A program made the translations under genes and the position numbers. Below are positions 1 through 33,640 of a stretch of DNA of 33,640 nt, piece after piece (the stretch's first letter is position 1; each line of letters starts with the position of its first letter). Location: positions 1 through 33,640 of the forward strand of contig JAFTIH010000047.1 in the NCBI GenBank assembly GCA_017456985.1, read 5' to 3'. Under the pieces are notes generated by a model. That model made no database searches. It saw nothing but the letters and a program-made list of their open reading frames with translations, and had not been told where the DNA came from. This DNA comes from Clostridia bacterium. GTDB lineage: Bacteria; Bacillota; Clostridia; Oscillospirales; CAG-272.

Positions 1-489
1 AAGATCATCGGCGCCAACTCTCTTGTTACGCCCATTTTGATTATGGCAACCATACTCTTGATATGTCCCTTCTATGTGGTTTTACTGAGAAGTGCTCCCG
101 AAGGCGTGACAATCCCTCATATAATTGTTATGATGATTATTTGTGTTGCGTTGGGAATTGTTCGCATGCCGATATTCGATGCTTACGATATACAGTACCG
201 CTTTTGGAGCAAACTTCTGCCGAAAAAGCTTCTCTCGCATATCGTGCTTGGATTTTATTATTCATCCTACTTTATCGCTCTTATTATTTTGTTCTATTTT
301 CCCAACTGGGTTGTGGTTTCGCTTTTGGGCATATATCTTGGTATTGTGCAACCGCCCATACCTTCAAAGAACGGTAGTAGTCGTTACAGATCCATTCCGT
401 CTTATAAACAACTGTACGAAATATATATCACCCAAGCGGATTTTTGGGAAGAGCGTATAGCAAAAAGAAAAGCAAATAAAGGCAAATAA
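1..489 (+). CDS. Integral membrane protein, C-terminal part (AgrB-like topology, tentative)
   Basis: The reading frame is already open at base 1, so the true start lies outside the window; an internal TTG at 37 is not a convincing start. About 160 residues are visible. Four hydrophobic segments can be seen: one around ILIMATILLICPFYVVLL, one around IPHIIVMMIICVALGIV, one around IVLGFYYSSYFIALIILFYF and one around VVVSLLGIYLGIV. A short charged tail ends in KRKANKGK. The order of helix, helix, a short basic polar loop, helix, helix resembles the C-terminal half of AgrB peptide-processing endopeptidases. The catalytic His/Cys half would lie upstream and cannot be checked, so this is only a suggestion. 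Base composition is more AT-rich than most of the window. It ends at a GAGA-loop terminator. Confidence 0.6.
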   Translation, partial: KIIGANSLVTPILIMATILLICPFYVVLLRSAPEGVTIPHIIVMMIICVALGIVRMPIFDAYDIQYRFWSKLLPKKLLSHIVLGFYYSSYFIALIILFYFPNWVVVSLLGIYLGIVQPPIPSKNGSSRYRSIPSYKQLYEIYITQADFWEERIAKRKANKGK

Positions 490-494
490 CAGCT

Positions 495-525
495 TAAATA
501 ATTTGGCATCTTTCTTGTCAACACG
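495..525. repeat. 3' flank repeat, copy 1
   Basis: The stretch from TAAATAA through TTGTCAAC after the first gene is about 26 of 30 bases identical to 1253-1282, the stretch after the second gene. Both run directly into a U-tailed terminator. This points to duplicated 3' flanks around unrelated genes. Confidence 0.65.
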
Positions 526-533
526 CCCCAAAC

Positions 534-563
534 AAAAGAGCACTGCGAGAGCAGTGCTCTTTT
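534..563 (+). terminator. Rho-independent terminator after first gene
   Basis: A 13-bp perfect stem (534-546 with 551-563) carries a GAGA tetraloop, and its 3' arm ends in TCTTTT. The A-rich 5' arm makes it usable on both strands. Confidence 0.9.
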
Positions 564-571
564 GCTTGGAA

Positions 572-705
572 ATGAAGCGCGCTGACGCGCATGAAAAATG
601 AAGCAGGGCTTCGCCCTATGAAGCGTGGCTTCGCCACACGGAAAAGTTAGTGTGCGCTTCGCTTCATGCGAGCGAAAATTGCGGAGCAATTCGCGAATGC
701 TTCAT
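572..705. repeat. Mini-hairpin array A (linker ATGAAGC)
   Basis: The 7-base linker ATGAAGC occurs at 572-578, 598-604 and 618-624. It separates small hairpins at 579-590 (GCGC TGAC GCGC), 605-617 (AGGGC TTC GCCCT) and 625-637 (GTGGC TTC GCCAC). The right half holds the linker inverted, as GCTTCAT at 661-667 and 699-705, with a 15-base hairpin (AATTGC GGA GCAATT, 677-691) between. No U-tracts follow the hairpins and no gene is supported here. Confidence 0.75.
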
Positions 706-711
706 TTTCTC

Positions 712-740
712 TTGCTCCCCACCCCGAAGTGTGCTATAAT
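712..740 (+). promoter_or_regulatory. Sigma-A promoter of the 764 gene
   Basis: TTGCTC (712-717), a 17-bp spacer and TATAAT (735-740) with an extended TGC directly before the -10. Confidence 0.85.
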
Positions 741-760
741 AAAATCAGAAAGGCGGTGGG
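727..760 (+). repeat. Promoter-leader repeat, copy 1
   Basis: This 34-base block holds the -10 element and the Shine-Dalgarno sequence. It matches 1414-1447 at 31 of 34 bases, with the only differences in three adjacent positions. Confidence 0.9.
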
Positions 761-763
761 GAT

Positions 764-1255
764 ATGAAAGACTTTTGCAGTTGCATAGAAAATCGCGTTG
801 TTTATCCTATTATAATCAAAAACAACAAGAACTCCTATTTGACACTGTATTATTACACCGAGCGTTCCGATTCGATTTTACATAATTATGCGAAAAATCT
901 TTTGTATTTTAGATCAAAAGAAGAAATGGAGCGTTTCTGCGAGATCAACGAACTTACAATCGAAAATGATATTGTTGAATACGACTTTGATGCGCCTATC
1001 TCCAATCCGATCGATTACAAACGTGTTCTTGAAAATTGGAATTTGCTGAATACCATAGCAGGTACTTTCGGAATGTTCTTCGAAGGAGACATGAAAAAAT
1101 ATACCAAGCTTTATGACTTGTTGTTCAGGTTGAATACGCCCATAGAGCCAATCCCCCCAACATACGATATTGGTGATCAATATTTAGGTTTAATATTAAA
1201 AGTTTTCAGAAAAAAAGATCGATTTCTTGAAAGATTTGAATTATATAGCGAGTAA
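764..1255 (+). CDS. Uncharacterised 163-residue protein
   Basis: I do not recognise the family. The ATG at 764 follows the AGGCGGTGGGG ribosome site and a strong promoter, so the start is well supported. The protein is soluble-looking, rich in Tyr, Asn, Glu and Phe, without signal peptide or membrane segment. It is acidic in the middle and basic near the C-terminus (RKKDRFLERF). Base composition is clearly AT-rich compared with the genes after 2300. Its promoter leader is copied in front of the next gene and its 3' flank copies that of the previous gene, so it looks like a cassette inserted between repeated flanks. Size and composition would fit an immunity-type or other accessory protein, but nothing in the sequence proves that. 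Confidence 0.7.
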   Translation: MKDFCSCIENRVVYPIIIKNNKNSYLTLYYYTERSDSILHNYAKNLLYFRSKEEMERFCEINELTIENDIVEYDFDAPISNPIDYKRVLENWNLLNTIAGTFGMFFEGDMKKYTKLYDLLFRLNTPIEPIPPTYDIGDQYLGLILKVFRKKDRFLERFELYSE

Positions 1256-1282
1256 ATAAGTTGTCATCTTTTTTGTCAACTC
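1253..1282. repeat. 3' flank repeat, copy 2
   Basis: Second copy of the TAAATAA...TTGTCAAC block found at 495-525. Here its first three bases are the stop codon of the 764 gene. Confidence 0.65.
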
Positions 1283-1292
1283 AACTCAAAAC

Positions 1293-1316
1293 AAAAGCAC
1301 CCATCAGGGTGCTTTT
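1293..1316 (+). terminator. Rho-independent terminator of the 764 gene
   Basis: Stem AAAAGCACCC / GGGTGCTTTT with loop ATCA, followed by TGTTTTG. Placed like the terminator at 534-563 relative to the repeated 3' flank. Confidence 0.88.
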
Positions 1317-1398
1317 TGTTTTGGCGTCGCTCGGGATTTGAAGCGAACTCGCCGCGCACAAAAGCACGACGCCCTGCACGATTTTATTTTTCGGCATA

Positions 1399-1427
1399 TT
1401 GCAAACGAACACAAAGTGTGCTATAAT
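1399..1427 (+). promoter_or_regulatory. Sigma-A promoter of the TPR protein gene
   Basis: TTGCAA (1399-1404), 17-bp spacer, TATAAT (1422-1427) with extended TGC. The -10 lies inside the duplicated promoter-leader block. Confidence 0.85.
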
Positions 1428-1447
1428 AAAGCAAGAAAGGCGGTGGG
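1414..1447 (+). repeat. Promoter-leader repeat, copy 2
   Basis: 31 of 34 bases match 727-760, including -10 and Shine-Dalgarno. The ribosome site sits 5 bases upstream of TTG 1453, which argues for that start. Confidence 0.9.
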
Positions 1448-1452
1448 CGGAT

Positions 1453-2268
1453 TTGTTTTTAACCAAAAAATCCTTTTGGAAAATTGCTATTATAACGTTT
1501 TGCTATTTCGCCGTGGGAACCTTTGGCATTACTACGGGCGCGCTTTTGACAGCTTTGGATGCAGATGCCACCGCTTTGTTCGTTTTGGGCGCTTTTTGCT
1601 ACGCCTTTTGTCCCATCGTGTTTCTTTGGGGACGGTATGCGGAAGGAAAAGGGAAGCAGATCAATTTGGGAAACAAGCTCGTCCGCAACGAATTAAAGCC
1701 CCGCGCGTTCATCGAGGAGTATAAAAAATTAAAGGATGCAACCGATCTCGTCACAAAAAAGCCGAGTCTTGAACTTTTACAGCTGGTTGCCATAGCGTAC
1801 GATTCCTTGGACGATCAGGCGGGCGCGCTTGATGCCGTCGAGGAAATGATTCGTGTCGCAAGTGAGAAAAGGAAAACCTTTGCAAAGCTTATCAAATGCT
1901 CGTTTTTGTTTTCTTACGGTATGATTGACGAGGCGGAAGCCCTTTTTACAGAAGCGCGCACATCAAAGCTGGATTTTATATGTCAAGCCGTGACGGATGC
2001 GATTTTAAAGAGCGATCGGGCAATGGCGATGGGAGATTACAAGGCCGCAGAAGCCCAAATGTTAAAGGGGCTTTCGCAACGCGTTCCCAAGCTCGATAAC
2101 CTGTCGAAGCTGGTCCTTCATTATAAGTTAGGCGAGATCTACGAGAAATTAGAAAGCTTTGAAACGGCGATTCCGTATTATACGTACTGCGTCGATCACA
2201 GCGGCGAAACGGCGATAAAGGGCGCTGCAAGCGCCGCGTTACAGAGAATAGCGCCTTCCTACCAATAA
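1453..2268 (+). CDS. Membrane-anchored TPR-like repeat protein
   Basis: The start is taken as TTG 1453 because the ribosome site AAAGGCGGTGGG lies just upstream, in the same position as in the 764 gene; an upstream TTG at 1399 overlaps the -35 box and cannot be used. The product is about 271 residues. Two hydrophobic helices occupy roughly residues 9-60 (around IAIITFCYFAVGTFG and ALFVLGAFCYAFCPIVFL). A soluble helical region follows with TPR-like pairs, for example LLQLVAIAYDSLDDQAGALD and KLGEIYEKLESFETAIPYY. Such proteins usually serve as membrane-bound protein-interaction scaffolds; no partner can be named. The GC content rises towards the window average, so only its 5' flank resembles the preceding cassette. 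Confidence 0.8.
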   Translation: MFLTKKSFWKIAIITFCYFAVGTFGITTGALLTALDADATALFVLGAFCYAFCPIVFLWGRYAEGKGKQINLGNKLVRNELKPRAFIEEYKKLKDATDLVTKKPSLELLQLVAIAYDSLDDQAGALDAVEEMIRVASEKRKTFAKLIKCSFLFSYGMIDEAEALFTEARTSKLDFICQAVTDAILKSDRAMAMGDYKAAEAQMLKGLSQRVPKLDNLSKLVLHYKLGEIYEKLESFETAIPYYTYCVDHSGETAIKGAASAALQRIAPSYQ

Positions 2269-2271
2269 ATG

Positions 2272-2292
2272 GCGGCGGCATCGCGCCGCCGC
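2272..2292 (+). terminator. GC-rich hairpin after the TPR gene
   Basis: GCGGCGGC / GCCGCCGC stem with a 5-base loop, without a real U-tract. It may be a weak terminator or a 3'-end stabilising hairpin. Confidence 0.5.
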
Positions 2293-2324
2293 ACCATAAA
2301 AACACTTTTGGGAGATCAAACAAA

Positions 2325-3509
2325 ATGAAATCTATCGTTACCCAGTGTCGGCAGATCGAGGACAAGCTGATCTCGCTTCGCAGAGAGCTGCACAAATGCC
2401 CCGAGATCGGCGGGGCGTTGCCGAGATCAAGGGCGATCGTTTGCCGCGAGCTTGACGCTCTTGGGATCCCTTACAAATTAAACGCGGGCGACGACGGCGT
2501 CGTTGCCGAGATCAAGGGCGCGAAGGACGGAAAGACGCTCGCCTTTCGCGCGGATATGGACGCTCTTCATCTGACCGAGGCGACGAATTTACCCTTTGCG
2601 TCCGAGACGAAAGGGCTGATGCACGGATGCGGACACGACGCGCACACCGCCATCCTTCTTGCGGCGGCGGCGGTGTTAAACGCGCAAAGGGACACGCTTT
2701 GCGGCACCGTGCGGCTTCTCTTCCAGACGGGAGAAGAAACGGGAACGGGCGCCAAGCAAATGCTCGCCGAGGGCGCGCTTGACGGGGTGGATGCCATTTG
2801 CGCCATTCACGTCGGGAACCTCGCGGGAGATTCGCTGCCCGCAGGTGCGGTGGTCGTTCTCCCCGGCGCGGTGAGCGCGGGCAAGGACAAATTCACCCTG
2901 ACCGTACGGGGAAAAGGGACGCACACGGCGTTTCCCGAAAAGGGGGTTGACCCCATCCTCGTCGCCGCGAGGATCGTCAACGCCTGCGAGGAGCTTTCGG
3001 CGCGAGAGCTTCCCGTTGGAAGCGCGGCGGTGCTCAGCTTTGGCAGCTTTCTGGCGGGGATCGATCACAACACCATCCCCGACACCGCGCTTTTGAAGGG
3101 AAGCATCCGCGCGCAGGACGTTGCCGTCAGAAGCTTTTTGGGCGAGCGGCTCACGGATATTGCCGAGGGGATCGCGACCGCCTTTCGGGCGACATGCGAG
3201 GTCGAGATCAAAAGAGGCTCCGCCACGGTAATGAACGACCCTGCGTTAAGCGCGCTCGTTTCGGATGCCGTCGCTGCGGCAATTGGAGAAGACTTGGTAT
3301 TTACCTCGCTGCCATCACCGCTGATGGGCTCGGACGATTTTGCAAATTATGCCGCAAAAATTCCCGCCGTATATTTCTTTTTATGCACGAACAACCCTGA
3401 AAAGGGCATCACGGCGGCAAACCACAACCCCGCCTTTGACGTGGATGAAGGGGTCTTGTGGGAGGGCGTCGCGGCGTATTGCGCCACTGCGGCAGCGTAT
3501 TTGAAATAA
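2325..3509 (+). CDS. M20 family amidohydrolase (M20D, N-acyl amino acid or hippurate hydrolase type)
   Basis: A 394-residue cytoplasmic metal-dependent amidohydrolase that hydrolyses an N-acyl or peptide-like amide bond. Family motifs are in order: LHKCPEIGG near residue 25, FRADMDAL near 75, MHGCGHDAH at 99-107 (Cys102 and His104 as expected metal ligands), FQTGEETGTGAKQMLAEGAL near 133, an inserted dimerisation (lid) domain around 170-290 and NHNPAFDVDE near 370. Length is normal for the family. The start ATG follows GGGAGATCAAACAAA. The exact substrate cannot be read: hippurate, N-acetyl-diaminopimelate and auxin-type conjugates are all used by relatives. No lysine-biosynthesis neighbours are present, so a general scavenging role is as likely as a diaminopimelate role. 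Confidence 0.92.
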   Translation: MKSIVTQCRQIEDKLISLRRELHKCPEIGGALPRSRAIVCRELDALGIPYKLNAGDDGVVAEIKGAKDGKTLAFRADMDALHLTEATNLPFASETKGLMHGCGHDAHTAILLAAAAVLNAQRDTLCGTVRLLFQTGEETGTGAKQMLAEGALDGVDAICAIHVGNLAGDSLPAGAVVVLPGAVSAGKDKFTLTVRGKGTHTAFPEKGVDPILVAARIVNACEELSARELPVGSAAVLSFGSFLAGIDHNTIPDTALLKGSIRAQDVAVRSFLGERLTDIAEGIATAFRATCEVEIKRGSATVMNDPALSALVSDAVAAAIGEDLVFTSLPSPLMGSDDFANYAAKIPAVYFFLCTNNPEKGITAANHNPAFDVDEGVLWEGVAAYCATAAAYLK

Positions 3510-3516
3510 AAAGCGC

Positions 3517-3533
3517 CCGCCTTGCGAAGGCGG
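3517..3533. repeat. Isolated perfect mini-hairpin
   Basis: CCGCCTT GCG AAGGCGG directly after the amidohydrolase stop codon. It is similar in design to the units of the hairpin arrays but single and without U-tract. Confidence 0.6.
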
Positions 3534-3571
3534 AGCACAAAACGCGGCGCAAGCACGCATTTTGTCAAAAC

Positions 3572-3611
3572 AAAGGGACGAGGAGTTCTCAAGACTCCCC
3601 GTCCTCTTTTT
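3572..3611. terminator. Bidirectional terminator between convergent genes
   Basis: Imperfect stem of about 12 bp (GGGACGAGGAGT against ACTCCCCGTCCT) with loop TCTCAAG, TTTTT on the plus side and an A-run on the other side. It lies between the amidohydrolase and the minus-strand zinc-ribbon gene. Confidence 0.8.
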
Positions 3612-3619
3612 GATCTGCA

Positions 3620-4393
3620 TTATTTCCGCACGACGTACGCCATATTGACGCAGGGGTTCGTGGTGTAGTTGTATTCGGCGTCGTACGCCTCGCGGTCGCC
3701 CGCGCCCTCACCGTACACGACGATGACGTCACCCGCGATAAACCTTTGCCGCTCATCAAGCAGGCAATCCCGTACGATCAGCTTATATTCGGAGCCGTTC
3801 TCTGCCTCACAGAGATAGCAAAGGTCCTCCTCGTCGTTGTAATACTCGTCAACGCAGGTCACGCTTTCCGTCACCTTCAGCGTCAGGGACACGAATTTTC
3901 CCTCATACGCATCCGACAAGCGGTAAAACTGCTCGGGCGTCACGCTCTCGCATCTTGCAATATATTCTTCCTTCGTGATCGAGTCGTCCACGGGTGATTC
4001 AAACCAGTCGGCGATCCCCGAAAGAAGACTGCCGCCGATGGCAAGCCCGATGGGGAACAGCAAGCACGCGAGGGCGATCACGACCGCAAGAACCTTTTTC
4101 CAAGTGTCGTGCGGGCTGGTCACGATCAGCACGATGCCGACGATCGGAAAGACGAAGAGCATCAAAACGATAAACCACCACGCGTAGTACCAAGCGGTGG
4201 GGATCGTCGTGGTGCGTTTTTTTCTTGCGCGCTTTACCGCAGGGCGGTTGCCCGCACGCATTTCTTCCGTGCATTCCTTGCCGCACGAGGGGCAAAACCT
4301 CCCGTCAAAAAAGCAATTGCAATCGGGGCATTTGTTGAGGTCGGAGCGATCCAGCTCCTCGTCGTCCGCGAATGCGCCAAGCGGTCTTCCCAT
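3620..4393 (-). CDS. Zinc-ribbon membrane protein
   Basis: The start is placed at the ATG whose first base is 4393 because an AAAGGAAGG ribosome site precedes it; the frame extends further upstream, but that part runs through the promoter. The product is 257 residues. An N-terminal zinc ribbon shows CPDC at 22-25 and CPSCG at 34-38. A basic linker with RARKKR follows, then two hydrophobic segments (WYYAWWFIVLMLFVFPIVGIV and VLAVVIALACLLFPIGLAIG). An acidic C-terminal domain of about 120 residues has beta-strand pattern and resembles tRNA_anti or OB-like extracytoplasmic domains (VSLTLKVTESV, DVIVVYGEGAG). This layout is common in Clostridia membrane proteins of unknown role. Confidence 0.8.
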   Translation of the reverse strand: MGRPLGAFADDEELDRSDLNKCPDCNCFFDGRFCPSCGKECTEEMRAGNRPAVKRARKKRTTTIPTAWYYAWWFIVLMLFVFPIVGIVLIVTSPHDTWKKVLAVVIALACLLFPIGLAIGGSLLSGIADWFESPVDDSITKEEYIARCESVTPEQFYRLSDAYEGKFVSLTLKVTESVTCVDEYYNDEEDLCYLCEAENGSEYKLIVRDCLLDERQRFIAGDVIVVYGEGAGDREAYDAEYNYTTNPCVNMAYVVRK

Positions 4394-4433
4394 ATCGTAA
4401 ACCTTCCTTTCGTTTGCGTTGGTTTCCATCGTC

Positions 4434-4462
4434 ATTATAGCAAAAAAGGCGCGCGGTGTCAA
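4434..4462 (-). promoter_or_regulatory. Sigma-A promoter of the zinc-ribbon gene
   Basis: On the minus strand: perfect TTGACA (4462-4457), 17-bp spacer, perfect TATAAT (4439-4434) with extended TGC. It is divergent from the promoter at 4493. Confidence 0.92.
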
Positions 4463-4492
4463 GTGCTTTGCCAAAAAGGGAACCGAGCACCC

Positions 4493-4521
4493 TTGACACC
4501 CTCCCTTGTTTATGGTAAAAT
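4493..4521 (+). promoter_or_regulatory. Sigma-A promoter of the 4549 gene
   Basis: TTGACA (4493-4498), 17-bp spacer, TAAAAT (4516-4521) with extended TGG. The whole promoter, spacer included, is nearly identical to 5185-5213. Confidence 0.92.
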
Positions 4522-4548
4522 GGAAACGAAATCAGAAAGGACATTACC

Positions 4549-5148
4549 ATGCAAAAAGAAAAGCTGAATCTGATCAACGTAAAAACGGATCTTTCGCACG
4601 TTCTTGCCGAGCAAACCGAAAACAGGGCAGAGGCGCGGCTGACCGTTATCATTCCCATCGCCGCGCTTGCCGCGGTGGTCGGCTTTCTTCTCGACAGCGT
4701 GTGGATTGGCGTGGCGATTTTCGCGCTCTCCTTCGTTGAGATCTACCGCTACGCAGTTGAGAAAAAGGAGCAGAGGGGCAAGAAAAAGGCACTCGAAGCG
4801 GCGCTTGAGAAGGGGGACCTTTCGATCGCCGTCAAAACGCTTTCGCACGTCGCAAAGGAGACCGTTTACGAGCCGTACACGCATACGAGAACCACGGGAA
4901 CGCACGCACACGCGACAAAAACCATTACCGTCTTTCACTTTGAAGGGGGCGGCGCGTGGCGCGTCCCCAAGTTCGACGTCCATTATCCTTGGAGCGCGGC
5001 GTTTTATTTGAGCGCAGAGGGACTTGAAAACACCTCGGTGGGCGGCAACGAATTTTTCTACATCTCTTTGCAAGGGCATTACGAGATCTCCTACGTTTAC
5101 CCCTGCAAGTTCTTTGAGCTTGACGAGAGCTTGAAAAAAGAGCCCTGA
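4549..5148 (+). CDS. Membrane protein, paralogue 1 of a tandem pair
   Basis: A 199-residue protein. Two adjacent hydrophobic segments lie at about residues 30-67 (LTVIIPIAALAAVVGFLL and VWIGVAIFALSFVEIYRY), followed by a charged helix (KKEQRGKKKALEAAL) and a soluble beta-rich domain to the end. Its C-terminal motif YEISYVYPCKFFELDE matches KEIKLCYPCKTYEYKE of the next gene; with the same architecture and almost the same promoter, this indicates an old tandem duplication. A run of His and Thr (YTHTRTTGTHAHATKT) is peculiar to this copy and could bind metal. I do not recognise a named family. The ATG follows AGAAAGGACATTACC. Confidence 0.82.
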   Translation: MQKEKLNLINVKTDLSHVLAEQTENRAEARLTVIIPIAALAAVVGFLLDSVWIGVAIFALSFVEIYRYAVEKKEQRGKKKALEAALEKGDLSIAVKTLSHVAKETVYEPYTHTRTTGTHAHATKTITVFHFEGGGAWRVPKFDVHYPWSAAFYLSAEGLENTSVGGNEFFYISLQGHYEISYVYPCKFFELDESLKKEP

Positions 5149-5162
5149 CGACACGAAAAGTG

Positions 5163-5177
5163 GCGCGCCTTGCGCGC
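5163..5177. repeat. Single mini-hairpin GCGCGC CTT GCGCGC
   Basis: Perfect 6-bp stem with a 3-base loop just before the second copy of the duplicated promoter. Same style as the hairpin-array units. Confidence 0.6.
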
Positions 5178-5184
5178 GAAAAAC

Positions 5185-5213
5185 TTGACACTCACCCTTG
5201 TTTATGGTAAAAT
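5185..5213 (+). promoter_or_regulatory. Sigma-A promoter of the 5265 gene
   Basis: TTGACA (5185-5190), 17-bp spacer, TAAAAT (5208-5213). Between -35 and just past -10 it differs from the 4493 promoter at only a few bases, and the spacer is also conserved. Confidence 0.92.
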
Positions 5214-5264
5214 GGGAGCGAAAACAAATCTTAAAATTGCAACAAAAAAACAAAGGTGAAAGCT

Positions 5265-5777
5265 ATGGCAACCAAAAACGTTATTACGAAGATCACGGTC
5301 GAGAAGGAACTCCGCGCACTTTACAAAAGAGAGCACAAAGGGCTGATTTTGCTTTTGTTCGTCGTGGCGCCCGTTTTGATCCTGCTGGATGCGCTTGTCC
5401 TTTGGGGAATCTTTTCCCATATCGACAACACTGCGATTCAAATCGTTTACGGCATCTTGCTCGGAGGGCTTGGCATCCTCTTCCCCCTATGCATCTCCAT
5501 TGTTGCATCCCATTCGCTCCTTTCGGAAAAAAGGCACCTGAAAAAAGGTGAGTTTCTCGTCGCCGTGGAGCCTTTGCGCTACAAGGATGAGGAGCCCGTT
5601 TATCGGCACGGCTTACAAAACTTCTTATATTTTTCGGACTTTGAGCGATACAGAGTGAGCAACTTTGCGTATGAGTTTGCATCCTCGGGGGACGCGTATT
5701 ACCTCGTTCACTACCCCGGCAAAAAAGAGATCAAGCTTTGCTATCCCTGCAAGACGTACGAATATAAGGAATCATAA
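5265..5777 (+). CDS. Membrane protein, paralogue 2 of a tandem pair
   Basis: The ATG at 5265 is preferred over the in-frame GTG at 5256 because the AAAGGTG ribosome site overlaps that GTG and is ideally spaced for 5265. The product is 170 residues, with two hydrophobic segments (about 26-50, GLILLLFVVAPVLILLDALV, and about 60-85, IVYGILLGGLGILFPLCISI). A soluble C-terminal domain ends in CYPCKTYEYKE, matching the end of the 4549 product. The two proteins share layout and end motif but have diverged strongly elsewhere. The stop codon overlaps an ATG of the following gene, so the two are probably cotranscribed. Confidence 0.8.
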   Translation: MATKNVITKITVEKELRALYKREHKGLILLLFVVAPVLILLDALVLWGIFSHIDNTAIQIVYGILLGGLGILFPLCISIVASHSLLSEKRHLKKGEFLVAVEPLRYKDEEPVYRHGLQNFLYFSDFERYRVSNFAYEFASSGDAYYLVHYPGKKEIKLCYPCKTYEYKES

Positions 5778-5803
5778 TGAAACAGTCAAAAAAGGAGAAA
5801 ACC

Positions 5804-6346
5804 ATGTCTTTTGATGCCTTTGACGAAAACGAAGCGTTTCAAGCGAAATGCTCCAAAAAATTCTACGTACTATTCGCAATTTTTGCCGTGGTGACGCTTC
5901 TGCTCACCTTTGCACTCATCCGCACGGGCAAGATGGAGATCCTTCTTGAGGACGGCACGCCGATGGGGGCGGGCGCCAAGCTCCTGCTTACCACGCTGCT
6001 TTTCGCCGTCATTTTCACCTGGCTTGTATCGCTTTTAACGCTGATAAAGCTGGGCGGCACTGCATTTATCATAGATAAGGACGGCATTCACGCGACGGTA
6101 AGCGGTGGCATTCTCTTCGCCTTTATCCTGTTCGTCCCCGTGCGCCGCATCCCGTTTGATGCTATTTTATCGCTGTCCGAGGAAAACGGCATCCTTTCGG
6201 CAAAGCTCGACAAATCCAAGCTCGAAACGCCCGCCATCTTCCGCCCCTTTCTCCGCTCGGAGTATCATTTTCTCTCGGGCTTTACCACCGCAAAGGTGGG
6301 ACAGATCCGCGAGGCGATCGCCCGCTTTACGGGCAAGGACGCATAA
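5804..6346 (+). CDS. PH-like membrane protein
   Basis: ATG 5804 is chosen because AAAGGAG lies 6 bases upstream; an ATG at 5777 that overlaps the previous stop has no ribosome site. The product is 180 residues. Two hydrophobic helices (FYVLFAIFAVVTLLLTFALI and LLLTTLLFAVIFTWLVSLLTL) are followed by a beta-rich segment typical of bacterial PH-like domains: TAFIIDKDGIHATVSG, VRRIPFDAILSLSEENG, then a C-terminal helix IREAIARF. Such proteins sit in the cytoplasmic membrane with the PH fold in the cytosol; their function is generally unknown. It probably shares a transcript with the preceding gene and ends at a strong terminator. Confidence 0.8.
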   Translation: MSFDAFDENEAFQAKCSKKFYVLFAIFAVVTLLLTFALIRTGKMEILLEDGTPMGAGAKLLLTTLLFAVIFTWLVSLLTLIKLGGTAFIIDKDGIHATVSGGILFAFILFVPVRRIPFDAILSLSEENGILSAKLDKSKLETPAIFRPFLRSEYHFLSGFTTAKVGQIREAIARFTGKDA

Positions 6347-6355
6347 GCTAATCGT

Positions 6356-6387
6356 AAAAAATGAGAGCGCTCGCTCTCATTTTTTAT
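6356..6387 (+). terminator. Rho-independent terminator
   Basis: AATGAGAGC GCTC GCTCTCATT hairpin flanked by an A-run and TTTTTATTT. It closes the 4549-6346 cluster. Confidence 0.92.
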
Positions 6388-6439
6388 TTGTAAAACGAAG
6401 AGCGCGGCGGCGCTTTTTTCATTTTTTTCCAAAAATATC

Positions 6440-6468
6440 TTGCGTTTTGACTTCTTTTATGCTATAAT
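6440..6468 (+). promoter_or_regulatory. Promoter of the TetR gene
   Basis: TTGCGT (6440-6445), 17-bp spacer, TATAAT (6463-6468) with extended TGC. A TTGACT at 6447 is too close to act as -35. Confidence 0.8.
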
Positions 6469-6471
6469 TTG

Positions 6472-6501
6472 ATTGAAACTAAATCACAGTCTAGTTTTAA
6501 T
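6472..6501. promoter_or_regulatory. Candidate TetR operator
   Basis: Inverted repeat ATTGAAACTA (6472-6481) and TAGTTTTAAT (6492-6501), 9 of 10 bases paired, with a 10-base centre. It starts 3 bases after the -10 and so covers the expected transcription start of the regulator gene, as in TetR autoregulation. Confidence 0.65.
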
Positions 6502-6520
6502 ACGGATTTGAGGAACGACA

Positions 6521-7201
6521 ATGGCAGAACATCATATTTACGCAAGACAGGCGCGGGTGCGCTCGCGCGTGCTTCACGCGGCGGCGGCGCTCTTTTTACA
6601 AAAGGGGTACGTCGATTCCACCCTTCGCGAGATCGCCGAGCGCGCGGACGTCAAATACGGCTCGCTCACCTTTGCCTTCGGAAGCAAGGAGCAACTCCTT
6701 GCAGAGCTGGTCGGCTTGGTCATCGACGGACAGTTTGAGGCGGCATGGCGCCTGCTCGGCAAAGAAGCGGGGGACCCGCTTTTGCTTTACGCCGCCGAGA
6801 TCACCTTGCAGCTGTATATGGCGGAGAGCTCGGAGCATATGCGCGAGCTTTACTCCCTCTCGTACTCGCTCCCCAGCCCCTCGGCGGTCGTTTACGAGAA
6901 GATCACCTTCAAATTAAAGGAATTCTTCGGGAAAAAGTACCCCGATTTTACGGCGGCAGACTTTTACGAAAAGGAGCTTGCGGCGGCGGGCGTGATGCGA
7001 AATTACCTGACCCGTCCTGCGGACGTCTTTTTCCCGATGGAGCGCAAGGTAAAGGCGTTTCTTGAAAACACGCTACTTTTGTACGAGGTGCCGAGAGAAG
7101 AGCGGGAAGCGCTCTTTACCCGCCTTGGGGAGATCGATTTTGCAGCGGCGGCAGGGGAGTTGATCCACCGCTTGCCCGCATATCTTGAAAGCAGAACCTA
7201 A
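6521..7201 (+). CDS. TetR/AcrR family transcriptional regulator
   Basis: A 226-residue one-component repressor. The N-terminal helix-turn-helix is typical: RSRVLHAAAALFLQKGY at about 14-30, then STLREIAERADVKYGSLTFAF with the recognition helix at about 43-52, and GSKEQLLAELV. The remaining helices form a ligand and dimer domain with no recognisable subfamily. The ATG at 6521 follows a GAGGAA ribosome site. It probably regulates itself through the inverted repeat at 6472-6501 and may also control the lipoprotein gene that begins 38 bases downstream on the same strand. The ligand cannot be predicted. Confidence 0.93.
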   Translation: MAEHHIYARQARVRSRVLHAAAALFLQKGYVDSTLREIAERADVKYGSLTFAFGSKEQLLAELVGLVIDGQFEAAWRLLGKEAGDPLLLYAAEITLQLYMAESSEHMRELYSLSYSLPSPSAVVYEKITFKLKEFFGKKYPDFTAADFYEKELAAAGVMRNYLTRPADVFFPMERKVKAFLENTLLLYEVPREEREALFTRLGEIDFAAAAGELIHRLPAYLESRT

Positions 7202-7239
7202 ACGCGGCGAAAGCCCATCACAAAGAACGGAGGACTACG

Positions 7240-9621
7240 ATGAAAAAATTCTTATGCACGCTTCTTATTTTCTTACTCACGCTCTCCCTGCTTGCGGGAT
7301 GCGCGGGCGGCAAGCCGTCGGAAGACGACAAGGGCAAATACGACGGCGACGGGAACGAAGGCGGCGACGGCGGGCAGACGGGGTTTGAAGCGTTCGTCAT
7401 CCCCGAGGGAATGAGCGGCGAGGACGTCGCGAAGCTCTTGCTCGCAAACGAACGCTTGAACGCTACGCTCTTAAAGTCGAAGGGCGACATTTTTGAGAGC
7501 GGCGCCGCGGTTTTACGCAACCTTGCCGACACCGCGAGAATGAGCCTTGCGGCGAGCACACCCGCCCTTCTCGCTACCCCGATGCGCTACCGCACGCTTA
7601 CCGCCGTTCCTACGGGGGTCGAGTTAGACAACGGGATGGGCAAGGTCGAGCTTGACGGGGGCGTTTACCGTTTCAGCGATTTCAAGGAATATAACAACTC
7701 CTTCGACGCCTTTTCAAACACCACCGACGGCATCGTGCGCTCCGCCGAGGCTGCGGCGGACGTCATCGACAACGTCAAGAAAAACGTGCGCGTGGTGGAT
7801 AAATGGGTGGATAGAGACGGCTATCGCTTTTATCTGCACGTGGATGAAAACGCCGAGCTGTTGATCCAACGGAGCGAGCGCAGTGGGGAAGAGTCCCTCG
7901 ACGTTTGCCGCCGTTACAAGAACGAGCGGGGCGAGGACGTTTACGAGCTGTACGACTACTATGACGGCGCCGAATACCGCTTTGAGTCGCGCGTGACGTA
8001 TATCCCGGGCAGGCACTACGAGTTTTCCACCTCGCAGGCGTTCAAGGACAGCGACCGCATCGATAAGACCTCCTTCGTCGCGGACAACGCCAAGGGCTAT
8101 TGGGAAACCTTCACCGTCAGCGATATGAAAACCCATTATAACGTTTCCTGCTTCGTGATGAAGGACGATATTGCATACGATAGCTTTTACGACCCCAAGA
8201 CGGGCGCGACCAACTACCTCAAGGTGATGAGCGCAGACAAGGCGACGGATATCCTGCACCTGAACGGACGCCCGGGCGAGGCGTTCCTTCACGGCGACGT
8301 GATCTTCTCGGGCTTTGACGGCATTGCGGGCATTGAGATCGAAGCCGCACCCGACGAGGTTCTGGGGAGCATCGACGACCTGATGAATCTGCCGCGAGAG
8401 GAGCTAGAGCGCTATAAGATCTTGGTCACGCAGGACACCTGGTCGCTGATGCGCGGCGAGGATGCCATCGTGCGTATGCAAAACGGCACCGCCATTCGCG
8501 TGGGCGACACCTTTGCAGACGGTAAGATCACCGTCAACGTCATTCGCGCGGAGGCGATGTCCGACCGAAAGATACAGGGCGGACTCGGCATCATGATCGC
8601 CCCGGGAAGCTTAGAGGAAACCGTTGCGGCGCTCACGCAGTTCTTCGCGGAAACGGGGCTCGTCTGCCGCCGCGACACCGCCGCGACGCTCGCGGGCATC
8701 GGGCGCGCGTACAAGGAGCTTGCCGCCTTCACCGCATACTACACCTGGAACGGTATCTCCATCCGCACCGAGGCAAATCTTGCCGAGGGCTTCCGCATCG
8801 AGCGTGGGCGCTTTGACGAGATGATGGCGTATTACACCGCCGTGCGTGACGCCGCCGTGATCGATTACAACAACAAGGAGCTGCTTGCGCTGAACGTGAG
8901 CTTTGCTCCCGCGAGCATCACCGAAACGACGAGCATCACCCCGGACGGTACGCAACTTACCGTCCCGCCCGTCACGCTCCGCGTCAGCGATACGCTTTTG
9001 TTCGTGGAGGGTGAGCCCTACCACGTTGCCTTTGCACTCGTTTCCACCGAGGGCGGGGGTCTTGTCCACGTCGGCGCCGCCGAGGAGGGCGTTCCCTTTG
9101 CCAAGAGCGAGGACGGCTTCACCGTTTCGGGCGGTACCACCGTCACGCTCCCCGTCTTAACGGTGGGAAGCTATCGGCTCGTCGCCTATCTTGCCACGAG
9201 TGAGGGCATCCGCTCGTCCGAATACGTGACGGTACAAAGCACCGCCGTCAGCAGTGAAGCGGTACGCATCGACAACATAGACGTTTCGGCAAAGACGGAG
9301 GAGGACGGTTCCTTGCTCGTTCACTACACCGAAAACGTGGACGTTTACACCGCGCTGATCGGCAGTGAGGGCATGGACTACGCCGCGCTCCTCGAGCTTG
9401 CCCGCGCGGCGCTCTACGACTACGGCACGCCCGTAGATGCCCCCATCGAAAAGCAAGACGGGGAAGCGTATGCGCCCCTTTCCGAGGGGGACGCCGTCAC
9501 CGAAGGCGCTTACCGCGTGCCGTACGCCAAGGAAAAGGACAAGGCAGGAAATCGCACGCTGGGCTACTTCTACTTTGCGCTGACGTTGGAAGAGGTCGCC
9601 CCCGAGCAAGAGCAAAGCTAA
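7240..9621 (+). CDS. Large extracytoplasmic lipoprotein of unknown function
   Basis: 793 residues. A type II signal peptide with LLAGC lipobox places the lipidated Cys near residue 21. A Gly/Asp/Glu-rich flexible linker (about 22-48) would hold the protein off the membrane. The long body is acidic and beta-rich. Two sections can be told apart: residues about 50-500 with repeated VDxDGYRFYL- and DYYDGAEYRF-like strands, and 550-770 with Thr/Val-rich Ig-like strands (TLRVSDTLLFVEGEPYHVAFALV). No catalytic motif was found. The ribosome site CGGAGGACTACG precedes the ATG. Close following of the TetR gene suggests cotranscription or shared control. It could be a binding protein or surface structural lipoprotein. 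Confidence 0.85.
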   Translation: MKKFLCTLLIFLLTLSLLAGCAGGKPSEDDKGKYDGDGNEGGDGGQTGFEAFVIPEGMSGEDVAKLLLANERLNATLLKSKGDIFESGAAVLRNLADTARMSLAASTPALLATPMRYRTLTAVPTGVELDNGMGKVELDGGVYRFSDFKEYNNSFDAFSNTTDGIVRSAEAAADVIDNVKKNVRVVDKWVDRDGYRFYLHVDENAELLIQRSERSGEESLDVCRRYKNERGEDVYELYDYYDGAEYRFESRVTYIPGRHYEFSTSQAFKDSDRIDKTSFVADNAKGYWETFTVSDMKTHYNVSCFVMKDDIAYDSFYDPKTGATNYLKVMSADKATDILHLNGRPGEAFLHGDVIFSGFDGIAGIEIEAAPDEVLGSIDDLMNLPREELERYKILVTQDTWSLMRGEDAIVRMQNGTAIRVGDTFADGKITVNVIRAEAMSDRKIQGGLGIMIAPGSLEETVAALTQFFAETGLVCRRDTAATLAGIGRAYKELAAFTAYYTWNGISIRTEANLAEGFRIERGRFDEMMAYYTAVRDAAVIDYNNKELLALNVSFAPASITETTSITPDGTQLTVPPVTLRVSDTLLFVEGEPYHVAFALVSTEGGGLVHVGAAEEGVPFAKSEDGFTVSGGTTVTLPVLTVGSYRLVAYLATSEGIRSSEYVTVQSTAVSSEAVRIDNIDVSAKTEEDGSLLVHYTENVDVYTALIGSEGMDYAALLELARAALYDYGTPVDAPIEKQDGEAYAPLSEGDAVTEGAYRVPYAKEKDKAGNRTLGYFYFALTLEEVAPEQEQS

Positions 9622-9632
9622 ACCAAAAAAAG

Positions 9633-9666
9633 AAAGCTCCGATCTTCACAGGTCGGAGCTTTTTGC
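9633..9666. terminator. Terminator between lipoprotein and DeoR genes
   Basis: AAAGCTCCGA (9633-9642) pairs with TCGGAGCTTT (9653-9662), followed by TTTTG. An A-run on the left makes it bidirectional for the convergent genes. Confidence 0.9.
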
Positions 9667-9683
9667 TAACTATTGTTTACATT

Positions 9684-10424
9684 TTATAGAAATTTTCCCT
9701 TGTACGCGGGGAAGCGGTCGGATAAGTCGCGCTCGGAAACGACGTAGGAAAGAGCGTCGAGGTGGCAAAGGGTGCTGATACAGCTCTCCCCGAGCTTGCC
9801 CGAGTCGAGCATCAAGACGCTTCGCTTCGCGCGCGACATCATCACCCCTCTTACGGCGTTCTCCGCGATGGCGTTGTCCGTGAGCGCCCCGTCGGGGGTG
9901 AGCGTGCGCACCGAGAAGAAGCAAAGGTCGGCGTGGAAGGAGCGCAAGAACGCCTCGGCGTAGGAGCCGACGTAGGCGTAGCTATTGGGGGCGAGCTCGC
10001 CGCCCGTGACGAAGGTGCGCACCCCCGTTTCCGAGAGAAGGAGGGCTGCCTTGGCGCTGTTGGTGATGACGATGATGGACTTTTTCGCACCGATGACACG
10101 GAGCAGCTCGAGTGCGGTCGAGGAGCCGTCCACCATCACGGTGTCCCCGTCGTGAACGAGCGAGAGGCACTTGGCGGCGATCGCCACCTTGGCGTCTTGA
10201 TGCTCACGCTCGCGGATGGAGGGGGGCAGGTTTTCCCCGGGCGAGCTTTTATAGACCGCGCCGCCGTAGACGCGAATGATCTTACCCGCCGCGCTTAAGC
10301 TGGCAAGGTCGCGCCGCATCGTGGGCTCGCTGACGAAGAGCGCCGCGCACAGTGCGCCGATGCTCGCTTCCTTATTTTTTCTTAAATAGTCGAGGATGAG
10401 TCCCTCGCGTTCCTTTAAGGACAT
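9684..10424 (-). CDS. DeoR family transcriptional regulator
   Basis: 246 residues. The N-terminal winged helix shows LKEREGLILDYLRKN, then IGALCAALFVSEPTMRRDL and the wing GKIIRVYGGA. The C-terminal DeoR sensor domain, related to sugar-phosphate isomerases, carries DGDTVMVDGSSTALEL, ITNSAKAALLL and VTGGEL. Such regulators usually sense a phosphorylated sugar or related intermediate. The ATG at 10424 follows AAAAGGAG. It is divergent from the 2-hydroxyacid dehydrogenase and malic enzyme genes, and three direct repeats lie between them. It is the obvious candidate regulator of that pair, probably also of itself. A DeoR protein over malate genes is a little unusual, so the effector may be a sugar phosphate that signals fermentable carbon. 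Confidence 0.93.
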   Translation of the reverse strand: MSLKEREGLILDYLRKNKEASIGALCAALFVSEPTMRRDLASLSAAGKIIRVYGGAVYKSSPGENLPPSIREREHQDAKVAIAAKCLSLVHDGDTVMVDGSSTALELLRVIGAKKSIIVITNSAKAALLLSETGVRTFVTGGELAPNSYAYVGSYAEAFLRSFHADLCFFSVRTLTPDGALTDNAIAENAVRGVMMSRAKRSVLMLDSGKLGESCISTLCHLDALSYVVSERDLSDRFPAYKGKFL

Positions 10425-10482
10425 TCTTTTGCTCCTTTTCCGAACAGGTTTTGATCGGTTTCGTCACTTTTCGGAGTGCTTG

Positions 10483-10544
10483 CGCTCAAAAACCGAGCAC
10501 ACCGCTCAAAAAAACGGGATACAGTTGACAAAACCGCTCAAAAA
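10483..10544. promoter_or_regulatory. Three phased direct repeats CGCTCAAAAA, candidate DeoR operator
   Basis: CGCTCAAAAA occurs at 10483-10492, 10503-10512 and 10535-10544. Repeat starts are 20 and 32 bases apart, about two and three helical turns, so all three face one side of the DNA. The last one lies between -35 and -10 of the dehydrogenase promoter. Confidence 0.6.
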
Positions 10545-10553
10545 TAGTATAAC
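10525..10553 (+). promoter_or_regulatory. Promoter of the dehydrogenase-malic enzyme operon
   Basis: TTGACA (10525-10530), 17-bp spacer, TATAAC (10548-10553). Confidence 0.88.
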
Positions 10554-10593
10554 ATAAAGGAAAGAAAAAATCAAGACGCAAGGAGAAAATACC

Positions 10594-11706
10594 ATGGCAA
10601 AGGTTATTTTGGATTGGAAAACAGCAACCGACTTTATCACCGACGCATTCGTTGGCGCAGGCGTACCGCGCGAGGACGCCGAGATCTGCACGGACGTGCT
10701 TCTTGAAAGCGACCGCCGCGGCATCGAGTCGCACGGCTGCAACCGCTTCAAGCCCGTTTACATCGACCGCATCAAGGCGGGCATCCAGAACCCTGTGACG
10801 AACTTTGAGATCGTGAAGGAGACCCCCACCACCGCCGTGATCGACGGTCACCACGGTATGGGTCAGGTCATCGGCTACCGCGCTATGGAAATGGCGATCG
10901 CCAAGGCGAAGGAGTACGGTATGGGTATGGTCGCCGTGCGCAACTCCTGCCACTACGGCATCGCGGGCTACTACGCAACGATGGCGGCAAAGGCAGGCTG
11001 CATCGGTATGACGGGTACCAACGCGCGCCCCTCGGTTGCCCCTACCTTCGGCGTTGAGGGTATGTTCGGCACCAACCCCTACACCGTGGGCATCCCCACC
11101 GACGAGGAATTTGACTTCATCTTCGACTGCGCAACGAGCATCACGCAGAACGGCAAGGTCGAGTATTACGAGCGCATCGGCGAGGAGGTCCATCCCGGTA
11201 CCATCATCGGCGAGGACGGCTCGCCCGTGGAGGGCGACGCAGGCGTCGCGCTCAAAAAGATCCGTAACGGCACCGCGGCGCTGACCACCCTCGGCGGCAT
11301 CGGCGAGGCGCTGGGCGGCTATAAGGGCTACGGCTTCGCGCTCATCGTGGAGCTGCTCTCCTGCGCGCTTCAGGACGGTTGGTACGGCAAGGACCTGGAC
11401 GGCAAGGACGCGGACGGCAACATCCGCCCCTATCACCTCGGTCACTTCTTTATCGCCATCGACACCGAGCACTTCCTCGGCGAGGCGCTCTGCCGCAAGA
11501 AGGCAGGCGACGTGCTCCGCGCCGTCCGCGCGTCCAAGAAGGCACCCGGTGCCGAGCGCATCTACACCGCGGGCGAAAAGGAATACGAGATCTGGCTCTC
11601 GCGCAAGGATTCGGGCGTACCGATCAACGAGTCCGTACAGAAGGAAATGATTAACGTGCGCAACGAGCTGGGACTGACGCAGTACGTTTTCCCCTGGGAA
11701 AAGTAA
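10594..11706 (+). CDS. Ldh2-type malate/L-lactate (2-hydroxyacid) dehydrogenase
   Basis: 370 residues, normal for the NAD(P)-dependent Ldh2/MDH2 family, which is unrelated to classical lactate and malate dehydrogenases. Family marks: LLESDRRGIESHGCNRF with the conserved SHG (His47), VRNSCHYGIAGYYA with the proposed catalytic His120, MTGTNARPSVAPTFG, GTNPYTVGIPT and, near the end, GYKGYGFALIVELL. It reversibly oxidises a 2-hydroxyacid in the cytoplasm. The malic enzyme gene starts 12 bases downstream, so malate is the likely substrate; lactate, sulfolactate and ureidoglycolate relatives cannot be excluded. AAGGAG precedes the ATG. Strong preference for C-ending codons suggests high expression. 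Confidence 0.92.
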   Translation: MAKVILDWKTATDFITDAFVGAGVPREDAEICTDVLLESDRRGIESHGCNRFKPVYIDRIKAGIQNPVTNFEIVKETPTTAVIDGHHGMGQVIGYRAMEMAIAKAKEYGMGMVAVRNSCHYGIAGYYATMAAKAGCIGMTGTNARPSVAPTFGVEGMFGTNPYTVGIPTDEEFDFIFDCATSITQNGKVEYYERIGEEVHPGTIIGEDGSPVEGDAGVALKKIRNGTAALTTLGGIGEALGGYKGYGFALIVELLSCALQDGWYGKDLDGKDADGNIRPYHLGHFFIAIDTEHFLGEALCRKKAGDVLRAVRASKKAPGAERIYTAGEKEYEIWLSRKDSGVPINESVQKEMINVRNELGLTQYVFPWEK

Positions 11707-11718
11707 GGAGAGTGCGGT

Positions 11719-12894
11719 ATGAATTACGCAGAAGAATCCCTCAAAAAGCATTACGAGTGGCGGGGTAAGATCGAGGTCGCCCAGCGCGTCGAGGTCAAGT
11801 CGAAGGAAGACCTTTCTCTCGCCTACACCCCCGGCGTTGCCACCCCCTGTCTTGAAATTCAGAAGGATGAGAGCAAGTCCTACGAGCTGACCCGCCGCTG
11901 GAACACGGTCGCCGTGATCACGGACGGCACGGCGGTGCTGGGTCTTGGCGATATCGGTCCCGTCGCGGGTATGCCCGTGATGGAGGGCAAGGCGCTGCTC
12001 TTTAAGGCGTTCGGTGACGTGGACGCCATCCCGCTTTGCATCAAGAGCAAGGACGTGGATGAGCTGGTGCGCACCATTTACCTGCTTTCGGGCAGCTTCG
12101 GCGGTATCAACCTTGAGGATATTTCGGCGCCCCGCTGCTTTGAGGTAGAGCGCCGCTTAAAGGAGATCTGCGACATCCCCGTCTTTCACGACGACCAGCA
12201 CGGCACGGCGATCGTGCTGGGCGCAACGCTTTTGAACGCCTTGAAGGTCGTAAGAAAAGAGATCGGCGCGGTGCGCGTCGTCATCAACGGCGCGGGAAGC
12301 GCGGGCATCGCTATTGCAAGCTTCCTTTTAAAAATGGGCGTGCGCGATATGATCCTTTGCGACAAGGCAGGCACGCTTTATGAGGGCAAGGAGGGTATGA
12401 CCTTCGCGCAGGAGGAGCTTGCCCGCATCACCAACCAAGAAAAGCTCGACGGGTCACTCGCGGATGCCATGCGCGGGGCGGACGTCTTTATCGGTGTATC
12501 TGCACCCGGCATCGTTTCGAAGGAAATGGTCGCTTCGATGAGGGCGGGTGCCATCGTGTTCCCTATGGCAAACCCCACTCCCGAGATCGCTCCCGATCTG
12601 GCGCTTGAGGCAGGCGCCGCCGTCGTCGGCACGGGAAGAAGCGACTTCAAAAACCAGATCAACAACGTCCTCGCCTTCCCCGGGATCTTCCGCGGTGCGC
12701 TCGATGCCCGCGCAAGTGCCATTACAGAGGATATGAAGCTCGCTGCCGCCTACGGCATCGCCTCTCTCGTGTCAAGCGAGGAGCTGTCGGCGGATTACAT
12801 CATCCCCAAGGCGTTCGACGAGCGCGTGGGCAAGACGGTCGCGAAGGCGGTTTACGACTGCGCCGTCGCAACGGGCATCGCAAGAATTCAGTAA
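11719..12894 (+). CDS. NAD(P)-dependent malic enzyme (malate to pyruvate + CO2)
   Basis: 391 residues, the short bacterial malic enzyme form without a phosphotransacetylase tail. Motifs: LAYTPGVATPC with the catalytic Tyr, VMEGKALLFKAFGDVDAIP with the catalytic Lys, INLEDISAPRCFEVE and FHDDQHGTA for the divalent metal, NGAGSAGIAIASFLL for the nucleotide, then PMANPTPEI and GRSDFKNQINNVLAFPGIFRG. It oxidatively decarboxylates malate to pyruvate in the cytoplasm. The AAGGAGAG ribosome site and 12-base gap show cotranscription with the dehydrogenase. Together they can link oxaloacetate, malate and pyruvate and exchange NADH/NADPH. The cofactor preference cannot be read safely. Confidence 0.95.
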   Translation: MNYAEESLKKHYEWRGKIEVAQRVEVKSKEDLSLAYTPGVATPCLEIQKDESKSYELTRRWNTVAVITDGTAVLGLGDIGPVAGMPVMEGKALLFKAFGDVDAIPLCIKSKDVDELVRTIYLLSGSFGGINLEDISAPRCFEVERRLKEICDIPVFHDDQHGTAIVLGATLLNALKVVRKEIGAVRVVINGAGSAGIAIASFLLKMGVRDMILCDKAGTLYEGKEGMTFAQEELARITNQEKLDGSLADAMRGADVFIGVSAPGIVSKEMVASMRAGAIVFPMANPTPEIAPDLALEAGAAVVGTGRSDFKNQINNVLAFPGIFRGALDARASAITEDMKLAAAYGIASLVSSEELSADYIIPKAFDERVGKTVAKAVYDCAVATGIARIQ

Positions 12895-12904
12895 TTCGCT
12901 TCAA

Positions 12905-12928
12905 AAATGAGAGCTTCGGCTCTCATTT
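12905..12928 (+). terminator. TTCG-loop hairpin after malic enzyme
   Basis: AAATGAGAGC TTCG GCTCTCATTT, a perfect 10-bp stem with the very stable UUCG loop. The downstream tail is only moderately U-rich. Confidence 0.8.
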
Positions 12929-12940
12929 ATGCGTTTTACC

Positions 12941-12969
12941 TTGACTTTCCGTCCGCTTTATGGTATGAT
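12941..12969 (+). promoter_or_regulatory. Promoter of the TM2-like gene
   Basis: TTGACT (12941-12946), 17-bp spacer, TATGAT (12964-12969). Confidence 0.85.
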
Positions 12970-13039
12970 AAGAATAGATGCTCTGCCTGATCGTTCGGCA
13001 TCGGGCGGGGACAAAAATTTTTCTTCTTTGGAGGACGCT

Positions 13040-13270
13040 ATGGAAAACAATAACAATCTCATCCGTTTTCTTCTGACCTTCTTTCTCGGTTGGATCGGAA
13101 GCCTGATCATCAACCACACCTCTTTCAAGCCCCAGGGCTACACCTCGAGAACGCTCGCTTACCTCGTTCTCGGCTACGTCACCTTTGGCATCTACACGCT
13201 GGTTGCTTCCATCTGCAACCTGACCTTCGACCCCGCAAAGCCCAAGAACATCGGCTACAAGAAGGACTGA
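13040..13270 (+). CDS. Small TM2-like membrane protein
   Basis: 76 residues from ATG 13040, which follows TTTGGAGGACGCT; the frame extends upstream but through the promoter and leader. Two hydrophobic helices are seen (LIRFLLTFFLGWIGSLII and TLAYLVLGYVTFGIYTLVASI) separated by a short loop with FKPQGYTSRT, and the tail is basic (KPKNIGYKKD). The FLGWIGSL turn and two-helix hairpin resemble TM2-domain proteins, whose role in bacteria is unknown. It is monocistronic, with its own promoter and terminator. Confidence 0.82.
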   Translation: MENNNNLIRFLLTFFLGWIGSLIINHTSFKPQGYTSRTLAYLVLGYVTFGIYTLVASICNLTFDPAKPKNIGYKKD

Positions 13271-13301
13271 TTTTTTATTTCTCTTTTTGCCGAACAAAAT
13301 G

Positions 13302-13366
13302 GAGCCGTGCGAGCGGTAAAGTGCTTTCCTTTCGGAGTGCTTGCCGCCCTCGCGCGGCTCTTTTTT
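13302..13366 (+). terminator. Long terminator hairpin of the TM2-like gene
   Basis: GAGCCG (13302-13307) pairs with CGGCTC (13355-13360). Inner pairs TGCGAG/CTCGCG and CGGTAA/TTGCCG extend the stem (two G-U pairs), and TTTTTT follows. Confidence 0.85.
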
Positions 13367-13504
13367 CGTTTTTGCAGCGGACCGAGCGCGACAAAAGGGC
13401 AAGCGGCTATCCTCGTTTTTGCAACGGACCGAGCGCACAAAAGGGCAAGCGGCTATCCTCGTTTTTGCAACGGACCGAGCGCACAAAAGGGCAAGCGGCT
13501 ATCC
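13366..13504. repeat. 46-bp tandem repeat, three copies
   Basis: Copies at 13366-13412 (47 bp, one inserted base and one substitution), 13413-13458 and 13459-13504. Copies 2 and 3 are identical. The unit starts TCGTTTTTGCAACGGACC and ends GGCAAGCGGCTATCC. The length is not a multiple of three and no gene runs through it. The array ends 11 bases before the -35 of the regulator promoter. Confidence 0.95.
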
Positions 13505-13515
13505 GTCGCCCCCCC

Positions 13516-13544
13516 TTGACATTTGGGGAAGGATGCGGTATAAT
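13516..13544 (+). promoter_or_regulatory. Consensus promoter of the dual-domain regulator
   Basis: Perfect TTGACA (13516-13521), 17-bp spacer, perfect TATAAT (13539-13544). So strong a promoter suggests repression as the main control. Confidence 0.93.
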
Positions 13545-13546
13545 AA

Positions 13547-13586
13547 GATACGGCGAGCGAACGATATATTATACGCTCACCGTATC
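13547..13586. promoter_or_regulatory. Dyad over the transcription start, candidate operator
   Basis: GATACGGCGAGCG (13547-13559) and CGCTCACCGTATC (13574-13586) pair at 12 of 13 positions with a 14-base AT-rich centre. The dyad starts 2 bases after the -10 and covers the expected start site. In RNA it could form a 5' hairpin. Confidence 0.7.
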
Positions 13587-13606
13587 ATACAAACACAGAG
13601 GTGCCT

Positions 13607-14866
13607 ATGGAGCGTTTGGAACAGTTAACGGCGGGCTATATCAAGATCGGGGAAGCGGCGGAGCGCTTTGGCGTATCGGCGCGGCGCGTGCAGGCGCTTT
13701 GCGCCAAGGGACGCATTGCGGGTGCCGTGCAGGTCGGCAGAGAGTGGCTCATCCCCGCCGACACAAAGAAGCCCGCGGACGGGCGCACCCGCGCAGAGCG
13801 AAGCGCGGGGGAAGAGGACATGCCGCTCCCGCGCAAGACACCCTTTTTATCTATGACGGATCTGTACCGCACGGCGGGCAAAGCCGACGAGGTCGCGCGC
13901 ACGCTGGCGGACAATCACGAGGCGCAGGTGCTCTTTGAGGCATTCATCGCTTACTCGCGCGGCGAGATCGACCGCGTATATGAGAAGGCAAGCTATCTGC
14001 TCGGCAAGCACTCGGGCTTTTACGCCATCCTTTCGGCGGGGATGCTGCTTGCCCAGTGCGCCATCTGGCAGGGGGACATCGCGATGTGGCGGCGCGCCAA
14101 GATCCATATCGCCGAGGCGCCCGCAAAAAGCGACATTGACCGCGACGTGATGCTCCTTTCCATCAGCGCGGTGGATATTATGCTGTATAGCGTGGATAGC
14201 TTTCCCGCTTGGTTCAAATCGGGATGCTTTGCGCCGCTTCCCGACGATGCGCTCCCCGCCGCGAGCGTATATTACGCGAAGTATCTGTACGCCGCCGCGT
14301 ACGCCGTGGCAACGGGCTCCCAGCGCCTTGAGGGGGTGGAGAGGCTTTCGCTGATGAGCATGATCCCCGCCACGCTTGAGCCGCTCATTTCCTGGGTGCG
14401 CGCCGGTAAAACGATCATGGCGGAGATCTATCTGCGTCTGACCTGCGCCACCGCATACCATTTAAGCGGCAACGACGGGGAAGCGTGCCGCCACATCGAC
14501 CGCGCGCTGGCGCTGGCGCTCCCCGACCGCCTGTACGGCGTGCTTGCGGAATACTGCCGCGCGCTCGACACGCTGATGGAAAAGCGCCTATCCCCCTTGG
14601 ACGGCGCGGCGTGGGCGCAGGTCAAGCAGCTTTATAAGACCTACGGCGAGGGCTGGGCGCGTTTAAGCGGACACGTGCGCGGACGCACGGTGGTCACCAC
14701 CCTCACTCCCAAGCAGCGCGAGATCGCCAAGCTCGCCGCCTTCGGGCTATCCAACCGCGAGATCGCGGAAAAGCTGGATATGTCGCTTGCGGGCATCAAG
14801 CAGGCGTTGCTCGCCATCACGGACAAGCTGGGCGTAGGACGCGACCGCTTCGCCGCGTTTTTGTAA
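13607..14866 (+). CDS. Regulator with N-terminal excisionase-type HTH and C-terminal LuxR HTH
   Basis: 419 residues from ATG 13607; AGAGG lies 5 bases upstream. Residues about 10-50 are a MerR/excisionase-like helix-turn-helix (YIKIGEAAERFGVSARRVQ, CAKGRIAGAVQVGREWLIP). The middle 280 residues are all-helical and TPR-like (AYSRGEIDRVYEKASYLLG, YHLSGNDGEACRHIDRALAL), as in MalT/LAL-type sensor regions but without an ATPase domain. Residues about 366-419 are a LuxR/GerE helix-turn-helix (TPKQREIAKLAAFGLSNREI, AEKLDMSLAGIKQALLAI). It is a soluble transcription factor with two different DNA-binding ends. It probably binds the dyad at 13547-13586. Targets are unknown; the surface protein operon just downstream is one candidate. 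Confidence 0.9.
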   Translation: MERLEQLTAGYIKIGEAAERFGVSARRVQALCAKGRIAGAVQVGREWLIPADTKKPADGRTRAERSAGEEDMPLPRKTPFLSMTDLYRTAGKADEVARTLADNHEAQVLFEAFIAYSRGEIDRVYEKASYLLGKHSGFYAILSAGMLLAQCAIWQGDIAMWRRAKIHIAEAPAKSDIDRDVMLLSISAVDIMLYSVDSFPAWFKSGCFAPLPDDALPAASVYYAKYLYAAAYAVATGSQRLEGVERLSLMSMIPATLEPLISWVRAGKTIMAEIYLRLTCATAYHLSGNDGEACRHIDRALALALPDRLYGVLAEYCRALDTLMEKRLSPLDGAAWAQVKQLYKTYGEGWARLSGHVRGRTVVTTLTPKQREIAKLAAFGLSNREIAEKLDMSLAGIKQALLAITDKLGVGRDRFAAFL

Positions 14867-14880
14867 TTTCATCCATAACG

Positions 14881-14924
14881 AGCACCACCGTTTCACAGGG
14901 AAAACGGTGGTGCTTTTCCTTTTT
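14881..14924 (+). terminator. Rho-independent terminator of the regulator gene
   Basis: AGCACCACCGTTT (14881-14893) pairs with AAACGGTGGTGCT (14902-14914), followed by TTTCCTTTTTT. Confidence 0.95.
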
Positions 14925-14988
14925 TCACGCCAAAGCACACCGCCAAATTTGCTTCATTTGGGTAATTCCGCGCGCAAGAAAATTTTGC

Positions 14989-14994
14989 TATACT
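14989..14994 (+). promoter_or_regulatory. Extended -10 of the surface protein operon
   Basis: TATACT preceded by TGC. The -35 position (14966-14971, TTCCGC) is poor, so this is an extended -10 type promoter that may need an activator. Confidence 0.6.
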
Positions 14995-15021
14995 AGGTAC
15001 AGAAAGGAAAAAGGAGGGCGT

Positions 15022-15369
15022 ATGAGTAACGAAAAAGACTACGGCACCCCGACGCCCTTCGAGGGCGCGCCGTATAAAACGGTCCACGCGTTCGGGCACA
15101 CCTTTTCTCTTACCTACGGATATTATGAGGAAAGAGACCGCACCCACCCGCCCGACGTCCTGTATCCCGATCTTGCAAAGTATCCCGTCTTTACCGAAGC
15201 GGGCGAGCCGCTGGTGACGCTGATGCAGGACGCCTGCGCACATTTCCGTCCCGCCGCAGAGCGGCACCCCGACGCCACCTGTGCCGAGTGCGAGCACCTT
15301 TTGCGCGGCGAGGACTGGTTTGGGCTGTGCCGATGCAAAGAAAACCGAAAAAAGAAAAACGATTTATGA
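15022..15369 (+). CDS. Small Cys-motif protein of unknown function
   Basis: 115 residues. AAAAAGGAGGGCGT precedes the ATG. The body is rich in Pro, Tyr, His and Asp (THPPDVLYPDLAKYPVF). The C-terminal CAECEHLLRGEDWFGLCRC has a C-x2-C...C-x-C arrangement that could hold one zinc or metal ion, and a basic tail (KENRKKKNDL) follows. No signal peptide or membrane segment. The next gene begins 18 bases downstream, so this protein shares a transcript with the large surface protein. I recognise no family. Confidence 0.78.
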   Translation: MSNEKDYGTPTPFEGAPYKTVHAFGHTFSLTYGYYEERDRTHPPDVLYPDLAKYPVFTEAGEPLVTLMQDACAHFRPAAERHPDATCAECEHLLRGEDWFGLCRCKENRKKKNDL

Positions 15370-15387
15370 TATAAGGAGAACAAACCT

Positions 15388-18300
15388 ATGAAAAACAAGC
15401 TATTCACCATTTTGCTTGCCATCCTCGTGGTCGTATCCGTCATCCCCGTATCGACGGTACAGGCGGCAGAGATCCCCACCGAAGGACTTTACGTCGCGAT
15501 GCACGACTCCTACGGTGACACCTGGAACGGCAACGCACTTTCCATCCTCACGGATACGGAATATCTTGGCGACACGACCGTGGGGGAGAGCTACGAGGGC
15601 TCCTTTGCGGACGCCGCCGTCACCGAGGCGGATGGATTGCACGTATTCTGGACGGCGGGCGAGTACGCCTACGAATGCTCCTTCGAGATCTACCTTGACG
15701 GCACAGAGATCTTTGCGGCAGATACCACGGCGTGCGAAGGCTTTGTCGACGGTGCGTGTATTTTCTCAACGGACACCGCCCCCGCCACCGAGATCACCGT
15801 CAGCTTTGACGCGGGCGGCGGCACGGGCGAAATGGAGCCCGTAAGCGCCCTCTCGGGCTGGGTCAAGCTCCCTCTCCGCGGCGATTTCACGCCCCCCGAG
15901 GGCAAGGTCTTCGCGGCGTGGTCGCTAAATGAGGGCGGCGCGCCCCTCGCGAGCGGCTTTGCCAAGCTCTCCGCAAGCGCCACCGTTTACGCGCTTTATA
16001 AGGACGTCGCTCCCGTTTACGTAGGAGCGCTTGCGCTTTCGGATGGCGACTATTTTGATCCCGAGACGGGCAGCATCACAAAGAGCGCCCCTGCGGGCGG
16101 CTATCTGCATTACGCGGACGGCGTGCTGACGCTCAAGGACTTTAAGTACGTTGTCGAGGAGGAGACCGTCGAAGTTTTCGATGCGCCTGCGTTTCTCTGC
16201 ACGACGCGGGATCTGACGTTGGTGCTCACGGGCGAAAACCGGATCCAACTGCCGGGCGAGGGCGCGGTCCTTTACGCCTACGAGGGCTCCCTCACCGTCA
16301 CGGGCGACGGCACCCTGACGACCACGGCGGAAACCGCTTTTTCCGTGGCGGATGACTTTACGCTGCTAAGCGGCACGATCGTTCTGTCGTACGGTCTTGA
16401 GGGCATCTTCGCAGGCGGCGACGTCACGCTCTCGGGCGGTGCGCTCTTAACGGAGCAGATGATCTACAACTTTACCGTTTCGGCAGAGGGAAGCATTTCC
16501 GTCACGGGCGGAAGGGCAGTTCTTCGGGCGTCGTACGGCTTAACGGCACAGGAAAACGTTACCATTTCGGGCGGTGCGCTCCACTTGCACGCCATGACTG
16601 CCATTCGCACAGGAAGAAGCATCGCGCTGTCGGGCGGTAGCGTCATTATCGAAAACGCTTTGCAGGGTCTGATCGCAGGCGAGAACGTTGATATTTCGGG
16701 CGAAGCGCTGTTTCTCTCCATTTCGTCCGAGGACGTCGCCATCCTTTTGGCGCCTTACTTTGAGGACGAGAGCACCGAGGAGAACACGATCACCATTGCC
16801 GAAGGGCTTACCGTGCTTCCCGAAGGCGTGACTGCCAAGAACGAGCTTGGGCTCCTCGTGGATGCGCAAAACACGATCGTAGCGGACCTCATCGTCGGCG
16901 AGATGGCTCCCATCTTTGACGAGGACACTTACGTGTGGCACGAAGGCGCTCACTGGCACCTTTGCGTGGACGCGAGCTGTCCGCTGGATCCTGCGAACCC
17001 CAACCATCGGCTCTTCGAGGGCTCGGGCTACGGTGAGCACACCGAGACCGACGGAGTTTGCTCCGTTTGTATGCCCGAGGATCTCCTTACGCGCGACCAC
17101 GTCAGCTTTGGCGAGCATCTCCTTTACGAGGGAACCTATCTGCTCGGGGAGGGCGTTTGGTCATCGCACGCTCCCACGCGAGGCGGTTACGCATACCTCG
17201 ACGACGGCACGCTGACGCTTCACGACTTCACCTTATCCACCTACAGCATAGAGCACATGCTCGACCCCGAGGCGTATCCCGATATTTCAAGCGACCGCAC
17301 GCTCGTGCTTGCGCCGCAAGGCATAACGCTCCGTCTTGTAGGCAAAAACGGTCTTTACAATACGAGCGCAGGCTTCGGCATTCTCGTTCTCGGTGACCTT
17401 ACCGTCGAGGGCGACGGCACGCTGCACCTCCCGGGGGAGGACGGCATTTTCGTGCAGAGCGGTGACGCGATCCTCTCGGGCGGCACGCTTGGTATCCATT
17501 CCTACGTAGACGGCATCAGCGTTTACGACGGCGATTTCCTTATGACGGACGGCGTGCTCCGCATCGATAGCGGTGACGGCGTGTACGTTAATCGCGGTGA
17601 CGTCACCGTCAAGGGCGGCGTGCTGGAGCTTGCGGTGATGAATGACGGTATTGACGTCACAAACGGTAACGTCACCGTGACGGGCGGCTCCTTCAAGATC
17701 AAGGCGGGCGACAACGGCTTCGAGTTAGATGCCGACGAAGAGCTCGCAAATTACGCGGAACTCGCGGCACTCACCGTGTCGGGCGGCTCCTTCGAGATCC
17801 GGGCAGAGGACGACGGCTTTGACGCCGAGGGCGCTCTGCGCATCACGGGCGGCTCCTTCTTCATCGACGCGATAAACGACGCCATCGACGGTCGCACCGT
17901 GCATCTGCTTGGCGGCAGCTTCACCCTGGACGCGGCGTGCTGCTACGTGATGTCAAACGAGGGTGTCACGCTCGGATGCGATCTCACACTCTCGCCCGAC
18001 GGTGCATACGAGCGCCGCTATGGTAACCCCGAGATGGGCGAGGACCCCGACGTCCTTCACGTCATCGATGTTCTTGACGAGGACCCCGTGACGCTTTCTT
18101 TGAAGGCGGGCGACACCTTCCGCCACGTCGATGCCGACAAGGACCACGTTTGCGACGTCTGCTCGCTCGCGTTCGACGAGTGCGTTGACACGGACAGCGA
18201 TCACCTTTGCAATCTGTGCGGAGAGAAGGTCTCCGACTGCGCGGACGCGGATAAAAATCACGTCTGCGACGTCTGCGGCGAGAAGGCATCCGACTGCGCG

Positions 18301-18516
18301 GACGCGGATAAAAACCACGCGTGTGACACCTGCGGCGAGAAGCTCTCCGACTGCGCAGACGCAGACGGCGACGGGTTATGCGACACCTGCGGCGCCGACC
18401 TCTCGGAGGGCGCGGATCTGCTCTGGCTGTGGATCACGCTCCCCTCGGTCGCGGTCGCGGGCGGCGGCGGATTTGCCCTGTATTGGTTCGTTTTGCGCAA
18501 GCGGTTCCTCGCATAA
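15388..18516 (+). CDS. Surface-anchored beta-helix (Cthe_2159-like) protein with Cys-rich repeats
   Basis: 1042 residues. A signal peptide at about 1-27 ends VSTVQAAE. A Listeria-Bacteroides type repeat (VSFDAGGGTGEMEPVS) lies near 131-205. Two long beta-helix sections follow, built from short turns such as GDVTLSGG, GNVTVTGGSFKIKAGDNGF and ALRITGGSFFIDAINDAIDG, as in the pectate-lyase-like, carbohydrate-binding Cthe_2159 family. Residues about 915-1005 hold five units of the type DADKNHVCDVCGEKxSDC. A hydrophobic helix (about 1011-1034) and LRKRFLA end the chain, a membrane anchor with no LPXTG. The AAGGAG ribosome site is clear. The protein is probably exposed on the cell and binds glycans; no catalytic residues were identified. 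Confidence 0.88.
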   Translation: MKNKLFTILLAILVVVSVIPVSTVQAAEIPTEGLYVAMHDSYGDTWNGNALSILTDTEYLGDTTVGESYEGSFADAAVTEADGLHVFWTAGEYAYECSFEIYLDGTEIFAADTTACEGFVDGACIFSTDTAPATEITVSFDAGGGTGEMEPVSALSGWVKLPLRGDFTPPEGKVFAAWSLNEGGAPLASGFAKLSASATVYALYKDVAPVYVGALALSDGDYFDPETGSITKSAPAGGYLHYADGVLTLKDFKYVVEEETVEVFDAPAFLCTTRDLTLVLTGENRIQLPGEGAVLYAYEGSLTVTGDGTLTTTAETAFSVADDFTLLSGTIVLSYGLEGIFAGGDVTLSGGALLTEQMIYNFTVSAEGSISVTGGRAVLRASYGLTAQENVTISGGALHLHAMTAIRTGRSIALSGGSVIIENALQGLIAGENVDISGEALFLSISSEDVAILLAPYFEDESTEENTITIAEGLTVLPEGVTAKNELGLLVDAQNTIVADLIVGEMAPIFDEDTYVWHEGAHWHLCVDASCPLDPANPNHRLFEGSGYGEHTETDGVCSVCMPEDLLTRDHVSFGEHLLYEGTYLLGEGVWSSHAPTRGGYAYLDDGTLTLHDFTLSTYSIEHMLDPEAYPDISSDRTLVLAPQGITLRLVGKNGLYNTSAGFGILVLGDLTVEGDGTLHLPGEDGIFVQSGDAILSGGTLGIHSYVDGISVYDGDFLMTDGVLRIDSGDGVYVNRGDVTVKGGVLELAVMNDGIDVTNGNVTVTGGSFKIKAGDNGFELDADEELANYAELAALTVSGGSFEIRAEDDGFDAEGALRITGGSFFIDAINDAIDGRTVHLLGGSFTLDAACCYVMSNEGVTLGCDLTLSPDGAYERRYGNPEMGEDPDVLHVIDVLDEDPVTLSLKAGDTFRHVDADKDHVCDVCSLAFDECVDTDSDHLCNLCGEKVSDCADADKNHVCDVCGEKASDCADADKNHACDTCGEKLSDCADADGDGLCDTCGADLSEGADLLWLWITLPSVAVAGGGGFALYWFVLRKRFLA
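18129..18410 (+). repeat. Coding repeat encoding CxxC units
   Basis: Five units of 18-20 codons at the end of the surface protein gene. The third and fourth are nearly identical at DNA level around GACTGCGCGGACGCGGATAA, which invites slippage and length variation. Each unit carries an Asp-rich calcium-loop-like DxDxDH part and a CxxC pair. Confidence 0.8.
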
Positions 18517-18584
18517 GCGCCCGCACCCACGGCATCTCCAAGCACCCGTCCGTGTGACGAGCCGTCACGCGGCAGAAAAAAAGA

Positions 18585-18614
18585 GAAGGGAAGACTGCGG
18601 TCTTCCCTTCTTTG
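18585..18614. terminator. Rho-independent terminator of the surface protein operon
   Basis: GAAGGGAAGAC TGCG GTCTTCCCTTC perfect stem, A-run upstream and TTTGC downstream. Confidence 0.88.
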
Positions 18615-18677
18615 CATAATGCAAACCATAGGTTAGCAAATTCTCGGTTTTTCGAAACAGTTTCGCAGGAAAAGCAG

Positions 18678-18706
18678 TTGACACGCTCTCAAAAGTGTGT
18701 TACAAT
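18678..18706 (+). promoter_or_regulatory. Promoter of the GH39 gene
   Basis: TTGACA (18678-18683), 17-bp spacer, TACAAT (18701-18706) with extended TGT. Confidence 0.9.
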
Positions 18707-18735
18707 AAAGAAAAAACGGAAACGAGGATGCTTTT

Positions 18736-20115
18736 ATGGAAAAGCCCATTTCTCTTTTGGTAGATTTTGATCGGACGACGGGCGCCGTCAAGCCTATGCA
18801 CGGTATCGGTCAGCCACCCTTGGCGGGATTTTCGTGTGAGAAGTTCCGCTATCTTTCGCGCGCGGGCATCCCCTTTTCCCGTCTGCACGACGTGGGCGGA
18901 GCGATGGGCGGCGGTCTTTACGTGGATATTCCCAACCTCTTCCGCGATTTTTCGGCGGATGAAAACGACCCCGCGTCCTACGACTTCGCCTTTACCGATA
19001 GAATTATGGAAGAGCTCGTCAGGGCGGGATGCGAGCCGTATTTCCGCCTGGGTGTGACGATCGAAAACCTGCACCTCGTCAAGGCGTACCGCATTTTCCC
19101 GCCCGCCGACTACGACAAGTGGGCGCGCGTGTGCGAGCACGTGGTGCGCCACTACAACGAGGGATGGGCAAACGGCTTCCATATGGGCATCCGTTACTTT
19201 GAGATCTGGAACGAGCCCGACGACTGCACCGAGCCGCACCTTGCGATGATGTGGCACGGCACGCCCGAGGAATATTACCGCCTGTACGCCGTCACTGCGC
19301 GACACTTAAAGGCGTGCTTCGGAGATACGATCAAGGTGGGCGGCTACGGACACTGCGGCGTTTACGAGTTTGAAAAGGACGAGAGCCTTGACGGCGAGAT
19401 CGGGGAAGAAACGTATATTTACGACTACACCATCTCCTTTATGCACGGCTTTTTCCGCTATATCCGCGAGGCGGGCGCACCGCTCGACTTTTTCTCCTGG
19501 CACGTATATGACAACTGCCACTCGTCAACGCGCGAGGATTTCCGCGTGATCGCCCGCCACGCCGACTACGTCCGAAGGATCCTCGACCGCTACGGCTACA
19601 CGGATGCCGAGCATCACTTGAACGAATGGAACCTGCACACCGACCGCGAGCACCGCGACGCACCCGTCGGCGCAGCAAAGTCCCTCGCCTTTATGACGAT
19701 GATGCAAAGGACGAGCACCGACTTAATGTGCTTTTACGACGGCGGCATCGGCTACAGCCCCTACCGCGCGCTCATCAATCCCGATACGGGCTATCCCTAC
19801 CGCACCTATTACGCCTTTATGATGTTCGGCACGCTCTACCGCCTTGGCAAGACGGTCGCGAGCACGTGCGAGGACGGACGGCTCTTTTCTCTCGCGGCAA
19901 GGCGGGGGCGTCAGGCGGCACTCGTGCTTGCCAACCCCTCGGGCGAGGAGCTTTCGGTATCGCTTTCGCTTACCGGTTTTTGCGCGAGCGCGTGCGAGGT
20001 GCTTCGCATCGACGAGGAGAACCGCTACACCTGCACGGGCGAGGACCTTGCGGACGGCACGCTCACGCTCCCCCCCTTCGGATGCGCGGAGATCCGCTTG
20101 TACGATTTAAAGTAA
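18736..20115 (+). CDS. GH39-like glycoside hydrolase (beta-xylosidase type)
   Basis: 459 residues, clan GH-A (beta/alpha)8 barrel. YFEIWNEPDDC carries the acid/base Glu160, and HHLNEWNLH carries the candidate nucleophile Glu297; the N-E-W pattern and the HGIGQPPLAG start fit family 39. A small beta-sandwich covers about 380-459 (LFSLAARRGRQAALVLANPS, GEELSVSLSLTGF). No signal peptide, so it would act on imported xylo-oligosaccharides or other small glycosides in the cytoplasm. It has its own promoter between terminators and is therefore monocistronic. Activity could also be alpha-L-iduronidase-like or another retaining specificity; xylosidase is the default family guess. Confidence 0.88.
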   Translation: MEKPISLLVDFDRTTGAVKPMHGIGQPPLAGFSCEKFRYLSRAGIPFSRLHDVGGAMGGGLYVDIPNLFRDFSADENDPASYDFAFTDRIMEELVRAGCEPYFRLGVTIENLHLVKAYRIFPPADYDKWARVCEHVVRHYNEGWANGFHMGIRYFEIWNEPDDCTEPHLAMMWHGTPEEYYRLYAVTARHLKACFGDTIKVGGYGHCGVYEFEKDESLDGEIGEETYIYDYTISFMHGFFRYIREAGAPLDFFSWHVYDNCHSSTREDFRVIARHADYVRRILDRYGYTDAEHHLNEWNLHTDREHRDAPVGAAKSLAFMTMMQRTSTDLMCFYDGGIGYSPYRALINPDTGYPYRTYYAFMMFGTLYRLGKTVASTCEDGRLFSLAARRGRQAALVLANPSGEELSVSLSLTGFCASACEVLRIDEENRYTCTGEDLADGTLTLPPFGCAEIRLYDLK

Positions 20116-20164
20116 CGCCCACCTTTTCCCTTGCGAAATTTTGGTATTTTCCACCAAAAGCATC

Positions 20165-20193
20165 TTGACAGGACAACATTCTTATGTTATAAT
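20165..20193 (+). promoter_or_regulatory. Perfect consensus promoter of the YbjN gene
   Basis: TTGACA (20165-20170), 17-bp spacer, TATAAT (20188-20193) with extended TGT. It is among the strongest promoter matches in the window and predicts high expression. A small dyad GTAAG gcaa CTTAC follows in the leader (20202-20215). Confidence 0.95.
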
Positions 20194-20246
20194 GTAATAA
20201 AGTAAGGCAACTTACCTCAAAAAACATAACACGGAGGATTATCACT

Positions 20247-20651
20247 ATGCTTGCATGCGCAGAACTCTTTACCAAGTTTCTTGAGTCCAAGGGGCTCAAC
20301 TTCAACGTTCGCGAGGATTCGGACGGCGACGTATTCGTTATGTTCCCCTACGACGGCAAGATCACCCGTTGCATTTTCAGCGGTGAGGAAGGCAAATATC
20401 TCTCCCTCTACCTCGTTTACGAGAACGTTCCCGAGGACAAGATGGCTGACGCGATCTTCCTTGCAAACGAGCTGAACACCAAGTGGAAGTGGGTCAAGTT
20501 CTACGTGGACGGCGACCGCGACCTGATGCTTCAGGACGACGCGATCCTTTCCGTTGACACGGCGGCTGACGAGGCGTTTGAGCTTCTTCTCCGTATGCTC
20601 AACATCGGTAAGGACTCCAAGCCCTCCATTATGAAGGCTCTTTACGCATAA
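20247..20651 (+). CDS. YbjN domain protein
   Basis: 134 residues with the YbjN fold pattern (alpha-beta-beta-beta-alpha... similar to type III secretion chaperones): an N-terminal helix LFTKFLESKGLNFNV, strands DVFVMFPYDGKITRCIF and KYLSLYLVYENVPE, a helix with AIFLANELNTKWKWVKFYVD and a C-terminal helix DEAFELLLRMLN. YbjN proteins are cytosolic and small and have been linked to stress and multi-copy suppression, but their biochemistry is unclear. CGGAGG precedes the ATG. The promoter is near-perfect and the codon choice is biased, so this is probably an abundant protein. It sits directly upstream of the Clp/FtsH fusion gene but is separated from it by a terminator. Confidence 0.85.
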   Translation: MLACAELFTKFLESKGLNFNVREDSDGDVFVMFPYDGKITRCIFSGEEGKYLSLYLVYENVPEDKMADAIFLANELNTKWKWVKFYVDGDRDLMLQDDAILSVDTAADEAFELLLRMLNIGKDSKPSIMKALYA

Positions 20652-20664
20652 CGCGTAGCCCCCT

Positions 20665-20724
20665 AACGGCTCATCGGGAGAGCGGTTCGCCCTGCGCGCC
20701 GTTCTGACCTATGAGCCGTTTTTT
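20665..20724 (+). terminator. Long structured terminator after YbjN
   Basis: Outer stem AACGGCTCAT (20665-20674) / ATGAGCCGTT (20711-20720) and inner stem AGAGCGG (20679-20685) / CCGTTCT (20699-20705, one G-U), with TTTTTT ending at 20724. An internal loop CGGG / GACCT separates the stems. Confidence 0.82.
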
Positions 20725-20759
20725 AGCCTATACAAACCAAAATCAAGCCCGTTTTTCGT

Positions 20760-20773
20760 GATAGGGCTCTATC
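20760..20773. other. Small dyad upstream of the Clp/FtsH fusion gene
   Basis: GATAG GGCT CTATC, 40 bases before the start codon. It may be an operator half-site pair or a leader hairpin. No convincing promoter was found between 20725 and 20812. Confidence 0.4.
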
Positions 20774-20812
20774 CGTGTTATCGTTTTCTTATCAAAATAC
20801 GAGGTTTTTACG

Positions 20813-23800
20813 ATGAAGTTTATCAAGATTTCCATCTTTCTTCGCTCTCCCGAGCTGGTATGGTCCTACCGAAAGACGCACGGCGGAGAGTTCTGGGCGG
20901 ATTTCGTTGCGCGCCTTTGTGACGCACTCTCTCCCGCCACCCCCTTTGAAAAAAAGAACGGCAACGTCCAGCACGCCTTTTATCTTTGTGCGAATGCGGA
21001 TGCCGATCATTATAAGGAGCTGCTCGGCACTTTGCTTGGGGAGCTTTTGAACGAGGACGAGAAAAAGCTCGTGACCGCCTCGGTCTCCTCGCCCGAGGAA
21101 AGCGAGATCGCCTCGCTTCGCGACGCCTTGCCCGAGGAGGAACGCACGCACGCGCTCTTTGCGTCGCTCGGTACCGACGCACCCGCCAAGGAAGCTCCCA
21201 AGAAGCCAAAAACGAGAAAAAAGGCGAAAGCGGACGAAGCGCCCAAAGCCGAGGGGGAAACGGGCAAGACGCCCGCCGCGACGGATAACGCCGCCGCCCT
21301 TGACGCGGACGAAAAGCGCCCCGACGCACCCAAGGCGGGCGGGGAGAAGGGGGAAGAGGACAAGGCGCCCCTTACCCTTGCCGAGCACACCGAGCGCCTG
21401 CGCGCGCTCAAATCGGGACTTCTCTCCCGCGTGCGCGGACAGCGTCACGCCATCGACACGCTGGTGGGCGCCTTCTTTGAGTGCGAGCTGTTTGCCGCCC
21501 AGAACGAAAAGCGCAAGGGTCCGCTTGCGACCTTCCTCTTCACGGGTCCCTCGGGTGTGGGTAAGACCTTTCTCGCGGAGCTGTGCGGAGAATATCTTGA
21601 CAGACCTATGCTCGTCGTGGATATGAGTGAATATTCCGACAACCTTTCCAATAACAAGTTCAACGGCGACCACGGCGAAACGGCGGTCGTCACGGGCTTC
21701 GTGCGCAAGCACCCCAACGGCATTATCGTCTTTGACGAGGTGGAGAAGGCGCACATCAACACCATTCACCTGTTCTTACAGATCCTTGACGCGGGGCGTT
21801 TGATGGACCACCACATCAAAAAAGAGGTGTCCTTCCGCGACAACATCGTCATCCTCACCACCAACGCGGGCAAGAGCTTATACGAGGACGCGACGGTGTG
21901 CGACCTTTCCCAAACGCCAAAGAGCGTCATCCTCGACGCACTGCGCACCGACATCAACCCCCAGACGCGCGAGCCCTTCTTCCCCGAGTGCATTACCACC
22001 CGTATGGCAAACGGTCACGTCATTCTCTTTAACCATCTTGAGCCCTTCGCCTTGATGGAGATCGTGCGCGACGAGCTCGCCCTTCAAGCAAGGCTCTTTG
22101 AAAAAACGACGGGTATTAAGGTCGAATACGACGAAAAGATGCTCTCGGCGCTCGTGCTTTATCACGGCGGCGGCGTTGCCGACGCGCGCACGCTGCGCGG
22201 TCTTGCCAGAAGCATCTTCGTGCGCGAGCTCGAGGAGCTCGTGATGCAGCTTTACGAAAAGGACCCTGCACGCGTGGGCGCGCTCAAAAAGATCAACGTT
22301 TGCATCGACACCGCGGACAGCGCCGAGATCGGCAGCCTGTTCGTCAGCGTGGATACGATGTACGTATCCGTCTTTGCCGAGGGCGTGGGCGAGGCGTTCA
22401 ACGCAGAGGGCAAGCGCCGCAACACCGTCTTTACGAGCGAGTGCGATCCCGACCGCTTCAAGCGCGCCGTGCGCGGCGTGACGGACTACGTGCTGATCGA
22501 CCCGCTGTGCGGCGCCGCCGAGCACGACCGCATCCCAAACGACGTTGAGGATATGGACTCGGACGGTATGCGGATGTTCTACTACGTGCGCGAGTTCTGT
22601 CCCGAGATCCCCGTTTACGTGCTGGATCGCACCCCGGACGAGATGCGCTCCTTTGATACCCTGCTCGCGAGAGGTGCGAAGGGCATCATCAAGGCAGACC
22701 CCGAGAACGCCGAGGCGTTTGGCGTGGCGCTCGAAGCGCTTGCGTTCAGCGCCCTGATCAATAACGCCGTGTATGCGCTGGGTCGCTCGGGCAAGATGCT
22801 CACCTACAACTGCGCACAATACCTGTCGGACGGCGACGACATCATTTTGTCCTTTGAAAAGCTCCAAGTCAAGAGCGCACCCAGCGCCGCCGACGGCTCG
22901 ATGATGGTCCGTAAGGGCGAGGGCGGGGTCCGCTTTGCCGATCTCGTGGGCTGCCGCGGCGCCAAGGAAGCGCTCGGCGAATACTGCCGCGCACTCGACA
23001 AGCCCCGCGAGTGGGCGCTTTCGGGCAAGAGAATGCCCAAGGGCGTCCTGCTTTACGGTCCTCCCGGTACGGGTAAAACGATGCTTGCCAAGGCGATGGC
23101 AAACGAGTGCGGCGCCGCCTTCTTCCCCGTGAGCGCCACCTCCTTCTTCGGCTCGCTCGTGGGCGAAACGGAAAAGAACATCCGCGACGTCTTCAAGCGC
23201 GCGCGCCGCTATGCGCCCGCCATCATCTTCGTCGATGAGGTTGACGCCATCGGACGCCGCAGAAGCGGCTCGTCCAGCACTGCGCACAACGAGGACGCGC
23301 TCAACACCTTCCTCGCGGAGATGGACGGCTTCGCCACCGACGAGCGCCGCCCCGTGTTCATCCTCGCCGCCACCAACTACGAAATCGAGGGCGAGGGGGG
23401 CAGAGTGCTGGACGCCGCGTTCGTGCGCCGCTTTGACAGCAAGATCCTCATTCCTCTGCCCGACACGGACGACCGCTACGAGCTGCTTGCAATGGCGCTT
23501 CGCCGCCACGGCATCCACTTTGGCGAGGACCACGAGAAGGTCCTTCGCAATATGGCGGCACGCACGGGCGGTATGAGCAACGCCGACCTTGAAATGATGA
23601 CCGCGCAATTCGTCCGCGGTCTTGGCGACGGGGAGCCCGACGCCGCTACTTACCTTGACGCGGTGGATGCCTTCCGCTTTGGCGAGGTCAACAAGATGGA
23701 CCCCGACCACCTGCGCCAGACCGCCGCACACGAGGCGGGTCACGCGCTCGTTTGCCGCCTTTGCGGTGTGACGCCCTCCTTCTTGACGGTGGTGTCGCGC

Positions 23801-24199
23801 GGCTCCTTCGGCGGCTTTATGGAAAGCGCGGGCGAAAACAAGAGCACTTACACCTACGACGACCTTATGGACCGCGTCTGCCGCTCGCTTGCGGGCAGAG
23901 CCGCAGAGGTTTTGCTGTACGGTGAAAAGGCGGGCATCAACACGGGGGCATCCTCGGACATCGAGCACGCCCGCTACTACGTCCGCGCTTGCCTTGGAAA
24001 TTACGCGATGGGCGAAAAGCTCTACTCGAAATTCACCCCGGAGGAGGCAGAGGAGCTGATGAAGGCGCAATACGAGCGCACCGAAAAGATGCTCGCCCTT
24101 CACCGCGACGCGCTGGAGCATCTGACCGACCTGCTTGCCGAAAAGAAGAGCCTCGACCAGACCGCGATGGAAAAATTCTTCGCCGCCGAGGGCGTGTAA
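20813..24199 (+). CDS. Fusion of Clp-type AAA+, receiver-like domain and FtsH-type AAA+ with M41 zinc protease
   Basis: 1128 residues in one uninterrupted frame. Residues 1-115 are an unknown domain; about 118-185 a low-complexity Lys/Ala/Pro/Glu linker. About 195-510 resemble the second ATPase domain of ClpA/ClpB: Walker A GPSGVGKT at 245-252, Walker B IIVFDEVEKAH (Glu309), LQILDAGRLMD, VILTTNAG and a small domain with ADARTLRGLARSI. About 535-650 look receiver-like: DYVLIDPLCG (Asp563), PEIPVYVLD, GAKGIIKAD (Lys627). About 715-930 are an FtsH/classic AAA+ domain: GPPGTGKT at 749-756, FVDEVDAIG (Glu809). The M41 protease follows: HEAGH at 973-977 and TGASSDIEHA with Asp1049 as third zinc ligand. 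There is no membrane segment, unlike true FtsH. GAGG precedes the ATG. Confidence 0.9.
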   Translation: MKFIKISIFLRSPELVWSYRKTHGGEFWADFVARLCDALSPATPFEKKNGNVQHAFYLCANADADHYKELLGTLLGELLNEDEKKLVTASVSSPEESEIASLRDALPEEERTHALFASLGTDAPAKEAPKKPKTRKKAKADEAPKAEGETGKTPAATDNAAALDADEKRPDAPKAGGEKGEEDKAPLTLAEHTERLRALKSGLLSRVRGQRHAIDTLVGAFFECELFAAQNEKRKGPLATFLFTGPSGVGKTFLAELCGEYLDRPMLVVDMSEYSDNLSNNKFNGDHGETAVVTGFVRKHPNGIIVFDEVEKAHINTIHLFLQILDAGRLMDHHIKKEVSFRDNIVILTTNAGKSLYEDATVCDLSQTPKSVILDALRTDINPQTREPFFPECITTRMANGHVILFNHLEPFALMEIVRDELALQARLFEKTTGIKVEYDEKMLSALVLYHGGGVADARTLRGLARSIFVRELEELVMQLYEKDPARVGALKKINVCIDTADSAEIGSLFVSVDTMYVSVFAEGVGEAFNAEGKRRNTVFTSECDPDRFKRAVRGVTDYVLIDPLCGAAEHDRIPNDVEDMDSDGMRMFYYVREFCPEIPVYVLDRTPDEMRSFDTLLARGAKGIIKADPENAEAFGVALEALAFSALINNAVYALGRSGKMLTYNCAQYLSDGDDIILSFEKLQVKSAPSAADGSMMVRKGEGGVRFADLVGCRGAKEALGEYCRALDKPREWALSGKRMPKGVLLYGPPGTGKTMLAKAMANECGAAFFPVSATSFFGSLVGETEKNIRDVFKRARRYAPAIIFVDEVDAIGRRRSGSSSTAHNEDALNTFLAEMDGFATDERRPVFILAATNYEIEGEGGRVLDAAFVRRFDSKILIPLPDTDDRYELLAMALRRHGIHFGEDHEKVLRNMAARTGGMSNADLEMMTAQFVRGLGDGEPDAATYLDAVDAFRFGEVNKMDPDHLRQTAAHEAGHALVCRLCGVTPSFLTVVSRGSFGGFMESAGENKSTYTYDDLMDRVCRSLAGRAAEVLLYGEKAGINTGASSDIEHARYYVRACLGNYAMGEKLYSKFTPEEAEELMKAQYERTEKMLALHRDALEHLTDLLAEKKSLDQTAMEKFFAAEGV

Positions 24200-24206
24200 C
24201 AATTAT

Positions 24207-24338
24207 TCGCCTGACGGCGAGTGGTATGCGCTTCGCGCGTGGTATTTGGCTACGCCAAGTGGTATTTGGCTGTGCCAAGTGGTATTCGACTTGCGTCGAG
24301 TGGCATTGCGCAAAAGCGCAGCGGTATGCGCTTTGCGC
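24207..24338. repeat. Mini-hairpin array B (linker GTGGTAT, seven hairpins)
   Basis: Seven perfect hairpins with stems of 4-5 bp lie at 24207-24220, 24228-24238, 24246-24258, 24266-24278, 24286-24299, 24307-24320 and 24328-24338. All six gaps are exactly 7 bases: GTGGTAT four times, then GTGGCAT and GCGGTAT. Loops are 3-4 bases (TGAC, TTC, TAC, TGT, TTGC, AAAA, TTT). The stems differ from each other while the linker is kept; the period is 18-21 bases. No U-tracts. Confidence 0.93.
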
Positions 24339-24366
24339 ATAAAAAACAAGAAAAGAGTCAAACGCT

Positions 24367-24846
24367 ATGCTGTTTTCCAAATACGACCTATACGACCTTT
24401 ACGCCGTGATCAACGCGGCGCGCCGCGTGGGCGACGCATCCTTCCACAAAAATCTCTTCGCCGCGCTTGACGCAATGTTTCTCGACGAGGTGAACGCCAT
24501 TATCTCGGAGTCCAACCGCATCCGTATCGCCTTGCGCGAGGTACCCGGGATAGACCGCGAGAGCTTCGGCTTCGTTTTCACTTCCAACAGGTACGTATAT
24601 GCACAAGGACCCGTGACGCACCCGCTTTGCTCGCGCGTGCTTGAAAACGCCGTGCGCGAGCTTTCGCGCTGTGCCGAAAGCGGCAACGCCGAGCGCCTTT
24701 CGGATCTTTGCGCCGCGCTGTGTCGCATCCCTCTGTTCTTTGCCGAGGGAATGCGCGGGGTGCGTCTGCGTCTTGCGATGCGCCGCGCGTGTGCGCCCTT
24801 CTCGCGCAAATACGGCGAGCAGCTTTACCGCGCGATCCGAAGATAA
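24367..24846 (+). CDS. Uncharacterised Arg-rich helical protein
   Basis: 159 residues, all-helical by appearance, with many Arg (RAARRVG, RGVRLRLAMRRACAPF) and conserved-looking Cys at several places. No signal peptide, membrane helix or known motif. The start ATG has only a weak AAGAG site; translation may depend on the hairpin array just before it or on readthrough from the fusion protease gene. It lies 167 bases after the Clp/FtsH fusion with only array B between, so it may be cotranscribed and could be an adaptor or partner of that protease. That is inference from position only. Confidence 0.72.
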   Translation: MLFSKYDLYDLYAVINAARRVGDASFHKNLFAALDAMFLDEVNAIISESNRIRIALREVPGIDRESFGFVFTSNRYVYAQGPVTHPLCSRVLENAVRELSRCAESGNAERLSDLCAALCRIPLFFAEGMRGVRLRLAMRRACAPFSRKYGEQLYRAIRR

Positions 24847-24885
24847 AAAGCGCGAAGAAAAGAGCGGCGCCCCCTTCCCACAACG

Positions 24886-24914
24886 AAAAAAGCTGTCGAA
24901 AGACAGCTTTTTTT
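24886..24914 (+). terminator. GAAA-loop terminator
   Basis: AAAAAAGCTGTC GAAA GACAGCTTTTTTT: perfect stem with GNRA tetraloop and seven U. It closes the fusion protease region. Confidence 0.95.
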
Positions 24915-24997
24915 ACAAGCACTGCACCCGTCGGCAAAAATACGAATGTAAGGAAGCTTTCGCCAGATCCCACGCGCGCGTTTTTTGGCTAAAATAC

Positions 24998-25026
24998 TTG
25001 CAAAATCGGGCGTTTTGTGTTATACT
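24998..25026 (+). promoter_or_regulatory. Promoter of the isomerase-kinase fusion gene
   Basis: TTGCAA (24998-25003), 17-bp spacer, TATACT (25021-25026) with extended TGT. Confidence 0.87.
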
Positions 25027-25109
25027 GTACTTGGAAAAATATCTTCCGCGCGCCAAAAGAAAAAGATACGCACCGCGCGCGCGACGAAATACAAAAAGGA
25101 GGCGTTTTT

Positions 25110-26987
25110 ATGCACGCCGTCAAGCTAACGCCCGCCACCAAGGACTATCTTTGGGGAGGCAGAAAACTAAAAGAAAAATACGGCAAAGTGACCGAGATGG
25201 ACCCGCTTGCCGAGACCTGGGAGCTATCCTTCCACGAGGACGGGCAAACGCGCTTGCCCGACGGACGCACGCTTGCCGAGGGCTTGTCGCGCGAGGCGCT
25301 GGGCGCAAACGCCTGCCGCTTCGAGCGCTTCCCGATGCTCGTTAAATTCATCGACGCCGCAGGGGATCTTTCGGTGCAGGTGCATCCCTCGGACGCCTAC
25401 GCACTCGCACACGAGAATAGCTACGGCAAGACCGAGATGTGGGTGATCGTGGAGGCAGAGGAGGGTGCGGGGATCTACCTCGGCTTTGACCGCGACGTCA
25501 CGAAAGAGGAGCTTGAGGACGCCATCCAAAAAAACACCCTCTCCTCGCTCTTGCATTTTTATCCCGTGCGCGCGGGAGAGAGCTATTTCATCCCCGCAGG
25601 CACCATCCACGCCATCGGCAAGGGATGCTTGATCGCGGAGATCCAGCAAAACTCCAACCTCACCTACCGCGTTTACGACTGGGGACGCGTGGATAAAAAC
25701 GGAAAAAGCCGTCCGCTTCACATCGAGCAGGCAAAGGCAGTGACGGAATTATCGCGTTTTGTAAACAATTCTTTGCATATTGAAGGTTCTGACGGAGAAC
25801 TGATCGGACTTTGCCGCTACTTCACCGTCAAAAAGCATACCGTTTCGGGAGAAAAGACGGTTTCGTCCGACCCCGCATCCTTCCGTGCCATCCTCTGCAT
25901 TGCGGGGGAAGGGCAGATCGACGGGACGCCGCTCTTGGCGGGGGACAGCTATTTTCTTCCCGCAGGGGCGTGCTCTGCCCGTTTAACGGGTGAGCTGACC
26001 GTCTTGACTGCCGAGGTGCGTCGCCTTTTCGTCGGCATCGACCTTGGCGGCACCTTCATCAAGGGCGGCATCGTGGATGATCTTGGTAACGTACTGCTCG
26101 ACGACAAGGTACCCACGGGCGTTGCGGAGGGTCCCGAGGCGATCGCGCGCAACATTTCTACGCTGGTAAAGACGCTTCTTTCCCGCGCCTCGCTTTCCCC
26201 CTCGGACGTCGAAGGGATCGGGCTTGGCGCCCCGGGCATCATTGACAGCGATGCGGGCACCGTGCTCCGCTCGGGCAACCTCGGACTGTTCTCGTTCCCG
26301 CTCGGTGTGCGCGTACAGGAGCAAACGGGGCTTCCCGTCAAAATGACCAACGACGCGAACGCCGCGACGCTGGGCGAGGTCCGCTTCGGCGGCGGCGCAG
26401 GGCTTCAAAACGTCGTTATGCTCACCCTCGGCACGGGCGTGGGCGGCGGTGTCGTAACGGACGGCAGGATCCTCGAGGGCAATCGCGGTGCGGGCGGTGA
26501 AATGGGTCACGTCACGCTCGTGATGGACGGCGAGGCGTGCGGCTGCGGCAGACGCGGATGCCTTGAAGCGTACGCCTCTGCGACGGCACTCATCCGTGAA
26601 ACGCGCCGCGCGATGACAGCGCACCCCGAAAGCGAAATGTGGCAGATTGCAAAAACGCTCGACGCGGTGGATGGCAAAACGGCGTTTGCCTGCCGTGAAA
26701 CGGACGAAGCGGCGCGCGCGGTCGTAGAAAACTATATCCGCCACCTTGGCGCGGGCATCGTCAGCTACGCAAACATCTTCCGTCCCGACGCCATCCTCAT
26801 CGGCGGGGGCATATCGGCAGAGGGCGACGCACTCATCCGCCCCCTGCAAAGGATCCTCGACGAAGAGATCTACGGCGGCACGCGCGGACCTGCGGTACGC
26901 GTTGCGGCGGCAACGCTCGGCAACCGCGCGGGGCTGGTCGGCGCCGCCGCGCTTTGGATGGTAGCGCGGTCACAGCCCGCGCAATGA
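25110..26987 (+). CDS. Mannose-6-phosphate isomerase fused to ROK sugar kinase
   Basis: 625 residues from ATG 25110, which follows AAAAGGAGGCG; an upstream TTG in frame lies at the promoter. Residues 1-305 are a short-type zinc mannose-6-phosphate isomerase: QVHPSD (Gln90, His92), KTEMW (Glu109) and IPAGTIHAIG (His167) form the zinc site. Residues 307-625 are a ROK kinase: GIDLGGTFIKGG at 309-320 for ATP phosphates, NDANAA with catalytic Asp415, GTGVGGG and the zinc motif CGCGRRGC at 477-484. The chain could phosphorylate mannose (or glucose) and isomerise mannose-6-phosphate to fructose-6-phosphate in one cytoplasmic enzyme. No stop or frameshift lies at the junction. The sugar preference of the kinase half is not certain; glucokinase is the common ROK activity. 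Confidence 0.93.
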   Translation: MHAVKLTPATKDYLWGGRKLKEKYGKVTEMDPLAETWELSFHEDGQTRLPDGRTLAEGLSREALGANACRFERFPMLVKFIDAAGDLSVQVHPSDAYALAHENSYGKTEMWVIVEAEEGAGIYLGFDRDVTKEELEDAIQKNTLSSLLHFYPVRAGESYFIPAGTIHAIGKGCLIAEIQQNSNLTYRVYDWGRVDKNGKSRPLHIEQAKAVTELSRFVNNSLHIEGSDGELIGLCRYFTVKKHTVSGEKTVSSDPASFRAILCIAGEGQIDGTPLLAGDSYFLPAGACSARLTGELTVLTAEVRRLFVGIDLGGTFIKGGIVDDLGNVLLDDKVPTGVAEGPEAIARNISTLVKTLLSRASLSPSDVEGIGLGAPGIIDSDAGTVLRSGNLGLFSFPLGVRVQEQTGLPVKMTNDANAATLGEVRFGGGAGLQNVVMLTLGTGVGGGVVTDGRILEGNRGAGGEMGHVTLVMDGEACGCGRRGCLEAYASATALIRETRRAMTAHPESEMWQIAKTLDAVDGKTAFACRETDEAARAVVENYIRHLGAGIVSYANIFRPDAILIGGGISAEGDALIRPLQRILDEEIYGGTRGPAVRVAAATLGNRAGLVGAAALWMVARSQPAQ

Positions 26988-26990
26988 AAG

Positions 26991-27174
26991 GAATCCCTTG
27001 CGGGATTCGGGAAATTCACTTTGTGAATGAAATTCGCCTGCGGCGAATAAAATGCCTGCGGGCATAAAGGGGATTCATTTTATTTCAAGCACGCGAAGCG
27101 TGCATTTCAAGCGCCGACCAAAGGGAAGCGCATTTCAAGCACGCGAAGCGTGCATTTCAAGACGCGTCAGCGTC
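26991..27174. repeat. Mini-hairpin array C (linker ATTTCAA in the right half)
   Basis: Left half: GAATCCC TTGC GGGATTC (26991-27008), ATTCAC TTT GTGAAT (27014-27028), ATTCGCC TGC GGCGAAT (27032-27048) and TGCC TGCG GGCA (27053-27064), with short A-rich gaps. Right half: the linker ATTTCAA at 27082, 27104, 27132 and 27154 separates GCACGC GAA GCGTGC (27089-27103, repeated identically at 27139-27153), a looser GCGC...GCGC hairpin (27111-27131) and GACGC GTCA GCGTC (27161-27174). No gene is seen in the gap. Confidence 0.9.
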
Positions 27175-27196
27175 ATTCCGAAAGGAGATAGATCTT

Positions 27197-27631
27197 ATGA
27201 AAAAAAACGGAAAATTCGGTGTTTTGCCCCTCGTTTGCCTTTGCATCTGCGTTGCGATGATCATCGCGGCGGCAGTTCTGTGCCTTTCGGTGCGCCTTGA
27301 CGCACGGGACGAACAAACCAACCTCGGCAGAGGCATCTTCCTCGTTTTATTTATGGCGATCTTTTATCCCGCCGTTTGTGCGGTCAACGCCATCGCATCG
27401 GGACTTGCGGCAAAGAAGCTCTTCGCCGTTCCCATCGTCACGGGCGCCCTGTTCCCGCTCTTTGCTCTTTTGCTCGCAAACGACGCACTAGACGGCTTTG
27501 GCGCCGTGATCTTAGTGTCCCTGCTCTACGTAGCGGGCGGCGTGGTTTTGATGCTCTTAACGGCGCTTTTCAAGAAACTGATCCTTTCCCGTAAAAAAAA
27601 TAAGACCCAAGAAAGCGAGGAAAACGCATAA
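27197..27631 (+). CDS. Four-helix membrane protein
   Basis: 144 residues. AAAGGAG before ATG 27197 fixes the start. Four hydrophobic segments: VLPLVCLCICVAMIIAAAVL, GIFLVLFMAIFYPAVCAVNA, LFAVPIVTGALFPLFALLLA and AVILVSLLYVAGGVVLMLL. The tail is basic then acidic (SRKKNKTQESEENA), which suggests a cytoplasmic C-terminus. No known family. Its stop overlaps the start of the next membrane gene by one base, so translation is coupled and the two products may form a complex. Confidence 0.8.
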   Translation: MKKNGKFGVLPLVCLCICVAMIIAAAVLCLSVRLDARDEQTNLGRGIFLVLFMAIFYPAVCAVNAIASGLAAKKLFAVPIVTGALFPLFALLLANDALDGFGAVILVSLLYVAGGVVLMLLTALFKKLILSRKKNKTQESEENA

Positions 27632-28215
27632 TGGCTTTCGGATCCAACCGCCGCGGTGCCGTTCCGCTTCGTATGCAGCTGCACGCGCGCATCGGACAGG
27701 CGCGCATCAATCTCTTGATCGTCTTTATTCTTACCGTACTCAACATCATTTTCGCCGCCTTTGGCAGCGGTACGTATTTTCTGTTTTCGGCATCCGTCCC
27801 CTATTTTATCGCCCTTCTCGGCGCTATGATGTGCGGACTTCTTCCGCCCGAATATTATGCCGAGGCGGGGGCGCTTCCGGGTGAATTTCTGCCCAAGGGG
27901 ATGATCGTGGGCTTTCTTCTCATTGCCGTAGGCATCGCGGCGATCTATCTGCTCGCCTTTCTGCTTTCCAAAAAGCACACGGCGTTTTTGCTCGTTTCGT
28001 TTATCCTCTTTATCATCGATACGGCGGCGATGTTCCTCATTTATAACTTCACCGTAGATATGCTGATCGACCTTGCAATTCACGCGTGGGTGCTCGTTGA
28101 GCTGTTTCTGGGCGTGCGCGCGGTCGGACGGTTAAAGCAGCTACCCGCAGATTTTCCCGACGACGGCATCCCCTTCGTCAACCCCGTATCCCCCGACGAT
28201 AACGATCAGGTATAA
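27631..28215 (+). CDS. Multi-span membrane protein
   Basis: 194 residues; the start is fixed by the TAATG overlap with the previous gene. A basic N-terminus (GSNRRGAVPLRMQLHARIGQ) precedes about five hydrophobic segments: INLLIVFILTVLNIIFAAFG, YFIALLGAMMCGLL, GMIVGFLLIAVGIAAIYLL, AFLLVSFILFIIDTAAMFLI and LAIHAWVLVELFLGVRAV. The C-terminus is acidic and Pro-rich (PDDGIPFVNPVSPDDNDQV). Similar two-gene membrane pairs occur in Clostridia without known function. The alpha/beta hydrolase gene begins 21 bases downstream, so one operon is likely. Confidence 0.8.
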   Translation: MAFGSNRRGAVPLRMQLHARIGQARINLLIVFILTVLNIIFAAFGSGTYFLFSASVPYFIALLGAMMCGLLPPEYYAEAGALPGEFLPKGMIVGFLLIAVGIAAIYLLAFLLSKKHTAFLLVSFILFIIDTAAMFLIYNFTVDMLIDLAIHAWVLVELFLGVRAVGRLKQLPADFPDDGIPFVNPVSPDDNDQV

Positions 28216-28236
28216 AAACCGGAAAGGTCCCCACGC

Positions 28237-29286
28237 ATGAACTATCAAGAACCGCTTGCGCAAGCCGACGCGCAAAAGAAAGAATACCTTGCAGGCATCG
28301 AGTACGTCATTCGCGCGCTCGAGGAGGACGTCGCCGCCACGCGCGACGTTTACGTCAAAAATTTGTTCGTCGCGCCGCAAAAATACCGCGAGGAGCTTGC
28401 CGAGATGATCGGCTGGCCGCTTGACGCCTCTCGTCCCGAGATGCCGCCCGAGGTCACGGAAGAAACGCTCTTCGAGGACGAGCAGGTCGTTTGCAGTCGT
28501 TTGCGTATTCGCCTGTTCGGTGAATTTTACGCATCGGGGCTCTTCTTCCGCCAAAGGGCAGAGGGCAAGCATCCCTTGGTCGTGGTCCAGCACGGCGGCG
28601 TCGGCTCGCCCGAGCTGATCGCAGGCTTTTACGACGGCGGGCAGACGTACAATTATAACGACCTTCTTTCGCGCGTGCTTGCGCGCGGTGCGCACGTCTT
28701 TGCGCCGCTGCTTCTCATCTGGAACAAGGAAACGCACGCCATCCCGTACAACCGCGAGCTGCTCGACGCGCGGCTGCGCCGTGTAGGAAGCTCGCTGGCG
28801 GCGCTTGAGCTGTTCACCGTTATGCGCTCGCTCGACTATTTTGAAAAAATGGCGTGCGTTGGCGCCCTCGGTATGGTTGGTCTTTCCTACGGCGGATTTT
28901 ATGCTCTCTATACGGCGGCACTCGATACGCGCATCCGTGCGACGGTCGCCGCCTCGCACTTCTTCTCGCGCGAGAGCGTTCCTATGAGCGACCGCTCCTT
29001 TGGCAACGGCACGATGCCGCTTGACGACGCCGCCGTCGCCGCGCTCGTTTATCCGCGCTCGCTGACGATCACCTTCGGCAAGCACGACGCGCTGTTCCCC
29101 TATTCTGCCGCCGAGGCGGAGTGGGAGCGCTTAAAGAGCTATTGCGCCCGCGAAAAGATCCATACGGATTGGATCAACTTCCTCCCCTTTGACGGCGTGC
29201 ACGAATTTCCGACGGATGACGAAGCGCTCGACGTTCTTTTCGACGAGCTCTCCACCCCCACCCCCAAGGGTCGCTACGAAAGTTAA
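28237..29286 (+). CDS. Alpha/beta hydrolase (prolyl-oligopeptidase/acetyl-esterase type)
   Basis: 349 residues. The nucleophile elbow GLSYGG puts Ser217 in place; FGKHDALFP supplies the acid Asp and FDGVHEFP the His, in the right order. PLVVVQHGGVG near residue 112 is the oxyanion strand-loop. The first 100 residues are an extra helical part. No signal peptide, so cytoplasmic. Relatives hydrolyse carboxylic esters or acetylated sugars; the substrate is open. The GGAAAGG ribosome site precedes the ATG. It lies in an apparent operon with two membrane proteins upstream and an SDR and a HAD phosphatase downstream. Confidence 0.88.
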   Translation: MNYQEPLAQADAQKKEYLAGIEYVIRALEEDVAATRDVYVKNLFVAPQKYREELAEMIGWPLDASRPEMPPEVTEETLFEDEQVVCSRLRIRLFGEFYASGLFFRQRAEGKHPLVVVQHGGVGSPELIAGFYDGGQTYNYNDLLSRVLARGAHVFAPLLLIWNKETHAIPYNRELLDARLRRVGSSLAALELFTVMRSLDYFEKMACVGALGMVGLSYGGFYALYTAALDTRIRATVAASHFFSRESVPMSDRSFGNGTMPLDDAAVAALVYPRSLTITFGKHDALFPYSAAEAEWERLKSYCAREKIHTDWINFLPFDGVHEFPTDDEALDVLFDELSTPTPKGRYES

Positions 29287-29342
29287 AACCACTGCGCTTT
29301 TGCGCAATATACTCACTGCGGCTCTGCCGCAATACCACTGCG
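29286..29342. repeat. Mini-hairpin array D (linker ATACCAC)
   Basis: TGCGC TTTT GCGCA (29293-29306) and TGCGGC TCT GCCGCA (29317-29331) are separated and flanked by AACCAC, ATACTCAC and ATACCAC (29332-29338); a half-hairpin TGCG follows. ATACCAC is the exact reverse complement of the array B linker GTGGTAT. Confidence 0.82.
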
Positions 29343-29355
29343 AAAGGAAACGATT

Positions 29356-30156
29356 ATGGGACATTTACAGGGAAAAACCGCCATCGTAACGGGCGGCGGC
29401 TACGCCGTGCTATCGGATGGCAGATGCGGCTCGATCGGCTACGGCATCGCCACGGCGTTCGCCAAAGAGGGCGCCAACCTCGTTTTAACGGGACGCAACG
29501 AAAAGAAGCTCGCCCTTGCCAAGGAGGCGCTTGAGGGCGCCTACGGCATCCGCGTTCTGGCGATCGCCGCGGATATTGCGGCAGGCGCTGACAACGAGGC
29601 GACGGCGAAGGGCGTCGTTGAGGCGGCATTCAAGGAGTTTGGACGCCTTGACGTGCTCGTCAACAACGCACAGGCATCCGCCTCGGGCGTGACGCTGGAA
29701 AACCACACCGCCGAGCAGTTCGATCTCGCGATCTACTCGGGACTGTACGCAACCTTTTATTATATGAAGGCGGCTTACCCTTATCTCAAAGAAAGCAAGG
29801 GCTCCGTGATCAACTTCGCCTCGGGTGCGGGACTGTTCGGCAATTTCGGACAGGCGTCCTACGCCGCCGCGAAGGAGGGCATTCGCGGCCTTACGCGCGT
29901 GGCGGCGACCGAATGGGCAAAGGACGGCATCAACGTCAACGTGGTGTGTCCGCTCGCTTGGACGGCACAGCTTGAGCAGTTTGAAAAAGCGTACCCCGAC
30001 GCCTTCCGCGCCAACGTCAAAACGCCCCCTGCGGGCTATTTCGGTGACCCCGAGGAGGATATCGGCAGAGCCTGCGTCGCGCTCACCTCGCCCGACTTAA
30101 AGTATATGAACGGAGAAACCGTCACCCTTGAAGGCGGTATGGGGTTAAGACCGTGA
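29356..30156 (+). CDS. Short-chain dehydrogenase/reductase with enlarged nucleotide loop
   Basis: 266 residues, NAD(P)-binding Rossmann enzyme. The N-terminal GKTAIVTGGG runs into an unusually long loop (YAVLSDGRCGSIGYGIA) before the first helix, where classical SDRs have TGxxxGxG; the GSIGYGIA end recalls FabI-type loops. LVLTGRNEKKL follows; the Arg favours NADP. NNAQ near 97, NFASGAG with catalytic Ser near 155 and YAAAKEG with the Tyr-x3-Lys pair are classical. EGGMGLRP ends the chain like other 3-oxoacyl- or glucose-dehydrogenase type SDRs. AAAGGAAACG precedes the ATG. Stop and start overlap with the HAD gene. Confidence 0.9.
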   Translation: MGHLQGKTAIVTGGGYAVLSDGRCGSIGYGIATAFAKEGANLVLTGRNEKKLALAKEALEGAYGIRVLAIAADIAAGADNEATAKGVVEAAFKEFGRLDVLVNNAQASASGVTLENHTAEQFDLAIYSGLYATFYYMKAAYPYLKESKGSVINFASGAGLFGNFGQASYAAAKEGIRGLTRVAATEWAKDGINVNVVCPLAWTAQLEQFEKAYPDAFRANVKTPPAGYFGDPEEDIGRACVALTSPDLKYMNGETVTLEGGMGLRP

Positions 30157-30773
30157 TGGGCAAGATCAAAAACGTCATATTCGATTTCGGGCGCGTGATC
30201 GTCACCTTTGACGAGCTGGCGATGACCCGTGAATATATTCCCGACGAGGACGACGCTCTGCTTGCGCACGGCGTTATCTTTGACCGCAAGTACTGGGATC
30301 TGCTCGACCTCGGCACCATTGCGGATGAGAAGGTAGAGGAGGGCATCCGTGCTCGTCTGCCCGAGCGCCTGCACGAGGGCGCGATCACCACCTTTCGCCG
30401 TTGGATCCACCATATTCCCCTGATCGCGGGGATGGAGGACGCGGTGGCGTTCGCCAAGGCGCGCGCGAGGGGACTGTATCTGCTTTCCAACATCAGCCCG
30501 TATTTTTCGGCGCATTACAAGGAAAATCCCGACGTCGCACGCGTGCTTTCGCACTTCGACGGGCTCGTCTTTTCGGGAGATCTTCATTTAGTAAAGCCCG
30601 ACCGCCGTATTTTTGAATACCTGCTTTCGACCTACGGCATCCGCGCCGAGGAAACGCTTTTTATCGACGACAGCGAAAAGAATATCGCGGGCGCTATGGC
30701 GGTGGGCTTGCAGACCTACCTCTTTGACGGGGACGCACAGCGCCTGATCGCGTATTTGGATGCCGTCCTCTAA
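30156..30773 (+). CDS. HAD phosphatase, YihX-like
   Basis: 205 residues from ATG 30156, which overlaps the SDR stop codon; a GTG three bases earlier is less likely. HAD motifs: VIFDFGRVIVTFD (motif I with Asp nucleophile and Gly at +2, as in YihX-type sugar phosphatases), LLSNIS (motif II), VKPDRRIFEYLL with the Lys (motif III) and LFIDDSEKNIAGA (motif IV). A helical C1 cap lies between motif I and II. YihX dephosphorylates glucose-1-phosphate, so a sugar phosphate is a reasonable substrate guess. Last gene of the probable operon from 27197; a terminator follows. Confidence 0.9.
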   Translation: MGKIKNVIFDFGRVIVTFDELAMTREYIPDEDDALLAHGVIFDRKYWDLLDLGTIADEKVEEGIRARLPERLHEGAITTFRRWIHHIPLIAGMEDAVAFAKARARGLYLLSNISPYFSAHYKENPDVARVLSHFDGLVFSGDLHLVKPDRRIFEYLLSTYGIRAEETLFIDDSEKNIAGAMAVGLQTYLFDGDAQRLIAYLDAVL

Positions 30774-30787
30774 AAGCATATAAAACG

Positions 30788-30833
30788 AAAAAGAGAGTCG
30801 CACGAAACCACTGCAAAAGCCCTCTCTTTTTTC
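30788..30833 (+). terminator. Terminator of the 27197-30773 operon
   Basis: AAAAAGAGAG (30788-30797) pairs with CTCTCTTTTT (30822-30831), loop of 24 bases, U-run continuing. The large loop makes it less certain. Confidence 0.7.
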
Positions 30834-31030
30834 TTTAAAATGCCTACTTTTCTTTACAAAAAAACTGTTTTTGAAAAGAATAGTTTACAAAACAGGAAAA
30901 GAAAAGAGGGCTCTTTGCGCACAAACGAATCCGATAAAGTTTATTGGTTTTTCGCTTTTCCACTACGGTTGTTTTTTCTGCGCAGCCCAAACGTTATGCA
31001 AACTCTTATCGCTTTGTATGAGGTTTTTCT

Positions 31031-31765
31031 ATGTCAGAATTGTTTTTTAAACAAATTCACATCGCCATCCCCATTCTTTTATCCCTGCTTCCTTTTTGCG
31101 CGCTGACGTTTCTTTTGATTGGCGTGCTCGTCAAGGCGCGCGTGATCTCGTTTGATCAGGTTTTGGCGGCGGATCAATATTTGCTTGCCGCCGTCCTTTC
31201 TACCGTTATTTTCTTACTATTACCCCTTCCTACGGCGCTCCTCGTATGGAGCGGTGCCTACCTTTTGATGCACCTTGTCTTTTTTAAAAACCGAGAACTT
31301 CTCGCGCACATCGCCCGTTTCGATCAAAACAAGCCCTTTTTACGCGAGGAGCAAGAAAAGACGCTTGCAAAGGCAAAAAACTATATTCCCTGTGCGCACG
31401 CCCTGCTTTGGCACAAGGACTTCGGAAACATCAGAAGGGAATGCTTCGCCGTAATCAAGGCGTGTAAGGAAACTCCTCAAATTGCGTATCGCCGCCGTCC
31501 GTTGCCCTTTTCCCTCTTTGCAACGGGAACCATAGGACTTTCCCTTTCCTTTTGCGCATACGGTGCCGTGATGGAAGAGCCGACACAGCTATGGCAAATC
31601 CTCCTTGAAAATTATGCGATTCTTGCCTGCATTTTGTTTGCATTATACTTTTTTATGTATTTTTGTTGTATGCAACGCGCACAAAGCAAAACGTGGTTTT
31701 ATATTTCCTTTGCGATTGCTAGTACCGTCGGGTGTGCTACCGTCGCTTACATCAGTTTTTTATAA
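31031..31765 (+). CDS. Membrane protein with central cytosolic domain
   Basis: 244 residues; TATGAGGTTTTTCT precedes ATG 31031. Two N-terminal hydrophobic segments (IPILLSLLPFCALTFLLIGVL and LLAAVLSTVIFLLLPLPTAL), a third at LVWSGAYLLMHLVFF, then a soluble stretch of about 80 residues with Lys/Glu/Arg and Cys/His (AKNYIPCAHALLWHKDFG). Three more helices follow (FSLFATGTIGLSLSFCAYG, ENYAILACILFALYFFMYFC, FYISFAIASTVGCATVAY). AT content is higher than in the preceding operon. I recognise no family. The next membrane gene starts 29 bases later, so the two are probably cotranscribed. Confidence 0.78.
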   Translation: MSELFFKQIHIAIPILLSLLPFCALTFLLIGVLVKARVISFDQVLAADQYLLAAVLSTVIFLLLPLPTALLVWSGAYLLMHLVFFKNRELLAHIARFDQNKPFLREEQEKTLAKAKNYIPCAHALLWHKDFGNIRRECFAVIKACKETPQIAYRRRPLPFSLFATGTIGLSLSFCAYGAVMEEPTQLWQILLENYAILACILFALYFFMYFCCMQRAQSKTWFYISFAIASTVGCATVAYISFL

Positions 31766-31794
31766 TTTTTCACCCTTTTATCTTGGAGAACAAA

Positions 31795-32226
31795 ATGGAA
31801 AAGAATTTTTTAACTCTTTTTTTGCTATCCCTGATCAGTTCCGTTTTATTGATTTCAATTCTAGTGGTGTTGCTTGTTTTTTGTAAAAAAATCCTACGAA
31901 AGAAAAATTACAAGCTTATCCTTCTTTTTGTCTTTACCGCTTTTTTGCTTTTAAATACAGGAGAACGCTTGATAGCTTGTTGCCGCGACTATTCTTATTA
32001 TTCCACTCAAAGCTGTGAAGAGGCGGTAGGTAAGGTGGTTTCCTTTGCTTACGTAAAAGATGATGAGGACGGAAATGGAGCGCTCATCTTATCAAATCCC
32101 GTCTTTTTAATTCAAGAAACGGGTGAGAAGATTATTTTACATACTAAAAACGTTACCATAGGAAAAACATACCACATCCGTTATTATCCCCATACCAAAA
32201 TATGTGAAGTATATCCCATTTCTTAA
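31795..32226 (+). CDS. Small membrane protein with DUF3592-like domain (tentative)
   Basis: 143 residues from ATG 31795, which follows CTTGGAGAACAAA. Two hydrophobic segments (FLTLFLLSLISSVLLISILVVL and LILLFVFTAFLLLNTGERL) are followed by a short beta-rich domain: VGKVVSFAYVKDDEDGNGAL, PVFLIQETGEKIILHTKNV, IGKTYHIRYYPHTKICEVYP. The pattern strand, strand, G-K-x-Y-x-I-x-Y-x-P is similar to DUF3592 proteins, without proof. Clearly AT-rich compared with the middle of the window. No terminator of its own; the shared bidirectional one at 32349 lies 120 bases downstream. Confidence 0.72.
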   Translation: MEKNFLTLFLLSLISSVLLISILVVLLVFCKKILRKKNYKLILLFVFTAFLLLNTGERLIACCRDYSYYSTQSCEEAVGKVVSFAYVKDDEDGNGALILSNPVFLIQETGEKIILHTKNVTIGKTYHIRYYPHTKICEVYPIS

Positions 32227-32348
32227 CTTTGGAAAAAATGTGCATTCTTGCTAATGTGGGAAATAAACCTCTTCGATCTTGCCGAGGGCGGTTTTCATCA
32301 CTTGACAACGCGGACGCGTGCGGAAAAATATCCACAAGCTCTTGGAAC

Positions 32349-32377
32349 AAAAAAATCCGCCGCCGGCGGATTTTTTT
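32349..32377. terminator. Bidirectional terminator between convergent genes
   Basis: AAAAAAATCCGCC (32349-32361) and GGCGGATTTTTTT (32365-32377), perfect 13-bp stem with 3-base loop; A7 and T7 runs make it work on both strands. Confidence 0.95.
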
Positions 32378-32385
32378 GTTTTGTT

Positions 32386-33192
32386 TTACTTTACCGTTTT
32401 TACCCACTCTCTGACGAGCTGAGGCCAGCGCTCGATGCGCGCGTCGCACTCGCCAAGACCGAAGCCGCAGGTCACCTCGTTGGCGGTCGCTTCGCCGTGA
32501 GGACCGTGGGGGAAGACGTGAAGCTCGGTATAGACGCCCTGACGGCAGAGCGCGGACGCAAGGCGAATGGTGTTTTCCACGCTCACCAGCTCGTCGTCCA
32601 CCGTGTGCCAGAGAAAGGCGGGGACGGTGTCCGCATCCACCTGCTTATCGAGCGAAACGCGCGCCGCTTCGTCCTCGGTGAAGCTCTCCTTGCCGATGGC
32701 GTTCCTGAAGGTTTCAAAGTGGGTGCCCTCAAAATAGCAGGCAACGGGGTAGGAAAGGATCATTCCCGCGGGGCGGTTGGCACCCTCGGGCATATCTAAT
32801 TTTTCTTCCCGCCATACCTTATGCCACATCGTGCCGAGCGCCCCCGCAAGGTGACCGCCCGCCGAAAAGCCCACGACGAATACGCGCTCGGGGTCGATGC
32901 CGTATTTTGCGGCGTTTGCTTTGATATAGTGCATCGCCAGCGACGCCTCGACGAGCGGTGCGGGAAATTTCGCCGCCGCGCCCACCGAGTAATGCAAAAC
33001 GAAGCACTTGAAGCCGAGCGCCGAGAACGCCACGGCGATGGGCTCGCCCTCGCGGTCGGCACAGATGCCTGCGTAGCCGCCGCCGGGAAGTACCAGCATA
33101 GCGGGCGCTTTGTTGTTTTTATGCTCAAAAAGATAGCTCGTCAGGGTGACGTCCGGCTTATTGGGGCAAAGACGGATGATCTCGTTTTTCAT
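32386..33192 (-). CDS. Alpha/beta hydrolase, acetyl-xylan-esterase/lipase-like
   Basis: 268 residues; the start is the ATG whose first base is 33192, preceded by GCAAGGAGAATCCT; the frame is open further upstream only through the promoter. LVLPGGGYAGIC near 34-45 is the oxyanion HGGG-type loop. GFSAGG holds the nucleophile Ser near 118, WHTVDDELV the Asp and HGPHGEA the His. No signal peptide. Relatives of this short form deacetylate xylo-oligosaccharides or other acylated sugars in the cytoplasm, which would suit the GH39-like enzyme at 18736. It is monocistronic with its own consensus-like promoter and terminator. Confidence 0.9.
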   Translation of the reverse strand: MKNEIIRLCPNKPDVTLTSYLFEHKNNKAPAMLVLPGGGYAGICADREGEPIAVAFSALGFKCFVLHYSVGAAAKFPAPLVEASLAMHYIKANAAKYGIDPERVFVVGFSAGGHLAGALGTMWHKVWREEKLDMPEGANRPAGMILSYPVACYFEGTHFETFRNAIGKESFTEDEAARVSLDKQVDADTVPAFLWHTVDDELVSVENTIRLASALCRQGVYTELHVFPHGPHGEATANEVTCGFGLGECDARIERWPQLVREWVKTVK

Positions 33193-33223
33193 AGGATTCT
33201 CCTTGCGTTTGTGTTTCGCTTTC

Positions 33224-33252
33224 AGTATAAAGGAAACGACCGGATTTGTCAA
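33224..33252 (-). promoter_or_regulatory. Promoter of the esterase gene
   Basis: Minus strand TTGACA (33252-33247), 17-bp spacer, TATACT (33229-33224). Confidence 0.92.
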
Positions 33253-33351
33253 GCATTCACCGCCTAAAAGAAAAAAATTGCCAACAAAAATTTGCAAAAA
33301 GCACCCGCAACCATCGGTTAGCACAATTTTTTTCTGTTTCCAAATGTAAGC

Positions 33352-33357
33352 TATACT
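33352..33357 (+). promoter_or_regulatory. Orphan -10-like element
   Basis: TATACT with a poor -35 (TTTTTC at 33329). A terminator hairpin starts 4 bases downstream, so any transcript would be only about 30 bases. Confidence 0.35.
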
Positions 33358-33361
33358 TTAC

Positions 33362-33398
33362 AAGAACCGCTTAAAATGTAAGCGGTTCTTTTCTTTTT
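33362..33398 (+). terminator. Orphan terminator-like hairpin
   Basis: AAGAACCGCTTA (33362-33373) pairs with TAAGCGGTTCTT (33379-33390), loop AAATG, followed by TTCTTTTTC. No plus-strand gene ends nearby. Confidence 0.75.
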
Positions 33399-33455
33399 CT
33401 GCTTTCCGAAAGGAATTATTATTTCTTGTTTAAGAAATATTTATAAATAAATATC

Positions 33456-33484
33456 TTGACAAATAGAAAAATTCGTGGTATAAT
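33456..33484 (+). promoter_or_regulatory. Perfect consensus promoter of the last gene
   Basis: TTGACA (33456-33461), 17-bp spacer, TATAAT (33479-33484) with extended TGG. Confidence 0.95.
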
Positions 33485-33538
33485 ATTCTTGCCACCGAGA
33501 AAGAAAAAGGAAAAATAGCGAAAGGGGGAGAGATGCCT

Positions 33539-33640
33539 ATGACCGAATATCCGTGTCCCGTTTGCGGGCGCCGCGCTTGCGATTCCGAGAAAGCATTGAT
33601 TTTGACGGCTTGCCGTACCGAGGAGGACGGCAAGGATGCT
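33539..33640 (+). CDS. Zinc-ribbon protein, N-terminal fragment cut by window end
   Basis: 34 codons are visible before the window ends. The first residues contain YPCPVCGRRACD, a CxxC zinc-ribbon start with a further Cys four residues later. ATG 33539 is preferred over the in-frame ATG 33533 because the AAGGGGGAG ribosome site ends at 33530, giving 8 bases to 33539 and only 2 to 33533. The perfect promoter just upstream predicts strong expression. The rest of the protein, and so its function, is not visible. Confidence 0.75.
   Translation, partial: MTEYPCPVCGRRACDSEKALILTACRTEEDGKDA

Follow-up and report, generated by a model that had tools for sequence, protein, structure and literature searches.

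The question raised by this locus is what a bacterium does with a protein that joins two different AAA+ rings and a metalloprotease in one chain. Bacterial AAA+ proteases fall into a few well-known types, to which a soluble M41 enzyme carrying both a second ring derived from Clp and a receiver-like part inside its chain would add a new arrangement. We analyzed 33,640 nucleotides of contig JAFTIH010000047.1 from the gut bacterium Clostridia bacterium (CAG-272); this whole stretch is called the window. An open reading frame with an ATG start (20813 to 24199, forward strand, like all features given here) encodes the two-ring protein of 1128 amino acids, and the window holds no known RNA that matches Rfam at the gathering score. 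What is new relative to the first-pass annotation of this DNA is a YbjN partner gene and the neighbors of the protein's relatives.

Domain layout and relatives

Domain searches of the translation return the parts that the first-pass annotation had read in one chain, namely Clp-type AAA+, receiver-like part (weakly supported), FtsH-type AAA+ and M41 protease. An N-terminal domain (residues 1-110; 20813 to 21142), delimited by the alignment of 9 loci of what we call group A, precedes a Clp-D2-type ring (residues 190-470; 21380 to 22222), the receiver-like region (residues 505-645; 22325 to 22747), an FtsH-type ring (residues 700-935; 22910 to 23617) and the M41 domain (residues 955-1128; 23675 to 24196), the two rings and the M41 domain being placed by profile and motif. 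Pfam matches AAA_2 at 237-378 (whole-protein E 1.4e-26), AAA best at 745-882 (E 9.2e-45) and Peptidase_M41 at 963-1070 (E 4.6e-19). Both complete ATPase cores are present as described, GPSGVGKT with DEVEKAH and GPPGTGKT with DEVDAIG, and so is the full M41 site, with HEAGH at 973-977 and Asp1049 lying 72 residues past the second His, a spacing also found in the FtsH of the same genome. By hydropathy, a membrane anchor is apparently absent (highest 19-residue mean 1.53 versus 2.85 in that FtsH). The whole domain order of the window protein is covered by no Pfam or NCBIfam model, and it is described nowhere in the titles and abstract openings of the literature found.

The group A N-terminal domain found no convincing relative and no match as a relative of YbjN or Clp_N, and a search of the window protein at E 0.01 returned no Clp_N. 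The sole PDB match of this N-terminal domain below 0.001, to 27 residues of annexin VI (8.5e-5), was taken as a chance helix match and rejected. The group B N terminus weakly resembles the ClpA N domain (E 0.019), with Clp_N matched in 2/25.

The family comprises 49 further loci besides the window after removal of duplicates (L172, L181 and L185 were excluded from counts as identical to L021, L023 and L026, respectively). Group A holds 10 loci including the window, group B holds 36, one of them a broken remnant, and group C holds 4 distant ones. A search for the same order found relatives on six other metagenome-assembled contigs (L020 to L025), covering residues 1-1123 or more with 57-65% identity in the best segment, and relatives occur in many other genomes with a patchy spread. 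In a motif table of 47 rows, which omits the broken or cut L025, L026 and L186, Walker A is kept in 47/47 rows for ring 1 and 46/47 for ring 2, the Walker B DE in 46/47 for each ring, and HExGH with the third-ligand Asp in all 46 rows that reach those positions. Trees built separately for the Clp ring and the FtsH-M41 part both recover group A as a single clade (100/100), which argues that the parts moved together.

That an assembler joined two genes, or that the fusion is functionless, is extremely improbable. Broken copies do exist, since L025 (two frames) and L186 each lie in two pieces, and ATPase motifs are lost in L160; against this, an identical order with conserved active sites recurs across many separate assemblies. 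An assembly-error join, which had been named in advance as one result that would undo the reading, is thus ruled out and was rejected as a candidate. The same genome separately encodes a membrane-bound FtsH of the ordinary kind, together with three Clp ATPases, but these genes lie elsewhere and their products are only 33-38% identical to the two-ring protein over the matched parts. The presence of separate FtsH and Clp genes also argues for an extra, special task of the two-ring protein. Origins as a phage or plasmid gene were likewise rejected: 0/40 phage records with a match to the window protein and 0/1814 plasmid records (queried with the L031 protein of group B instead of the window protein) reach 80% coverage. 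Viral contigs gave partial matches only among the matches listed (best 80 of 503 loci).

The two rings and the receiver-like region

The C-terminal ATPase of the ClpA/ClpB/ClpC models is the part to which ring 1 aligns, and its Arg397 and Arg459 are invariant. In 8/8 group A rows the pore loop of ring 1 has five residues fewer than in group B and reads FNGDHG or alike, with His in seven of the eight and Tyr in L007. The three Clps of the same genome carry PPGYVG, PPGYIG and PPGYLG here, and group B keeps a longer loop with an aromatic residue in 35/35 rows. The earlier proposal that the Clp ring hands substrate on therefore stands only in part: its Walker motifs are complete, but the gripping loop is shortened and His replaces the aromatic residue in most of group A, so that threading by ring 1 of the window protein appears doubtful. 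The two-ring protein would offer a natural test of a second ring's job after its gripping loop has been shortened.

Judged by sequence, ring 2 differs from standard FtsH. The RPGRFD of the second region of homology is replaced by RRFD in 45/47 rows, and Leu occupies the pore position in the window protein and in 6/8 group A rows.

The region between the rings is weakly supported as receiver-like. Its profile matched 19 PDB sequences, 16 of which are response-regulator or receiver proteins, all weakly (E 0.036-1.6), and Pfam Response_reg matches 7/43 members (best 0.0035), the window's own member not being among them. The invariant Asp563 aligns on the receiver Asp in these weak profile matches; its acidic, Thr/Ser and Lys partner residues, judged by eye, are not conserved.

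The YbjN partner gene

YbjN is a chaperone-like family that has been studied mostly as orphan genes. Upstream of the protease gene lies a ybjN-like gene of 134 amino acids (20247 to 20651), a proposed adaptor or chaperone, whose product matches PF10722 at E 5.6e-13 (49.7 bits versus a gathering score of 22), falls below the TY-Chap1 cut-off (17.3 versus 27) and is the sole PF10722 match in its genome. It is preceded by a promoter-like site, TTGACA-17-TATAAT (20165 to 20193), that matches the consensus at 12/12 positions. A scan of the region gave 2 promoter-like sites versus a shuffle mean of 1.0, and 5/9 group A loci have a site with at least 11/12 matches at a like place. The 161-base gap between ybjN and the protease gene folds at z -3.7, below 200/200 shuffles, into a hairpin, which with a T tract spans 20665 to 20724, and a hairpin is present in 9/9 group A gaps. 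A consensus scanner restricted to short loops did not report it.

In all nine group A loci with upstream DNA, ybjN lies directly upstream of the protease gene, and all nine partners match PF10722 at E up to 0.1. In group B, 17/36 loci also carry YbjN-like genes, placed either in tandem or on the opposite side, and 19/21 of the group B proteins tested match PF10722 at the same threshold. In terms of gene order, the YbjN-protease pairing recurs in two arrangements, and the profiles of the group A and group B YbjN proteins are weakly linked (hhalign probability 8%). In 4/147 genomes without a protease match, the group A YbjN has weaker relatives, and 14/36 group B-type copies in host genomes lie more than 1.5 kb from the protease, which suggests that YbjN also acts without it. 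Through a fixed partner, the YbjN family could be approached directly.

Proposed mechanism, rival readings and known systems

Starting from the domain order, intact catalytic motifs, loop shortening, fixed gene pairing, hairpins and promoter-like sites, all read from the DNA or its translation, we infer a hexamer, its location and activity, the roles of its rings and receiver-like part, and the adaptor role and excess of YbjN. Our preferred reading, to which we give about an even chance, is a self-contained, cytosolic, adaptor-fed AAA+ metalloprotease for regulated protein breakdown in which the Clp ring is mainly regulatory. Six chains would stack two ATPase rings onto an M41 chamber, with the FtsH-type ring pulling substrate and the M41 disk below cutting it. 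The Clp-type ring retains ATPase and subunit-contact motifs in its sequence, and the shortening of its gripping loop in group A suggests that its role there may lie chiefly in regulation and assembly, with the N-terminal domain carried on it. The receiver-like part, which is degenerate, could relay or gate coupling between the rings. The YbjN protein would bring or hold substrates, and it may be made in excess over the protease because its own promoter would drive ybjN and the hairpin would limit read-through into the protease gene. Receiver-type and other adaptors are known for AAA+ proteases (e.g., RssB with ClpXP, PMC7226468).

In the model of the first-pass annotation, the Clp-type ring would actively unfold or disaggregate substrate and pass it by threading to the FtsH-like ring and protease, much as if a ClpG and an FtsH were combined in a single polypeptide, which would fit heat or other proteotoxic stress. 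The complete Walker motifs and invariant arginines of ring 1 speak for this, as do the aromatic loop of group B, plasmid records in which an FtsH gene neighbors one for ClpK or another AAA+ protein, and the description of ClpG and FtsH within one module of the stress-tolerance island tLST (PMC8290217). The loop shortened in every group A row weighs against it, as does the fact that 9/10 group A loci lack a nameable YbjN-independent stress neighbor, the window's own neighbors being metabolic or of unknown function; we regard this model as unlikely. For group B, a defence or stress role is suggested by its neighbors: in 30/36 loci a gene of the YbjN-like, RyR or TrkA/RyR-like, or CARF-nuclease type lies no more than 4.5 kb away, with CARF nuclease genes in 6/36 and RyR or TrkA/RyR-like genes in 14/36. 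That the group B machine is the output arm of such CARF and RyR/TrkA-like sensor modules, activated by phage much as CalpL is by cyclic tetra-adenylate, is a reading that we consider quite improbable. Each of the six CARF proteins hits PADLOC CARF4--CARF_PDDEXK models, the protease is no more than 1.5 kb away from 6/24 CARF and 13/41 TrkA/RyR-like places in host genomes, the spread of the family is patchy, and a protease under nucleotide-sensor control has a precedent in CalpL (PMC11417357). However, most CARF and TrkA/RyR-like copies lie elsewhere in the genome, the search models were seeded with adjacent copies and so favor them, and among 13 large proteins Pfam backs TrkA_N in four and RyR in four, mostly weakly. 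Group A, the window included, has no CARF or RyR neighbor, and no phage or plasmid record holds the whole protein, with the queries given above. In a search that covered Csm1 (Cas10) alone, all 38 host genomes stay below the cut-off, and CARF neighbors were accordingly rejected as type III-A accessories; 22/38 match the Csm1 model weakly, over about the first 100 of its 753 positions.

Beyond our preferred reading, we tentatively propose that these one-chain, two-ring proteins form a new class of AAA+ metalloprotease served by its own YbjN adaptor, in which group B would rely on CARF and RyR/TrkA-like sensors as a signal-gated immune or stress protease and the group A Clp ring would be regulatory and non-threading, a generalization that is less probable than not by a wide measure. 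With its CARF and RyR/TrkA-like neighbors, group B opens the idea of a new immune or stress protease to direct testing.

Like FtsH (TIGR01241) and the mitochondrial m- and i-AAA proteases, the window protein has an AAA+ domain followed by M41 with HEAGH, and it shares the Asp spacing of its own FtsH. It differs in its extra front ring, its RRFD in place of RPGRFD, its score of 264.9 bits versus the curated cut-off of 600 and, by hydropathy, its lack of the N-terminal transmembrane helices typical of the FtsH layout (PMC9020784). With the Hsp100 proteins ClpA, ClpB and ClpC, it shares the alignment of ring 1 to their C-terminal ATPase, and the group B N terminus is weakly ClpA-like, but the window protein has one Clp-type ring, no Clp_N match and no GY[VIL]G loop such as its own Clps carry. 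The anti-phage system IetAS likewise pairs an AAA+ motor with a protease, IetS being the subtilisin-type partner of IetA. IetA is the best PADLOC match of ring 2 (9.5e-39 over 718-935), which covers the ATPase part only; here M41 is in the same chain, and a subtilisin-type IetS gave no match at E 0.01 in the two sets of ten neighbor proteins scanned near the window. CalpL, the SAVED-Lon protease of type III CRISPR, resembles group B only, in linking a protease to nucleotide-sensor biology (PMC11417357); it is Lon-type with a fused sensor, whereas here the protease is M41, the sensors lie in adjacent genes and the Csm1 cut-off is passed in 0/38 genomes. In RssB with ClpXP, an atypical receiver works with an AAA+ protease (PMC7226468), whereas here the receiver-like part, weakly supported, lies within the chain. 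The tLST island encodes a Clp-type motor, ClpG/ClpK, and FtsH side by side (PMC8290217). There they are two proteins, a two-ring ClpG and a membrane-bound FtsH; in the window protein, both kinds of ring belong to one chain.

Architecture, catalytic motifs and pore loops

The two-ring AAA+/M41 gene (20813-24199, +) is a single frame of 1128 aa in which Pfam places AAA_2, then AAA, then Peptidase_M41. Residues ~190 to 467 align with the C-terminal ATPase part of the NCBIfam ClpA, ClpV and ClpB models, and residues 698-1070 align with the NCBIfam FtsH model at 264.9 bits, below its cut-off of 600. Every ATPase and M41 motif named in the first-pass annotation was found in the protein, and Asp1049 follows the second zinc His at a distance that had been described as close to that in FtsH and is identical to that in the genome's own FtsH. 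Peak hydropathy was 1.53 versus 2.85 for that FtsH, and 2 of the 50 family loci reach 1.6 or more (L173, 1.62; L160, 1.60). The window is the entire contig C46 of a 1.8-Mb genome (49 contigs, completeness 93.57%), and because this genome codes a separate 684-aa FtsH with membrane helices as well as three Clp ATPases, the two-ring protein is an addition to them.

Motifs were tabulated for 47 rows, with L025, L026 and L186 omitted. Walker A is present in 47/47 rows in ring 1 (Clp-type) and 46/47 in ring 2 (FtsH-type), Walker B DE in 46/47 in each ring, and HExGH in all 46 rows extending to the site (HEAGH in 44, HESGH in L168 and L175). The rows that depart from this are L160, in its ATPase motifs, and L159, which is cut before M41. 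L160 (7573-10458, -), a distant relative, has lost the ring 2 ATPase motifs and lacks Walker B DE in both rings with HEAGH intact, and may perhaps be an ATP-independent descendant. The ring 1 pore loop is shortened in all eight rows of group A, the set that includes the window, with His at the position of the aromatic in seven; L007 has Tyr there. In group B the loop is of the longer form, with Tyr in 32/35 and Phe or Trp in 3/35, and the three Clps of the genome have PPGYVG, PPGYIG and PPGYLG at the corresponding place. In ring 2, RRFD occurs in 45/47 rows (exceptions L007 and L160), and the group A pore residue is Leu in six of eight and Tyr in two. These differences may have consequences for threading.

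A profile of the middle region between the rings (residues 505-645), built from 43 rows and compared with the PDB to E 10, matched 19 sequences. Sixteen are receivers or response regulators (best E 0.036) and three are designed proteins (best E 0.0095), two of them labelled as such and the third being VAL88. Per-domain E-values in the alignments shown ranged from 0.07 to 1.4. The receiver Asp aligns with Asp563, which is invariant. Response_reg matched 7 of the 43 regions, equal in frequency to a decarboxylase wing domain, and the region is here termed "receiver-like" only. The group B N-terminus weakly resembles the ClpA N domain (Clp_N matched in 2/25); profile and database comparisons gave no convincing relative for that of group A.

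Extent of the family and its trees

Relatives over nearly full length were found on six other MAG contigs (L020-L025, 57-65% best-segment identity), with a seventh, L026, cut (68%). In L025 (7995-11308) the gene is broken into two frames; L186 (3712-5483) is likewise a broken family gene in two pieces. Matches occurred in 13/147 related genomes at E 1e-60 in a whole-genome search, in 19/295 family and 13/345 order genomes at 1e-120, and in 3/391 class and 3/398 phylum genomes at 1e-150, the window's genome being counted in each of these overlapping sets. Removal of three exact duplicates left 50 loci: 10 in group A, 36 in group B (one a broken remnant) and 4 in the distant group C. Group A is a single clade (100/100) in both the Clp-ring tree, whose bootstrap had not converged, and the FtsH-M41 tree. 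The trees do not establish group B as one clade (57/89 in one, three changes in the other); the group C rows and L160 have long branches.

Partner genes of the three groups

In 9/9 group A loci having upstream DNA (L026 is cut), the protease gene is immediately preceded by a ybjN gene in the same orientation (in the window at 20247-20651, +, 161 bases away), and all nine products match PF10722; the window copy is the sole such match in its genome at E 0.01. Each of the nine intergenic gaps contains a hairpin (z -2.5 to -6.2), which folds lower than 200/200 shuffles in seven and is equalled or beaten by 6/200 in L023 and 3/200 in L184. A promoter-like site with at least 11/12 matches lies within 82 bases upstream in five of the nine loci, and the other four have 8 or 9 of 12. 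Among the 147 relatives, just two genomes, the window's own and G090, hold close copies of this YbjN, each adjoining the protease; G090 has a further, weaker copy, and other weaker ones turn up in four genomes that gave no protease match. Also just upstream of ybjN in the window are genes for a protein of 1042 aa that matches the carbohydrate-binding Pfam model Cthe_2159 (15388-18516, +) and for a glycosyl hydrolase 39-like protein (18736-20115, +); nothing similar was seen next to the other group A loci. A further window gene (25017-26987, +) codes a single chain that matches a mannose-6-phosphate isomerase at residues ~36-331 and, after it, a ROK sugar kinase at residues 339-647.

Within 4.5 kb of group B proteases are YbjN-like genes (17/36 loci; one downstream, or a tandem pair upstream), RyR or TrkA/RyR-like genes (14/36) and CARF nuclease genes (6/36). 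At least one of these is present in 30/36, and for two of the remaining six loci the contig is 4.1 or 4.7 kb long, respectively. PF10722 is matched at E up to 0.1 by 19/21 YbjN-like proteins (from 16/17 loci), PADLOC CARF_PDDEXK models by 6/6 CARF proteins, and PF02026 at 1e-35 by 2/2 scanned small RyR proteins. The large TrkA/RyR-like proteins match weakly (TrkA_N 4/13, RyR 4/13) and are so labelled mainly because they resemble each other. No YbjN-like, RyR, TrkA/RyR-like or CARF neighbour was found within 4.5 kb of the four group C loci; in L158 (7482-7811, +) and L177 (7702-7995, +) the place of YbjN is taken by a small gene of ~100 aa that the two loci have in common upstream.

These neighbours suggest a possible role in defence for the group B machine, since CARF and RyR/TrkA-like genes adjoin its proteases. 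Such company is familiar from comparative genomic work on conflict systems in bacteria, although the papers searched here gave no description of it. Against this, none of the 38 host genomes passed the Csm1 cut-off, and group A has no CARF or RyR/TrkA-like neighbour. Across those genomes, the protease is no more than 1.5 kb away from 22/36 YbjN_B copies, 6/24 CARF places and 13/41 TrkA/RyR-like places, raw shares that are biased upward because the search models came from adjacent genes. CARF nuclease and TrkA/RyR-like genes stand side by side without a nearby protease on three contigs (G057:C25, G065:C47 and G921:C64), which shows that the partner genes also exist independently of it. A single TrkA/RyR-like gene (G000:C42:36699-38483, +) is present in the genome of the window, on a different contig from the protease.

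Proposed mechanism and comparison with known systems

Ring 2 would most likely pull substrate for M41 to cut, with ring 1 and the receiver-like part as putative regulators, and YbjN, which would be produced in excess, may supply the substrate. Precedents are FtsH for the C-terminal half (PMC9020784), adaptors of Clp proteases and RssB (PMC7226468), and the relatedness of YbjN to peptide-binding chaperones (PMC9503650). The full domain order has no counterpart among Pfam or NCBIfam families or PADLOC models, and no description of this layout was found in the literature, judging from titles and abstract openings in a set covering a minority of subscription journals. As an AAA+ protease it is of a known kind; as far as could be seen, it is the layout, the loop shortening and the partners that are new.
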